From assembly GCA_027313505.1 (NCBI GenBank), contig DAHVDN010000006.1, positions 24,913-88,912 on the forward strand: a stretch of 64,000 bases of DNA, read 5' to 3'. Below the pieces are notes generated by a model that had not been told where the DNA came from, did not search any database, and saw nothing but the letters and a program-made list of their open reading frames with translations. The stretch's first letter is position 1; each line of letters opens with the position of its first letter. Positions 1-64,000 of this stretch are shown piece after piece. This DNA is from Candidatus Dormiibacterota bacterium (GTDB lineage: Bacteria > Chloroflexota > Dormibacteria > Aeolococcales > Bog-877). A program made the position numbers and the translations under genes.

Positions 1-476
1 GGCCGGCCTGCCTTTGTCGGGGTAGGGTGGACCGGTCCCGCCGAGATGTAGTCGGCTCCGTCGCGAACCGCCGAAACAACCTGATCACGGTCGTGCGTCG
101 AGGCACCGACGAGGACGTCAGGTCCCAGGCGGACACGGGCCTCCGACAAGGGCATGTCCTCATGGCCTAGATGCAGCCCGTCCGCCCCGCAGCTCACGGC
201 CAACTCCAGGTGGTCATCCACCACAAAGAGGACTCCGGCCCGGTGGCAGATCTCCACACACCGCCTGGCGAGTGCCTCAAGGTCCCTGGGCGCCGCCCCC
301 TTCCGCCGGAGCTGAAAAATGTCGACCCCGCCATCGATCGCAGCCGAGAGCAGCTCAAGAAGCGCCGCTTCGGGGGTCGCGTCGTCGCTGACCAAATATA
401 GCCGAGCAGATCTGAGCCGGTTCCGTCGGCCGCTGCCGCTCTCCAGCCCTCCTTGTCCGGCCGAAGCTGTGGACAT
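1..476 (-). CDS. thiE: Thiamine phosphate synthase, 3' end outside window
   Basis: The product would couple 4-amino-2-methyl-5-hydroxymethylpyrimidine diphosphate with the thiazole phosphate to make thiamine phosphate in the cytoplasm. Reading from the ATG at 474-476 gives 158 residues of a TIM-barrel ThiE: an early LYLVSDD strand, QLRRKGA where the family has QLR-K, VDDHLELA, ADGLHLG, VGASTH and a final AGPVHPTPTK phosphate-binding loop. The family is about 210 residues long, so roughly 50 C-terminal residues lie beyond the window edge. It is the last gene of the long minus-strand run, about 200 bases after the AcpS-NnrD fusion. I see no TPP riboswitch core in that gap. The start rests on the first ATG before the conserved core. 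Confidence 0.85.
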   Translation of the reverse strand, partial: MSTASAGQGGLESGSGRRNRLRSARLYLVSDDATPEAALLELLSAAIDGGVDIFQLRRKGAAPRDLEALARRCVEICHRAGVLFVVDDHLELAVSCGADGLHLGHEDMPLSEARVRLGPDVLVGASTHDRDQVVSAVRDGADYISAGPVHPTPTKAGR

Positions 477-672
477 TCTTCAATTCTATTCAGGGATGAG
501 GTCAACCCCCGTATTGGCATCTGCTGGCCACCGGCGATGGGTCTGCACACGGCACCGCAGGACCTGGCGGCGTGCCCCATCCCGGCAGCGCACAGCTCGT
601 CGAACCGGGGCACAACACGATGGTTCGTCGGCCACCAACTGTCGTCCGACTCGTGGTCGCCGAAGCGGCTGG

Positions 673-1923
673 TCAGCCCAAGACTCTGCTCTCCAAGAGC
701 CGGCGAACCTCCTCCTGGACCTCGACGACGGCGTCCGCAACCTCGGTGGCGAGAATGCCGGCCCGGCCCCTGGTCTGGGCCAGTCGCAGTCCAGCCTCCC
801 CGTGCAGAAAGACCCCCGCCCTGGCCGCCTGTGTAGGCTGGCTCCCCTGGCTGAGCAACGCCCCGATCAGACCGGAAAGCACGTCGCCGGTGCCTCCCAT
901 CGCCAACGCGGAGGTCGCGTGCGAGTCAGTCCACATCTCGCCGCTCGGGTCGGCCACCACAGTGCCAGCCCCTTTGAGGACCACGACACAACCAAACTCC
1001 CTGGCAAGTGCTCCGGCCGCCGCCGGCCTGTCCGCTTGGACCGAGGCTGCATCGGTCGCAAGCAGTCGAGCAGCTTCCAGGGGGTGGGGGGTGATCACGC
1101 AACCCCTCGGAACTCTCCCCCGCAGCCGGGGCGAGGTGGAAATCACGTTGAGGCAGTCGGCGTCGAGGACCAGTCGCACTCCTCGATCGGCCAACCCCTC
1201 CAGGACGACGGCGACGAAGTCTGAAACCGGCTCCGCCTGTCCGAGTCCAGGGCCGCAGACAACCGCGCTGGCATCAAGGAGTTCCTTGGCAATCTCTCGA
1301 GCCGCGTCACTGCCGTATCCGGCGCCTTCCCCAGTTACCCGGAGGCGGATCACCTCCGGCGGCAGTCGGTCAAGGGTTGAGGACCGGTCCATCAGCGCCT
1401 TCACCTTGCCAGCACCTCCCCTCAGGGCCCCCATGCAAGCCAGCACCGCAGCCCCGGGAAGACCGGGGCTTCCGGCAAGCACAACCACCGTCCCGAAGCT
1501 TCCTTTGTTTCCATCCTCCGAACGCTCGGGTAGAAGGACTTCAGGGGGAAGCTGCTCATATGACAGCGACCCAATGGAACCGGTGAAGACCGCCACCGCG
1601 ATGGCGAGCCCGGCGTCATGGCTGAGGGTGATCTCCAGGCCTGGCACCGCCAACCCCGCGACCGTCACCTCAGGCGCACCTCCGCGCCGGTGCGTCACGG
1701 CAATGCTCGGATAGGTGGGTATCGACCGGCCGGTGCCGCCAAATGCCTTCCGCACCGCCTCTTTTGCCGCCCAGCGAGCTGCCAGCCGCTCAGGCCGGCC
1801 CTCGCAGTAGATGGCCTCCTCGGCTGTGAACAGCTTCGCCACAAATCTGGGCCGCCGCTCACAGAGCTTGGCGACCCTCTCCACAGAGGTGACATCAACG
1901 CCCACGGACAGCCCACCTTTCAT
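673..1923 (-). CDS. Fused holo-ACP synthase (AcpS) and ADP-dependent NAD(P)H-hydrate dehydratase (NnrD)
   Basis: This is one uninterrupted 416-residue frame with two enzymes. Residues 1-115 are AcpS, which moves 4'-phosphopantetheine from CoA to acyl carrier protein: GVDVTSVERV with the metal-binding Asp10, the helix WAAKEAVRKAFG at 51-62, and SHD at 101-103. Residues about 135-410 are the NnrD (YjeF C-terminal) kinase-like dehydratase that repairs hydrated NAD(P)H: NKGSFG at 139-144, GPGLG at 224-228, TPHP at 278-281 and GGTGDVLSG at 343-351. NnrD is usually fused to the epimerase NnrE, which is missing here. In several Firmicutes acpS lies next to a yjeF-type gene, so a fusion of neighbours is plausible. 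Both domains look complete. The gene sits between glmS and thiE. Confidence 0.88.
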   Translation of the reverse strand: MKGGLSVGVDVTSVERVAKLCERRPRFVAKLFTAEEAIYCEGRPERLAARWAAKEAVRKAFGGTGRSIPTYPSIAVTHRRGGAPEVTVAGLAVPGLEITLSHDAGLAIAVAVFTGSIGSLSYEQLPPEVLLPERSEDGNKGSFGTVVVLAGSPGLPGAAVLACMGALRGGAGKVKALMDRSSTLDRLPPEVIRLRVTGEGAGYGSDAAREIAKELLDASAVVCGPGLGQAEPVSDFVAVVLEGLADRGVRLVLDADCLNVISTSPRLRGRVPRGCVITPHPLEAARLLATDAASVQADRPAAAGALAREFGCVVVLKGAGTVVADPSGEMWTDSHATSALAMGGTGDVLSGLIGALLSQGSQPTQAARAGVFLHGEAGLRLAQTRGRAGILATEVADAVVEVQEEVRRLLESRVLG

Positions 1924-1951
1924 CCGGAGCTAGTCCCGGGAGGGGGGTTGT

Positions 1952-3784
1952 TCACTCAACGGTGACGGACTTGGCCAGGTTGCGAGGACGATCCACGTCG
2001 TAGCCTCTGGTCATCGCAGCGTGGTAGGCCAGCAACTGCCCCACTACAGCTGTGAGAAGTGGCGAGACGACCTCCGGCACCCTCGGCACCTCCACGGTGA
2101 ACTGGACATGATCAGCCAAGGTCGTATCTCCTTCGCTCACTACTGCCAGAACCGGGCTTTGACGGGCGTGGACCTCCTGGATGTTGCTGCGCACCTTCTC
2201 CCGCGTTGATGAATCGGTGGCAAATGCCACCACGGGCATCTCCTCGTCAAGAAGCGCGATCGGCCCGTGCTTCAGCTCCCCCGCAGGATATCCCTCGGCG
2301 TGCACATAGGCCACCTCCTTCAGCTTGAGGGCCGCCTCCATCGCGGTCGGATAGTTGTAGCCGCGTCCCATGTACACCGCACTTCGATGCTCGGCCAGCC
2401 AGGCTCCGAGATCCGCGAACTCATGGTCCCTGGAAAGGAGCTGTCGCTGAGCCGCAGACACCGAGCGGAGCGCGGCCGCCAGTTCTCGGATATCACCCTC
2501 ACCCCTGCTCCCCCGTGCCTGGGCGAGGCGCAGCGCCAGCAGCACGGAGCAGGCCACCTGGTTGGTGAAGGTCTTGGTTGCGACCACGGAGATTTCCGGT
2601 CCGGCGTGGAGGTTGATCACCCCGTCCGCCTCCATGGCCAGGGTGCTGCCCACCACGTTGGTCAGCGCCAGAACGAAACTCCCACGTTCCCGGGCCAGCC
2701 TGGCCGCTGCCAAAGTATCCGCTGTCTCCCCGGATTGGGAGATCGCGACCATCAAGGTCGAGGAAGTCGAAGGTTGCGGCCGGTAGCGCCACTCCGAAGC
2801 AACCTCCACCGTGGCCGGGATCCCCGCTAAATCTTCAAGGGCGTTTTTGGCGATCATCCCAGCATAGAAGGCGGTCCCGGCCGCCACAATCTGGACGCGC
2901 TCTATGCGACGCAGCTCTTGATCACCGGAGGCCCAGTCGGAAAACTCGACCCGTCCATCACTGAGGAGTCGTCCGCGCAGGGCGTTCTCCAGCGCGGCCG
3001 GCTGCTCGTGGATCTCCTTGGCCATGAAGTTGGGGTACCCTCCCCTCTCCGCCTGAATCACGTCCCACTCCACCCGAATCACTCGTGGGACCAGCTCTGC
3101 GCCATCAGCAATGGTTGTGACCACGGGACCAACCGGGCTCAGGACCGCCATCTGTCCCTCTCCAAGAACGATCGCCTGCCGCGTGTAGGGGATGATTGCC
3201 GTCAGGTCGGAGCTCAGAAACCACTCATCAGTCCCAACGCCGACCACCAACGGTGCGTTGAGGCGGGCGCCGATGAGTGTGTCCGGATCGGTGGAGCTAA
3301 GCACGACGACCGCGTAGGCCCCGCGAAGCCGACCGAGCGCCGTGCGTGTGGCAACCACCAGGTCGCCCTGGTAGTACGACTCGATGAGATGTGGCAGGAC
3401 CTCCGTATCGGTCTCGGAGGTGAAGATGTGTCCCTGGGCCCGCAGTTCGTTCCTGAGCTCAGCAAAATTCTCGATTATCCCGTTGTGGATGACAAAGAAA
3501 CGGCCAGTGCAATCCCGATGGGGATGGGCATTCTCGTGGCTGGGCTTCCCATGGGTAGCCCAGCGGGTGTGTCCCATTCCCACTCGGCCGAGGATCTCTT
3601 CGCCGTCGATCCTGTCCAACAGTGCCTCAACCTTCCCGGCGGAGCGGATGCTTGTGGGGGCGCCATCCGCCCCGAGGACCACCACCCCCGCCGAGTCGTA
3701 ACCGCGATACTCCAACCGCTGGAGACTATCCAGGAGAACGGGAGCGGCCACGCGAGGCCCGAGGTATCCGATGATGCCGCACAT
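1952..3784 (-). CDS. glmS: Glutamine--fructose-6-phosphate aminotransferase (isomerizing)
   Basis: GlmS makes glucosamine-6-phosphate from fructose-6-phosphate and glutamine, the entry step to UDP-GlcNAc and peptidoglycan. The start is set by the N-terminal nucleophile: Met is followed by CGIIGYLG, so Cys2 is exposed after Met removal. An upstream in-frame extension of 17 residues is rejected for that reason. The Ntn glutaminase domain shows RGYDSAG and HTRWATHGKP (72-81). Two SIS sugar-isomerase domains follow with SQSGETADT and ELKHGPIALL, and the protein ends in DRPRNLAKSVTVE, typical of the family. The length of 610 residues is normal. It follows cdaA and cdaR on the same strand, the position often held by glmM in Firmicutes. 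Confidence 0.96.
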   Translation of the reverse strand: MCGIIGYLGPRVAAPVLLDSLQRLEYRGYDSAGVVVLGADGAPTSIRSAGKVEALLDRIDGEEILGRVGMGHTRWATHGKPSHENAHPHRDCTGRFFVIHNGIIENFAELRNELRAQGHIFTSETDTEVLPHLIESYYQGDLVVATRTALGRLRGAYAVVVLSSTDPDTLIGARLNAPLVVGVGTDEWFLSSDLTAIIPYTRQAIVLGEGQMAVLSPVGPVVTTIADGAELVPRVIRVEWDVIQAERGGYPNFMAKEIHEQPAALENALRGRLLSDGRVEFSDWASGDQELRRIERVQIVAAGTAFYAGMIAKNALEDLAGIPATVEVASEWRYRPQPSTSSTLMVAISQSGETADTLAAARLARERGSFVLALTNVVGSTLAMEADGVINLHAGPEISVVATKTFTNQVACSVLLALRLAQARGSRGEGDIRELAAALRSVSAAQRQLLSRDHEFADLGAWLAEHRSAVYMGRGYNYPTAMEAALKLKEVAYVHAEGYPAGELKHGPIALLDEEMPVVAFATDSSTREKVRSNIQEVHARQSPVLAVVSEGDTTLADHVQFTVEVPRVPEVVSPLLTAVVGQLLAYHAAMTRGYDVDRPRNLAKSVTVE

Positions 3785-3899
3785 GTCTAGGTCCCACCTC
3801 CCCGCGCTTGGCCACCTTCTCAAAGACAAACGCACCGGCTCCCTCCCAGGTTACATACATGGCGCTTTCGGGCTCCGCCCGGAGTTCCCAGGAGACGGC

Positions 3900-4892
3900 T
3901 CAGGGGGTCGGACTTGGATTCGGAGAGGGGCTTGCCGTAGACGAGGGCAGTTGAGCCACACTGACGACCACCGTGACCGTTGAAACTGAAGTGGTCACGC
4001 CGCTGGGCAAGTTCAAGCTCACCTGATACGAGGTGTCCTTGGAGATTCCGGAAATGTTGATCGGCTGGGTGTCAAGGGCCCCTAGTCCATCGACGGTACC
4101 AGGAGGGCCGGTCGCTGTGACCGTCAGCGGAGTCACCTGAGCGCTGGTTACCTGAAACCCGGAGGCGACCTGCCCACTCAGGATGTAGTCCACCGGCAGG
4201 GTCACCTGATTCGCTTCAGACGTGATCACGGCATGGACGGTGACTACGCTCGGCGACCACGTCACGTCCGAGGCTTGAACGCCCTTCGCGAGTGGTACCA
4301 CCACATTCTCGGTGAGCGGAACCGACGCGTGCCAGGAGGATAGGTTCAGGCTCACCTCCGCCTGCAGGTGGGACATGATGCTCGCCGGTGCCCGCACCTT
4401 CACCTCGGCAGGAGTCGATGTCGTGGCTTGGGAGTTGAACTGATATCCTGCCTGCGGCAGATTCTTCGAGGGGACCACGACCCTCACCGGAAGTAGTGCC
4501 GTCTCCCAGCGGTCAATGGTGACCGTCACCTTGCTGGGGGCCGACCAGAAGAATACGTTGGGGTCCGCTATTGCCGTGCCAAGGCGAACCTGGTACACCC
4601 CAGGCCCCTTTATGGAGCTGAGGTCGACCGAAGCAGACAGGTGCTCTCTGACCTGCGGGCTGTGGACGTTGGAGTAGACCCCACCGACTTTGACTGGGAC
4701 ACTCTTCGGCGGATACAGGACCAGCAAGTTCGAACTAAGGCCGACCAGTTGCGGAGTGACGTAATAGGTCCCGATGGCCGGGGGATTGCTGGCGTAGACG
4801 ACCCCAACCCACATCCCGCAGGCGACCGCTAGCGCGAGCAGCTTCAGGCGCCAGTTGCGAACTAAGAACCGCGTTACACCCACCCGAGTCAA
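3900..4892 (-). CDS. cdaR: CdaR-like YbbR-domain protein
   Basis: This 330-residue protein begins with a short cytoplasmic stretch (VTRFLVRNWRLKLLALAVACGMWVG), a membrane anchor at about residues 13-31 typical of YbbR proteins, followed by beta-rich YbbR repeats outside the membrane. Repeated V-V--PV-V signatures such as LLPVRVVVPSK and TLPVDYILSG are visible. In Firmicutes CdaR binds and modulates the diadenylate cyclase CdaA. The 4-base ATGA overlap with cdaA supports the same partnership here. The C-terminus is a Ser/Pro/Thr-rich tail after SVAQLPSS, probably a flexible extracytoplasmic end. Function is inferred from domain and neighbour; sequence identity within the family is usually low. 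Confidence 0.82.
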   Translation of the reverse strand: MTRVGVTRFLVRNWRLKLLALAVACGMWVGVVYASNPPAIGTYYVTPQLVGLSSNLLVLYPPKSVPVKVGGVYSNVHSPQVREHLSASVDLSSIKGPGVYQVRLGTAIADPNVFFWSAPSKVTVTIDRWETALLPVRVVVPSKNLPQAGYQFNSQATTSTPAEVKVRAPASIMSHLQAEVSLNLSSWHASVPLTENVVVPLAKGVQASDVTWSPSVVTVHAVITSEANQVTLPVDYILSGQVASGFQVTSAQVTPLTVTATGPPGTVDGLGALDTQPINISGISKDTSYQVSLNLPSGVTTSVSTVTVVVSVAQLPSSTASPSPNPSPTP

Positions 4893-5773
4893 CTCCGTCC
4901 CGCTGGAGTCGCCTGGCCGCTCCTCGAACCGCGCGACCGAAGGCGAAGACTCCGGCGATGGCGCTCGTACAGAGGCAGGCGCAGAAACGCGCCGAGTCGA
5001 TTGGTGAGGGCATCGGCGTCCAATTCGGCCTCCAGCTCACCCCCGAGCGCCCAACTTATCCGCCCGCTCTCCTCCGAGACCACGACAACCCCAGCGTCAG
5101 TCACCTGGGTCAGCCCGATCGCCGCCAAGTGCCGGGTGCCGCTACGCGGATTCTGGTCCGGACGCTCAGCCAACGGCAGCACGCAGCCAGCAGCTACGAC
5201 CCGCCCCCCGTGGACCAGCGCTGCGCCATCGTGCAGAGGAGACTTGTATGTGAAGATGGTTCCGAGCGCCTCCGCGCTCAGAATGGCGTCCAAACGCACC
5301 CCTGTTGATGCAATCTCTTCGAGGCCGACATCGCCCTGAAGGACGATCAGGGCGCCGGTCGACGACTCGCTCAATCTAACTGCGGCACGGGTGACCTCAT
5401 CGACTGTCCTGCGGAGCTGGGCCGTCTCCGGCGCCAGCAACCCTCGACGCAAGCTGCCCAACCTGCCCATCTGATCCAGCGCTCGGCGAAGCTCAGGCTG
5501 AAACAAGATGATCACACCAATCAGGATCACCTGGCCACCGTTGCTGTAGATGAATTCCAGGACCGGTAGATGGAGAATGAACGCCACCGCTCCCAGCGCG
5601 CCGATGAGCATTAGCCCCTGGAGCAACTGCACCGCCTGTGTCCCCCGAACCAGGACCAGCAGGCGGTACACCAAAAACGTGATGATCGCCACGTCGACGA
5701 CGTCGCGCCAGCTGACCCCCTGGAGCAGCACCCTCAGCGTCTCGCCAAGGTTCAGGCCACCCAAGACCATCAT
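4889..5773 (-). CDS. cdaA: Diadenylate cyclase CdaA
   Basis: CdaA joins two ATP molecules into cyclic di-AMP at the membrane. The 294-residue protein has three predicted membrane helices (about 26-42, 52-70 and 81-95), a short linker, then a DAC (DisA_N) domain. The first active-site motif is intact as HDGA (181-184), and VVSEESG is present further on. The second motif, normally RHR, reads RHL (GTRHLAA, 212-218), so the third residue is Leu, not Arg. The gene overlaps cdaR by 4 bases and precedes glmS, matching the c-di-AMP/cell-wall module known from Firmicutes. The start has two adjacent ATG codons and no strong Shine-Dalgarno. The C-terminal tail is Arg/Ser-rich. Confidence 0.9.
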   Translation of the reverse strand: MMVLGGLNLGETLRVLLQGVSWRDVVDVAIITFLVYRLLVLVRGTQAVQLLQGLMLIGALGAVAFILHLPVLEFIYSNGGQVILIGVIILFQPELRRALDQMGRLGSLRRGLLAPETAQLRRTVDEVTRAAVRLSESSTGALIVLQGDVGLEEIASTGVRLDAILSAEALGTIFTYKSPLHDGAALVHGGRVVAAGCVLPLAERPDQNPRSGTRHLAAIGLTQVTDAGVVVVSEESGRISWALGGELEAELDADALTNRLGAFLRLPLYERHRRSLRLRSRGSRSGQATPAGRS

Positions 5774-5798
5774 TTGGACACACTCGCGGCGCGGGAAA

Positions 5799-6746
5799 TC
5801 AACTCAAGTCAGAACCGTAAATGGCTGCCAATAGCGCCAATTGAACCCAATAGCGGTTCTCGGCCTGATCGAAGACAATCGATTGCGGCCCGTCCATCAC
5901 CGAGTCGGTGATCTCCTCACCGCGGTGTGCAGGCAGGCAATGCATCACCCTGACCCCCTGAGGCGCTCGTCCCAAAACACCTTCGTTTATCTGATATGGA
6001 CCAAAGTCCTGGCGCCGATCTTCGTGCTGGTCTTCCTGGCCCATACTGGTCCAAACGTCAGTGTAGATCACATTCGTGTCCTGCAGGCCCTCGTCAAGGT
6101 CGTTAGTCACCAGCACGCTTCCGCGGCCCTCGCTCCCTGACCGGCACGCCCCTGCCAGCACCACTTCGGACGGTCCGTACCCCGGTGGGGTGACGACTCG
6201 AAGGTCCAGGTCCGCCACATGAGCCGCTTCCAGCCAGGAGGCGCAGACGTTGTTGCCATCCCCCACAAACGTGATCCGAGCGCCGGCTAAGTGACCGACA
6301 GACTCCTGGACTGTCAGGCAGTCCGCGAGGATCTGGCATGGGTGACCCTGGTCCGTCATCGCGTTGATGACCGGCCCGTCCATGCTCGCCGCCAGGCCGA
6401 GGAGGTCTCTCTGCGATGGGATCCGAGCCACAAGGCCGTCCACAAACCGATCCAGGATCCTTCCCACGTCGGCAACGGACTCCCGCCGTCCCAACTCGAT
6501 CTCTCGATCGAACAAAGCGATCGGGTGCCCCCCGAGGCGGTTGATTGCTGCCTCGAAAGATACTCGGGTGCGGTTACTGGGACGCAGAAAGACCATGGCT
6601 ATGGAGCGTCTTCCGAGAGGTGTCCCCGGGTCGGCGCCGGACTTAAGCCGCGCCGCCATCTGGAGCAACCCACGCAGATCCTCTGGAAGCAGGTCCTTAA
6701 CCGCTAGGAAGTCCTGCCCGCGAAGTCCGGTTGCCACTTGGTTCAC
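5799..6746 (-). CDS. argF: Ornithine carbamoyltransferase
   Basis: The enzyme transfers a carbamoyl group from carbamoyl phosphate to ornithine, giving citrulline in arginine synthesis. The 315-residue protein shows the carbamoyl-phosphate loop SNRTRVSFE (57-65), where most OTCases have STRTR, then HPCQILAD (135-142), the ornithine-binding VWTSMGQE loop that separates OTCases from aspartate carbamoyltransferases, and the catalytic HCLPAHRGEEI. No other arginine gene is nearby; the gene stands alone between the rpsI end of the ribosomal cluster and cdaA. An N-acetyl- or succinyl-ornithine carbamoyltransferase is less likely given the SMG loop and HCLPAHRG. Confidence 0.92.
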   Translation of the reverse strand: MNQVATGLRGQDFLAVKDLLPEDLRGLLQMAARLKSGADPGTPLGRRSIAMVFLRPSNRTRVSFEAAINRLGGHPIALFDREIELGRRESVADVGRILDRFVDGLVARIPSQRDLLGLAASMDGPVINAMTDQGHPCQILADCLTVQESVGHLAGARITFVGDGNNVCASWLEAAHVADLDLRVVTPPGYGPSEVVLAGACRSGSEGRGSVLVTNDLDEGLQDTNVIYTDVWTSMGQEDQHEDRRQDFGPYQINEGVLGRAPQGVRVMHCLPAHRGEEITDSVMDGPQSIVFDQAENRYWVQLALLAAIYGSDLS

Positions 6747-6810
6747 CCGTGTCTGCCGTCAGCCACTGCTCTGCCGCCAGTATAGGAGCGAACGACCCAG
6801 GAGCTGAGAA

Positions 6811-7215
6811 TCAGCGCTTGGTGTACTGAGGAGCTTTGCGGGCTCGCTTGAGTCCGGGCTTCTTGCGCTCCTTCATTCGAGGGTCCCGGGTCAGCAGGCC
6901 AGCTGCCTTGAGTTGGGGTCGGAGATCGGCATCCATTGCACAGAGAGCGCGGGCCAGTCCATGAGCGACTGCTCCAGCCTGACCAGCGACCCCGCCCCCC
7001 TCCACCTTCACGGTGACGTGAAATCGATCGCTGAGCCCAGTGACCCGTAGGGGCCGAAGCGCTGCTTCCTCCAACTCGCGGCGCCCGAAGTGGCGCAACG
7101 GCTCGCGGTCATTGACCACTGCGGTTCCTTGCCCCGGATAGAGTCTCACCCTGGCCACCGCCGTCTTGCGGCGTCCCGTCCCGTAGGAATACCGCAGTTG
7201 CTCTTCGTCGCTCAC
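6811..7215 (-). CDS. rpsI: Ribosomal protein S9 (uS9)
   Basis: S9 belongs to the 30S head, and its C-terminal tail reaches the P-site tRNA. The product shows [13 protein letters not shown] near the start, [26 protein letters not shown] and the conserved end QYTKR. I start at the GTG at 7213-7215, which overlaps the rplM stop as GTGA and is preceded by GGAGG about ten bases upstream. An in-frame ATG 21 bases earlier has no Shine-Dalgarno. This gives 134 residues, usual for S9. It is the last ribosomal gene of the cluster. Confidence 0.93.
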
Positions 7216-7685
7216 AGGCGCACCACCTCCCCGCATTCACCGAAGCTAACCGCCACCGGCCGTTGGGCCTCGTGGGGGTGATCGGATCCCGAGTACACCT
7301 TGAGCCGCTTCAGCTGCCTGGTACCCAGGTTGTTGTGCTGCAACATTCCCCTTACCGCCTCGCGGAGAGGGAAGGTCGGGTCGCGCTTCACCACCTCGTC
7401 GTAGGTACGCTCCCGTCTGCCCCCTGGATATCCGGTGTAGTGGTCGTAGATCTTGGTGGTGCGCTTGCTGCCCGTGACCACCAGTTCTGCAGCGTTGACT
7501 ACCACCACGTGGTCCCCCATCAAAGCGTGCGGAGTGAAGCTTGCAAGATGCTTTCCGCGCAAGATCCGGGCGATGTTGACGGCCAGTCGACCGAGAGTCT
7601 CGCCCCGTGCGTCCACAAGCCACCACTGCTCGGCCGCCGTAGCCTCGCTCGCTACAAAACTACGCTGCACTACCGCGCTGCTCAT
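7212..7685 (-). CDS. rplM: Ribosomal protein L13 (uL13)
   Basis: L13 is an early assembly protein of the 50S subunit. The 157-residue product shows [42 protein letters not shown] and the MLQHNNLG region. The ATG at 7683-7685 overlaps the truA stop by four bases. A 48-residue longer frame exists but begins inside truA with low-complexity Ala/Arg sequence and is not L13-like. rplM-rpsI is the usual pair; here it is joined to truA and the alpha operon. Confidence 0.95.
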
Positions 7686-8470
7686 ATGCGAACTCCCAGC
7701 ATTGCTGGCCGATGGTACTCCACTCTCCACTGGTGCAGCCCGTGCGCCGGCGCGGGCTGCCACCTGCCCAGCCCTGGCTCCGGCCGCGCCAGCGCTGCGA
7801 CCAACGCCGAAACAGACAACCTTCGCCATCCCACCCTAACCAGGGCACCCACCAAATTACGCAGCATTCCCCTCAAGAAGGCGTCCGCCCGAATCTCGAA
7901 GGTGATGAAGCCGTTGACCGCCGTGACCGCCGCTTCATCTACGGTTCTCCTGGTCGATCCGTCCGCCTCAGGACTCGATCCAAACTGCGCAAAGTCATGA
8001 GTACCAATCAAGGCGCCGGCCGCCTCTTGAATCGGTCCAAGCTCCAAGCCGCGGTGGAGCTGCCATGCGAAGCGGGCACCGACCGGAGACGGTGCCTGGG
8101 CTGGTCTCACAAAGTAACGGTAGGTTCGCCGCCAAGCTTCGCGCCGCGGATCGAAACCACTCTGCGCCAGGCGGCCGCCCACGACGGCGATGTCAGCTGG
8201 CAGCTTGGAATTGCATCCCTGAACGAGGAGCTCCGGCTGAGGGGTCCCGACCAACTCAAATGCCACCACCTGGCCGTGAGCATGCACCCCGGCGTCGGTC
8301 CTGCCGGCCGCGCGCAGCCGCGGCCTCTCCCCGGTGACGGCAGCTAGCGCTTCAGCGAATCGGCCAGCCACCGTCGCGACCCCAGGCTGAGCTTGCCAGC
8401 CGTGGTAGTTGGTTCCTTCGTATGCGAGCTCCATCCGATAGGTGGCGGGAGCTGAACTCACAACGCTCAC
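7682..8470 (-). CDS. truA: tRNA pseudouridine synthase A
   Basis: TruA converts uridines 38-40 of the tRNA anticodon arm to pseudouridine. The 262-residue protein has the first-strand motif YEGTNYHGWQ, the catalytic motif GRTDAGVHAHGQV with its Asp, the region RRTYRYF, and a C-terminal domain with AFLRGMLRNLVG followed by a conserved basic segment. Four-base overlaps at both ends (with rplQ and rplM) show translational coupling in the extended alpha operon, a placement known from many Gram-positive genomes. Confidence 0.95.
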   Translation of the reverse strand: MSVVSSAPATYRMELAYEGTNYHGWQAQPGVATVAGRFAEALAAVTGERPRLRAAGRTDAGVHAHGQVVAFELVGTPQPELLVQGCNSKLPADIAVVGGRLAQSGFDPRREAWRRTYRYFVRPAQAPSPVGARFAWQLHRGLELGPIQEAAGALIGTHDFAQFGSSPEADGSTRRTVDEAAVTAVNGFITFEIRADAFLRGMLRNLVGALVRVGWRRLSVSALVAALARPEPGLGRWQPAPAHGLHQWRVEYHRPAMLGVRI

Positions 8471-8820
8471 TCCACAAATTCCATGATCACAACCGGCGCC
8501 CCATCCCCCTGCCGGGTGCCGTTGCCAATGATCCGAGTGTAGCCTCCGGGCCGATCACGGAACTGCTCGGCGTACTGAGTAAAAAGCTTCGCCGCCACAT
8601 CCTCTCGCGTGACCACCCTGGCGACCCGTCGACGGGCGTGGAGGTCATCCGTCTTGGCAGTTGTGACCAGCTTCTCCACCCAGCGGCGGATCTCCTTGGC
8701 TTTGGCCTCGGTCGTCTCGATTCGTCCGTGTTCGAACAAGGCAGTGGCCAAGTTCTTAGTGAGGGCGATTCGGTGGGCGGAGGTGCGCCCGAGCTTCCTT
8801 CCAGACTTGAGGTGACGCAT
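8467..8820 (-). CDS. rplQ: Ribosomal protein L17 (bL17)
   Basis: L17 sits near the peptide exit tunnel of the 50S subunit. The 117-residue product begins MRHLKSGRKLGRTSAHR and continues with LFEHGRIETTEAKAKEIR and a C-terminal GNGTRQGDGAPVVIMEFVE, all family hallmarks. It follows rpoA by five bases and overlaps truA by four. Confidence 0.96.
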   Translation of the reverse strand: MRHLKSGRKLGRTSAHRIALTKNLATALFEHGRIETTEAKAKEIRRWVEKLVTTAKTDDLHARRRVARVVTREDVAAKLFTQYAEQFRDRPGGYTRIIGNGTRQGDGAPVVIMEFVE

Positions 8821-8825
8821 AGCCC

Positions 8826-9797
8826 CTAGCGATCCCCCGACTGGAAGATGGACTCGATTTCCTCCTCGGGAACAAAGCCCTTGGCGACCAACTTTTGCTT
8901 GATCTCGTCGAGAGACTTGGTGCCGAAATTGCGAAGAGCCAGCAGCTCCTCTAGACGCATTGACAGGAGCTCACCAACTTTGCTGATGTCATTTGCCTTA
9001 AGGCAGTTCAGAGCCCGGACGCTGAGCTCCAACTCCTCAACGGGGACCGCCCCAAGCCTGGTCTGCAGATCGGTACCGGCCGCCGCGGACTCGGTTGCGG
9101 CCGTCAGGCTTTCACCGAAGCTCGAGAAGAGGTCCAAGTGGCGGGTGTAATACTGGGCGGCATGGCTGACGGCCTCCACCGGACTGATCGTCCCGTTCGT
9201 CCACACCTCCAAGACCAGCTTCTCCCAGTCAGTGTCCTGACCGACCCGTGTCTTCTCCACCAGGAAGTTGGCCTTGACCACGGGGGTGAAGATGGAATCA
9301 ACCGGGATCACCCCGATCGGTTGCCCTTCCTTTTTGTTCTTCTCAGCCGGGGTATAACCACGGCCCCTCTCCACAGTCAGGTCCATGCGCAGCCTGGCCT
9401 GAGCTCCGTCCAATGTACATAGGTACAGATCGGGATTGGCGATCTCTACATCACTGTTAGGAGAAATGTCTGCGGCCGTGACCCGCTTGCCCCCGTGGAC
9501 CTCCAGCGTGAGGTGCGCGCCCTCTGGGTTGTGGCAGGTCAGACTCAGCTGCTTGAGATTGAGCAGGATCTCCCCAACATCTTCCTTGACGTGCTTGATG
9601 CTCGAGAACTCGTGAGCGACGCCGTCGATGGACACGGCCGTCACCGCGGCGCCGGTCAAGGACGAGAGCAGCACCCGGCGCAGCGAGTTGCCCAGAGTCG
9701 TGCCATATCCTGTCTCCAGGGGCTCGATCTCAAAGCGCCCGTGATCGGTCGAGCTTAGGACCTCGTGTACTGTCGGTTGAATCGCAGTCTCTGGCAT
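8826..9797 (-). CDS. rpoA: RNA polymerase alpha subunit
   Basis: Alpha dimerises to start RNA polymerase assembly and contacts promoter UP elements and activators. The 323-residue protein shows the N-terminal assembly domain (FEIEPLETGYGTTLGNSLRR, VSIDGVAHEF) and the C-terminal helix-hairpin-helix domain (ELELSVRALNCLKAND, LLALRNFGTKSLDEIKQKL). Length and domain order are normal. It lies after rpsD and before rplQ as in the classic alpha operon. Confidence 0.97.
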   Translation of the reverse strand: MPETAIQPTVHEVLSSTDHGRFEIEPLETGYGTTLGNSLRRVLLSSLTGAAVTAVSIDGVAHEFSSIKHVKEDVGEILLNLKQLSLTCHNPEGAHLTLEVHGGKRVTAADISPNSDVEIANPDLYLCTLDGAQARLRMDLTVERGRGYTPAEKNKKEGQPIGVIPVDSIFTPVVKANFLVEKTRVGQDTDWEKLVLEVWTNGTISPVEAVSHAAQYYTRHLDLFSSFGESLTAATESAAAGTDLQTRLGAVPVEELELSVRALNCLKANDISKVGELLSMRLEELLALRNFGTKSLDEIKQKLVAKGFVPEEEIESIFQSGDR

Positions 9798-9842
9798 GTG
9801 AAGTAATTTCCTCGTGACTGAAGGGCGTGGATGCCCCGGTGG

Positions 9843-10475
9843 TTAGCGGGAGTACCACTCGACGATCAATTGCTCGTCGATGCTGGTCTCCATCTCCCCG
9901 CGCTCTGGATGCCGGCTGACGTCAACGCGGAACTCCTGAGGATATAGAGTGAGCCAGCTCGGGACCGCCTGGCCCCCGCGGAATTCCACGGAGCGGCGAA
10001 TGGGCTCCAACTCGCGACTCCGTTCCCGCACCTGAACGACCTGTCCGGTCCGAAGCTGATAGGAAGGGATGTTCACAGCCCTCCCATCCACTTGGAAGTG
10101 CCGGTGTGACACCAGCTGACGAGCCTCCCGTCGCGAGGAAGCGAACCCCGCCCGGTACACGACGTTGTCAAGACGCTGCTCCAACATCTGCAGCAACACC
10201 GTGCCGGTGACCCCTTTTCCGTGTGAGGCGTCGTCGAAGTAGTTCTGGAACTGAGTCTCGAGCACCCCGTATATTCGGCGGCCCCGCTGCTTAGCTCGCA
10301 GCTGGATCCCGTACTCGCTGATGCGCCGTCGTCGAGCCAGCCCATGCTGACCTGGAGGGGTCGCATTGCGTTTGGTGAACGTGCATCGGTCACCGACACA
10401 CTTCTCGCCCTTTAAGAAGAGCTTGACCCCCTCCCGTCGGCAGAGCCGGCAGACCGGAGCGTGCGGATTTGCCAT
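9843..10475 (-). CDS. rpsD: Ribosomal protein S4 (uS4), zinc-binding form
   Basis: S4 is a primary 16S rRNA-binding protein that nucleates 30S assembly and helps translational accuracy. The ATG at 10473-10475 gives MANPHAPVCRLCRREG; the CxxC and the later CVGDRC form the zinc site of the C+ form. The S4 domain follows with RLDNVVYRAGFASSRREARQLV and a DGRAVNIPSY segment. The 210-residue length is right. A longer frame reaching 10631 overlaps rpsK and is rejected. Elsewhere S4 represses its operon; no leader structure was assigned here. Confidence 0.95.
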   Translation of the reverse strand: MANPHAPVCRLCRREGVKLFLKGEKCVGDRCTFTKRNATPPGQHGLARRRRISEYGIQLRAKQRGRRIYGVLETQFQNYFDDASHGKGVTGTVLLQMLEQRLDNVVYRAGFASSRREARQLVSHRHFQVDGRAVNIPSYQLRTGQVVQVRERSRELEPIRRSVEFRGGQAVPSWLTLYPQEFRVDVSRHPERGEMETSIDEQLIVEWYSR

Positions 10476-10485
10476 ATCAGCCCCC

Positions 10486-10881
10486 TCAGACTCGGCGCCG
10501 CTTTGGCGGGCGACATCCGTTGTGCGGCACCGGGGTGACGTCGACGATCGCGCTGATCTCGAGCCCGGCGGCCTGCAGCGAACGTATCGCCGCCTCACGC
10601 CCTGATCCCGGCCCTTTGACCAGCACTTCAATTGACTTCAGTCCATGTTCCATGGCCCTCTTCGCCGCACTCTCAGCGGTGACCTGTGCCGCGAACGGAG
10701 TGCTCTTTCGAGAGCCCTTGAATCCTGAGGACCCGGCACTCCCCGAGGCGATGACATTGCCCTGAGGATCCGTCAAAGTGACAATCGTGTTGTTGAAGGT
10801 GCTGAGCACGTGCGCCTGGCCAACCGCGATGTTTTTGCGCTCGCGGCGCCGGGTCCGAACCACCTTCTTCTTCTTCGCCAA
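10486..10881 (-). CDS. rpsK: Ribosomal protein S11 (uS11)
   Basis: S11 shapes the 30S platform near the decoding site and the mRNA exit. The 131-residue product has a basic N-terminus ([17 protein letters not shown]), the core [47 protein letters not shown] and the conserved end [16 protein letters not shown]. It sits between rpsM and rpsD. Confidence 0.97.
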
Positions 10882-10925
10882 ACCGTCTCCTCGACTAATT
10901 GCGGCCCGAGCCCCGGACCAACTGG

Positions 10926-11309
10926 CTACTTGCCCTTCTTCCGCCGCACGCCGACTGTCTTGCGTGGACCGCGGCGGGAACGCGCATTGGTCCTCGTACG
11001 CTGCCCCCGGACCGGGAGGCCCCTACGATGCCGAAGGCCACGGTAGGTACCAATCTCCATCAATCGCTTGATGTTGAGAGCCACCAAGCGACGGAGGTCT
11101 CCCTCTACCCGACCCGGCAACTCCTTGGCAACCACATCACGGAGGCGGCTGACTTGGACCTCGGTTAGATCGTTCACCTTCACCCCGGGATCGATTTGGG
11201 CAATCCGTAGAAGCCGATGGCTGGTCGTCAGCCCGATCCCGAAAACGTAGGTCAGCCCGATTTCTATGCGCTTGTCCCTGGGTAGGTCCACACCGGCAAT
11301 GCGAGCCAT
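10926..11309 (-). CDS. rpsM: Ribosomal protein S13 (uS13)
   Basis: S13 lies in the 30S head and forms bridges to the 50S subunit, and its tail contacts the P-site tRNA. The 127-residue product starts [22 protein letters not shown], contains the helix-two-turn-helix segment and ends with [19 protein letters not shown] and a basic tail. It follows rpmJ by seven bases. Confidence 0.97.
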
Positions 11310-11316
11310 CCTTCTC

Positions 11317-11430
11317 CTACCCCTGCCGCTGCTTGTGCTTGGGGTTTTCGCAAATCACGCGGACCGTGCCGGAACGCCGAATGACCTTGCATTTGTCGCA
11401 GATCCTCTTAACCGACGCCCGGACCTTCAT
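11317..11430 (-). CDS. rpmJ: Ribosomal protein L36 (bL36), zinc-binding form
   Basis: This 37-residue protein begins [19 protein letters not shown] and ends in [11 protein letters not shown]. Cys11, Cys14, Cys27 and His32 form the zinc site of the C+ form of L36, which helps fold 23S rRNA late in assembly. It lies between infA and rpsM, its usual place. Confidence 0.95.
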
Positions 11431-11458
11431 CGCCAACTCCTAAGGGATTAAGTCGCCG

Positions 11459-11683
11459 TCAAACCAACCGGGTGAGGATTCTTCCCCGACCCGGATCGGT
11501 GGCCGATCTCTCGACCATTACCCTATCTCCCGGAAGGAGTCGAACACTCGCCAAGCGAGCCCGACCGGATGCATGCGCCACCATCTTGTCCCCGCCCTCC
11601 AACTCGACCCGAAAGAGCGAGTTTGGCAAGGGCTCAAGGATTCGACCCCGGAGAACACCGGGCTCGTTCAAGTTGGAGGGCAC
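11459..11683 (-). CDS. infA: Translation initiation factor IF-1
   Basis: IF-1 occupies the A site of the 30S subunit during initiation and assists IF-2 and IF-3. The 74-residue protein is a single S1/OB fold: GRILEPLPNSLFRVELEGGDKMVAHASGR, then VRLLPGDRVMVE, with a slightly shortened C-terminus ending GRILTRLV. The N-terminus MPSNLNEPGVL is less typical than the common MAKED start, but no better start is in frame. It lies between map and rpmJ as in Gram-positive alpha clusters. Confidence 0.93.
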   Translation of the reverse strand: MPSNLNEPGVLRGRILEPLPNSLFRVELEGGDKMVAHASGRARLASVRLLPGDRVMVERSATDPGRGRILTRLV

Positions 11684-11740
11684 ACAAAAGCCCGAGCAGA
11701 CTTCGCCCGCAGAGAGTATAGCCGATCCGAAGAGTTGGAA

Positions 11741-12511
11741 TCACGCAAGGCTGGCAACTCGGGGGGCAAGAGTGGTCAGCACCTCTGGCCCCGACTCGGT
11801 AATGGCGATCGAATGTTCGAAGTAACACGACCGACGACCGTCGGCAGTGACCACTGTCCAGCCATCCGGACGCACGACCGTCCCCGGTTCGCCCTCGTTC
11901 ACGATCGGCTCTATGGCGATGCACAGGCCAGGGCGGATCTCGACCCCCTTACCCGAGGTGCCGTGATTGGGTACCTCCGGATCCTCGTGCATGTCCCGTC
12001 CGATCCCGTGTCCGGTGTAACCCCTCACAATCGAGAAGCCGTTCTTCTCCACGTGACTCTGGACCGCATGACTGATATCTCCAATCCGATTGCCAGGCTG
12101 AGCTGCCGCGATCCCCAGACGCAGAGCCTCCCGGGTCACCTCGATGAGCCGTGCCGACTCCGGCTCGATCTGCCCACATCCCAGAGTGATCCCGGCATCT
12201 GCCCACCAGTCCCGATACACCAGGCCGCAGTCGAGACTCACCAGATCCCCCTCCTTGATCCGAAGACCGTCAGGGATGCCGTGTACGACTTGGTCGTTCA
12301 CAGAAACGCAAAGATGCTTTGGGAAGCCGTCATAGCCCAGGAAACCAGGAAAACAGCCTCGACGACGGATCTCTCGGTTGGCCGCCCGGTCCAGCTCGGA
12401 GGTGGTCGCTCCCGGTTGAACCAATTGAGCCAGGACCTCGAGGACCTCGGCCAGGAGCCGTCCGGCATGGCGCATGAGGGCGATCTCCTCTGGTCGCTTG
12501 AGAATGATCAC
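11741..12511 (-). CDS. map: Type I methionine aminopeptidase
   Basis: The enzyme removes the initiator Met from new proteins, including GlmS here. The 256-residue pita-bread protein has MIILKRPEEIALMRHAGRLL at the start, SVNDQVVHGIPDG, the metal ligands in SLDCGLVYRDWWADAGIT (two Asp), GYTGHGIGRDMHEDPEVPN (His), IEPIVNEGEP (Glu) and a final EHSIAITESGPEVLT (Glu). It overlaps adk by four bases and precedes infA. Confidence 0.96.
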   Translation of the reverse strand: MIILKRPEEIALMRHAGRLLAEVLEVLAQLVQPGATTSELDRAANREIRRRGCFPGFLGYDGFPKHLCVSVNDQVVHGIPDGLRIKEGDLVSLDCGLVYRDWWADAGITLGCGQIEPESARLIEVTREALRLGIAAAQPGNRIGDISHAVQSHVEKNGFSIVRGYTGHGIGRDMHEDPEVPNHGTSGKGVEIRPGLCIAIEPIVNEGEPGTVVRPDGWTVVTADGRRSCYFEHSIAITESGPEVLTTLAPRVASLA

Positions 12512-13089
12512 AAAAGAACTCGAAGGAGACTGGAATTAACCTCGGCCACCGGCGCAACTCCGCTGATTTTGACCACGGGCACCTGATCCGCCAGATACGC
12601 CAGCACAGGTTCTGTCTGGTCGCGATAGATGGCAAGTCGCTCCGTCACCACCTCGGGCCGGTCATCCTCACGGTGCTCGACGCCCGACCTCCGAGATAGC
12701 CGCTCGACGAGTTCCTCGGTGGGTACGTCCAACACCACCACCAGATCGAGCGGCCGATCGATCTGCGCGAGCAACTCCTGTAGGGCACGAGCCTGCGCGA
12801 CAGTCCGGGGAAAGCCGTCAAGCACAAATCCGGTGCCGACCGCTCCCTGCTCTAACCGGTGCCGGATCATCCCCACGATCACCTCGTCCGGCACCAGCTT
12901 GCCGGCAGCCATGTATGAGGAGGCCATCTTTCCCAGCTCAGTTCCCGCTGCCCGGTGCTCGCGGAGCATGTCGCCCGGCGCGATGTGCTCAAGCCCTTGA
13001 TGCCTTTGCAGAAGGTCCGCCTGCGTTCCCTTGCCCGAGCCCGGCGGGCCAAACAGGATCAGGTTCCGCTTAAGTCCATTCCCCTCCAT
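12508..13089 (-). CDS. adk: Adenylate kinase, short form
   Basis: The enzyme interconverts AMP, ADP and ATP. The 193-residue protein has the Walker A loop FGPPGSGKGTQADLL, the AMP-binding GDMLRE segment, VLDGFPRTVAQA and the Arg-rich RLSRRSG and RLAIYRDQT region. It lacks the long LID insertion with the zinc site: only a short RSGVEHREDDRPE loop lies there. Such short forms are common in Actinobacteria and cyanobacteria. It lies between secY and map as in Gram-positive spc operons. Confidence 0.95.
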   Translation of the reverse strand: MEGNGLKRNLILFGPPGSGKGTQADLLQRHQGLEHIAPGDMLREHRAAGTELGKMASSYMAAGKLVPDEVIVGMIRHRLEQGAVGTGFVLDGFPRTVAQARALQELLAQIDRPLDLVVVLDVPTEELVERLSRRSGVEHREDDRPEVVTERLAIYRDQTEPVLAYLADQVPVVKISGVAPVAEVNSSLLRVLL

Positions 13090-13097
13090 CTCATCCC

Positions 13098-14450
13098 TCA
13101 GCGAATGAAGCCCCGGTACTGCCGCATCAGCAACTGGGTCTCCAACTGTTTCATGGTGTCCAGGGACACCCCCACCACGATCAGGACGGCCGTGCCGCCG
13201 AGATAGAGGCCGCTATTGGGCTGCTGGCCGGTTAGGAATGCGGTCAGCAGCGGGAGCACCACCGTCACCACCCCCAGGAAGATCGCGCCTGCCAATGTGA
13301 TCCGGCTCATCACCCGAGCCAGATATTGAGCGGTGGCAGCGCCCGGCCGGATTCCCGGAATATAGGTCGCGGACTTCTTCAAGTTGTCCGCGGCGTCGTC
13401 GGGGTCGAACGTGACCGCGGTGTAGAAAAAGGTGAACCCCATTATGAGGGCGAAGTAAATCACCTCATATCCGATGTCCACGGCCAGATTCGGCCCCACT
13501 GGGTTCCAGTAGGTATGGAACCAGGTCGCCGCCTGGCCGATCACCCCCCCGGACTGCCCAACCGGAGGCAAGAAGAAGTTCGCGAATAGGGTTGGGAAGA
13601 ACATGATCGAGATGGCAAAAATGATTGGAATAACTCCAGCCTGGTTGACTCGAAGCGGCAAAAAGCTGCTCCGACCCTGATAGACCTGCCGGCCCACAAC
13701 ACGCTGTGATGACTGGATGGGAATCTTGCGCGTCGCCTGCTGCACGAAAATAATCCCTGCAGCGACCAAGATCCCGATGATCGCGAAGACAAAGATCGTG
13801 AACGTTTGGCTGTGCCCGCCGTTGGTGAAGGTGATCAGCCCGTTGGGAATCTGCGCCACGATCCCGGTCATGATGATGATAGACACCCCATTTCCCAGCC
13901 CATACTCAGTGATCAGTTCCCCGAACCACATCATCACGACCGTGCCCCCGGTGAGAATGATGATGATCCCCACGGTCGCAGGAAATGAGGTATTTGGCGA
14001 GAGGATGTTCTGGCCCCGGAAGGTGTAGGTCTCGAAGAGGCGGGTGTACCCGAAGGATTGAAGAAGGGCCAACCCGACAGTCATGTAACGGGCGTACTGG
14101 GTGAGCCGACGCCTTCCCAGGTCACCTTCCTTCGACATCTCCTTGACTCGGGTGGAGATGACGGTCATCAACTGCATGATGATCGTGGCATTGATGTAGG
14201 GGTTCAAGCCCAGTGCCACGATCGAGATACCAGCATTGGACCCGGTGCTGAACCCACTTCCTGAGAATAGGTTGACCAGCCCCAGAATGCTGTTGCTGTC
14301 GAAGAGTTGCTTCAAGACCCCGCCGTTGACGCCCGGAATGGTTACCGAAGCCAACATCCGGAACACGACGATGAGACCGATCGTGATCAGGAGCTTGCGG
14401 CGAAGCTCAGGGACCTGCATGGCGGCGCGAAGGGCACCGAACAGGTTCAT
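13098..14450 (-). CDS. secY: Protein translocase subunit SecY
   Basis: SecY forms the protein-conducting channel of the inner membrane with SecE and SecG. The 450-residue protein has ten predicted membrane helices and typical motifs: the N-terminal RRKLLITIGLIVVFRMLA, FSGSGFSTGSNAGISIVALG around the plug, LTQYARYMTVGLALLQ, and GVIPIIFAISIMFFP. The C-terminus ends LLMRQYRGFIR. It overlaps rplO by four bases. Confidence 0.97.
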   Translation of the reverse strand: MNLFGALRAAMQVPELRRKLLITIGLIVVFRMLASVTIPGVNGGVLKQLFDSNSILGLVNLFSGSGFSTGSNAGISIVALGLNPYINATIIMQLMTVISTRVKEMSKEGDLGRRRLTQYARYMTVGLALLQSFGYTRLFETYTFRGQNILSPNTSFPATVGIIIILTGGTVVMMWFGELITEYGLGNGVSIIIMTGIVAQIPNGLITFTNGGHSQTFTIFVFAIIGILVAAGIIFVQQATRKIPIQSSQRVVGRQVYQGRSSFLPLRVNQAGVIPIIFAISIMFFPTLFANFFLPPVGQSGGVIGQAATWFHTYWNPVGPNLAVDIGYEVIYFALIMGFTFFYTAVTFDPDDAADNLKKSATYIPGIRPGAATAQYLARVMSRITLAGAIFLGVVTVVLPLLTAFLTGQQPNSGLYLGGTAVLIVVGVSLDTMKQLETQLLMRQYRGFIR

Positions 14451-14947
14451 GGCTCGCTAACCTGCCCTCCGTCGGACGACTCGGGCCCCCCTTCTTCTGA
14501 TTCGTCCACGAGCTCCACCTTGCCGCCCGCCGCTTCCACGGCGGCGCGAGCCGACCGACTGACGCGGTGGACCCGAACGGTTAGCCGTGGAGGTGACCCT
14601 CCACCGCCCAACAACTTCACCGGACGGCGCGTGTGCCGAACCAATCCCACCTGGTTGAGCAGCTCCGGCCCGACTATGGCGCCGGCCTCGAACCGGTGCA
14701 GGTCCCGGCAGTTCACGACCTGATACTCAGTCCGGAAGCGGTTGTAGAAACCCCGTAACTTGGGCACCCTCTGAGTAAGAGGCATCTGCCCCCCCTCAAA
14801 GCCCCTGGGCAAACTCCAGGAGGTCCGCGATCCCTGTCCTTTCTGCCCGCGCCCCGCGGTCTTGCCTCCGCCAGCGGAGATCCCTCGGCCCACCCTCTTG
14901 CGCGGGCGTCGACTCCCCTTGGCAGGTCGAACCTCATCCAGCCTCAT
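14447..14947 (-). CDS. rplO: Ribosomal protein L15 (uL15)
   Basis: L15 is a late-assembly protein that links domains of 23S rRNA. The 166-residue product shows the extended basic N-terminus ([30 protein letters not shown]), [19 protein letters not shown], and the KLLGGG and [22 protein letters not shown] segments of the globular domain. A short acidic Ser/Glu-rich tail follows. It overlaps both rpmD and secY by four bases. Confidence 0.96.
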
Positions 14948-15165
14948 TTGACGACTCCGCCACTCGACGTGGCCGCAACCTCTTCGACCCTAAGGAGGTG
15001 AGGCACCGTGGAGATCATCCCGCGGATGGCAGGGTTGTCCGGGTGCTCAACAGTCTGGTGCAACCGCTTGAGCCCAAGAGCCGCGATTGTGCGCTTCTGG
15101 TTCTCCGCATATCCTATGGCACTCTTTGTCCAGGTGACCTTGAGGGCCGACCGAATCTCACTCAC
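14944..15165 (-). CDS. rpmD: Ribosomal protein L30 (uL30)
   Basis: The 73-residue product reads [19 protein letters not shown], then [19 protein letters not shown] and [21 protein letters not shown], which is the whole L30 fold. I use the GTG at 15163-15165, which overlaps the rpsE stop and has an AGGTG upstream. A longer frame to 15213 adds 16 residues without L30 features. A C-terminal Ser/Gly extension makes it longer than the usual 60 residues. Confidence 0.9.
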
Positions 15166-15718
15166 CGGGCGTGTCACCCACCTGGGCTGCTGCTTGAGAC
15201 GATCGCAGCCCAAGCTCGGCCAGCGTCCGGCCCCGCAAGTGCGCCACGGTCTCGGCGGTCCTCAACTCCTTGAGGGCCTCAATGGTGGCTCGGACCGTGT
15301 TGATCGGATTGTCGCTACCAAGCGATTTGGTCAGGATGTCTTTGATCCCGGCTAGCTCTACCACCGCCCTCATGGCTCCCCCGGAGATAACCCCAGTACC
15401 CGGCGATGCGGGACGGAGGAGGACTCGCGCCGCCCCTTCCTTGCGCAGAACCGCGTGCGGGATCGTCCGCCCCACCATCGGCACCTGGATCATGTGCTTC
15501 TTGGCGTCATCGACACCCTTGCGAATCGCCTCGGGCACCTCCCCGGCCTTACCGAGCCCGGCTCCGACACGGCCTGCGCCGTCGCCGACCACAACCAGCG
15601 CGCTGAAGGAGAACCGACGGCCTCCTTGAACTACCTTTGCAACCCGATTCAGGCTCACCACCCGTTCGGCGAACTCTCCCCGGGCCTCCCGGTCGGCGCG
15701 CGCAATGTTCATGCTCAT
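15158..15718 (-). CDS. rpsE: Ribosomal protein S5 (uS5)
   Basis: S5 lies at the mRNA entry of the 30S subunit and affects accuracy. The 186-residue protein has the dsRNA-binding-like N-domain ([49 protein letters not shown]) and the C-domain with [35 protein letters not shown]. It follows rplR by ten bases and overlaps rpmD. Confidence 0.97.
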
Positions 15719-15728
15719 GAAATACTGC

Positions 15729-16085
15729 TCAGAACTCCAGACCGGCCTCGCGGGCCGCGTCAGCTAGGGCTTGGACTCGACCATGGTACAGGTAGCCGCC
15801 GCGATCGAAGACCACCCGCTTCATCCCAGCCGCTACCGCTCTCTCCGCGACCGCCCTGCCCACCGCGGCAGCGCTCTCACGATTTGACCCCTTTGCCACA
15901 ATACCCGGATCAGCTGTGCTGGCCGAGGCGAGGGTATGCCCCTGGCTGTCATCTACGATCTGGGCGTAGACGTGGCGCAGACTTCGGTACACGCAAAGGC
16001 GCGGACGATCGGCAGTCCCGGTGACGCGCTTGCGAACTCTCCGGTGCCGGTGCTGCCGCGCCGAATCACGATCTTGGTTGGTCAT
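15729..16085 (-). CDS. rplR: Ribosomal protein L18 (uL18)
   Basis: L18 binds 5S rRNA together with L5 and L25. The 118-residue product starts [21 protein letters not shown] and shows [57 protein letters not shown]. The ATG at 16083-16085 directly follows the rplF stop; an 8-residue longer frame would overlap rplF. Confidence 0.95.
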
Positions 16086-16086
16086 A

Positions 16087-16635
16087 TCAGCCCTTGGCCC
16101 CCTTGCCACTCTTGCCCGCCTTGCGCCTCACGACCTCACCGCGATAGCGAACTCCCTTCCCCTTGTAGGGCTCGGGCGGCCTCGTGGACCGAATCTTGGC
16201 CGCGAGCTGCCCGACTGACTCCTTGTCCATGCCACTCACGGCAATCCTCGTGGGCTCTGGGACCTCCACTCTAAGGCCCACAGCCGGAGTGATTCGGATG
16301 GGATGCGAATACCCGAGCTGCAGTTGGAGGTCAGAGCCTTGAAGTGCGGCTCGGTAACCGACGCCTTGCAACTCCAGCTCCCTCCGGAACCCGGTCGTCA
16401 CTCCGGTCACCATGTTGGCCACCAGAGTGCGGCTGAGGCCGTGCAAGGAGCGATGCGTCGAGGAGTCGGTGGGCCTTTCGACCAGGACCTGGTCCCCAGT
16501 CTGGTGTGCGCTTATCGGATACGGCAGCGTCCGACTCATCTCACCCAGCGGGCCGCTGACGCGCACCGTGGGACCTTCGATCGTCACCGTGACCCCCGCC
16601 GGCAAATTGATCGGGGAGCGGCCAATCCTAGACAT
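16087..16635 (-). CDS. rplF: Ribosomal protein L6 (uL6)
   Basis: L6 lies near the GTPase centre of the 50S subunit. The 182-residue protein has two copies of the L6 fold and typical motifs: [46 protein letters not shown], and the C-terminal [20 protein letters not shown]. Gene order rpsH-rplF-rplR is standard. Confidence 0.97.
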
Positions 16636-16638
16636 CCC

Positions 16639-17034
16639 CTACCAGACCTCTGCTATGACTTCACCGCCCAACCCTTGCTGCCGCGCCAACCGCCCGGACA
16701 TGATGCCCTTCGGAGTCGAAACTATGGCGGTCCCCAGCCCCCCCAAGACGCGGGGAAGATCCTGATTGCCCCGGTACACCCGTAACCCAGGACGGCTGAC
16801 CCGGCGCAGGCCGTTGAGGGCACTACCCTCTTTGGTCTGACGCTTGAGGTCCATCCACAGCTGCTTGTGGGTCATGTCCTCACTGGTGCCGAAGGCGGCG
16901 ATGTAGCCCTCCTCCTGCAATACCCTGGCAATCTCCACCTTGACCTTGCTGGCTGGCATCTCAACCCTTGGGTGGCCCGCCATGTTGGCGTTGCGCACCC
17001 GGGTCAACATGTCAGCGATCGGATCACTCTGCAT
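16639..17034 (-). CDS. rpsH: Ribosomal protein S8 (uS8)
   Basis: S8 binds the central domain of 16S rRNA and in many bacteria represses the spc operon. The 131-residue product starts MQSDPIADMLTRVRNANMAG and contains KVEIARVLQEEGYI, RVYRGNQDLPRVLGGLGTAIVSTPKGIMSG and the end GGEVIAEVW. An upstream extension of the frame overlaps rpsN and is rejected. Confidence 0.96.
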   Translation of the reverse strand: MQSDPIADMLTRVRNANMAGHPRVEMPASKVKVEIARVLQEEGYIAAFGTSEDMTHKQLWMDLKRQTKEGSALNGLRRVSRPGLRVYRGNQDLPRVLGGLGTAIVSTPKGIMSGRLARQQGLGGEVIAEVW

Positions 17035-17041
17035 CTGCTTC

Positions 17042-17227
17042 CTACCAACTCGACTTACGCACCCCGGGGATCTGTCCCTGGGAAGCATGGATTCTAAAGC
17101 AAATCCTGCAGAGTCCGAATTTGCGCATGTAGCCCCGTGGTCGACCACAGAGATTGCAGCGACTCCGTGCCTGCACCGGGAACCTCGGGGCTCGCCGGCT
17201 GGCCATCACCTTGGACTTCTTGGCCAT
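17042..17227 (-). CDS. rpsN: Ribosomal protein S14 type Z (uS14), zinc-binding
   Basis: This 61-residue S14 has the zinc-binding Cys24, Cys27, Cys40 and Cys43 of the short type Z form ([20 protein letters not shown]) and the usual end [11 protein letters not shown]. The short form is typical of Gram-positive and related lineages. It sits between rplE and rpsH. Confidence 0.96.
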
Positions 17228-17239
17228 TTCCTGCCCCTC

Positions 17240-17791
17240 CTAGCGCCGGAACGGCATGCCCAGCGCAGCCAGCAGGCTGCGCCCCTCGGCATCCGTCTCG
17301 GCGGTGGTCACGATGGTGATCTCAAGTCCCCTCAACTTGTCGATCTTGTCATAGTCGATCTCAGGGAACACCAGTTGCTCCCGGAGCCCCAGCGTCATAT
17401 TGCCGTGCCCATCAAAGTGAGCGGCGATCCCCCGAAAGTCGCGAATTCTTGGCAGGGCGATGCTGATGAGCCGATCGAGAAACTCCATCATCCGAACGCC
17501 CCTAAGGGTCACCTTGAGACCGATCGGCATCCCCTCCCGGAGCTTGAAGGCGGCAACGGACTTTTTGGCCTTGCGCACAGTGGGCTGTTGGCCGGTGATC
17601 AACCGAAGGTCGGTCGATGCGGCGTCAAGGGCTTTACCGTTTTGGGTTGCCTCTCCCACCCCCACGTTGACTACGATCTTCTCCAGCTTAGGAACCTGCA
17701 TCACGTTCAAATAGCCGAACTCTGTGATCAAAGCGGGCACGACCGTCTCACGGTACATCTCGGTGAAGCGGGGAGTGATTGCTTGGGTCAT
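17240..17791 (-). CDS. rplE: Ribosomal protein L5 (uL5)
   Basis: L5 binds 5S rRNA and contacts the P-site tRNA and S13. The 183-residue protein shows [73 protein letters not shown] and the C-terminal [21 protein letters not shown]. It overlaps rplX by four bases. Confidence 0.97.
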
Positions 17792-18168
17792 GCCTTTGGA
17801 CCGCGCAGATAAGCCTCGCCGCAGCTCTTGCAGTAGGGCACGTATTGTTCACCTTCCAGCCGTCGACCCAGACTCGTCGGCTGGTCACAGCGGTTGCAGA
17901 TCAGCCGAACGTTGCTGTAGTGAAGTGGCGCGGGGAAGTCGACGATACCTCCCTGCATGGCGCTGGTGCCACCACGCTGTTGGCCCGCTCTCTGATGGCG
18001 CTTTCGGATGTTCACCCCCGCCACCACGACCCGCTGATCAGGGGAGAAGGTGCGTTGAACGACCCCTCGCTTGCCGCGTTCACTTCCAGAAATCACCACC
18101 ACCGTGTCGCCTGATCTGATGTCCAAGGCACGAACGTGCGGACGATCCTGCGACTTTTGGCCGGGCAT
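17788..18168 (-). CDS. rplX: Ribosomal protein L24 (uL24) with zinc ribbon
   Basis: L24 is an assembly initiator of the 50S subunit. The 126-residue product has the KOW motif ([22 protein letters not shown]), the region [35 protein letters not shown], and two CxxC pairs (CNRCDQPT and CKSCGEAY), which look like a zinc ribbon. The N-terminal [14 protein letters not shown] extension is longer than usual. Confidence 0.94.
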
Positions 18169-18170
18169 TT

Positions 18171-18539
18171 TCAGAGCACCTCCGGAGCGAGTGACACGAT
18201 CTTCATAAAGTTGCGCTCCCGCAGCTCACGGGCGACTGGACCGAAAATTCTGGTCCCCCGGGGGTTGTTCTGCGGATTGATCAGCACCGCGGCATTGTCG
18301 TCAAACCGAATTCGAGTCCCGTCCGGACGACGGCACTCCTTGGCGGTTCGCACCACCACTGCCTTGACCACGTCACCCTTCTTGACCCCGGAATTTGGCT
18401 GAGCGACCTTGACTGCCGCCACGATGATATCCCCCAACGAGGCATAGCGGCGGTAGGAGCCTCCGAGAACCCGGATGCAAAGTATCTCCCGAGCTCCGCT
18501 GTTGTCCGCCACCTTGAGGACAGTCTCCTGCTGGATCAT
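18171..18539 (-). CDS. rplN: Ribosomal protein L14 (uL14)
   Basis: L14 takes part in intersubunit bridges. The 122-residue product is canonical: [65 protein letters not shown] and [25 protein letters not shown]. Confidence 0.97.
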
Positions 18540-18542
18540 GGG

Positions 18543-18821
18543 TTATCGCGCCCTCTCCACAATCTCGACCACTCGCCAGCGCTTGGTGCGGCTGAGAGGC
18601 TTGGTCTCCATGATGCGGACGCGGTCTCCCACGCGGCATTCGTTGATCTCATCGTGAGCCTGGAATCGACGACTGCGGCGGAGAACCTTCCGATACAGGT
18701 TGTGGGCCCTGAGATCCTCAACCTGGACCACTACTGTTTTCTCCATTTTGTCGCTTACCACCAGCCCTACGCGCACCTTGCGTCGTGCTCTGACTTCAGA
18801 AACGGGCGCCTCAGCCATCAT
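18543..18821 (-). CDS. rpsQ: Ribosomal protein S17 (uS17)
   Basis: The 92-residue product carries the OB-fold S17 core: [21 protein letters not shown], a central [41 protein letters not shown] 12-residue Ala/Glu-rich leader precedes the core. It overlaps rpmC by four bases. Confidence 0.96.
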
Positions 18822-19042
18822 TCCTCCCCCACAAGGTCCGCCATCTCGCGCCCTCTAACCAGGGTGTGAATGCGCGCGATTCCCCGCCTGACCTCACGGA
18901 TCCGGCGGTGCTGCTCAAGTTGCCCGGTTGCTCTTTGGAGGCGCAACTGGAGCAGCTCCTGGCGACGCTCGCTCAGGGTCTGGGTCAACCCGAAGTCGTC
19001 CATGTCCCGAAGCTGCTGCAATTCATCACGGTGCTTGCTCAT
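18818..19042 (-). CDS. rpmC: Ribosomal protein L29 (uL29)
   Basis: L29 lies at the nascent-chain exit and helps dock trigger factor and SRP. The 74-residue helical hairpin shows [30 protein letters not shown] and [24 protein letters not shown]. Four-base overlaps with rplP and rpsQ show coupling. Confidence 0.95.
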
Positions 19043-19476
19043 GACTCAGCATCCCCGCTCGGAGCCGTCTCCTCAAGAGCGACAAACCTAGTCTTGACCG
19101 GCAGCTTGTGGGCGGCAAGACGCATAGCCTCGCGTGCCGTCTCCAGCCCAACTCCATCCATTTCAAACAGGATACGTCCGGGGCGCACGACCGAGACCCA
19201 CCCCTCAGGGTTCCCCTTACCGGAACCCATTCGAGTCTCGGCAGGCTTCTTGGTGATCGGCTTATCGGGGAAAATCCGAATCCAGATCTTGCCCCCGCGA
19301 CGCACGTGGCGAGTCATAGCGCGTCGTGCCGACTCGATCTGGCGGTTGGTCATCCAGCACGGCTCCAAGGCCTGCAATCCGAACGGCCCAAAAGCCAGGG
19401 TGGAACCTCGGTGGGCCGCTCCGGTCATCCGTCCCCGGTGGACCTTGCGGTGGGCTGGTCGGCGAGGGATCAGCAT
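19039..19476 (-). CDS. rplP: Ribosomal protein L16 (uL16)
   Basis: L16 sits by the A-site elbow of the 50S subunit. The ATG at 19474-19476 gives a canonical [19 protein letters not shown] start and a 145-residue protein with [58 protein letters not shown] and [14 protein letters not shown] 70-residue longer frame runs into rpsC and is low-complexity Arg/Pro. Confidence 0.96.
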
Positions 19477-19477
19477 C

Positions 19478-20377
19478 TCAGCTTGTCTCCGTCTTCTTCG
19501 CCGACTTGCGGGCCCCGCGGGCAGATGGCTTGGCCTCAGCATCGGTCGCGGCAGCCTTGGCAGGCCGTTTGCGAGCGACAGGCTTCTTCTCGGGGGCCAC
19601 CTCAGCGGCGGCCGCGGGAGCGGTTCCGGGGGACCCCTCAAGTGACGGGACAATTCCGGCCTCGACCGCCAACGGAGCCACCCCACCAGCCGCCGGCTCC
19701 GATCCAGCCGCAGCCACGACCTCGACTACCGGTGCCGCGACCGGCTGCAGCGGCGCGAACTCGCCACGATAAATCCAGACACTGACGCCAATCTGGCCGA
19801 AGGTGGTCTTCGCCTCGGTCTGGCCGTAGTCGATGTCGGCTCTTAGGGTATGCAGTGGCACCCGGCCATCACGATCCCACTCCCGGCGACTCATATCACC
19901 GCCTCCGAGGCGCCCGGACACCTGGATGCGCACGCCCTTGGCCCCGGCGCGCATTGCCCTCATCACCGACTGCTTGACCGCCCGCCGAAACGCGATCCGC
20001 TTCTCGAGCTGGTTGGCAACATTCTCTGCCAGCAGATGGGCGTCCAACTCTGGCACCTTGATCTCTTGGATCGTTACCCGAACCTTCTTTCCCGAAATAC
20101 GCTCCAAGTTGTCCCGCAGGGCGTCGACCGAGGCACCGCTCCTCCCGATGACAATTCCCGGCTTTGCCGTGTGAATTATCACCGTGAGCTGATTCACCGA
20201 GCGCTCGGTCTCAATGCGCGCGACGCTGGCATTGCGCAGCCGACTCATAATCAAGGCGCGCATCGCCAGATCTTCCTGAAGCAGCTTGGTGTACTCCGGA
20301 CCGCTCGCGTACCAGCGGGCGTCCCAGTTACGGTAGACGCCGAGGCGAAAGCCGTTGGGGTGGACCTTGTGTCCCAT
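19478..20377 (-). CDS. rpsC: Ribosomal protein S3 (uS3) with long Ala/Lys-rich tail
   Basis: S3 lines the mRNA entry tunnel and has helicase activity with S4 and S5. The first 215 residues are canonical: [22 protein letters not shown], the KH domain with [34 protein letters not shown] and the S3 C-domain with [39 protein letters not shown] tail of about 80 residues rich in Ala, Pro, Glu and Lys follows ([16 protein letters not shown] to [13 protein letters not shown]). Tails like this occur in S3 of some high-GC lineages; it is probably disordered. Confidence 0.96.
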
Positions 20378-20386
20378 GTCCCTTAC

Positions 20387-20803
20387 CTACTCCTCTTCAT
20401 CACCATTGCCGGAAGCAGCCACCGTCGGCGCCGTCTGAGGGCCGCGCCGACGCGCGCGACCGGGACGGTCCAAGTTGTCCTCAACGACCGCCACCAGGTG
20501 GCAAGTCCGCTTGAAGATCGAGTACGAGGATCCCCGAGCGCGGGGCCTGAACCTCTTAATGATAGGGCCTCCATCGACCTCCAAGCGCACCAGCTGCAGA
20601 CGGTCGCGGTCCAGGCTAAAGTTGTTCTCGGCGTTGGCGGCCGCCGAACGCACTACCTTGCTCACGTCCTCGGCCGCGGCTTGCGGCATGAACGAGAGCG
20701 TTGTCAGCGCTTCGGTGACCGGCATGCCCTGAATGAGCCCTGCCACCAACCGCGCTTTGCGAGGAGGTACCCGGACCCACTTGGCTGTCGCCTGAACCTG
20801 CAT
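20387..20803 (-). CDS. rplV: Ribosomal protein L22 (uL22)
   Basis: L22 lines the peptide exit tunnel. The 138-residue product shows VRVPPRKARLVAGLIQGMPV, the tunnel-loop region RFRPRARGSSYSIFKRTCHL and a C-terminal extension of about 25 residues ending in acidic DEEE. It lies between rpsS and rpsC. Confidence 0.96.
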   Translation of the reverse strand: MQVQATAKWVRVPPRKARLVAGLIQGMPVTEALTTLSFMPQAAAEDVSKVVRSAAANAENNFSLDRDRLQLVRLEVDGGPIIKRFRPRARGSSYSIFKRTCHLVAVVEDNLDRPGRARRRGPQTAPTVAASGNGDEEE

Positions 20804-20819
20804 TACTTAATCTCCAGCG

Positions 20820-21104
20820 TTACTTGAGCGAGCTACTGCGCTCGGTGTGATGGCCATGGCCCCGAAACCGCCTGGTGGGCACGAACTCCCCCAGCTTGTG
20901 CCCTACCATCGCCTCGGTCACAAAGACCGGCACGTGCTTTCGTCCGTCATGGACAGCGATGGTGTGCCCGAGCATCTCCGGGAAGATGTCACTCCGCCGT
21001 GACCAGGTCCGAATCACGCGCTTCTCCTTGGCGTGATTCATCTCCAGAACCTTCTGGAGGAGCGGGGCGTCACAGAACGGGCCCTTTTTGACAGACCTAC
21101 TCAT
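20820..21104 (-). CDS. rpsS: Ribosomal protein S19 (uS19)
   Basis: S19 lies in the 30S head and bridges to the 50S subunit. The 94-residue product starts [19 protein letters not shown] and shows [53 protein letters not shown], the full family signature. Confidence 0.97.
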
Positions 21105-21107
21105 GGA

Positions 21108-21932
21108 TTATTTGCGTCTCCTGCGCACGATCATTCGATCGGTGGCCTTGTTGTTGCGGGTTCTGTGCCCGAGTGCCGGCTTGCCCCAGGGGGTCTGAGG
21201 ATGGCCACCAGGTCCGGAACGGCCCTCGCCGCCTCCGTGGGGATGGTCAAACGGGTTCATGGTCGATCCACGGACCGTGGGACGGAAACCGCGCCAGCGA
21301 TTTTTACCAGCTTTGCCGATAGTCTCGTTGGAATGATCGGAGTTCCCAACCTGCCCGATCGTGGCCCGACAGCGCACGTCGAGTAGACGGACCTCTCCGG
21401 AGGGCATACGCATCTGGGCGTACCGGCCCTCCCTGGCCACCAACTGCGCTCCCACGCCGGCGCTGCGGACCAGCTGCCCACCCCGGCCTAGCTGGACCTC
21501 AAGGTTATGAACTGTGGTCCCTAGAGGGATCCGGCTCAGAGGCAGCGCGTTCCCCGGTCGGATGTCTGCCTTCTCCCCGGCCATAACCTGATCGCCGACG
21601 ACCAGACCGTCTGGAGCCAGGATGTAGCGCTTGTCCCCATCGCGGTAGTGGACGAGGGCAATCCGAGCACTGCGGTTCGGGTCGTACTCGATAGCCGCCA
21701 CCTGGCCCGGGACGTCGACCTTATCGCGCTTGAAATCGATCACCCGATAAATGCGCTTATGGCCACCACCGCGGTGCCTTACGGTGATCTTGCCAGTCGC
21801 GTTGCGCCCCGAGTGCTTCTTTAAAGCGACTGTCAGCTTGCGCTCAGGCCGGCTCTTGGTCACCTCCTCAAAGGAGCTGACACTCATGAAGCGCCTCCCG
21901 GGGGAGGTCGGTCGGTAGCGATTTACCGGCAT
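21108..21932 (-). CDS. rplB: Ribosomal protein L2 (uL2)
   Basis: L2 is needed for subunit joining and lies near the peptidyl-transferase centre. The ATG at 21930-21932 gives [21 protein letters not shown] and 274 residues with [51 protein letters not shown], and the C-terminal [31 protein letters not shown] that carries the conserved His. A 15-residue longer frame overlaps rplW. Confidence 0.97.
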
Positions 21933-21933
21933 T

Positions 21934-22236
21934 TCAGACTCCCTCGAAAAGATTGGCAATGGTCTCGCCCGGCTCAAGAGTCACGATGGCCTTCTTCCAG
22001 TCCCGGCTTCGACCCACAATCCGTCCACCCCGACGCATCCTGGTGCGGACCTTGCCCTTGACTACCATCACGTTTACTGAGGCGGTCTTGACTTTAAACG
22101 CCGCCTCAACCGCCTGCTTGATCTCAATCTTGTTGGCGCTCGAGGCAACTCTGAACACATACCTCTGGTGGGCCATGCCCGCGTACGATTTCTCGCTGAT
22201 GACCGGTCTGAGCAGAATCTCCGACGGATCCTTCAT
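21934..22236 (-). CDS. rplW: Ribosomal protein L23 (uL23)
   Basis: L23 is the docking site for trigger factor and SRP at the tunnel exit. The 100-residue product shows [52 protein letters not shown] and a C-terminal [23 protein letters not shown]. It overlaps rplD by four bases. Confidence 0.96.
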
Positions 22237-22856
22237 CCCAGATGCTCCACGACCACACCCAGCGCCGCTCGGGTGAAGATGATGGTGTCGGCGATCAACA
22301 CGTCACGTACATTGATGTTAGAGGCCAGTAGCAACTTCACCTGGGGAATGTTTCGAGCCGAGAGCACCAAGTTTTCAGAGTGCTCGGCAACGATAACCAG
22401 GACCCGGCGACCAGCTCCGACCCGCTCCAAAAATCCAGCGAAGTCACGGGTCCTCGGACGCTCGTATTCAAGGGACTCAGCAAGTTGAATCACCCCGTCT
22501 GCCGCCTTGGCCGCGAGCGCGGACCGCAGCGCCAGCCGACGTTGCTTGCGCGGCATCGCCAATTGGTAGGTGCGAGGGGTTGGGCCAAACACTGTCCCAC
22601 CTCCGCGCCAGTGAGGGGCGCGAATGGACCCCTGGCGGGCCCTACCTGTCCCCTTCTGCCGGTACGGCTTGCGTCCGCCACCGCTGACCTCTCCGCGGGT
22701 CTTGGTGTCATGCGTTCCCTGACGAGACCCTGCCAACTGGCGGACCACCGCCTGGTGAAGAACGGCCTGGTTGACACTGATACCGAATACGGAATCTGCC
22801 AGCTCCTCAGAGCCGCTCTCGGTTCCGTCCTGGCTCCGAACGACCGCCTGGGGCAT
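22233..22856 (-). CDS. rplD: Ribosomal protein L4 (uL4)
   Basis: L4 reaches into the exit tunnel and, in enterobacteria, represses the S10 operon. The 207-residue product shows the extended-loop region [69 protein letters not shown] and the C-terminal [20 protein letters not shown]. The frame shares one base with rplC. Confidence 0.96.
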
Positions 22857-23497
22857 CAGTGTTGCCCTCGGACCTTGCGGATTCTGGGGCGTGACTGGGA
22901 CACCATCAGAAGGCCGCCAGTGGCACCGGGAACAGCTCCCTTGACCAAGAGAAGATTGCGCTCCTCGTCCACCCGGAAAATCTCCAGGCGCTGGACCGTT
23001 GATCGTTTGGCGCCCATGTGGCCCGCCATCGGCAGACCCTTGAAGGTACGAGCGGCGTCGACCGAACCGACCGAACCGGCCTGGCGAATGTTGTGGCTTC
23101 CGTGAGTGACCGGACCCCGCCCGAAGTTGTGGCGCTTGTGCTGGCCGGCGAATCCCTTGCCTTTACTCACCCCGGAAACGTCAACTTTCTGACCCACCTC
23201 AAAGGCCGAGACCGTCAGAGTATCCCCCACTGCCGCATCAGACGAGCCGGGGAGCTCCCGTAGGTAGCGATGAGGTTCGACCCCTGCTGCGTCGAAGTGG
23301 CCTCGCGAGGGTGAGTTGATCTTCTTGGGATTGGCCCCGAATCCAACTTGAACACCATCGTAGCCGTCGACGGCGAGACTTTTGACTTGGACGACCGGGC
23401 AGGGACCGGCCTCCAATACCGTCACGCCATAGCAGCGCCCATCCTCGCTGAACACCTGCGCCATCCCCAGCTTACGCGCCAGCAATGAGGTGCCCAT
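22856..23497 (-). CDS. rplC: Ribosomal protein L3 (uL3)
   Basis: L3 initiates 50S assembly and contacts the A-site side of the peptidyl-transferase centre. The 213-residue product shows LLARKLGMAQVFSEDG, VTVLEAGPCPVVQVK, KGKGFAGQHKRHNFGRGPVTHGSHNIRQAGSVG and MAGHMGAKRSTVQRLEIFRVD. The usual Gln of the GQ-HG loop is present. It ends one base into rplD. Confidence 0.97.
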   Translation of the reverse strand: MGTSLLARKLGMAQVFSEDGRCYGVTVLEAGPCPVVQVKSLAVDGYDGVQVGFGANPKKINSPSRGHFDAAGVEPHRYLRELPGSSDAAVGDTLTVSAFEVGQKVDVSGVSKGKGFAGQHKRHNFGRGPVTHGSHNIRQAGSVGSVDAARTFKGLPMAGHMGAKRSTVQRLEIFRVDEERNLLLVKGAVPGATGGLLMVSQSRPRIRKVRGQH

Positions 23498-23802
23498 CAG
23501 AGCTTGATCTCAATATTGACCCCGCTGGGCAAGTTGAGATGCATCAAGGCATCCACCACCTTGGGGTTTGGATCCAGGATGTCGACGATTCGCTTGTGGG
23601 TGCGCATCTCAAATTGCTCGCGTGAATCCTTGTCAATGAACGGCCCGCGAATCACCGTGTACTTGTTTATCTCCGTAGGCAATGGCACCGGGCCCACCAC
23701 CTGCGCCTGGTTACGAGCCGCGGTCTCCACGATCCGGGCCGCCGCTTGGTCCAGGACCCGATGGTCATAGGCTTTGAGTCGAATCCGTATTCGCTGTGCC
23801 AT
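23497..23802 (-). CDS. rpsJ: Ribosomal protein S10 (uS10), also transcription factor NusE
   Basis: S10 lies in the 30S head and acts in antitermination with NusB and NusG. The ATG at 23800-23802 gives [21 protein letters not shown] and 101 residues with [39 protein letters not shown] and [10 protein letters not shown]. The usual Pro in DPN/PSGV is present. It follows tuf by 22 bases, so the S10 cluster seems to be read from the str promoter. Confidence 0.96.
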
Positions 23803-23824
23803 TGGCTTTATATGAATCCGGGCG

Positions 23825-25009
<1,185 letters not shown>

Positions 25010-25058
25010 CTTTACCTGCCCTTCGTCTTTGGTGCTCTGCTCTGGCTTCTGATTCTGT

Positions 25059-27176
25059 TCAACTCTTCCGCTTGGCCGTGATTTCCTCTGCCAGCGACTG
25101 CGGCAAGTCCTGGTAGTGGTCGAACTCCATCGTGTAGCTGGCGCGACCCTGGGTCATGCTACGCAACTGCGTGGCGTAGCCGAACATATTGGCCAAGGGG
25201 ACTTCGGCATGCACCGTCTGCATGGAGCGGCGGCTCTCCATCCCCAAGGTGTGGCCCCGCCGCGATGCCAAGTCCCCAATGATATCCCCTAGGTTGGCCT
25301 CCGGGACTGTTACATCTACTTTCATGATCGGCTCAAGTAAGACCGGAGCCGCCTTGCGCATGGCGTCCTTCATACCCATTGAGCCCGCGATCTGGAAGGC
25401 CTGCTCCGAGGAGTCAACATCGTGGTAGGACCCGTCATAAAGGGTCACCTTGACGTCCACCACCGGGTACCCGGCCACCACCCCCGCCTGAAGAGCGTCA
25501 ATGCACCCCTTCTCGACTGGCGCGATGTACTCCCGGGGGATCGACCCGCCGACGATCTTGTTCACGAACTCGAATCCCTTGCCGGTTTCATTGGGCTCGA
25601 CCTCGAGCTCGCAATGGCCGTACTGACCGTGGCCGCCGGTTTGGCGGACAAAGCGCCCGGTGCCCTTGGCCTGACGGCGTACAGTCTCCCGGTAGGCGAC
25701 CTGAGGCTTGCCCACGTTGGCATCAACTTTGAACTCGCGCAAGAGGCGATCGACAATCACCTCGAGGTGAAGCTCTCCCATCCCGGAGATGAGGTTTTGC
25801 CCAGTCTCTGGCTCCGTCCTCACCTGGAAGGTTGGGTCTTCCTCGGCCAGCTTCTGGAGGGCTATCCCCAACTTGTCCTGGTCCGCCTTGGTCTTGGGTT
25901 CGATGGCCACGGAGATGACCGGCTCCGGAAAGACGATGGACTCCAAGACGATCGGCGCATGCTCGTCGGCCAGAGTGTCTCCGGTCGAGGTGTGGCGGAG
26001 GCCAATGGCCGCGGCGATGTCGCCAGCGAGTACCTGATCGATCTCCTCTCGTCGATTGGCGTGCATCTTGAGAATCCGACCGACCCGTTCGCGTTCGCCT
26101 TGACTGGCGTTGTACACGTAGCTGCCGGACTTCAGCACCCCGCTGTAGACCCTGAAGAAGGTCAGCTTCCCGACGAAGGGATCCGTCATGATTTTGAACG
26201 CCAATGCCGAGAACGGTGCCTCGTCGGAGGCCTCCCGCATCAGCTCCTCATCGGTGGCGGGGTTCTTCCCGGTGATCGGTGGCCGGTCGAGAGGGCTCGG
26301 AAGGAACTCGACCACAGCATCGAGCAACGGCTGGACGCCCCGATTCCGCAGGGCCGCCCCACAGAGGACCGGAAAAATCTCCGCAGCGACCACCCCCCGC
26401 CTCAGGGCAAAGCTCAGTGCGTCGTCGGCGACCGGTGAGTCGTCGAGGTAGGCCTGCATCAGCTCGTCGTCGAATTCGGCGGCGGCTTCTACCAGCTCCT
26501 GCCGAGCCGCCTTTACCCGATCCCTCAGCGACTCCGGGATCTCCTTGGTGTCCAAGGCCGTACCCAGATCATCTGTGTAGACCACCGCCTTCTGCCGGAT
26601 TAGATCAACCACCCCTTCGAAGCCCTCCTCGGCTCCGATCGGGAGTTGCACCGGCACCGCCCGTGCCCCCAAGCGCTCCCGGATGGAGGTCACCGCGGCA
26701 TCGAAGTCGGCGCCCAACCTGTCCATCTTGTTGATGAAGCAAATCCGGGGAACGTCATAGCGATCCGCCTGCCTCCAGACTGTTTCCGACTGAGGCTCAA
26801 CCCCGCTCACAGCATCAAAGACGGCGATGGCGCCATCCAAAACGCGCAGGCTTCGCTCGACCTCGACCGTGAAGTCGACATGACCAGGGGTGTCGATGAT
26901 GTTGATCTGGTGGCCCTGCCACTCGGCGGCGGTCGCCGCTGAGGTGATCGTTATCCCACGCTCCTGCTCCTGGACCATCCAGTCCATGGTCGCCGCCCCC
27001 TCATGTACCTCGCCCATCTTGTGGATACGCCCGGTATAGAAGAGAACCCGCTCAGTCGTCGTGGTCTTGCCAGCGTCAATATGGGCCATGATCCCGATAT
27101 TGCGGACGCGCCCCAATGGCACTTTGCGCCCATGCGCGAGCGCTCCGCTAGTGGCCATCGTGGACTGTGTGGGCAT
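25059..27176 (-). CDS. fusA: Elongation factor G
   Basis: EF-G drives translocation of tRNA and mRNA. The 705-residue protein shows G1 [15 protein letters not shown], the switch region with [10 protein letters not shown]3 [10 protein letters not shown]4 NKMDR, and domains II-V including [14 protein letters not shown] and [10 protein letters not shown]. The start [11 protein letters not shown] is the first ATG after rpsG; the ATG six codons on is an alternative. It lies between rpsG and tuf. Confidence 0.97.
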
Positions 27177-27185
27177 GGGGATATC

Positions 27186-27656
27186 TCAATACCTGAAGTG
27201 CGAGAACGCTTTGTTGGACTCGGCCATCTTGTGGGTGTCTTCCTTGCGCTTGACGGCTTGACCCATTCCGTTGCTGGCATCCATCAGCTCGGCGGCAAGC
27301 TTGTCGGCCATGCTCTTGCCGTGCCTCTGCCGAGCGCTGCGGATGATCCAACGCCTTGCCAGGGCCAGCCGACGGTCGTGCCGGATCTCAACTGGCACCT
27401 GATAGGTGGCACCACCCACGCGCTTGGGCTTAACTTCCAGGATAGGGGTCGCGTTCCGCAGGGCCACATCGAACACCTCTAGCGGCTCCCGCCGCTGGCT
27501 CTTTGCGATGCGGGTCAAGGAGCCATAGACGATCTGCTCGGCAGTGCTGCGCTTGCCGTTGAGCATGACGCAGTTTATGAACTTGGCTAACCCCTCACTC
27601 TTATATACGGGGTCAGGCACTACCACGCGGCGCGAAATCCTTTGGCGTCTTGGCAT
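27186..27656 (-). CDS. rpsG: Ribosomal protein S7 (uS7)
   Basis: S7 nucleates the 30S head and in E. coli represses the str operon. The 156-residue product is canonical: MPRRQRISRRVVVPDPVYKS, FINCVMLNGKRSTAEQIVYG, VKPKRVGGATYQVPVEI, RSMADKLAAELMDASNGMGQAVKRKEDTHKMAESNKAFSHFR in outline. It follows rpsL by one base. Confidence 0.97.
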   Translation of the reverse strand: MPRRQRISRRVVVPDPVYKSEGLAKFINCVMLNGKRSTAEQIVYGSLTRIAKSQRREPLEVFDVALRNATPILEVKPKRVGGATYQVPVEIRHDRRLALARRWIIRSARQRHGKSMADKLAAELMDASNGMGQAVKRKEDTHKMAESNKAFSHFRY

Positions 27657-27657
27657 C

Positions 27658-28041
27658 TCAGGACTTCGCCGGCTTCTCGCGCTTGGCGCCGTACTTGCTC
27701 CGGCCCTGCTTGCGAGCTTTGGTACCCGCGGTATCGAGGGCGCCGCGCACCACGTGATACCGCACTCCTGGGAGGTCCTTGACCCGGCCGCCCCTCACCA
27801 GCACCACCGAGTGCTCCTGGAGGTTATGACCGATGCCGGGGATATAGGCAGTTACCTCGATCTTGCTGGTGAGCCTGACCCGAGCCACCTTACGAAGGGC
27901 CGAGTTCGGCTTCTTCGGAGTAGTCGTGAAGACGCGCACACAGACCCCGCGCCGCTGGGGCGCACCCTTGAGGGCGGGGGACTTGGTCTTCTTGACGAGC
28001 GGGGCACGGCCCTTGCGGACCAACTGCTGAATGGTGGGCAA
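27658..28041 (-). CDS. rpsL: Ribosomal protein S12 (uS12), TTG start
   Basis: S12 lies at the decoding centre and controls accuracy and streptomycin sensitivity. I start at the TTG at 28039-28041, which gives a mature start [12 protein letters not shown] and 127 residues, matching the family. The bases AAGGA lie about nine bases upstream. An in-frame ATG at 28101 would add 20 residues with no S12 similarity. The sensitivity positions look wild type ([13 protein letters not shown] and [12 protein letters not shown]). It is the first gene behind the promoter at 28128-28156. Confidence 0.93.
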
Positions 28042-28101
28042 ACTGAACTTATCCTTGGAGAACGCTGGCCGTTCCGGGGCGACGACCACACATGGACGCA
28101 T

Positions 28102-28119
28102 GCGCCCCTCCGGAGGCGC
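28102..28119 (-). other. GC-rich hairpin at the 5' end of the rpsL leader
   Basis: The 18 bases form a GC-rich inverted repeat centred on CCTCCGGAGG, starting at or just after the expected transcription start of the str promoter. It may protect the 5' end of the long transcript or serve in regulation. This is inference from the sequence only. Confidence 0.45.
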
Positions 28120-28127
28120 GGAAGTTG

Positions 28128-28156
28128 ATTCTACCTGCGGCTCCCGAGCGTGTCAA
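28128..28156 (-). promoter_or_regulatory. Sigma-70 type promoter of the str/S10/spc/alpha superoperon
   Basis: On the minus strand TTGACA (28156-28151) is followed by exactly 17 bases and TAGAAT (28133-28128). This is a near-perfect housekeeping promoter, and transcription would start near 28121, about 80 bases before the rpsL TTG. No comparable promoter was seen between this point and argF. Confidence 0.8.
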
Positions 28157-28315
28157 ACTCGCACTCCCCGCCGGTGCCGCATGAGCAGGCGGGGATCTCT
28201 GGGATCGAAGCGACCGGAACCTCCCTGCGGGCCCAAATCCGATGGAGTGAGCCGGCCCCACCACCTATTCCGGGCTACCCCCTCAGCCCGGGAGGATGGC
28301 TGCATCAGGCCACCA

Positions 28316-28539
28316 TCACCTCATCTGCCAGCTTTCGGAGAGAAGCGGCCTGGGTACGAGCCCCACCTTGTCCACCCGGCGCAGCTCATCGTGGAGTGCG
28401 ACCAGGGCCCGTACAGCCCAGGACAGGTAGGACAGCCGGCCATGTGGGCGTGCACCGCTGCCTGGTCCGATACGCTCAGCTCATGATGGATGAGGTCAGA
28501 CGCCATATCCCGGGCTTCGGCGCAGGTGAGCTCGTTCAC
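28316..28539 (-). pseudogene. Zinc-finger (zf-HC2) anti-sigma factor, frameshifted remnant
   Basis: The GTG at 28537-28539 overlaps the sigma remnant stop as GTGA. Reading on gives VNELTCAEARDMASDLIHHEL and HAHMAGCPTC, the Cys-His-x3-Cys-x2-Cys zinc-finger pattern of anti-sigma factors. Directly after CPTC the meaningful reading shifts: the next frame gives WAVRALVALHDELRRVDKVG and ends WQMR at 28316, while the original frame becomes GPWSHST and loses family character. So a single frameshift lies near 28440-28455. At about 74 residues it also lacks a membrane span. It is coupled to the damaged ECF sigma gene just upstream. Confidence 0.6.
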
Positions 28540-29050
28540 AGACTGCCCTCGGCGAGTACGCCGACCAGCGTCTGCCTCCTGCGACGGAGGTGGGATTTTA
28601 AAGTGGCGAGCGGCGTCCCAACCAGGGCAGCGATCACCGTGACGGTCCACCGTCCTAAGAAATGCAGGATCACCGTCCGACTCTGATCCGGGCTAAGTTG
28701 GGCGAAGGCCGAACGCAGGCGAGAGGACTCTTGACCCGCGATCACCACGGATTCAGGATCCACGGTGTAAGCCGGGGCACCCCAGAGGGCTTCCCGTCGC
28801 AGTGATCTGTCCCTGTGGGCAGCTGACCGGCGCTGACGAAGTCGGTCGTGGCAGGAGCTGATGCAGATCCTCTGGATCCAGGAGCAGACGTTCGCCTATG
28901 AGCGTAACCCCGACCTGGCCCTGAGTGCTTTCAGGATCGAGTCTTGAAGCGCATCCTCGGCCGCCTGCCATTCTCTGAGCATCGACGCCGCCAGGCTCAC
29001 CCACCGGGAGCGGGGCCCTTCACGCAGGAGATCAATTCATCCTCGGTCAT
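28536..29050 (-). pseudogene. ECF sigma factor, decayed (frameshift and internal stop)
   Basis: From an ATG at 29048-29050 with AGGA upstream the frame reads MTEDELISCVKG and then stops soon after. Shifting frame gives RSRWVSLAASMLREWQAAED and ALQDSILKALRARSG, a sigma region 2, then a TAG at 28896-28898. The same frame continues through SWIQRICISSCHDRLRQRR (region 2.4-like) to region 4: AFAQLSPDQSRTVILHF and LATLKSHLRRRR, ending at 28536. One frameshift plus one stop, followed by a frameshifted anti-sigma partner, argues for a dead regulatory pair rather than one sequencing error. Confidence 0.65.
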
Positions 29051-29226
29051 GGCTTCCTGCATTATCGGCCCGGGGAACCGTCTGGTTGACGAACCGACTG
29101 GCCCCAGATGGGGGCGCATGGGCACCCGTCGTGGCCATCAGCCAGCTGCCTCACCGGCCTTGGCGGGTCACCTTTAGGTTGTGCACTCGGCTGGCAGCCG
29201 ACCGGGAGTCCCCGCCAGAGGCGCTG

Positions 29227-29247
29227 TTAGAGTTGGACGGAGTCTAA
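29227..29247. promoter_or_regulatory. Inverted repeat TTAGA-N11-TCTAA upstream of fur-like gene
   Basis: The two 5-base arms are perfect and AT-rich in a GC-rich background, and they lie about 180 bases before the Fur-family gene. Fur-family operators carry related TTA/TAA ends but are usually shorter, so the link is tentative. Confidence 0.3.
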
Positions 29248-29262
29248 TTAAAGGAGGTCTGC

Positions 29263-29343
29263 TTGATCGCCGAGTCCATGATTCCTTCAACCAATGTTTG
29301 GAGGCCGGACAGAGCTGAGCGCACTCGGCCGCCTGCCCGATGA
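29263..29343 (+). CDS. Possible 26-residue leader peptide or gene remnant
   Basis: AAAGGAGG lies five bases before a TTG at 29263, the strongest Shine-Dalgarno seen on the plus strand here. The frame reads LIAESMIPSTNVWRPDRAER, then a few Arg/Pro residues, and stops at 29343. I do not recognise the product. It could be a leader peptide for the Fur-family gene 84 bases further on, or the surviving 5' end of a lost gene. Confidence 0.25.
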   Translation: MIAESMIPSTNVWRPDRAERTRPPAR

Positions 29344-29426
29344 CCTTTCAGCCTTCCCTCGCCGCGGGTTCGGGGGCCAAGGAGGCGGCGGACCGACACG
29401 CCGCCAGCGGTGGGCAGGCACCCTGA

Positions 29427-30008
29427 GTGGCCACAACTTCTGCCCACACCGTCGCGCTCCCTCCCGCTGCGGCCCGGGTACCCCCAGCCCCTTTGGCCCG
29501 GCCTGGTGGGTACGCTGGACGCTTGGACCGTGACCTCCCGATCGGGGGTGCCTCCCGGAGCGCTGCGCTGAAGTCTATTTCACCTGGAACCACGGACGAG
29601 ATCGCTGCAGCGCTGCGGGCGGAGGGACTTCGTGCAACAGACCCCAGGGTCGGAGTTTACCGAGCCCTCACCGAGCTGGGCGGGCATCGCTCCGCGGATG
29701 AGATCGCCACCCACCTCTTGAGATCGGGACGCGCGTTCGCGCGAGCGTCAGTTTACAACGGGTTGGAGACGCTGGCTCACGTAGGAATGATCCTCAAGGC
29801 GGAGGCCGGCCCCGGTGCCACGCTTTATGAGGTCAGCACCCAGTGGCACCATCATTTTGTCTGCCGACGCTGTCACCGCGTCATCGACGTCCCCTGTGCC
29901 GCCGGACGGCCGTCGTGCCTCACACCGGATCCTGCGCTTGGCCTTGTGGTCGACCAAGCGCAGGTTATCTTTCGGGGCTACTGCGGGGAGTGCGCTGACC
30001 GCAGCTGA
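29427..30008 (+). CDS. Fur-family metal- or peroxide-responsive regulator
   Basis: This is a winged-helix repressor of the Fur/PerR/Zur family. The core begins TTDEIAAALRAEGLRATDPRVGVYRAL, continues with GGHRSADEIATHLL and ASVYNGLETLAHVGMI, and has a dimer domain with WHHHFVCRRCHRVIDV and a final CGECADRS. The two CxxC pairs form the structural zinc site, and the His-rich stretch fits the regulatory metal site. The GTG start gives 193 residues with a Pro/Ala-rich leader. A TTG at 29523 would give 161, nearer the family norm, so the start is uncertain. Which metal it senses cannot be told. It stands alone on the plus strand. Confidence 0.85.
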   Translation: MATTSAHTVALPPAAARVPPAPLARPGGYAGRLDRDLPIGGASRSAALKSISPGTTDEIAAALRAEGLRATDPRVGVYRALTELGGHRSADEIATHLLRSGRAFARASVYNGLETLAHVGMILKAEAGPGATLYEVSTQWHHHFVCRRCHRVIDVPCAAGRPSCLTPDPALGLVVDQAQVIFRGYCGECADRS

Positions 30009-30032
30009 GGTCTGGGAGCCGCGAGGCCCAGC

Positions 30033-31478
30033 TCAGTCGAGCGAGACCATGACATGCTTGACCTGGGTGTACTCTTCAACCGAGTAAGAAGAGAGGTCCT
30101 TCCCGTATCCGCTCTGCTTGAAGCCCCCGTGTGGCATCTCACTCACAAGCAGAATATGGGTGTTGACCCACACCGTTCCAAACTTCAGGCGGCGGGCCAG
30201 CCTCATCGCTCGGCCGACGTCCCTGGTCCAAACCGACGCCGCAAGTCCGTAATCGACCGAATTCGCCCAGGTCACCGCCTGGTCCTCATCCGTGAACCTC
30301 TGAACCGTGACCACCGGCCCGAAGACCTCGCGCTGGACGATCTCAGCCTGTTGCGAGTTAGGTAGGACTACGGTGGGCGGGTACCAGAACCCTGGCCTCG
30401 CGATGCCGGATCCACCGGCGACCACCTCCGCCCCGGCGCCGCGAGCCCGGTCCACAAAGCCCGCCACCCGTTCCAGGTGAGCACGGGAGACCACAGGGCC
30501 CATCTCGCTCTCGGGTTTCTCCGGGGAGTCCACCTTGAGCGCCTCCACCGCTGGCAGGAAAGCGGACATGAAGGTATCGTAGAAACGCTCCGCAACCAGG
30601 ATCCGAGTTGCCGCAGTGCAATCTTGACCGGAATTGTAGAATGCCCCGCCCCGGACCCCTTCCACAGTCGCCTCCAGGGCGGCGTCGTCAAAGATCAGCA
30701 CTGGCGCCTTGCCACCCAACTCAAGGTGGACTTTCTTGAGAGTGTCCGAGGCGGCCCGGGCCACGTCGCGTCCGGTGCTGACATCGCCCGTCAGAGATAC
30801 CATGCCGATTCCCTGGTGCCGGACAATTCCAGCACCAACTGGCAAGCCTTCTCCGGTGATCACGTTGAGAACCCCCGGCGGCAGGACCTCGGCAGCGAGC
30901 TCCGCGAAGCGCAGCGCTGACAGAGGGGTCCATTCCGAGGGCTTGAGGACGACGGTGTTCCCGGCAGCCAGAGCCGGTCCAAGTTTCCAGATCGCCATGA
31001 GAAGTGGGTAGTTCCAGGGTGCGATCGAGCCCACCACCCCAATTGGCTCGCGGCGCAACATGCTTGTGAACCCAGCCGCGTACTCACTCACGGCCTTGCC
31101 CTCCAGGCAACGGGCCGCCGAAGCGAAGAAACGTAGCGCATCGGCCATGGGAGGAATCTCTTCAGTTCGTGCAAATGAGATTGGCTTGCCGACGTTTGCC
31201 GACTCCATCTGAGCGAGCTCCTCGGCATGGCTCTCCACTTGGTCCGCTAGACGAAGCAGGGCATCGCCGCGCTCTCTCGGGGTGGTCTCCCCCCAACCGC
31301 TGTCGAATGCCCTCCGGGCTGCACTCACGGCACGATCGACGTCTTCGAGGGTGCCGTTCGGGACTTCCGCGATCACCTCACCGGTCGCGGGGTTGACAAT
31401 CTGCTGCTCGGTCTCTCCCGCGCTCTCCACCCATTCGCCGCCGATGAAGATCTTGGCTCGGCCAGGTCCTATGGGCAC
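30033..31478 (-). CDS. NAD(P)-dependent aldehyde dehydrogenase, gamma-aminobutyraldehyde type
   Basis: The enzyme would oxidise an amino-aldehyde, probably 4-aminobutyraldehyde to GABA, or succinate semialdehyde. The 481-residue protein has the N-terminal [36 protein letters not shown], the cofactor loop [12 protein letters not shown], the catalytic Glu in [10 protein letters not shown] and Cys in [11 protein letters not shown], then EVFGPVVTV and [21 protein letters not shown] choose the GTG at 31476-31478, preceded by GGGGAGG eight bases away, over the TTG at 31524-31526. It is the last gene of a minus-strand group with a DAO-type oxidase, a PucR regulator and a GABA-type aminotransferase, which supports polyamine/GABA breakdown. 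Confidence 0.85.
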
Positions 31479-31551
31479 CTTGGCTCCCTCCCCGTGTTTG
31501 GCTCGGTTCTGATAAGGCCCCGACAAGCGATTAGCTCTGGCTGGGATGGGC

Positions 31552-32868
31552 TCAAGTGGACGTCCTCAACTCAGCATCAGCGCTGGCCAGGTTGCGCTCG
31601 ATTATGTCTAGTCCTCGGTCCAGGACCTCGTCGGGGATGTTGAGGGGCATAAGGGTCCGCAGAACATTTTGATAGGGCCCAGCCTTCAGCAACAGCAAAC
31701 CGTCCTGCCGACAGCCCTCGAGTATCCGGGTTGCCGCCTCCGACGCCGGCGTGGTGCCTGGCCGGTCTGTGACCAGTTCGAGGGCTGCCATGGCGCCAAG
31801 GCCGCGGACATCTCCGACTATGCGGAACTCGTTCTTCCAATCGGCCATCCGCTCCTCGAGCAGTGATCCGAGAGTGGTTGCTCGTGCCAACAGCTTTTCG
31901 TCTTCAATCACGTCTAGAACCGCCAGCGCTGCGGCACAAGCTACCGGGTTGCCGCCATATGTGCCGCCCAGACTGCCTGGCTCCGGGCCATCCATAACGG
32001 AGGCGTTCCCCACCACCCCTGAGAGCGGTAGTCCGGCGGCCACGCTCTTGGCGAATATCGTCATGTCGGGACTAACCCCGGAATGCTCAATGGCGAACAT
32101 GCGCCCGGTTCTGCCCATGCCGCTCTGCACCTCGTCTGCGATGAGCAGGATCCCATGCTCGTCGCAGACCCGCCGAAGGCCTTGGAGGAACTCTGCGGGG
32201 GCGGGCACAAACCCACCCTCTCCGAGAACAGGCTCGATAAGAAAAGCGGCCACCTGTTCCGCCGGAATCTCCTGATCAAGGAGCCGTTGCAGGTCTTCGA
32301 GACAACGCTGAACGCTCCAGCCCCGAAACTCGTACGGATACGGTGCCCGGTAAACTGCCGGCGCGAAGGGCCCAAACCCCTCCTTGTAGGGCCGATCCGT
32401 TCCGGTCAACGTCATCGCCAGGAGCGTCCGGCCGTGGAACGCACCGGTGAAGCCTATGACTGCAGTCCGCCCAGAGTACGCCCGAGCGATCTTCACTGAG
32501 TTCTCCACGGCCTCTGCTCCGGAGTTAAAAAGGATCACCTTCTGGCTGCCGGCGCCTGGAGCTAGGCTGGCAATCCGCGCGGCCAGCCGGAGATAGGACT
32601 CATAGCCGGCGACCTGGAACGAGGTGTGCGTCAGCTTGTCCAGCTGCCGGTGCGCAGCGTCCAGGACCAGCGGATGGGAGTGGCCGACATTCATCGCCCC
32701 GATCCCACCTGCGAAATCCAGGTACTCGGTCCCGTCTGCCCCCCACAGCAGTGAACCGCGCGCGTGATCCACGAAGACTGGGTGGGCCGACTTCAACCCA
32801 CGAGGGAGGTACTTCCCCCTCAGCTCCGCAAGCTCCGCCTGCGACGGCTGTCCCGGAACTTGGCTCAC
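31552..32868 (-). CDS. Class III aminotransferase, 4-aminobutyrate type
   Basis: This PLP enzyme probably transfers the amino group of GABA to 2-oxoglutarate, giving succinate semialdehyde. The 438-residue protein shows [51 protein letters not shown], the metal-free PLP site EPVLGEGGF and [13 protein letters not shown], and the Schiff-base Lys in [18 protein letters not shown]. These fit GabT/PuuE. It starts at a GTG with AAGG upstream. It lies between PucR and the aldehyde dehydrogenase. Another omega-amino acid as substrate is possible. Confidence 0.87.
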
Positions 32869-32917
32869 CTTGTGAACCTTAAGCGGCCAGAACTTCCGCT
32901 CACTATGTGTCCAACGG

Positions 32918-34561
32918 TCAGAATTGGGCGGATTCCTTGTGCATGGTCTCTAGGTGGGCGGCCAGTTGAAGTTGGAATCGTACTTCAGAGTCGCCCAAGT
33001 CTAGACCCAGGATGTCGGTCACCCGATCTAGGCGGTAGCGCAGGGTGTTTGGGTGGATGTGAAGTGACGCGGCCGCGCCCCGGCGTTCGAACCCCTTTTC
33101 CGCCAGGGCGATAAGGGTCTTCACCAATGTGTCACCACCACGCTGGCTCCGTAGGCGCCCGAACATTTGCTCCCTGAAAGCTGACCGGGCATCGGCATCG
33201 CCGGTCAGTACGCGCAGCACCAGCATCTCCTCATAGCGACGCATTTGGCCTGGCTGAATGTGGCCCAAGATTGACACGGCCTCCTGAAAGCTGCGCCGTA
33301 CCCCGTCAGCGCCAGGATATGCTCGGCCCAGAGCCAGGCCCCCGCCATCGGCCTTCTGAGTCCTCCAAATCGCTCCGGGGTCACGGCCATCCCTCATTAG
33401 AAAGATCAGCTGGTTGGGCCGGCTGGAAATGAGGCCGATCTCACCAACTGCAGTCAGGCGGTGGCGAAGCGCCTCCCCGAGGCGATCGCGGCGCACCACC
33501 CCTTCACGGGTGAGCTGGGCAGAGGGATCCAGAGACAAGATGGCGACGCGGTAGGTCCCGGCCGGGTCGAACCCAAGCATGTTGGCGCGTTCCAAGCTGT
33601 GCGGGCTAGCGTCGAAGCGACCCTCCAAGAGCGCATCCAAGAAGGTTGTGCCCAGGCGCGTTTCGACTGCGGCCAGCTGCCTCTGACCCGCGATATGAAG
33701 GGCCGCAACCGTGGCGGCGTGTTCGGCGGCCCGTATGTGCAGCTCGCTCAGCTCAGATTGCCCCTCGATGATCCACACCAGTCCGACCAGTTCACCGCGC
33801 AGCCATATGGGGCAGACGACCCTACCGGCCAGACCCAGCTCTTTGCTCCCATCGATCCTGACTGGGGCCCGAGCGGAGAGAATCCGGCCCAACTCCCCTG
33901 TTCGCTCCAGGTGCCTCAAAACCGCCGTCGGCGTGGCACCGGTGGCCAAGGTCTCCTCCCGAACCGGGTCCTCCGCAGATGGCTCGCGCCAGTTTGCCAA
34001 GACCCGACCTTCGGGGTCTTCGATCGTGATGTCACGTTGGATGAGACCGCCGAGTGTGTCCGCCAGGTTTTGAAGCGTGCCGGCAGTCACCGCGGCCTGG
34101 GTCAACGCCCGGTGTATGAGCGAAGCCTGCTCGATCACGGTGTAGCTCTCGGCCAGAATCAGGGTGTTCACCGCTTGGGTGATTGCAGCGAATGGGATCT
34201 CCCATGGGATCTCGAGGAGGGGGAGGGCTGTCTCATCGGCCCGTTCCATCACCGGGTTGGGAAACCGATCAAGAAATTTGGGCACCGCGAGCGCCACGCC
34301 GGCCAGGCGGCGGTTTGCAAACTCTCCTATCAGCGCCACCTGCTCCTCCACGCTCGCCGGCCATGACACTCCAGTCGTCAATAGGAGCTGGCCGGGGCTG
34401 GTCCAGGGCAAAGGGTCAGGGACATCCACGACATGGGCCCAACTGACATCACCATCCACCCCCCGCTCGCCCGCCACCAACCGGGCGTCGCGGAAAGCCT
34501 CAATGGCCAGGACCTTGGAGAGCCTCACGCCAGGTTGCCGGCTCCGCTCGGATGGCGGCAT
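32918..34561 (-). CDS. PucR-family transcriptional regulator
   Basis: The 547-residue protein has an N-terminal PucR domain (VLAIEAFRDARLVAGERGVD, VVDVPDPLPWTSPGQLLLTTG), a middle sensory region (IEDPEGRVLANWRE) with an IWIEGQ-like segment, and a C-terminal PucR-type HTH: KTLIALAEKGFERRGAAASLHIHPNTLRYRLDRVTDILGLDL. PucR proteins control nitrogen-compound breakdown such as purine or GABA use. Its place inside the oxidase-aminotransferase-dehydrogenase group makes it the likely local regulator. A TGTGC/GCACA palindrome lies in the divergent promoter region at 36098-36112. Confidence 0.85.
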   Translation of the reverse strand: MPPSERSRQPGVRLSKVLAIEAFRDARLVAGERGVDGDVSWAHVVDVPDPLPWTSPGQLLLTTGVSWPASVEEQVALIGEFANRRLAGVALAVPKFLDRFPNPVMERADETALPLLEIPWEIPFAAITQAVNTLILAESYTVIEQASLIHRALTQAAVTAGTLQNLADTLGGLIQRDITIEDPEGRVLANWREPSAEDPVREETLATGATPTAVLRHLERTGELGRILSARAPVRIDGSKELGLAGRVVCPIWLRGELVGLVWIIEGQSELSELHIRAAEHAATVAALHIAGQRQLAAVETRLGTTFLDALLEGRFDASPHSLERANMLGFDPAGTYRVAILSLDPSAQLTREGVVRRDRLGEALRHRLTAVGEIGLISSRPNQLIFLMRDGRDPGAIWRTQKADGGGLALGRAYPGADGVRRSFQEAVSILGHIQPGQMRRYEEMLVLRVLTGDADARSAFREQMFGRLRSQRGGDTLVKTLIALAEKGFERRGAAASLHIHPNTLRYRLDRVTDILGLDLGDSEVRFQLQLAAHLETMHKESAQF

Positions 34562-34605
34562 TTCGATGATCGCCAGAACTTGGACTCGGGCATCAGGGCA
34601 TCAGC

Positions 34606-36015
34606 TCAGTGGGCCCCAATCCGCTCCGCAATCGTTCGACCGGTAGGCGGGATCCCTGTGGCCTCGACTCTGGCATCCACACGACCCAACCCAGCTTGGA
34701 CGAACCGCACACCGAGCCACCGAAACGGCTCCACCTCCCAGTTCGGGGAGCGGTGACCCACCAGTGGCAAGGAAGTCAGATCGGAACTGGTCCCGGTGAT
34801 CAAGTCCGCCAGAGTCCTTCCGGCCAGATTGGAGGTGGCCACCCCGTGTCCCGTGTAGCCGTAGGCCCAGGCCAGCCCCTCAGCGGGATCGTAGCCGACC
34901 TGAGGCATCCAATCTCTTGGCATCCCCAGGACCCCGCCCCAGGCATGGGTGAAGGCGACCGTCGACAGGGATGGGAACCAGGCGCGAAAGAGTTGGCGCA
35001 GTTTTGCGTGCGTCGCAGCGTGGTGCTCGCTCGAGGCTCGGATGGCCGAGCTGAAGCTGTACGGGGCCCCTCTCCCTCCCACCAAAACACGCCCGTCCAC
35101 TGTCCTGTTGAGGTAGTCGACACTGAGACGCATGGACGAAACCAACACCCGCCGACGCCAGCCAACCTCCTCCAGTTGGGGCGGGGAGAGGGGTTCAGTC
35201 AAGACGATCAGGGAATAGAGGGGAAGAACCCGACGGTGAAACCTGGCCAGCTGGCTAAGATACGCCTCCAGTCCCAAGACCACCACGGCGGCACGCACCT
35301 CTCCGGTGCTGGTCGCCACCAACGGACTCGGACCAGAGACGATCCGATCCACGGTGGAACGCTCGTAAATGACTCCGCCTCGGCGCTCCACCGCCAGCGC
35401 CAACCCTCGTACCAGCTTTCCCGGGTGAACCGACGCTCCGCACTCACTGAATAGCCCACCCTCGACTTGCGAGATCTCAACCAACTGCTGGCACTCCTTC
35501 GATCCCAGCCGTTGGTAGTCGTCACCCCACCCAGCATCACGAAATTCGGCAGCCATCGCCTCCAGAGGCGAAAGCTGGCCAGGCCCCCTGGCAACAAGCA
35601 GCACTCCTGACCGTTCGAAGTCAGCGTCAATCGATTCATCCCGGAGGACGGCCGAAATATGCCCGACGGTATCTTTCATGGCGACCCTGAGCCGTCGCGC
35701 GGCTGCACTTCCAAACCACTCCGCCAGCCGGGCTGGGCCGATGTTCAGTTCGGGTACACACCAACCCCCATTGCGGCCCGAGGCTCCCGATCCGACACGA
35801 TCACGCTCCAGCACAACCAGCCGGAGCTTCGGGTTCCTTCGAAGAAGCTCATAGGCTGTCCAGAGAGCGGTGAACCCGCCTCCCACGAGCACCACGTCGG
35901 CCGAAACGGTCCCTTGTAACGCCGGCCTCAGAGGAGGGGCGGGCGTGGATGTCAGCCACCAACTCTCCGGAACCATCCCTTCTAGCCCCACGATCGTCTT
36001 CGGCACCGGACCCAT
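34606..36015 (-). CDS. FAD-dependent oxidoreductase of the DAO family, amine oxidase type
   Basis: The protein resembles gamma-glutamylputrescine oxidase (PuuB) and glycine oxidase-type enzymes that oxidise amines. It shows the FAD loop VVLVGGGFTALWTAYELL, GSGASGRNGGWCVPEL, SVHPGKLVRGLALAVERRGG, and a C-terminal GYTGHGVATSNLAGRTLADLI. I start at the ATG at 36013-36015, with GGAG about ten bases upstream, giving 469 residues; the ATG at 35974-35976 is an alternative. A longer frame reaches 36198 but runs into the permease start. It leads a minus-strand group with pucR and GABA genes. The exact substrate is not fixed by the sequence. Confidence 0.82.
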   Translation of the reverse strand: MGPVPKTIVGLEGMVPESWWLTSTPAPPLRPALQGTVSADVVLVGGGFTALWTAYELLRRNPKLRLVVLERDRVGSGASGRNGGWCVPELNIGPARLAEWFGSAAARRLRVAMKDTVGHISAVLRDESIDADFERSGVLLVARGPGQLSPLEAMAAEFRDAGWGDDYQRLGSKECQQLVEISQVEGGLFSECGASVHPGKLVRGLALAVERRGGVIYERSTVDRIVSGPSPLVATSTGEVRAAVVVLGLEAYLSQLARFHRRVLPLYSLIVLTEPLSPPQLEEVGWRRRVLVSSMRLSVDYLNRTVDGRVLVGGRGAPYSFSSAIRASSEHHAATHAKLRQLFRAWFPSLSTVAFTHAWGGVLGMPRDWMPQVGYDPAEGLAWAYGYTGHGVATSNLAGRTLADLITGTSSDLTSLPLVGHRSPNWEVEPFRWLGVRFVQAGLGRVDARVEATGIPPTGRTIAERIGAH

Positions 36016-36097
36016 CACTGTGAGGCTCCGACAGGCGGCTGGCGCGGCACATTCATCAGGGGTGGATGGTAACGCCCCGCGCTGGTCAAAGGATTTC

Positions 36098-36112
36098 TGT
36101 GCGCTATGCACA
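36098..36112. promoter_or_regulatory. Palindrome TGTGC-GCTAT-GCACA in the divergent oxidase/permease region
   Basis: A perfect 5-base inverted repeat with a 5-base centre lies in the 146-base gap between the two divergent starts. It is a candidate operator for the neighbouring PucR-type regulator; no binding site consensus was applied. Confidence 0.35.
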
Positions 36113-36161
36113 CTTATTCGGCCACACTTCTGGCCTTCCGACACATAGACGAGAGCCGACG

Positions 36162-37670
36162 ATGTCCCTAGAGTGTCGCCCCATGAATGTTGGAACAACT
36201 TCGCTCGACCCCGTCCCCTCGCAACCCGCCACCCAACCCTCTGGCGGCGTGGTCGCAGGATTGCGTCACAACACCCTCAGCCTGTTCGACACGACCGCAG
36301 TAGCCGTGGCCAGCGTCGCCCCGGCCTACAGCATTGCCGCGACCGTCTTTCTGCTCGTAGCCGCCGTCGGGTTGGCGTCGCCAGCTGCGCTCATCGTCAG
36401 TTTTCTTCCCGTTCTGTTCATCGCGGTCGCCTACTACTACATGAATCGCAAGGATCCCAACTGTGGAGCCTCATACTCCTGGCTCGCCAGCACCGTGAAT
36501 CCCTACCTCGGATGGTTCAACGGGTGGGTCCAGACCGCAGCCAGCGTGCTCTTTTGCATCGCGGCCCCAGTTCTGGCGGGGGTGAACACCCTGGCCCTCC
36601 TTCAGTCATTCGGCTGGATCAGCGCCAGCGCCGCTGGCAGCCCCGGACTGACCGCGGTGATCGGGCTTGGCTGGCTGGTTCTGGTGACCGCCATGGTCGT
36701 CTACGGAATCCGCCTCACGGCCAACTTTCAGTGGGTCATGGTCGGGCTGGAATATCTGGTCGTCCTGTCCTTTTCCATAGCCGGGCTGGTGCGGGCACTC
36801 AGCTCGCACCCGGTCGGATCCCGGGCTATCTCGCTCTCATGGTTCAGCCCTACTTCCATCGAAGGGCTCACCGGGCTGGCCAGCGGTGCGGTGCTCGGAG
36901 TCTTCTTCTTTTGGGGATGGGATACCGCAGCCAACCTCAACGAGGAGTCTGAGGATGCCTCGCTAAACCCCGGACGAGCTGGGATCATCAGCATGTTTAT
37001 CCTCCTGATCATCTTCTTGGTCAACGTGGTCGCGATGCAGTCTCTGCTGCCGGCGCACGTGATCTCCACTCAGGGCGGCAACGCGCTCTTCTACTTCGCA
37101 CATCAGCTGGCGCCGGCGCCGCTGGATGACCTCATGCTGCTCGCCATCCTCAGCTCCACTGTCGCCACCACCCAGACGACCCTGCTACCGGCCTCCCGGG
37201 TCACTTTCTCGATGGCTCGCGACGGGGTTTTCCCGAAGCTGTTCGGAGCTGTTCACTCCCGGTTCCTCACCCCTTGGCTTGGAACCCTCGCCCTGGCCCT
37301 GGTTAGCGTGATCGGGATCGTCATAACCACGGTCTCACCCACCGTGAATGGGACCTTCACCAACCTGATCAACAACATCGGAGTACTGGTCGCCTTCTAC
37401 TACGGTATCACCGGAATCGCCTGCTTCTGGGCCTACCGTAAGGTGCTGACCCAGAGCATCTGGATGTTCCTGCTGGCGGGTATCTTGCCGCTCGTGAGTG
37501 GAATATTTCTGTTCTGGGTCGGGTACCAGGTCGTAGTTCAGGCTGGCCTGGGTCCCTCCATGCCCATTCTGGTCACCTTTATTCTCGGAGTGCCCTTGGT
37601 GCTCCTGGCCAGAATCCTGTCCCACTCTGACTTCTTCCACAAGCCGTCGGTTGTCTACGGTTTGAACTGA
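36162..37670 (+). CDS. APC-superfamily amino acid/amine permease
   Basis: This 502-residue membrane protein has about twelve predicted helices and belongs to the amino acid-polyamine-cation family: TLSLFDTTAVAVASVAPAYSIAATVFLL at the start, DPNCGASYSWLASTVNPYLGWFNGW, and FFWGWDTAANLNEESEDASLNPGRAG. It probably imports an amine, amino acid or GABA for the divergent catabolic genes. I start at the ATG at 36162, with GAGAG upstream; an ATG at 36183 is possible. It is followed by a class III aminotransferase on the same strand. Confidence 0.87.
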   Translation: MSLECRPMNVGTTSLDPVPSQPATQPSGGVVAGLRHNTLSLFDTTAVAVASVAPAYSIAATVFLLVAAVGLASPAALIVSFLPVLFIAVAYYYMNRKDPNCGASYSWLASTVNPYLGWFNGWVQTAASVLFCIAAPVLAGVNTLALLQSFGWISASAAGSPGLTAVIGLGWLVLVTAMVVYGIRLTANFQWVMVGLEYLVVLSFSIAGLVRALSSHPVGSRAISLSWFSPTSIEGLTGLASGAVLGVFFFWGWDTAANLNEESEDASLNPGRAGIISMFILLIIFLVNVVAMQSLLPAHVISTQGGNALFYFAHQLAPAPLDDLMLLAILSSTVATTQTTLLPASRVTFSMARDGVFPKLFGAVHSRFLTPWLGTLALALVSVIGIVITTVSPTVNGTFTNLINNIGVLVAFYYGITGIACFWAYRKVLTQSIWMFLLAGILPLVSGIFLFWVGYQVVVQAGLGPSMPILVTFILGVPLVLLARILSHSDFFHKPSVVYGLN

Positions 37671-37734
37671 TCCAATTTCGGGCCGGCGGGGCGGCTCCGA
37701 AGCCGCCCGTCCGGCCGAACCTGAGGTGCTTGCC

Positions 37735-39108
37735 ATGCCCAACATGTCCGCTCGTCCAGTTGACTCCAATCGTGTTGCTGAGCTGACTGCTCGGGAGGAG
37801 GCACAGTTTCGGCAGGCTCGACCGCGCTCGCAGCAGTTGGTGGAACGAGCCAGAATGCACAGCCCGGGGGGGGTGCCATCCTCGTTTCAGGACAGCCCTC
37901 CGTTCCCGATCTTCATCGATCGGGGCCACGGTAGCCGGGTCTGGGACGCCGACGGCAACGAGTACGTCGACTTCCACAATGGCTTCGGGGTCAACGTGGT
38001 CGGCCACAGCCACCCCGCAATCGTGGCTGCCGTCTCCACAAGAATCGCGCTGGGATCTCACTTTGCCCAGCCGGGCGAGGACTTCATCCTCGTGGCGGCG
38101 GAGCTGGCGGATCGCTTCGGCCTTCCCCAGTGGCGGTTCGCCAACAGTGGTACCGAGACCACCCTGGACGCGCTTAGACTGGCCCGCGCATTCACAGGTA
38201 GAGAGCGAGTCATCAAGATCGAGGCCTCGTACCACGGGCACCACGATGGCTTGATGGTTTCGGTCGAACCCTCCCCAGAGCTGATGGGACCAGCCGACGA
38301 CCCTCGGCCCGTTCCCCAATCCGAGGGCATCCCAGCCACAATCTCCAATCTCGTGAACGTGGTCTCCTTCAACGACATCGAGGCTGTGGAGCGCGCCTTC
38401 CAGCACAACCCCGGGGAGATCGCCTGCATCATCGTGGAGCCCGCGATGATGAACATCGGCATCGTGCTGCCAGAGGCGGGTTACCTCGCCAGCCTAAGAG
38501 AGACGGCACACCAAAACGGCGCTCTCCTCATCTTCGACGAGGTGAAAACCGGAGTGACCCTATCTAGAGGCGGGGCCACTCAACGATTCGGAGTGACCCC
38601 TGATCTGGTATGCCTGGCCAAGGCCATAGGGGGAGGACTACCCTGCGGCGCTGTCGGCGGGAGGGCCGACGTCATGGCTCTCATATCAGATGGCCGCGTC
38701 AGTCAGATGGGAACCTTCAATGCCAATCCGCTCACTATGGCGGCGTCCAGGGTAACTTTGACCGAGATCCTGACTCCCATGGCGTACTCTCACTTCGAAG
38801 CGTTGGACGAGGTCCTGCAGGGCGGTCTGGACCAGGCAATCGCCGAAGCCGAACTGCCGTTCCATGTGATAACGATGGGGGCCCGGGGCGGAATGACCTA
38901 TCGAGCAGCCCGAGTGCGCAACTATCGGGATTACTTGGAGATAGACAAGTCTCTGGCATATCTGGCCTGGCTGTACCAGTGCAACCGGGGAGTCCTCATG
39001 GCCCCAGGAGCAGAGGAGAACTGGACGCTTTCAGTTCAACACACCGAAGACGACGTCCAACGCTATGTGGACAACTTCCAGGCCATGGCCCGGGCCCTTC
39101 GCTCCTGA
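37735..39108 (+). CDS. Class III aminotransferase, glutamate-1-semialdehyde aminomutase-like
   Basis: The 457-residue PLP protein shows GGVPSSFQDSPPFPIFIDRG, VWDADGNEYVDFHNGFG, VNVVGHSHPAIVAA, FANSGTETTLDALRLARAFTGR, SYHGHHDG, IVEPAMMN, FDEVKTGVTLSRGGATQRFGVTPDLVCLAKAIGGGLPCG with the Schiff-base Lys, and TFNANPLTMAA. This is the HemL-like branch, but no tetrapyrrole genes are near, and its place behind an amine permease points to amine catabolism. Start: ATG with GAGGTG six bases upstream. The true substrate is unknown. Confidence 0.82.
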   Translation: MPNMSARPVDSNRVAELTAREEAQFRQARPRSQQLVERARMHSPGGVPSSFQDSPPFPIFIDRGHGSRVWDADGNEYVDFHNGFGVNVVGHSHPAIVAAVSTRIALGSHFAQPGEDFILVAAELADRFGLPQWRFANSGTETTLDALRLARAFTGRERVIKIEASYHGHHDGLMVSVEPSPELMGPADDPRPVPQSEGIPATISNLVNVVSFNDIEAVERAFQHNPGEIACIIVEPAMMNIGIVLPEAGYLASLRETAHQNGALLIFDEVKTGVTLSRGGATQRFGVTPDLVCLAKAIGGGLPCGAVGGRADVMALISDGRVSQMGTFNANPLTMAASRVTLTEILTPMAYSHFEALDEVLQGGLDQAIAEAELPFHVITMGARGGMTYRAARVRNYRDYLEIDKSLAYLAWLYQCNRGVLMAPGAEENWTLSVQHTEDDVQRYVDNFQAMARALRS

Positions 39109-39188
39109 GCCCGGTCAGGACTGCTGTTGCAGCCGATGAGTGCGGGAGAGCTGGCGGGCAAATTCCCGACCAGCCCTCCCCGCAGCCG

Positions 39189-43550
<4,362 letters not shown>

Positions 43551-43655
43551 GGCCTGTCCGCCTCCTGGCGAATTGGTGGATGAGCGGGTATCCGGGCGCG
43601 GCCAGCTCGCCGAAATTGACCGCGCCAGCGAAGGTTCTGTGAATCCGTATCACTC

Positions 43656-46600
43656 TTATCGGCCGATGTCCTCGGCATCGTCACGTTCGTCGCGCTCAAG
43701 ATTGATGCCTAGTCCAAGTGGCATGTCAGGCATGTCATCTTCGGCAAAAACGATCTGCTCTTCGTTCTCGGACATGATCTCAACGCCCAATCCGAGGCCC
43801 TGAAGCTCCTTGACCAGGACCCGAAATGACTCCGGGATGCCCGCGTCGAGAGTGTTGTCACCCTTGACGATTGCCTCATAGGCTTTGACTCGGCCCACGA
43901 TGTCGTCGGACTTGATGGTAAGGATCTCCTGGAGGATGTGGCTGGCACCGTACGCTTCCAGTGCCCAGACCTCCATCTCACCAAATCGCTGTCCGCCGAA
44001 CTGAGCCTTTCCGCCCAGGGGCTGCTGGGTGACCAGACTGTAGGGTCCAGTGCTCCGGGCGTGGATCTTGTCCTCCACCAGGTGATGCAGCTTCAGCATG
44101 TAGATGATGCCCACGGTGATGGGCTGATCGAAGGCTTCGCCGGTCCTGCCGTCCCGCAGGACCACCTTCCCGTCCCGGGGCAGCCCCGCCCTCTCTAGCT
44201 CGTCCTCGATCTCGGCCTCTGACGCGCCGTCGAACACGGGGGTGGCAACCTTGATCCCCAGCGCCGAAGCGGCCCACCCCAGATGGGTCTCGAGCACCTG
44301 CCCAAGGTTCATCCGGCTGGGAACCCCCAGAGGGTTGAGAACGATCTCGACGGGTGTGCCGTCGGGCAGGAAGGGCAGATCCTCAATCGGCATGATCCTG
44401 GCGATGACACCCTTGTTGCCATGCCGTCCGGCCATCTTGTCGCCCTGACTGATCTTGCGCTTCTGAGCGACATAGATGCGAATCATCTCGTTCACCCCGG
44501 CCGGGAGCTCATCCTTGGCGGTGCGGCTGAAGTGCTTCACGTCGACCACCACTCCCCGCTCCCCGTGGGGAACGCGCAAGGAGCTGTCCCTGACCTCCTT
44601 GGCCTTCTCGCCGAAGATCGCCCGCAAAAGCCGCTCTTCGGCCGACAGCTCCGACTCACCCTTAGGGGTGGTCTTACCCACCAGGATGTCACCCTGCTGT
44701 ACCTCGGCGCCGATGTAGATGATCCCCCGCTCGTCCAGATTTCGGAGGCTCTCCTCGCCGACATTGGGAAGCTCGCGGGAGACCTCCTCCGGCCCGAGCT
44801 TGGTCTCCCGGACCTCCACCTCGAACTCCTCGATGTGAATCGAGGTGTACTTGTCCTCGCGCACCACCGACTCACTGATCAGGATCGCGTCCTCATAGTT
44901 GTATCCCTCCCAGGGCATGAAGGCGACCAGGACGTTCTGCCCCAGCGCCAGCTCGCCCCGGTCGGTGGCGGGACCGTCGACCAGCACCGCCCCCGCCTCC
45001 ACGTGGTCTCCGGGATCCACGATCACCTTCTGCGATAGGCAAGTCCCCTGGTTGCTGCGCACGAACTTGTGCACTCCGTACCAGACGTCGCTCCCCTTTC
45101 CGTCAGGGTGAAACAGGATTCCGAGGCCGCTGTCCTGGCCGCTCCGCACCACGCGCACCCGCTCCCGGTCGATCTCCGCCAGCGGAACATTGATGCCGAC
45201 GACCGTGCCGGCCTCCGGCGCGGTGATCAACTCACCGCTGTCCTTGGCCGCATAAAGCTCCATTCCGGTGCCCACCACCGGGGAATCGGTCGCGACCAGA
45301 GGAACCGCCTGGCGCTGCATATTGGAACCCATGAGCGCCCGGTTGGCGTCGTCGTGTTCCAGGAACGGGATCATCGCCGTGGCCACCGACACGATCTGCT
45401 TGGGGGAAACGTCGACAAAGTCGACGTCGGTCACGGGAACATCCTTGAAAGTGTGCCTGGTTCGCGCCGGGGTGTGCTCCACCCGGAACCCGCCCTCGGT
45501 GGAGATTGGTGCGTTCGCCTGCGCCACCGTGTACTTGTCCTCCTCATCGGCGGAGAGAAAGTGAATCTCGTCGGTAACCCAGGGGATGATCCTGACCTCG
45601 GTGACACCGGCGGTGGTCAGCTTCTTGACATCCGCCGCCTGGAGCACGGTCCCAGCCGCCAGTCCGCCGGCCGCTTCGCGCAACTCCCGACCGATGAGGC
45701 GGTCTGCGTCATCGCCGAGGGTCATGGTGTGATACACGCGCCGGAACGGGGTCTCAATGAAACCAAAGTCGTTCACCCGTGCGAACGTGGCCAGCGAACC
45801 CATGAGCCCGATGTTCGGCCCCTCGGGAGTCTCAATCGGACAGATTCTGCCGTAGTGACTGTGGTGGACATCCCGGACATCGAATCCCGCCCGCTCCCTG
45901 GAGAGGCCGCCCGGACCAAGCGCCGATAGGCGGCGCTTATGGGTGAGCTCCGAAAGGGGATTGGTTTGGTCCATGAACTGCGACAGCTGTGAGGACCCGA
46001 AGAACTCCTTGATCGCGGCCACCACGGGCCGGGCGTTGATCAGCGAAGCCGCGGTAACTGTGGTCGCATCGCAGATCGTCATCCGCTCTTTGATGATGCG
46101 TTCCATCCGGAGCAGCCCAGTCCGGAACTGGTTCTGCAAGAGCTCCCCCACGGCCCGAACCCGACGGTTGCCCAGGTGGTCGATGTCGTCGGCTTCCCCG
46201 TGGCCATTGTTAAGGTCGATGAGGCGCCGAATGATGTTGATGAAGTCCTCATGAGCCAGCACCCGCAGGTCCTTGTCCTCAGCCCGGGCCCGAGCGTCGG
46301 CCTCCGAGAAGCCCAGCCGCTTGTCCAGCTTGAAACGTCCCACACGACCAAGGTCAAAGCGCCTAGGGTTGAAGAAGAGCGCCTGCAACAGGTTGCGGGC
46401 GTTCTCCACGGTTGGCGGGTCTCCGGGCCTGATCTTGCGGTAGAGCTCGATGAGCGCCTCGTTGACGTCATGGCTCGGGTCCTTCTCCAAAGTGGCGTCG
46501 ATGTACCGGTGCTCCGGATCCAGGTCGACTTCACTGAAGAACTGACGGATGTCGTCGTCGCTGGGGTAGCCCAGCGCACGGATCAGGGTCGTCGCCTGAA

Positions 46601-47186
46601 ACTTCCGCTTGCGGTCAATCTTGGCCGTGAGGATGTCCTTGTTGGAGGTCTCGATTTCCAGCCAGGCACCCCGGTTCGGAATGAACTTGACCGCGTAGAG
46701 CGGCCGACCGGTCACCGGGTGCTCTGGTCCGGCGGTGAAGTAGACCCCCGGAGAGCGCACCAGTTGGCTCACCACGACCCGCTCGGTGCCATTGACCAGG
46801 AAGGTCCCCTCACCAGTCATCATCGGAAAGTCGCCTAGGTAAACCTCGGATTCCTTGATCTCACCGGCCGACTCACCCGTCTTGATGTGCAGGCGAGTTG
46901 TGATCCGCAGTGGCGCCGCGAAGGTCATGTCGCGGTTGCGACACTCCTCCTGATCGAACTTGGGCTCGCCGAAGCTGTAATCAAGGAATCTCAGCTCATA
47001 GTTCTTGCCGGTGTAGTCGGTGATCGGGTTGATCTCATCGAAGAGCTCCCGCAACCCGGACTCAACGAACCAGCGAAAGGAGTTAAGCTGCGTCTCAATC
47101 AGGTTGCCCACCTGGAGCATCTCCGGGATCTTCCCGTAACTGAGGCGAGCGGGCGCGGCAGGCATGGCAGCACGAATTGGCGGCAT
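43656..47186 (-). CDS. rpoB: RNA polymerase beta subunit
   Basis: The 1176-residue beta subunit shows [21 protein letters not shown] near the start, the rifampicin pocket [31 protein letters not shown] with wild-type Asp, His and Ser positions, [36 protein letters not shown], and the C-terminal [23 protein letters not shown]. The C-terminus ends in an acidic, unstructured stretch. Length fits Actinobacteria- and Chloroflexi-type enzymes. Confidence 0.98.
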
Positions 47187-47274
47187 TGGCTAAAGTTCTC
47201 CAGGCAAACGGAAACGTAGGGTGAACTTCACAGGTGGCGGAGGGTCAATGCTACCACACTGCGAAGGCGCACCT

Positions 47275-47290
47275 GCTGGGGCACCCCAGC
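47275..47290 (-). other. Hairpin between rplL and rpoB
   Basis: The bases GCTGGGGCACCCCAGC form a perfect inverted repeat in the 136-base gap between rplL and rpoB. No T-run follows. It may be a processing or attenuation site that lowers rpoB relative to rplL, as happens at this point in E. coli. Confidence 0.35.
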
Positions 47291-47322
47291 CACTCGATCC
47301 CCGGATCGTTCGGGAGGCCGTG

Positions 47323-47703
47323 TTATTTGATCTCGGCGGAAGCGCCAGCCTCCTGGATCTTCTTTGCCACGGACTCTGCCTCCTCGCGAGAGACCCCCTC
47401 CTTGACTGCCTTTGGAGCGCTGTCGACCAGGTCCTTTGCCTCCTTAAGGCCAAGCCCGGTGATCTCCCGCACCGCCTTGATAGCGGCGATCTTCTGGTCA
47501 CCCGCGGCGGTCAGAATAACGGCGAACTCGGTCTGCTCCTCCGCCTCGACAGGACCCGCGCCAGTCGGGGCCGCGGCCACAGCAACAGGGGCCGCAGCGG
47601 TGATGCCGTACTTCTCTTCGATGAGCTTCTTGGCGTTTACCAGATCCAACACGGTCCAGTCGGCTAGCGCCTCGACGAAGTCTTCAACCTTGACCTTGGT
47701 CAT
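47323..47703 (-). CDS. rplL: Ribosomal protein L7/L12 (bL12)
   Basis: L12 forms the stalk that recruits translation GTPases. The 126-residue product starts [33 protein letters not shown], has the Ala/Val-rich hinge ([15 protein letters not shown]) and the C-domain [45 protein letters not shown]. It lies between rplJ and rpoB. Confidence 0.97.
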
Positions 47704-47768
47704 TCTGTCTCTCCTTCCGTTGATGTGAGTTCATTCTCAACACGTCCTGAGCAGCCCGGGCCTGATTG

Positions 47769-48311
47769 TCAGGCGGCCTGCTTGGCCTCCAGCAGCCCCA
47801 CCAAGTCACGAACCGGCGCCTCCAGCAACCCAACCAGTTGGCTCATCGGCGCCTCAAGGACCCCTAGGAGCTGAGCCAGGAGCACATCCCTCGACGGCAG
47901 GTCCGCCAGTTGCCGGACCTCGGCTGGCGAGAGAATAGTCCCTTCCGCGATCCCACCCCGCACCATCTCCAGCCGCCGGTTGGAGCGGGCGTACTCCACA
48001 AGGACCCGCGCCGGAGCGCTCAGATCGTCGTAGCTGATGGCCAACGCGGTCGGACCGACCAGCTGCGGGCTGAGAGCCGCGATGCCGGCCTCCTCGCTGG
48101 CCCGCCGAGCAAGGGTGTTCTTGACCACGACATAGTCAATGCCCTCCCTCCGCAGCGACGCCCGAAGGCTCTCCAGCTGCTCCACCGACAGCCCGCGGTA
48201 ATCGGTCAGTACCGCGCTGCGCATCCTTCCGAGCATTTCCTTCAGCTCGGCGACATCCCGCTGTTTGCCTTCCGGGATCCTGGCAGCACCATGCTTTTTG
48301 GCGGCGATCAT
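47769..48311 (-). CDS. rplJ: Ribosomal protein L10 (uL10)
   Basis: L10 anchors the L12 dimers to the ribosome. The ATG at 48309-48311, with AGGAGG about six bases upstream, gives 180 residues: VAELKEMLGRMRSAVLTDYRGLSVEQLESLRASLRREG, VVKNTLARRASEEAG, GPTALAISYDD and an extended C-terminal helix with three GLLEAP/GVLEAP repeats that would hold L12. A 22-residue longer frame is rejected. The gap before it could hold an L10-L12 autoregulatory leader. Confidence 0.95.
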   Translation of the reverse strand: MIAAKKHGAARIPEGKQRDVAELKEMLGRMRSAVLTDYRGLSVEQLESLRASLRREGIDYVVVKNTLARRASEEAGIAALSPQLVGPTALAISYDDLSAPARVLVEYARSNRRLEMVRGGIAEGTILSPAEVRQLADLPSRDVLLAQLLGVLEAPMSQLVGLLEAPVRDLVGLLEAKQAA

Positions 48312-48569
48312 TCGGGGCCTCCTGAAGCTCCGGACCCGAATCCCAAGCGGATTGCCGGCGAGTCCTGGGACCCACACTCACAACTCACCTGCGCGGGGTC
48401 GGGTTTGAGCAAAATTTGCCCCCGCGGTCTCGGGTGCCGGCGAACGCGACTGTTACAACCGTTGGGACAGTATAGCGGGTCTAAGGACAGGCCCCTTCTT
48501 CGGCCTGGACACCGACCCAACCTTCAGCCACCGCCCGGCGACCCCTCCCCTTTGCCCGCTAGAGACCCA

Positions 48570-48588
48570 CCCCCACCGACGGAGGGGG
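48570..48588 (-). other. Hairpin just after rplA in the rplA-rplJ gap
   Basis: CCCCC and GGGGG arms with a 9-base loop follow the rplA stop directly. There is no T-run. The 279-base gap between rplA and rplJ is the place where an L10 leader is usually found, but I cannot assign its conserved structure by eye. Confidence 0.3.
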
Positions 48589-48590
48589 CA

Positions 48591-49301
48591 TCAAGCAGCG
48601 CTCATGCGTCCGGCCGCGAGGGGGTCTACCCGCACGCTCGGCCCAATCGACGGCGCCAGAAAGCAGGCCTTGACGTAGGAGCCCTTTGCCGCAGATGGCT
48701 TGGCCTTCACGATGGCCTCCATCATGGCGGCCAAGTTTTCATAGAGAGCGGACTCGTCGAAGCTGGTCTTGCCGACTGGGACATGGATGATTCCGTAACG
48801 GTCCACCCGAAACTCAACCCGCCCCGCCTGCACCTCCTTGATCGCGCGGGCGATGTCGAAGGTGACAGTCCCAGCCTTGGGATTGGGCATGAGCCCTCGA
48901 GGCCCGAGAATCTTGCCCAAACGCCCTACGGACCCCATCATGTCCGGGGTCGCCAGAGCCACGTCAAAGTCGGTGAATCCGTCCTGTACCCGCTTGACAA
49001 GCTCCTCCGCTCCCACGAGATCGGCACCAGCCTCCCTGGCTTCGCGCTCCTTCTCGCCTTGCGCGAAGACCGCTATCCGGCGAGACTTGCCGGTTCCATG
49101 CGGTAGGACCACGCTGCTGCGCACCATCTGATCCGCGTGGCGAGGGTCCACCCCCAACCGGACATGTAGTTCAACCGTGCCGGGGAAGGAACTGCTGTTG
49201 ACCTGCTTGACCAGGGCGATCGCCTCTCGCGGGTCGACCAGTTCCTTGCCTTCCAAAAGCTTTGCCGCCGCCTGGTAGCGCTTGCCGTGACCTGCTGGCA
49301 T
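48591..49301 (-). CDS. rplA: Ribosomal protein L1 (uL1)
   Basis: L1 forms the mobile stalk at the E site. The 236-residue product shows [117 protein letters not shown]. It follows rplK by 53 bases. Confidence 0.97.
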
Positions 49302-49354
49302 CGAACTTCCTCCGGTGGTGCAATCGGGGTTTTAGCGCCCTCCCACCTCATTAC

Positions 49355-49783
49355 TTAGACGGTTATCTTTACGCCCATGGATCGCGCCGTCCCCTCCACC
49401 ATCTTGGCGATCGCTTCGAGGTCCCCAGAGTTCACATCAGGCAGCTTGGTCTGGGCAATCTCCAGCGCCTGAGCATGGGTGAGCTCTCCGGCCTGCTCCC
49501 GGGGAGGCTTGGACGAACCCTTGGGAATTCCCGCAGCCCTCTTGATCAGGTCTGCGGTGGGCGGAGTCTTGGTGACGAAGGTGAAGGTGCGATCCTCGTA
49601 GATCGTGATCTCGGCCGGGATCACCAGCCCCGCCTGGGCGGCGGTCTGCTCGTTGTAGGCTCGGCAGAACTCCATGATGTTCACCGAGTGCTGACCCAAG
49701 GCCGGGCCTATGGGATACCCCGGGCTCGCCTTCCCCGCCTCTATCGCGAGCCGCAAAACGGTCTTGACCTTCTTCTTGCCCAT
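49355..49783 (-). CDS. rplK: Ribosomal protein L11 (uL11)
   Basis: L11 forms the GTPase-associated region and is needed for RelA-type stringent signalling. The 142-residue product starts [47 protein letters not shown] and includes the Pro-rich linker, [18 protein letters not shown] and the C-terminal [14 protein letters not shown]. It follows nusG by eleven bases. Confidence 0.97.
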
Positions 49784-49794
49784 CTCTCAGCCTC

Positions 49795-50355
49795 CTAGCG
49801 CAACCGCTCCACCTGGAGCAGGTCGAGCTCCACCGGAGTCTCCCTGCCAAACATGTTGACCATGACCTTGAGCTTTCCCTTCTCGGCGTTGATCTCTCCA
49901 ACCTTACCGTGGAAGTCCGTGAACGGACCGTCCACGACACGCACCGAGTCCCCCTCCTTGAACTCCACCTGGACCTTGGTGGCGACATCGCCTCCGATCT
50001 GGTGCAGGATGGATCGCATCTCAGTCTCGTGCAGCGGCACCGGGTGGGTCCCGGATCCGACAAAGCTTGTGACCCCTGGGGTATTGCGCACCACATACCA
50101 GGACTCGTCCGACATGACCATGCGGACCAGAATGTAGCCCGGGAAGATCCTCTTGGAGACGTGGCGGCGCTGGCCATCTTTGATCTCCAAGACCTCCTCA
50201 GTGGGGACCAAGACCTCAAAGATCTGGTCGTGCATGTCCATCGATTCCACCCGCTTTAGCAGGTTTGCCTTGACTTTATCCTCGTGCCCCGAATAGGCGT
50301 GAATGACGTACCAACTGGCTTGTTCGGTCACTTCTGAGGTATTGGCTGCGGTCAC
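49795..50355 (-). CDS. nusG: Transcription antitermination/termination factor NusG
   Basis: NusG binds RNA polymerase and couples it to the ribosome or to Rho. The 186-residue protein has the NGN domain (WYVIHAYSGHEDKVKANLLKRVES, VLVPTEEVLEIKDGQRRHVSKRIFPGYILVRM, VRNTPGVTSFVGSG) and the KOW domain (FKEGDSVRVVDGPFTDFHGKVGEINAEKGKLKVMVNMFGRETPVELD). It follows secE by 30 bases. Confidence 0.97.
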   Translation of the reverse strand: MTAANTSEVTEQASWYVIHAYSGHEDKVKANLLKRVESMDMHDQIFEVLVPTEEVLEIKDGQRRHVSKRIFPGYILVRMVMSDESWYVVRNTPGVTSFVGSGTHPVPLHETEMRSILHQIGGDVATKVQVEFKEGDSVRVVDGPFTDFHGKVGEINAEKGKLKVMVNMFGRETPVELDLLQVERLR

Positions 50356-50385
50356 GGCTGAGCTCCCGATGACTTCATGGCGTGT

Positions 50386-50718
50386 TCAAGGTGTGGCGGC
50401 GGCGCTCGGAGTCGCCGTCGGCCCCGGTGAAACCGATGGTGTGGCAGTGGCTGACGGCGTGGCCCCAGCCGTGGGCGTCGGGGTCACTGTCGCCGTGGCC
50501 GTGGTCGTATAGAGCGGAGCCAGTGCGGCGGTCAGGCCGAAGTCCACCAGCCCCAGGAAAGCAGCCATCAGCACCACGGTCACTATCACCACGCCGGTCA
50601 TCTGACGGAGTTCTGGCCAGGTAGGCCAGACCGTCTTTCGCAGTTCGCTCCATACCTCTCTTAAGTAACTCCCCGACTCCCCCCGTTCCGGGGAGGTGTC
50701 GCTTGCGACGTTGGCCAA
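50386..50718 (-). CDS. secE: Protein translocase subunit SecE with Ala/Thr-rich tail
   Basis: SecE clamps the SecY channel. The 110-residue protein shows the amphipathic helix YLREVWSELRKTVWPTWPELRQMTGVVIVTVVLMAAFLGLVDFGLTAAL, with one membrane span. After the span it carries about 40 residues of Thr/Ala/Pro-rich repeats (TTTATATVTPTPTAGATPSA and on), unusual for SecE, which normally ends soon after the span. It lies between tRNA-Trp and nusG. Confidence 0.93.
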   Translation of the reverse strand: MANVASDTSPERGESGSYLREVWSELRKTVWPTWPELRQMTGVVIVTVVLMAAFLGLVDFGLTAALAPLYTTTATATVTPTPTAGATPSATATPSVSPGPTATPSAAATP

Positions 50719-50750
50719 ATGTGGATCCTCTCAGCCGCTCACTTGTTCTG

Positions 50751-50823
50751 CAGGGGCGGCACGATTCGAACGCGCGACCTGCGGTTTTGGAGACCGCTGC
50801 TCTACCAGCTGAGCTACGCCCCT
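50751..50823 (-). tRNA. trnW: tRNA-Trp (CCA anticodon)
   Basis: The minus strand folds as a 73-base tRNA: acceptor stem AGGGGCG with CGCCCCT, D arm with TAGCTCAGCTGGTAGAGC, anticodon loop CTCCAAA giving CCA, and T arm with GTTCGAATC. The 3' CCA is not encoded. It lies between rpmG and secE and so is probably cut out of the operon transcript. Confidence 0.95.
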
Positions 50824-50845
50824 TTGAGCTAAAGGCTGACGCCCC

Positions 50846-50998
50846 CTACTTGGTCTCGCGATGGGCGGTGTGGCGTCGGCACCTACGGCAGTACTTGCGC
50901 AACTCCAGCCGATCCGGATCGTTGCGCTTGTTCTTCTGGGTGGTGTAGTTGCGCTCGCGGCACTCGCCGCACTGCAGGGTAATTATGGTGGCAGGCAC
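50846..50998 (-). CDS. rpmG: Ribosomal protein L33 (bL33), zinc-binding form
   Basis: The GTG at 50996-50998 opens a 50-residue protein starting [20 protein letters not shown] and ending [16 protein letters not shown]. Cys10, Cys13, Cys37 and Cys40 form the zinc ribbon of the C+ form. It is too short for long-frame searches but its place before tRNA-Trp and secE and the strong promoter upstream make it secure. Confidence 0.93.
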
Positions 50999-51021
50999 CG
51001 GAAGACTCTCCAGACAAAAAC

Positions 51022-51038
51022 GCCTGGCCGAGCCAGGC
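51022..51038 (-). other. Hairpin with T-run at the 5' end of the rpmG leader
   Basis: On the minus strand GCCTGGC-TCG-GCCAGGC is a perfect 7-base-pair stem followed by GTTTTTG. It looks like an intrinsic terminator but begins at the expected transcription start, so it is more likely a 5' stabiliser or attenuator for the rpmG-rpoC transcript. It could also weakly end transcription. Confidence 0.5.
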
Positions 51039-51045
51039 TTGCGCC

Positions 51046-51074
51046 AGTATATCTGTCCTGCCCCCCCCAGTCAA
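51046..51074 (-). promoter_or_regulatory. Sigma-70 type promoter of the rpmG-secE-nusG-rplKAJL-rpoBC run
   Basis: On the minus strand TTGACT (51074-51069) is followed by 17 bases, eight of them a G run, and TATACT (51051-51046). Start of transcription would be near 51039, about 40 bases before the rpmG GTG. Confidence 0.78.
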
Positions 51075-51211
51075 TCTCGGGGCACCCTGGCACCATCCAG
51101 AGAGCGGACGCAGCCGCCTCATTCTGGCACCCCTCCAATTCCGAGGCCGGTTTCACGACTTCGTTGCAACCGGCCTCGGGTAGGGCGAAGGACCTGGGCG
51201 TTTCTAGAGGC

Positions 51212-51790
51212 GTGATCGTCAATCTGTCGACCCTTTCGGAAACCGGCCTAGACCAATGGCTGGCGGCGGAACTCCACCGCACCCTTGGTCCTCTGGGCGT
51301 TGGTGACCGCAGCTGGCCTGAGCTTCCACTTGCGCCGGGCTCTCCCGGGCGTCCGGGCTTCGACGGGAGCAGGTTCACCAGGATAGTCAGGCTCGGGGCC
51401 GGTGCGGTGGTGTTGACTGCGGCCGCGGGCGGCATGGGACTGGCATCTCAGGGACTGGGCCAGCGGACGATTTTCGGCGCTCCATCGATCTCATCGTCCT
51501 TGAACGGTCAGGTGCCGTCGAGCGCTGGCACGAACCGCGACACCAACGGCTCTTCTCTTGACCGAGCCGCCCTGCTTGGGCGCGGTCAGGGACGGGGCCC
51601 TACCGGTCGGCACCGATATGACGTGGGGCTTGTCCCGCCGCACGCGACCGGTTTGGCCGCGGGCCACTACGGGTCGGGCCACCTGCCCGCTGACGCTTCG
51701 AAGCGGCCCTCGGCAGCCGACTCCGCCAGCCACCGGACTCAGGGAGCCACTCAATTGCAACCGCCCTCAGGGAAGGAGACTCACCGGTGA
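51212..51790 (+). CDS. Single-span membrane protein, possible anti-sigma-like (paralogue of the one at 54436)
   Basis: I do not recognise a named family. The GTG start gives 192 residues: a short N-terminal segment with LDQWLAAELHRTLGPLG, a Pro/Gly-rich linker, a single membrane span at about residues 60-80 (IVRLGAGAVVLTAAAGGMGL), then a long polar, Ser/Gly/His-rich outer part. The protein at 54436 has the same layout and a matching FDRWLDAEL motif, and it directly follows an ECF sigma gene. So both may be membrane anti-sigma factors. It overlaps the TadG-like gene by GTGA, so the two are co-translated. Confidence 0.55.
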   Translation: MIVNLSTLSETGLDQWLAAELHRTLGPLGVGDRSWPELPLAPGSPGRPGFDGSRFTRIVRLGAGAVVLTAAAGGMGLASQGLGQRTIFGAPSISSSLNGQVPSSAGTNRDTNGSSLDRAALLGRGQGRGPTGRHRYDVGLVPPHATGLAAGHYGSGHLPADASKRPSAADSASHRTQGATQLQPPSGKETHR

Positions 51791-52878
51791 TACCTAGAAG
51801 CTCAAGATCGGAGCGCGGCCAGGTGACCGTGCTGTTCGCGATAGCAGCCGTGGCCCTGGTCGCGGTGGTCGGGCTGGCGGTTGACGCAGGCACGAGCTAT
51901 GTCGACCAGCGTTCCCTCCAGGCTGGGTCCGATACCGCCTCCACCACCGGTGCCAGCATGTTGGCCGCGGACTTCCACGCCTGTATCACTTCTGGGATAC
52001 TTCCCTATACGAACGCCAACGTCGCCTCGGCCGTGACCTCCATAGCCGACACCGCTGCGGCGGCATCCGGGAAGGTCACCAGCCTGCCGGTCGTGGACTA
52101 CGTGGAGTACGACGGCGCCACCCTGACAGACGTTGGAGCCGTCGCCTCCTACGGTGGACCGTTTTGCACCTCGAGCTCGGGACCGGGCACATGGGCCGGA
52201 CCAATGGGGGTCAGGGTCCTGGCAGGCAACACCCACCAGACACTCGTGCTCCAGATTGTCGGCATCCATAGGGCGAGCGAGCAGGCAACTTCAACCGCGG
52301 CCTTCGGAGTGATCACCTCCGGAACTGTCATCCCCTTCGTGGCCTGCGCCGCTGGGCCGCTGATAAATCCCGCAGACCCTGGACTGGTCGGCGGGCAGAT
52401 CGTCCCGGGCGACACGGTGCTGCTTGCGAACAAGAAGGGGTCTCTGGGTTGGGACACCAACTGCAACCAGGTCAAGGACGCCAACTTCAAGGGTTTCCTG
52501 CCCTGCCCACCAGGGTCCAAGCCGACGTGCACCATTGAGGTTGCCTCCGGGATCACATCGGGACCGTGGCAGGGCGGATCGGCCTGCGGTCAATGGCCTT
52601 CGGACATCGCGGTCGGAGACGTGGTGGATGTCCCCCTGGTATCGGCCGCCACCGGCGGTGGCTCCAATATCAACCTCGCGGTCCTGGGAATCATCCAGGT
52701 ACAGATCACAGTGAACAGCTGTTCCGGCGGCGGTGACTTCAATCTGGAGGGTGTGGTGCTCCAGCAAGGGACGGTCACCGGAAACATCCTCCTGTGCTCC
52801 ACCACTTCATCTCCCAACTGCGACAACGCCCCGTTTAACCTTCCCTCGGAGGCAACCGGTGTCCAGCTGGTCAACTAG
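51787..52878 (+). CDS. TadG/TadE-like pilus-assembly family protein
   Basis: The 363-residue protein opens with a basic stretch and RGQVTVLFAIAAVALVAVVGLAVDAG, the hydrophobic N-terminal helix of Flp pilus TadE/G-like (Tad domain) proteins, followed by SYVDQRSLQAGSDTAS as in that family. The remainder is an extracytoplasmic beta-rich region with several Cys residues (NSCSGGGDF, NCNQVKD) that may form disulfides. The gene overlaps its neighbours on both sides: GTGA upstream and 20 bases with the first TadE gene. In other bacteria such minor pseudopilins belong to tight-adherence pili; the ATPase and platform genes are not in the window. Confidence 0.75.
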   Translation: MIPRSSRSERGQVTVLFAIAAVALVAVVGLAVDAGTSYVDQRSLQAGSDTASTTGASMLAADFHACITSGILPYTNANVASAVTSIADTAAAASGKVTSLPVVDYVEYDGATLTDVGAVASYGGPFCTSSSGPGTWAGPMGVRVLAGNTHQTLVLQIVGIHRASEQATSTAAFGVITSGTVIPFVACAAGPLINPADPGLVGGQIVPGDTVLLANKKGSLGWDTNCNQVKDANFKGFLPCPPGSKPTCTIEVASGITSGPWQGGSACGQWPSDIAVGDVVDVPLVSAATGGGSNINLAVLGIIQVQITVNSCSGGGDFNLEGVVLQQGTVTGNILLCSTTSSPNCDNAPFNLPSEATGVQLVN

Positions 52879-53275
52879 AGGCGCCAAGCGCGGCCAGAGC
52901 CTGGTTGAGTTCGCCATTGTGCTGCCGATCCTCCTGCTCTTGATGTCCGGAGGAGTTGACCTCACCAGGGCGTTCTTCGTAGGGGTCCAGATCTCCGACG
53001 CCTCCCGCCAGGCCGCCCTGTACGCCGCCAACAACCCAGACAGCTACAACCAGGCGGCACTCCAGACCATCGCTGAGGAGAACGCCGGGAGCGGGCTGCT
53101 GGTTTGCCCGGGCGGCGATCTCCACGTAACCCTCAACCCAGACACGAGCGTCACCCCTGCCACCGCACCCTTCAATCAGCAGGTGACAGTCGTCTGTGCC
53201 CTTCCGATGCTCACTCCGGGCATCCCCGGGCCGGTAGACATCCGGGCCACCGCCACCATCCTAATCGTGCCTTGA
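52859..53275 (+). CDS. TadE-like pseudopilin
   Basis: A GTG at 52859, with GGAGG six bases upstream, gives 138 residues: SSWSTRGAKRGQSLVEFAIV, LPILLLLMSGGVDLTRAFF and VGVQISDASRQAALYAANNP, the TadE N-terminal motif (GQSLVEFA) with its conserved Glu, plus a small outer domain with two Cys. The longer frame starts inside the TadG gene and is rejected. It ends in a TTGA overlap with the next TadE gene. Confidence 0.78.
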   Translation: MSSWSTRGAKRGQSLVEFAIVLPILLLLMSGGVDLTRAFFVGVQISDASRQAALYAANNPDSYNQAALQTIAEENAGSGLLVCPGGDLHVTLNPDTSVTPATAPFNQQVTVVCALPMLTPGIPGPVDIRATATILIVP

Positions 53276-53739
53276 AAGCGAGCAACGGCCGCCGCCGGCT
53301 GCGCCAACTGGAACTGGGGGCGACCATGGTGGAGTTCGCCCTAGTGGCGCCACTCTTCTTCGCCCTCCTGATAGGGATCTTCAGCGCCACAACCTATGTA
53401 TTCGAGGTCCAGGTGGCCAACGATTCAGCCCAGGCGGCAGCGAGGTGGGGAGTGGCGTCGGCGAACTTCGCTGGAGCCACCCCCGCGCCACAATGCTCCG
53501 GCGGATCACCCCCAGCCGGAATGGTGAGCGCGGCCCAGGCAGCCGCCGGTCCTCTCGCCAGCTCCATCACCGCAGCCACCATGACCGTCTCCGCGGCCAC
53601 CCCATCGGCGGCTTCGGGGCTGAACACCAGCACAGATGGCTGCCAGGTCGAGGTGACAGTTCCATACGTCAGCTTTGGGGGCTTCTTCGACCTCGGGCCC
53701 ACCCACATCACCGCCACCGCGGTCGACTACGTCACTTGA
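53272..53739 (+). CDS. Second TadE-like pseudopilin
   Basis: The TTG at 53272 overlaps the previous stop and gives 155 residues with LRQLELGATMVEFALVAPLF, FALLIGIFSATTYVFEVQVA and NDSAQAAARWGVASA, again the TadE core. An ATG at 53326 is a less likely start because it would cut the basic N-terminus. Two Cys residues in the outer part (APQCSGGS and DGCQVEV) may pair. It closes the three-gene Tad-like set. Confidence 0.75.
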   Translation: MKASNGRRRLRQLELGATMVEFALVAPLFFALLIGIFSATTYVFEVQVANDSAQAAARWGVASANFAGATPAPQCSGGSPPAGMVSAAQAAAGPLASSITAATMTVSAATPSAASGLNTSTDGCQVEVTVPYVSFGGFFDLGPTHITATAVDYVT

Positions 53740-53834
53740 GCGCTTCCACGCGGTGGGTTTTGTAACCGGTTCAGCACCGTCAACGGGCATTGGAGCCAGC
53801 TCACAATTGACGTGAGTCGTGCAAACTGAGGGGC

Positions 53835-54443
53835 GTGCCGAGGGACCAATACCGACCCGGGTCTGACGTCGACTTCGAACGCCTTTACAGGGACTGCCGC
53901 GGACGGCTGCTCCAGACCGTGACCGCTGTGGTCCGCGACCCCACAGAGGCGGAGGACTGTGTCCAGGAGACCTTTGAGCGGGCCTACGCTGCTTGGCCGA
54001 AGTTTCGGCCAGAGGCTCCAGCTGCCGCCTGGCTGCACCGGATCGCGATCAACGTGGCGATCTCACACCGCCGCCGGCAGAGTCTCCGGCAGGTTGGAGA
54101 GACTGTGCGGCGCCTTGGCAGACCCTCGCCCGCTCCCGACGCCGCCAGCTCGACCGACACCCTCGACCTGGTCGAGGTGCTGCGCCGGATCCCACCACGC
54201 CAGGCGGTCGTGATCGTGCTGCGGCACCTTCATGGCTACAGCAACAGAGAGATAGCGACGGCACTTGGCGTCCCCGAGCGGACGGTGGCCTCGCGGCTTG
54301 CGGCCGCAAAGCGTCGGCTGGTTGCCGACCTTGCTGCCTACCACCTGGAAGGACAAGAGGAAGGACAAGAGGAGTTGGTCCCGATCGTTTCTTCGGAGGC
54401 GCAGGTGCACCAACACCCGATGCGAGGTGCCCCCGATGTCTGA
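53835..54443 (+). CDS. ECF-type RNA polymerase sigma factor
   Basis: The 202-residue protein has region 2 (DFERLYRDCRGRLLQTVTAVVRDPTEAEDCVQETFERAYAAWPKF, then AAAWLHRIAINVAISHRRR) and region 4 (VEVLRRIPPRQAVVIVLRHLHGYSNREIATALGVPERTVASRLAAAKRRL). A short acidic tail with EGQEEGQEE follows. It starts at a GTG with GAGGGG just upstream. It overlaps the next gene, a single-span membrane protein, by eight bases, the usual sigma/anti-sigma layout. It probably controls an envelope response linked to the Tad-like genes, which is inference. Confidence 0.88.
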   Translation: MPRDQYRPGSDVDFERLYRDCRGRLLQTVTAVVRDPTEAEDCVQETFERAYAAWPKFRPEAPAAAWLHRIAINVAISHRRRQSLRQVGETVRRLGRPSPAPDAASSTDTLDLVEVLRRIPPRQAVVIVLRHLHGYSNREIATALGVPERTVASRLAAAKRRLVADLAAYHLEGQEEGQEELVPIVSSEAQVHQHPMRGAPDV

Positions 54444-55020
54444 TCAATTCGACAGGTGGCTGGACGCTGAGCTGGTGACGAGCCTGTCTCAGACAGGGGC
54501 CGAGCCCGGGCCAACCGAGCCCACCTACAAGAGACTTCAGCGCCGAGCAGCGGCCGGTTCGGCGGCCCGACGGCGCATCTGGCACCGTCCCGTCACCCGC
54601 TTAGGGGTGGTCGTCATGGTGTCGGGCGCCCTGCTTGCCGGAGGGACCGCGGCGGCGGCCGTTCACGTGCTCGGACCAGCTCTCGGAAACCAATCGAGTT
54701 CGGGGCTGATCACACCCCGAGGGACATGCCAATCGCCCACCGTTTCGCCCACCGCCGGCCCCAGCAGTGAGGCCACGGCGGGATGCCAGAGCCCAGGGGC
54801 CAAGGGTGGGGTGGGGCGGGGCAGCCCTCATAAGACCCCCGGCTCACACCGCGCGTCCCCGTCCTCCTCGTCGAGTAAGACACACCCCACAGGAAGCCCG
54901 ACCCATCCAGGCCGCGCCGAGCATTCCCCCCACCCCGCTCACCCGACGCATCCGCCGACGCCCACCCACTCTGGCGGCAACGGCAACGCAGGGTCTGCAG
55001 GCCATTCCGGGAAGGGGTGA
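54436..55020 (+). CDS. Single-span membrane protein, putative anti-sigma factor
   Basis: The ATG at 54436 lies inside the end of the ECF sigma gene. The 194-residue product starts MSDQFDRWLDAELVTSLSQ, has a basic region and one membrane span at about 55-80 (VTRLGVVVMVSGALLAGGTA), and a long Ser/Pro/His/Gly-rich outer tail with many THP, SPH and HPT units. There is no zinc-finger motif. Its coupling to the sigma gene and topology suggest an anti-sigma factor with an exposed sensing tail. No known family was recognised. Confidence 0.6.
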   Translation: MSDQFDRWLDAELVTSLSQTGAEPGPTEPTYKRLQRRAAAGSAARRRIWHRPVTRLGVVVMVSGALLAGGTAAAAVHVLGPALGNQSSSGLITPRGTCQSPTVSPTAGPSSEATAGCQSPGAKGGVGRGSPHKTPGSHRASPSSSSSKTHPTGSPTHPGRAEHSPHPAHPTHPPTPTHSGGNGNAGSAGHSGKG

Positions 55021-55171
55021 GGGGTTTGAAGCGGTCGCTGTGCGTCTCCCTCCGGCTAGGGCGCTCTCCCTTTCCCTGGCGCGCTAACTCTCTGGAGGCG
55101 CCCGAATGGATCGGGGTCCCGCCTGTGTCAGTGGGTGGACACCTCTAACAAATTGAGCCCCTGCCGGGTGA

Positions 55172-55200
55172 TTGGCGTTACTCTGGCGTTTCCCTATACG
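55172..55200 (+). promoter_or_regulatory. Possible promoter of the AAA+ ATPase gene
   Basis: TTGGCG (55172-55177) and TATACG (55195-55200) are 17 bases apart, about 70 bases before the ATPase ATG. Each hexamer matches the housekeeping consensus at four of six positions, so this is tentative. Confidence 0.3.
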
Positions 55201-55269
55201 GCGCTATCGTGATCGCGCTGAAACGGCGCCAAACTTCAGACCGGCTACCGTAGTGGTCACAGGACACCT

Positions 55270-56670
55270 ATGAACCCTCAACCATCCGGACGAATCACCC
55301 AGTTCCCCGGCGAGCACCCGCGCGGTCGGTGGAGCACCGGCCGGTCCAAGGTGGTTCCTGGCTTCTGCCCGCCACAGCCGACTTCGCTGGACGAGCTGGG
55401 ACTTCCGTTCTCCTTTGTCTGCGAGCTGATCCTCAAGATCATGTACTTCAACGGCAACATCCTGGGCCGTGATGTCGCGGCCCGGGCCTGCTTCCCTTGG
55501 AGCGTAGCCGCCGAGGCCCTCAATTTCCTGGCATCTGAGGGCTACTGCGCCACCACAGGGATACGCGGCTCCCACGGTGCGGGCGCGGACTTCGCCGAGA
55601 GCCTTCAGTACCTGGTGACCAACGCTGGTCGGGAGCGAGCACGGGAGATCTTGGAACTCAACCAGTACTCAGGGCCCGCGCCGGTACACCTTGACGACTA
55701 TCTGGACAGCGCCCGGGCTCTGTCTGACGAGTCTCCGACAATCTCAGCGGAGGACCTAAAGCAGGCGCTGAACCATCTCGTGGTGCCGGCGCATCTGATA
55801 GAGGTGGTCGGAACCGCGCTCACAGGGCGCCAGGCCCTCTTCCTCTACGGTCCCCCCGGAAATGGGAAGAGTTCCATCGCCGATGCCTGCGCCACGGTGC
55901 TCGGCGATCCCATCTTCATCCCTCACGCGCTCTACGTTCATGGTGAGGTGATCCGGCTCTTCGACCCGGTGCACCACCGCCTGGTATCTGGCCCCCCAAT
56001 AGCGCATGACCGACGTTGGGTTCTGGTCTATCGACCCGTGGTTCATGCGGGAGGTGAGTTGAAGGGAAACGAGCTGGAGCTCGCCTTCGATCGAAGCCTG
56101 GGCTTCTACGAGGCTCCGCTCCAGCTCAAGGCGAACGGCGGGATCTTCCACGTCGACGACTTTGGCCGACAGATGATTCCGCCTCGGCAAATCCTCAACC
56201 GCCTGATCGTGCCGCTGGAGTCTGGACTCGACTACCTCAATGTGGCCAGAGCTGGAACAACGGTGAGTGTTCCCTATGCCACCGTCCTTCTGCTCTCGAC
56301 CAATCTCGATCCGGGCGAGTTGGTGGATGAGGCGTTTCTGCGTCGGGTTCGCTACAAGGCACTGGTCCCCGACCCAACCTTGGACGAATTCAAAACCATC
56401 TTCGAGCGAGTCTGCCAATCACGGGCGGTGCACTACAGCGACACCGCCGTCGAGTACTTGCTCAAAATGCACTATGAGCCGGTGGGCCGCCCTCTGAGAG
56501 GGTGCCACCCCAGAGACATCGTCGAGCAGATGGTGGCGACGGCCCGCTACCTGGGCGCCCGTCCCGAGCTCAGCCAGGAGATGATTGACAAGGTGGCCAA
56601 GGCCTATTTCTCGGATATCAGGCCGTCTTCAAGTCAGCACCTCGGGGGTAACGCGCGCACCCTCAGCTGA
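55270..56670 (+). CDS. AAA+ ATPase of unknown role
   Basis: The 466-residue protein carries an N-terminal domain of about 180 residues with a helical, winged-helix-like part (LPFSFVCELILKIMYFNGNIL, then AAEALNFLASEGYCATTGIRG) followed by an AAA+ core: Walker A GPPGNGKSS at 194-202, Walker B-like FHVDDFGR at 293-300, a sensor segment LLLSTNLDP, and an arginine-rich FLRRVRYK region. This is a MoxR/RuvB-like arrangement, not the TadA secretion ATPase (no typical GSPE motifs). It stands behind a possible own promoter, 249 bases after the membrane protein gene. Its link to the Tad-like set is by position only. Confidence 0.75.
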   Translation: MNPQPSGRITQFPGEHPRGRWSTGRSKVVPGFCPPQPTSLDELGLPFSFVCELILKIMYFNGNILGRDVAARACFPWSVAAEALNFLASEGYCATTGIRGSHGAGADFAESLQYLVTNAGRERAREILELNQYSGPAPVHLDDYLDSARALSDESPTISAEDLKQALNHLVVPAHLIEVVGTALTGRQALFLYGPPGNGKSSIADACATVLGDPIFIPHALYVHGEVIRLFDPVHHRLVSGPPIAHDRRWVLVYRPVVHAGGELKGNELELAFDRSLGFYEAPLQLKANGGIFHVDDFGRQMIPPRQILNRLIVPLESGLDYLNVARAGTTVSVPYATVLLLSTNLDPGELVDEAFLRRVRYKALVPDPTLDEFKTIFERVCQSRAVHYSDTAVEYLLKMHYEPVGRPLRGCHPRDIVEQMVATARYLGARPELSQEMIDKVAKAYFSDIRPSSSQHLGGNARTLS

Positions 56671-58061
56671 AGTCGCCGGCCGGAGCTCTAACCTCGGGAA
56701 GAGCTGTAGCCACCATCTCCGGCCTTGGATCAGTCGCCTTCTGTACCTGTCCGTGACCAAAGATGCGAAAGCTGCCTCGGACCACCACGACCTCAAACAC
56801 CCCGCATGTGGAAGCTCGACCAGCTCGTTGGTTGCTCTCAGCTTGGCCTGCCGACGAGACCCCTTACGGGCTGACGCGCTCCACCCACCGGCCAGGCCCA
56901 GAGCGACCATCGTTGTAATCGACCGTGCTGCGGAGTAAATTGCAAGGGTCGTGGCGAGACGATCTCGGATGCCAGACACCCTGGGGCACCCAGAAGTGGG
57001 CCCGGCGGAGTCACGACAACTCCGAGCCTCCCTCCGACTTCAATGAGTTGTGTGGGGTCGAATACCCTTCGCCGCGGGAGCAACGGCGGCTGCGTCAGCT
57101 CTCGTCTCCGGCTCGGGGGCAGTTGTTGCGGTTCCGGCTTTCGCATCGGCTGGCATCGCGTGCCTGGGTTTCGACCACCTGCACCAGCTTCGGAGAAGTC
57201 GGGTGGCCGGACTCAGGGCGGTGCGCGGCCACGTGTGTCAAAGCCCAACACTCCAATGCGCCGTCCCATCGGCCGGCGTGAGCGCAATAGTGGTGGCGTC
57301 GGTCCGCGGTGTTCCAGACTGGGCGCTGGCAGTGGTAGTGGTCGGGGCTGCGGCCTTACCCTGGGTGGCTCGGGAAGCCGTGATGGCAGCGGCGTCCAGC
57401 TCCCCAGCCATCTCCCATCTCGTCACCAGATGGGAGGAGCGTGCCATCCATGCGCAGCGCAGGAGTCTGGAAGTTACCGAGGGCCGCTGGCGTGACACCA
57501 GGTGGTGATCGACCACTGGCGCCACCGGCCTTCTTGGAATGGATGAGATGGCGCCCGGATCGGCGACGGTCTCTGCCTGGGCCCGCAGGGAACCAAACAC
57601 CGCAGGTCAGGGCGCCGGCGGGCGGTTACCGCGAGCCTCTTGAATTCGGTCCACCACCTGTTCGACTCCATGAGCCGGTCGGGCGAGCTGACCAGGCAGA
57701 TTAAGCTTCGGTGAGCCAAAGTCGGCGCCTGCGACCATGCCTCACGACGGGGCGAGCGCCGTTCGACCGAAAAGATGCCTGACCGGAGCCCGGGCAAAGC
57801 ATTGACCCAAGAGGTTCTCGCCGGAGATAGCTCTGCGCCCCCTACACAGTCCTAAGCCGGAATCGGACAGCGACTCTGCTGCCAGTGGCCATCTTCGCCA
57901 ATTGAGCCCAATCACGGGGTTCTGTTGCTTGCTCGCGACTTCCTGACATCGGCTGAGACCTGCCGCGGCCGGCGGCCCGGTCCCGCGGAGCTCTGGAGCA
58001 GTCAGCAGCTCTCGGATCATGGAGGCTCGGCAGGCATCCCTGTCTTGATCCGTTGGCTGAG
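56671..58061. other. Loosely coding region, probably decayed
   Basis: Between the AAA+ ATPase and the exonuclease I see no recognisable gene. Apart from the weak frame at 57050-57508, a pair of adjoining short frames at about 57540-57717 (MDEMAPGSATVSAWARREPN, then in another frame AVTASLLNSVHHLFDSMSRS and a stop) looks like a small broken coding sequence. No repeat, RNA gene or terminator stood out. Confidence 0.4.
57050..57508 (+). CDS. Hypothetical membrane-associated protein, weak
   Basis: A GTG start (a stop lies just upstream) opens 152 residues with two hydrophobic Ala/Val-rich stretches (AAGATAAASALVSGSGAVVA and WALAVVVVGAAALPWVA) and a charged end EERAIHAQRRSLEVTEGRW. There is no clear Shine-Dalgarno and no recognised family. 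It could be a small membrane protein or a relic. Confidence 0.3.
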   Translation: MWGRIPFAAGATAAASALVSGSGAVVAVPAFASAGIACLGFDHLHQLRRSRVAGLRAVRGHVCQSPTLQCAVPSAGVSAIVVASVRGVPDWALAVVVVGAAALPWVAREAVMAAASSSPAISHLVTRWEERAIHAQRRSLEVTEGRWRDTRW

Positions 58062-58811
58062 CTAGGGCGCCGACCTCAGCGGCCACGCCCCATCGTCGTC
58101 CCGCGGAACCAGACCCTGTCGGCGCAGGTAGGCGGCGAAGTCGGCGGCCTGGGAAAGCGCTGCCCGGACCTGCAACTCATGCACGGAAGTTGCGGTCAGT
58201 GCGGCCAGGTCGGGATATCTGACAGCCAGTGCGCGAGCCACTCCCAAAGCCGCCAGCGCGTCGCTACGCGCATTGTGGGCCACCCCAAGCTCCACCTGGT
58301 AGACCCGAGAAGCGTCGACTAGAGTGCGCCTGCCAGGACGATAGCGGTCCACATGCCGATCCAGAATCAGCGGGTCCACAATCGGCCCTACCGGACCGCC
58401 GAGCCGCGCCTCCAGCGAGCGGACGCCATGCCGGCGGCACTCCCGGTCCAGCAGGGTGAAGTCAAATCTGGCGTTGTAGGTAACCACTGCGGCCCCGGCC
58501 GCCATTGCTGTGGCCAGCGTATCGACAATCTCCGCGACACCCTCCCCGGCTGGGCGTCCATTCTCACGTGCTTCCTCTGATGTGATGCCGTGAATGGCGG
58601 TTGCCTCGGGGGGGATCGGGAGGCCAGGATCCAGCAACCAGCTCCTCTCACCCTCCCCCCCATTCCCGAGGTAGGCGCTCACGATTCGCTCTTTGTCCAC
58701 GTCCAAACCGGTGGTCTCGGTGTCGAATGCGAGTAGCGGCCCCGCCGCCCAGCCCGTCACGCCGCCCACACTCTTGGGTGGGGCCGGTAAAAGCCTCCCG
58801 CCGGTCGCCAA
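58062..58811 (-). CDS. DnaQ-like 3'-5' exonuclease (DEDDh)
   Basis: The 249-residue protein shows Exo I LLAFDTETTGLDVDKERIV, Exo II VVTYNARFDFTLLDRECRR and Exo III VAHNARSDALAALGVARAL, with the DEDDh catalytic residues (Asp and Glu, Asp, His and Asp). HGITSEEA, typical of polymerase III epsilon-like enzymes, is also present. It probably trims DNA or RNA 3' ends in repair or turnover. The TTG start at 58811 is uncertain; a GTG 17 codons later also fits. The family is known as a 3'-5' exonuclease in Actinobacteria, where it is often free-standing as here. Confidence 0.85.
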   Translation of the reverse strand: MATGGRLLPAPPKSVGGVTGWAAGPLLAFDTETTGLDVDKERIVSAYLGNGGEGERSWLLDPGLPIPPEATAIHGITSEEARENGRPAGEGVAEIVDTLATAMAAGAAVVTYNARFDFTLLDRECRRHGVRSLEARLGGPVGPIVDPLILDRHVDRYRPGRRTLVDASRVYQVELGVAHNARSDALAALGVARALAVRYPDLAALTATSVHELQVRAALSQAADFAAYLRRQGLVPRDDDGAWPLRSAP

Positions 58812-58827
58812 CTTCGCAATCTATGGA

Positions 58828-59221
58828 TTGGTCCACCTCCGAATCGAACGACCAGACGGTACCACCATCCAGCTGCGGGCGACAGTCAGTGCGCAGTGCT
58901 GGTTGACAGCTGCCTGGGATCTGGCTCTAGAGGCACTCTGCGGCGCCGGTGGTGGGGGCCGCCGCCAAATGCCTAGGTCTGCCAGCGGAGGGGAGGTCCA
59001 TCGCCACCCAAGACGATGCGCTGCTCGTGGTTCAACTTCTGCGGTGGTGGAGCGAGGTCGGCGCCGAAGAAGCTGCCCAGACCATATCCGCCGCCAACTT
59101 CGACATCGAGATGGCGTCGGCCGATGACCCGCCGCCCGCCAAGCTCCCAACCTTCGGGGAGGCGGTAGCCACCTTGGTAAAAAACGGCCTACTGAACGAG
59201 GCTCTGTCACACAACATTTGA
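58828..59221 (+). pseudogene. Unknown gene with a frameshift in a G-rich run
   Basis: Two frames join into one protein-like reading. The first gives LVHLRIERPDGTTIQLRATV, SAQCWLTAAWDLALEALCGAG up to about 58950. The second, from a GTG at 58949, gives GAAAKCLGLPAEGRSIATQD, then LLVVQLLRWWSEVGAEEAAQ and ends NGLLNEALSHNI at 59221. The join lies in GGTGGTGGGGGCC, a likely slip site. A TAG blocks the second frame just upstream at 58928. No family was recognised. It may be a true frameshift, a sequencing error or two short genes. Confidence 0.4.
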
Positions 59222-59823
59222 AACTTGGTTGCCCTGTGGGCACGGCTGAGTTCAACAGCCCGCGAAAGCGGGAGCGCTTGGGCGAGCCCCGACTCTACGA
59301 GAACCTCGAGGCCATTGCGGGTGCCTCGCCCACTTCCGCCTACGAGCCCGCTCGTAAGGGAAGGGAAGGCATGGCTAGCTGACGGAAGGCGCGGCCCGAC
59401 TTTTTTCCATGGCGGTAGCCGATTGACTGGCGCGGGCGAGCGCAATCGCTGAGATCAACGGAACCCGGGGCGCGGATTGAACCCGCGACCTCTTCCTTAC
59501 CAACTGTCACGGCCCGTGCGCTGTGCGGCTGAGATCAGGCCACGGTCAAGAGGTTGGCCAGTCAGGTGCTTTTCGCGGCCGCTGGGCCGGCGCTGATGAA
59601 CTTTCACCACCTGATCCACGCCTTCCCGTCCCGGTACTGCCCAGAGCGCGGTCGACTTGGGCACGGTCTCGGACCTTCTGGACCACTCCAACGTAATCCT
59701 CAGTCTCTCCACCGATGCCGGGGTCGCGCACCCCCTCAAGCTCCGGGCGAGTGACCAACCAGCCCGTCCGCCACTCCGTTAGCATTGACCCTCTGACAGC
59801 GGACCGACGCGGGGGTTGAATCG
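59222..59823. other. Gene-poor stretch with tRNA-like repeat copy A
   Basis: Apart from the repeat at 59448-59537 I see no supported gene here. Short frames on both strands lack start signals and family motifs. Confidence 0.4.
59448..59537 (-). repeat. tRNA-Thr-like repeat, copy A
   Basis: Read on the minus strand the unit contains TTGGTAA (a Thr GGT anticodon loop), GGAAG, AGGTC and a perfect 5-base-pair T arm with loop GTTCAAT, i.e. the 3' half of a tRNA. The 5' half does not pair. The unit is bounded by two GCTGAGATCA direct repeats whose starts are exactly 80 bases apart (59448 and 59528). Copies B and C are related. Confidence 0.6.
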
Positions 59824-60114
59824 ATGGCGGGCTACGTGCTGGCCGACGTGGAGTGGACCGACGAGGCGGGGCGGCAACGTTATCGGGAGCTGCTGTCGCC
59901 GACCCTGGCCAGGTACGGTGGAGAGTTCATCGTAGCCACGACTCAGGTGGACGTCGAGGAGGGTGACTGGCAGCACGCCGGCATCCTCGTGATGATTCGG
60001 TTCCCGACCGTCGACGGAGCCCGGGCCTGGTACGCATCGGAGGAATATCAGCCCGCGCGACGGGTCCGCCGGGAATCGTCGCGCTCCCGCTTGATGATCT
60101 TCGAGGGCGATTGA
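59824..60114 (+). CDS. DUF1330-family small protein
   Basis: The 96-residue protein shows the ferredoxin-like DUF1330 pattern: AGYVLADVEWTDEAGRQRYRELL, EFIVATTQVDVEEGDW, VMIRFPTVDGARAWYASEEYQPARRVR and SRLMIFEGD. The biochemical role of this family is not known; members are cytoplasmic dimers. It has an ATG start and lies alone among relic sequences. Confidence 0.82.
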   Translation: MAGYVLADVEWTDEAGRQRYRELLSPTLARYGGEFIVATTQVDVEEGDWQHAGILVMIRFPTVDGARAWYASEEYQPARRVRRESSRSRLMIFEGD

Positions 60115-60512
60115 GCGTCCCCCGGTAGCGAAACCGTCCCACGAAATCGCGGCCTAGCCGGGTGCAACCGGAGTTGGTTACCGCCGCCCTGAGATCAGCG
60201 GAACCCGGGCTGGGGATTGGACCCGCGACCTCTTCATCACCAGCTATTACGGCCCTTGCGCGGCGCTGCTGAGATCAGTGACGCCACCCTGACCTGTTCA
60301 CCTATGTGGTCGTCGAGAGGCCGGTCTCGGCTCCGATTTCACCGGCTTGCCGGATATGCCTTCTCCCGCTGAGCGGGTCCAGCACTCTGACGTCCAGTAC
60401 CTCAAACCGAATGCCAGCACCAGTGAAAAAGCGGGACCGCTATCCTCGCTGCCAGGCGATTTCAACCGGAGCGGCTGACGGGCCGGTCCCAAAGGAAATC
60501 ATTTGGGACGAA
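60115..60512. other. Intergenic stretch with tRNA-like repeat copy B
   Basis: No gene is supported here. Copy B of the tRNA-like repeat lies at 60189-60278, and CCTATGTGGTCGTCGAGAGG just after it is shared, in altered form, with the sequence after copy C. Confidence 0.4.
60189..60278 (-). repeat. tRNA-Thr-like repeat, copy B
   Basis: On the minus strand it reads CTGGTGA at the anticodon-loop position, then GAAGAGGTCGCGGGTCCAAT, and a weakened T stem. It is bounded by CTGAGATCAG direct repeats starting at 60189 and 60269, again 80 bases apart as in copy A. Confidence 0.55.
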
Positions 60513-62204
60513 TTACAAGCTGTCCAGGTACTCGCGAACCATCAGCGTCGCGGTTGATCCCTCTCCAACTGCAGCGGCCACGCGCTTGACCGACCCATGA
60601 CGGATATCTCCAGCCGCGAACACCCCTGGCATGCTGGTCTCCAAGACTGATGGAGGGCGCTCGAGTTGCCATCGATGGGCCGGTTCCGAGATCTGCGCCA
60701 AATCCCGCCCTGTGAGCACGAATCCGTTTCTGTCGAGTGCGAGCGCGCCAGCCAACCACCCGCTATGGGGGCTGGCCCCGATGAACACAAAGAGGGCGTC
60801 CGCGCGCACGGTGCGGGCGCCGCCCCCGTCGGCGTCCCGCAAGACGAGCGCCTCCAGGTGCTGGTCTGTCTGCGCTCCGATGATCTGCACAGCATTTCGC
60901 ACCGTGATGCTGTCGGAGGCTCGGATCTCCTCGACGAGGTAGTCGGACATGCTCGCAGACAGCTCCCGGCCACGAATAAGCATCGTCACCCTGGCTCCGA
61001 CGGCTGCCAGGTGGGTGGCGGCCTGGCCGGCCGAGTTCCCTCCCCCCAGGATGTAGACGTCCATGTCGGCCATCGACTGCGCCTCGGACACCGCCGCTCC
61101 ATAGAAGACCCCGGCACCAACCAGGGCATCGACCTGAGGCACCCCGAGCCGACGGTACTCAACCCCACCGGCCAGAACCACGGCACGGGCGGCCGCCTCG
61201 TCGCCGTTGGAGAGCGTCACCAGCCGCTCGGCCCCACTTACGCGGAGGGCCTGACCAGCGCGGGCCACCACGGTGTGGACTCCGAGCTGTTGCGCTTGGC
61301 GTGCGGCCCGCTCTGCCAGCTCACCACCGCTGATGCTCCAGGGAAATCCCAGGTAGTTGCGGATCTTGGAGCTGGTGCCAGCCTGGCCGCCGATCGCGTC
61401 TGATTCAACAACCAGGGCGGACAGTCCTTCCGACGCCGCGTACACGGCGGCCGCCAATCCAGCAGGTCCCGCTCCTATGATGGCCACGTCGTAAGTTCCG
61501 GCACGAGGCCGCGTACTGGCACCGAGCGCCTCGGCAAGCTCGTCGCCCTTTGGATCCTGCAGTGCCTGGCCGTCGTAGAGCACCACCCCAGGCAGCCTGT
61601 CGGCCCCAAGGTGGTGTTCATCGAGCAGGGCCCTACCCCGAGGCGAGTCAGCCGCCACCAGCCCGGTCGCTACCCCGTTGCTCTCAAGCCAGCCGCGCAG
61701 CTCGCGACCGCGCGACTGGTCCGGTTGGTGGATGATCACCGCCTTCTCGTAGCGGGGTTGGTGCTGGCGTGCCCACAAGCGCAGCGCCTCCCCAATGACG
61801 GGGTAGAGCTCCTCCTCGGGACTTGCCCACGGCATGCCGAAGTAGAAGTCGATCTGATTGCGGGTGAGCGCTCGGACAATGTCAGCTTCGGCGCTGACGT
61901 CGCCCACATCGATGACCAGTGCGCGCTTTGTCCTGGGATGAAGGTCGCGCGCACGGATGAGGAATTCGACCCCGGTCATCTCGGGCATCCACATCGGCGC
62001 GATCACGACAGCCACCGGCCGCTGGCTCTGCGCGGCCGCCGTCAGCAACTCCAGCCCGGCGGCAGCTCCGTCGACCGCGACGACCTCGTAGTCACTGCCG
62101 AATCGCCGACCCAGGTCCCGCTGGAGCGCCGCGTCATCCGGACCGGCGCGACCAACGATGGCGATCAGCGTCGGCCCTGGACGGGGCGGCGGTTCCCGTC
62201 CCAT
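60513..62204 (-). CDS. Flavoprotein with degenerate receiver domain and thioredoxin reductase-like domain
   Basis: The 563-residue protein begins at the ATG at 62202-62204, which overlaps the preceding stop (TGATG). Residues about 12-140 resemble a response-regulator receiver, with VVIAPMWMPEMTGVEFLIRARDL, but the usual phospho-acceptor Asp before the MP turn is absent. After a small thioredoxin-like linker (AVIIHQPDQSRGRELRGWL), a TrxR-type flavin/NAD domain follows: DVAIIGAGPAGLAAAVYAAS, GGQAGTSSKIRNYLGFP, YILGGGNSAGQAATHLA and MPGVFAAGDIRHG. The redox CxxC pair is replaced by YGAAVSEA. Such fused response regulator/reductase genes are known in databases; their substrate is not clear. Confidence 0.83.
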   Translation of the reverse strand: MGREPPPRPGPTLIAIVGRAGPDDAALQRDLGRRFGSDYEVVAVDGAAAGLELLTAAAQSQRPVAVVIAPMWMPEMTGVEFLIRARDLHPRTKRALVIDVGDVSAEADIVRALTRNQIDFYFGMPWASPEEELYPVIGEALRLWARQHQPRYEKAVIIHQPDQSRGRELRGWLESNGVATGLVAADSPRGRALLDEHHLGADRLPGVVLYDGQALQDPKGDELAEALGASTRPRAGTYDVAIIGAGPAGLAAAVYAASEGLSALVVESDAIGGQAGTSSKIRNYLGFPWSISGGELAERAARQAQQLGVHTVVARAGQALRVSGAERLVTLSNGDEAAARAVVLAGGVEYRRLGVPQVDALVGAGVFYGAAVSEAQSMADMDVYILGGGNSAGQAATHLAAVGARVTMLIRGRELSASMSDYLVEEIRASDSITVRNAVQIIGAQTDQHLEALVLRDADGGGARTVRADALFVFIGASPHSGWLAGALALDRNGFVLTGRDLAQISEPAHRWQLERPPSVLETSMPGVFAAGDIRHGSVKRVAAAVGEGSTATLMVREYLDSL

Positions 62205-62980
62205 CAGAGGGGCAGGGGGTGCAGTAGCACCCCGCTTCCGGGGGCGCGCCCCGAGACCACCCTGCACCACTCCACCGCATCGATCGACTGCACTTCACCA
62301 CCATCCCCACGAGTGTAGGTGCCTCCTGCCAGACCGGTCAGATGGAGAGTGAAGGGGTCGTTGTGCAGAGAGGCCCACTCCGCGACCATGTCGGCCAGGA
62401 TCCGCCCGTCGTGGTCAGCGGTTACCACTAGTGGCTTCTCCACTGCCCGCGCAATGTCAACGCGGTGGATCCAGAGGTCCCGGGTGAAGCCCATGTCGAA
62501 CAACCATCCGACCGGCACCCACCCGAATGGTGGGCCTATCGGCAGGACCCGAAGGCCCCGGACTGGGGCTGGGAGCCTCCGCCGAGCGCGAAGTGCGCGC
62601 CGCGCGGCCCTCTCGTAGCCAGCCACCAGCTCCGCCGGCGACATGCTCCGCCGGTCCTGCACCTGGGCCTCGTTGACGCCATCCACCCAATGTTGCCCAT
62701 TGATCGTCCTCGTCAGCGGCAGCCCGGTCCGGAGCTGATGCACGAACTCGCGAACTGACGCCTGGGCACACGCCGATCCGACCACGTGGCCCACCAGCGA
62801 GCGCACGTCCCACCGAGTGCAATCGGTAGGCCGCGACCAGTCCTGTGGCCCCAGCGTGTGCAGAAGGTCAAGGAAGCGCTGGTTCTCGACCAAGGTGAGT
62901 GCCATGGCTTCCCGGTGCTCGATCCGACCAATCACCCCTGCGGCGGTGACGGGACCGGCGTGTCGCGCCACTGGCAGCAT
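62204..62980 (-). CDS. Maleylpyruvate isomerase-type, mycothiol-dependent enzyme family
   Basis: The 258-residue protein has the DinB-like four-helix N-domain of the actinobacterial maleylpyruvate isomerase family: LLHTLGPQDWSRPTDCTRWDVRSLVGHVVG with the conserved W-V-D/H pattern, GPPFGWVPVGWLFDMGFTRDLWIHRVDIARA and a C-terminal domain with LHLTGLAGGTYTRG. Members often bind a metal through His residues and use mycothiol or an unknown thiol. The ATG at 62980 is the longest start; an ATG 25 codons later with GGGA upstream is closer to the family start. It overlaps the flavoprotein gene by one base. Confidence 0.78.
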   Translation of the reverse strand: MLPVARHAGPVTAAGVIGRIEHREAMALTLVENQRFLDLLHTLGPQDWSRPTDCTRWDVRSLVGHVVGSACAQASVREFVHQLRTGLPLTRTINGQHWVDGVNEAQVQDRRSMSPAELVAGYERAARRALRARRRLPAPVRGLRVLPIGPPFGWVPVGWLFDMGFTRDLWIHRVDIARAVEKPLVVTADHDGRILADMVAEWASLHNDPFTLHLTGLAGGTYTRGDGGEVQSIDAVEWCRVVSGRAPGSGVLLHPLPL

Positions 62981-63442
62981 GCGCGCAGTCTACGGCCCGG
63001 TGGCTCGTCGGTAGTGAAAGTCTGGCACGAGCCGGCGACTGGGGAGGCGGGCCTTTTTCTCCTATCCCCGCTGCCCGGCTGCGTTTGGTCGCTGGTCTCG
63101 TCCCCAAGGATTACCGTTGGACCTGCTCAAGCGCGTCTCATCGCGGTGGCCCTTGGACAAGCGGAGCCCGGGGCGGGGCTTGGACCCGCGACCTCTTCCT
63201 CACCAACGATTTGAAGCTGTACGCTGTGCTACTGCCGTCCCGGTTAGATCAAGAATCCGTCCACTTATGTGGTCTTGAAAAGACCCCTCAGGGGCCCTGC
63301 AACGGCACCGTGATCACCGTCTCAGGCTCCTTTGGGCCCACCGGGAACATCACCTGGCCAGGGCCGTTGCATGGCGGATGATCTGTGAAACTTGCGAGGC
63401 GGTCTCGGTGGTCGCGGTGGCTTAGGACAGGCCGCGGCACTG
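62981..63442. other. Intergenic stretch with tRNA-like repeat copy C
   Basis: The only structure seen is the tRNA-like repeat at 63152-63251. No gene is supported on either strand. Confidence 0.4.
63152..63251 (-). repeat. tRNA-Thr-like repeat, copy C
   Basis: On the minus strand TTGGTGA-GGAAG-AGGTC-GCGGG matches copies A and B, with T loop GTCCAAG and a changed 5' half about eleven bases longer. The CTGAGATCA edges of copies A and B are here changed to GTTAGATCA and CTTGGACAA. CACTTATGTGGTCTTGAAAA follows, similar to the sequence after copy B. Confidence 0.5.
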
Positions 63443-63937
63443 TCATCCCTGAGTCTCTGCGGGCGAGGTCCCTGCGGCCTGCGAGGTCAAGTGCGCGGTC
63501 AGGTTGTCGAGCATCCAGGCCGTACCCCCCTCAGGCAGTTCGGGCTGGTCAAGGCCGTCGAGGTAAACGCCTTGCTCAGTCCAGGTCAGCACGGTGCCGG
63601 CCGCGTCGTTGCCGAACTCGATCGCGGCGACCGACACAGAGATCCGTGCCTGGTCAGCGTACATCTCGTAGCTGTACACGATCCGCTGGTCCGGCACGAT
63701 GTCGTAGTACAGGGCGTTGTCGGCGACCATTCGCCCATCGGTCTCCTGGAAACCAAAGCGCTCTCGCCCGCCTACCCGAAAGTCGAACTCGATGTAACCG
63801 GATGTTGCCTCCTCGGGCGGATTGAGCCCCTGTGTCTTGGCCTCGGAGTCGGCGAATACGGCGAACACCAGAGCCGGTGCCGCCGGGAAACTGCGCTCGA
63901 TGGTGAACGTGTTGAAGACGACTGAACGCTCGGTCAT
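63443..63937 (-). CDS. SRPBCC-domain protein (AHSA1-like)
   Basis: The 164-residue protein fits the START-like SRPBCC fold: TFTIERSFPAAPALVFAVFADSEAKTQGL at the start, FDFRVGGRERFGF, ALYYDIVPDQRIVYSYEM, GTVLTWTEQGVYLDGLD and the C-terminal helix TAWMLDNLTAHL. These proteins bind small hydrophobic ligands and are often encoded right after an ArsR-type regulator. The ATG overlaps the stop of the frame upstream as ATGA, with GGAG close by. Confidence 0.85.
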   Translation of the reverse strand: MTERSVVFNTFTIERSFPAAPALVFAVFADSEAKTQGLNPPEEATSGYIEFDFRVGGRERFGFQETDGRMVADNALYYDIVPDQRIVYSYEMYADQARISVSVAAIEFGNDAAGTVLTWTEQGVYLDGLDQPELPEGGTAWMLDNLTAHLTSQAAGTSPAETQG

Positions 63938-64000
63938 GATCTCCGCTTTCGGTTCTCAAGATTTTCGGCTAAGTAGTAGCCGAGCCGATCACGACGGCGT
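63934..64000 (-). CDS. C-terminal end of an upstream gene, probably an ArsR-type regulator (partial)
   Basis: The last 22 codons before the SRPBCC start read RRRDRLGYYLAENLENRKRR and then Ser-stop, with the stop inside the ATGA overlap. Coupling of an HTH ArsR regulator to an SRPBCC gene is common, and the charged tail fits, but the identity is an inference because the rest lies outside the window. Confidence 0.4.
   Translation of the reverse strand, partial: RRRDRLGYYLAENLENRKRRS

Follow-up and report, generated by a model that had tools for sequence, protein, structure and literature searches.

Clustering of acpS, the gene for holo-ACP synthase, with yjeF has been recorded in seven phyla; its significance has been unclear, and a connection with the NADPH consumed in making lipids was proposed (Niehaus et al., 2018; PMC5938422). 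The two Nnr proteins concerned, the epimerase NnrE and the dehydratase NnrD, are fused in 97% of the genomes that hold both, and spontaneous epimerisation of NAD(P)HX proceeds with a half-life of about 40 min (PMC5938422). AcpS itself is known as a protein in its own right, about 120 aa long, as in Bacillus subtilis (1F7T/1F80) and Streptomyces coelicolor (2JBZ). The gene described here encodes a protein of the same family, with the same Asp and Glu metal ligands, and differs in that an NnrD domain has been added at its C-terminus. It lies near one end of the window, by which is meant the whole stretch of 64,000 nucleotides analysed (contig DAHVDN010000006.1, positions 24,913 to 88,912) from a member of the Dormibacteria, a class of the Chloroflexota, whose genome (G000) is a 277-contig draft of about 92% completeness.

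The fusion gene and its setting

The gene occupies positions 673-1923 of the minus strand, a strand left unstated in the initial annotation. From an ATG start it runs on without an internal stop to give a protein of 416 aa. Its AcpS (holo-ACP synthase) domain (1579..1923, minus strand; approximately residues 1-115) aligns to 1F7T and 2JBZ and matches the Pfam family ACPS (PF01648) over residues 6-96 with 46.2 bits against a cut-off of 25. A short, variable linker (1543..1578, minus strand; roughly residues 116-127) leads into the NnrD domain, an ADP/ATP-dependent (S)-NAD(P)H-hydrate dehydratase by family (676..1542, minus strand; approximately residues 128-416), in which Carb_kinase/NnrD (PF01256) is matched over residues 146-398 with 169 bits against a cut-off of 27. 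Both domains thus score above their Pfam cut-offs within one open frame, and the unbroken AcpS-NnrD reading of the initial annotation is borne out; a YjeF_N (NnrE) domain (PF03853) was not found by Pfam in the 416-aa protein. Among the NCBIfam models, yjeF_cterm (TIGR00196) gave 185.5 bits, above its cut-off of 129.85, and pantethn_trn (TIGR00556), which describes the broader phosphopantetheine-transferase domain, gave 53.2 bits, above its cut-off of 45.35. The strict acpS equivalog TIGR00516 gave 48.7, under a cut-off of 59.8 that is a naming rule and denotes no mechanistic feature; the AcpS assignment therefore leans on the family, the active-site residues and the status of the gene as sole candidate.

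Every motif named in the initial annotation could be located: D10, A52-A53-K54-E55-A56 of WAAKEA, S101-H102-D103, GPGLG from residue 224 and GGTGDVLSG from residue 343. D10, E55 and K59 align with D8, E58 and K62 of B. subtilis AcpS, of which D8 and E58 are the Mg-binding residues and K62 is a conserved Lys. The equivalent of K59, together with a conserved His near the C-terminus, is present in the B. subtilis and S. coelicolor enzymes as in the fusion. The NnrD part matches in sequence proteins with solved structures, namely Thermotoga maritima TM0922 (2AX3) and B. subtilis YxkO (1KYH, 3RPH), and comprises the same complete domain, including GPGLG, TPHP, LKG and GGTGD. Structure prediction from the single sequence gave a mean pLDDT of 45.7 for the fusion, too low for the model to be of use.

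Directly upstream, across a gap of 28 bp, is glmS (1952..3835, minus strand; SIS and GATase_6 domains), which likely shares an operon with the fusion gene; ahead of glmS come genes for a YbbR/CdaR protein, a diadenylate cyclase (cdaA) and an ornithine/aspartate carbamoyltransferase. The gene directly downstream encodes a 297-aa ThiE-ThiS protein (1..476, minus strand, running past the window start; L002:10496-11389) and is followed on the same strand by thiG, thiL, tsaE, tsaB, rimI and tsaD, as read from the sequence, with tsaE confirmed by Pfam. The order glmS – acpS/nnrD – thiE – thiG is found again in family f3. The thiE-thiS gene is a fusion too, with TMP-TENI at residues 25-204 and ThiS at the C-terminus (residues 232-293); in family f3 the ThiE and ThiS parts are often in different frames. 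Profile searches of the whole genome returned a single match to PF01648 and a single match to PF01256, each of them the fusion gene, and no other AcpS/PPTase and no other NnrD was found in G000; as the genome is incomplete, the assembly could lack a further PPTase or NnrD.

Epimerase gene and conservation across the class

The initial annotation regarded NnrE as absent; for the genome as a whole this is incorrect, the gene being missing at this locus only. The one match to PF03853 in G000 lies at C22:55909-56430, on a different contig from the fusion, within a stand-alone gene for a protein of 241 aa (L003:10832-11557). This gene is unlinked to the fusion and overlaps by a few bases a SAM hydroxide adenosyltransferase gene sitting behind groL. 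A separate nnrE is present in 99 of 110 class genomes. In about 20 NnrE neighbourhoods read, the gene often adjoins groL and the SAM hydroxide adenosyltransferase gene in families f1-f3 and has a different, conserved setting in family f4. The NnrE of G000 is peculiar in carrying Arg (codon CGA) at the position of the catalytic Lys (K192 of Escherichia coli YjeF in the published numbering) and GSNGGD in place of GNNGGD; the Lys is kept in three NnrE relatives of the same genus and in the other class members checked. Judging by these substitutions, the epimerase activity of the G000 protein may have been lost.

Fusion-gene matches were obtained in 107 of the 110 class genomes, including all 37 of good quality, and a single uninterrupted full-length fusion is present in about 93 of these 107 (our own count from the table), with all four families represented. 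Most of the rest can be put down to contig ends, to Ns or to frameshifts that lie beyond a junction which is itself in frame. In G304, G327, G340 and G349, AcpS and the start of NnrD share a frame, with frameshifts or a contig end later; G305 and G311 contain Ns; G199 is fused with an AcpS N-terminus that is not recognisable; and the 880 bp that precede NnrD in G301 showed no AcpS. A TGA reported within the match in genus g11 was rejected as a split between the domains, the eight flagged copies carrying the stop at the C-terminal end and not at the junction. G167 has two diverged full-length fusions (L064, L065) on two contigs, each adjoining glmS, for which a mixed bin is a possible source.

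Among 63 class fusions, E55 and K59 are invariant and the Asp motif is present in 62, the remaining one being truncated by a contig end; K140, G144, G224, D254-A-D256, T278-P281, K317, G344, G346 and D347 are likewise invariant. Across seven species of one genus, dN was about 0.01-0.04 against dS of about 0.2-0.65 for the AcpS domain, and about 0.02-0.09 against about 0.15-0.6 for the NnrD domain; both domains are under strong purifying selection. Between the His of SHD and the Lys of KGxFG there are 35 to 64 residues in the 63 relatives, most commonly 38, and this variable length of the linker suggests that there is no fixed geometry between the domains. In family f3 linkers (L064, L065, L071, L073, L077), stretches such as PPPGEGQGGG and PERLKRSPGTEAPLAWADGPA are inserted with the frame intact, and these resemble translated copies of short dispersed repeats.

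Origin within and beyond the phylum

An ancestral acpS-yjeF neighbour pair, suggested in the initial annotation, is well supported by the way these genes are arranged in the phylum's other families and by the clustering in seven phyla (PMC5938422). In f7, f25, f52, f56, f71 and f73, acpS precedes nnrD by a few hundred bases, and nnrE occupies the space between. In f11, f21, f32 and f45 (L079, L080, L103-L122), acpS directly precedes nnrD as a separate gene, in a different frame or with a stop intervening and mostly with no space for nnrE between, and nnrE is elsewhere in nearly all of them; these several lineages of the phylum are thus also without the usual NnrE–NnrD fusion. The path to the class fusion would be expected to have run from neighbouring acpS, nnrE and nnrD through loss of nnrE from the middle to in-frame joining of acpS and nnrD. 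In a tree of NnrD, for which the root was not inferred, a branch with support of 65/91 divides the 24 class fusions tested from the other sequences, which lends weak support to a single origin of the fusion in the class. The tree does not place f11, f21, f32 and f45 as sister of the class fusions, so the loss of nnrE from the locus may have happened repeatedly.

Beyond the phylum, a search of a plasmid collection returned a 417-aa AcpS-NnrD protein of Monoglobus pectinilyticus (Bacillota; WP_320690366.1, NZ_OY725726.1 43299-44552) with the same domain order and size (PF01648 at residues 2-107, PF01256 at residues 150-407); it differs in being only about 35% identical and in adjoining alr rather than glmS and thiE. 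A shared origin of the Monoglobus and class fusions was neither supported nor rejected (p-AU 0.098). The record is annotated solely as 'NAD(P)H-hydrate dehydratase'; the architecture is not unique to the class and was already in public records, unnamed. One scan of a genome-contig collection gave no more than one distant NnrD, from a Nitrospirae MAG; no relatives were found in viral contigs, and no paper naming an AcpS–NnrD/YjeF fusion was found among the open-access papers searched.

Function of the joined domains and comparison with known systems

The explanation in which we have strong confidence is that the protein is a bifunctional housekeeping enzyme that came about when acpS was joined in frame to the part of nnr that encodes the dehydratase, its neighbour in the operon, and the fusion is probably functionally ordinary. 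From the domain assignments, the N-terminal domain would transfer 4'-phosphopantetheine from CoA to apo-ACP, and the C-terminal domain would use ADP or ATP to remove water from (S)-NAD(P)HX and so restore NAD(P)H. Each domain would act independently, with no shared intermediate to channel, and the S epimer would be supplied by the separate NnrE or by spontaneous epimerisation. The main effect of the joining would then be equal expression of proteins that were previously encoded side by side behind glmS; the tie between phosphopantetheinylation of ACP and nucleotide repair drawn in the initial annotation is supported only to this extent.

An alternative is that the joining has a regulatory or spatial purpose, such that AcpS docks ACP and thereby places NAD(P)HX repair at the machinery of fatty-acid synthesis, one of the main consumers of NADPH, or that NAD(P)HX or ADP sensed by NnrD modulates ACP activation. 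The acpS-yjeF clusters in seven phyla and the suggested NADPH/lipid link (PMC5938422) are in keeping with this, as are the occurrence of an equivalent fusion in a different phylum, in Monoglobus, and the fact that the partner of acpS is the dehydratase in the class and in f11, f21, f32 and f45, with nnrE elsewhere. However, AcpS and NnrD have no common substrate or product and their linker varies in both length and sequence, and such a purpose must be considered unlikely. AcpS is required in small amounts only, which also counts against it. A further reading, also unlikely, is that the joining links oligomers of AcpS and of NnrD in one larger assembly, which sets NAD(P)H repair next to ACP and the NADPH-consuming enzymes of fatty-acid synthesis, or that ACP activation is coupled to nucleotide damage; a functional device of this kind would, if true, account for the acpS/nnr neighbourhood in many phyla.

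It is very improbable that one of the domains is an inactive passenger, for example an AcpS superseded by an Sfp-type PPTase. The TIGR00516 score below cut-off and the extra PF01648 proteins of some class genomes, mostly open frames of about 180-290 aa, could be read in this way, but G000 has no further match to PF01648 or PF01256, the catalytic residues are invariant or nearly so, and dN is lower in the AcpS domain than in the NnrD domain. We give equally little credence to the production of a separate NnrD alongside the fusion from an internal start in the linker: there is one in-frame GTG in the linker of the window and an in-frame ATG in the linkers of 27 of 63 relatives, but internal start codons are not conserved and 12 of the 63 have none whatever. 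That adjacent genes were merged by an assembly or sequencing artefact, as the 277-contig draft and the frameshifts or gaps within the gene in some relatives might suggest, can be dismissed with near certainty, the fusion having survived this check through the recurrence of the same in-frame junction in about 93 genomes, each assembled independently and together spanning all four families, with linkers that differ from family to family.

In the neighbourhood described by Niehaus et al. (2018), the same genes are clustered but separate and NnrE is mostly fused to NnrD; in the class, AcpS and NnrD are fused and NnrE is encoded elsewhere. The partner of NnrD is NnrE in most bacteria and AcpS in the fusion. 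With NnrE and NnrD fused to each other almost everywhere, the clustering by itself could not show which of the two AcpS accompanies. The class separates the Nnr domains, and hence the association of acpS tracks the dehydratase, not the epimerase; with AcpS fused to that dehydratase, the association becomes testable on one protein. Another natural fusion of an AcpS-type domain, recognised here through weak matches, is the C-terminal phosphopantetheinyl transferase of the fungal fatty acid synthase alpha subunit. There the domain is fused to the fatty-acid-synthesising machine itself, whereas in the class it is fused to a repair enzyme.
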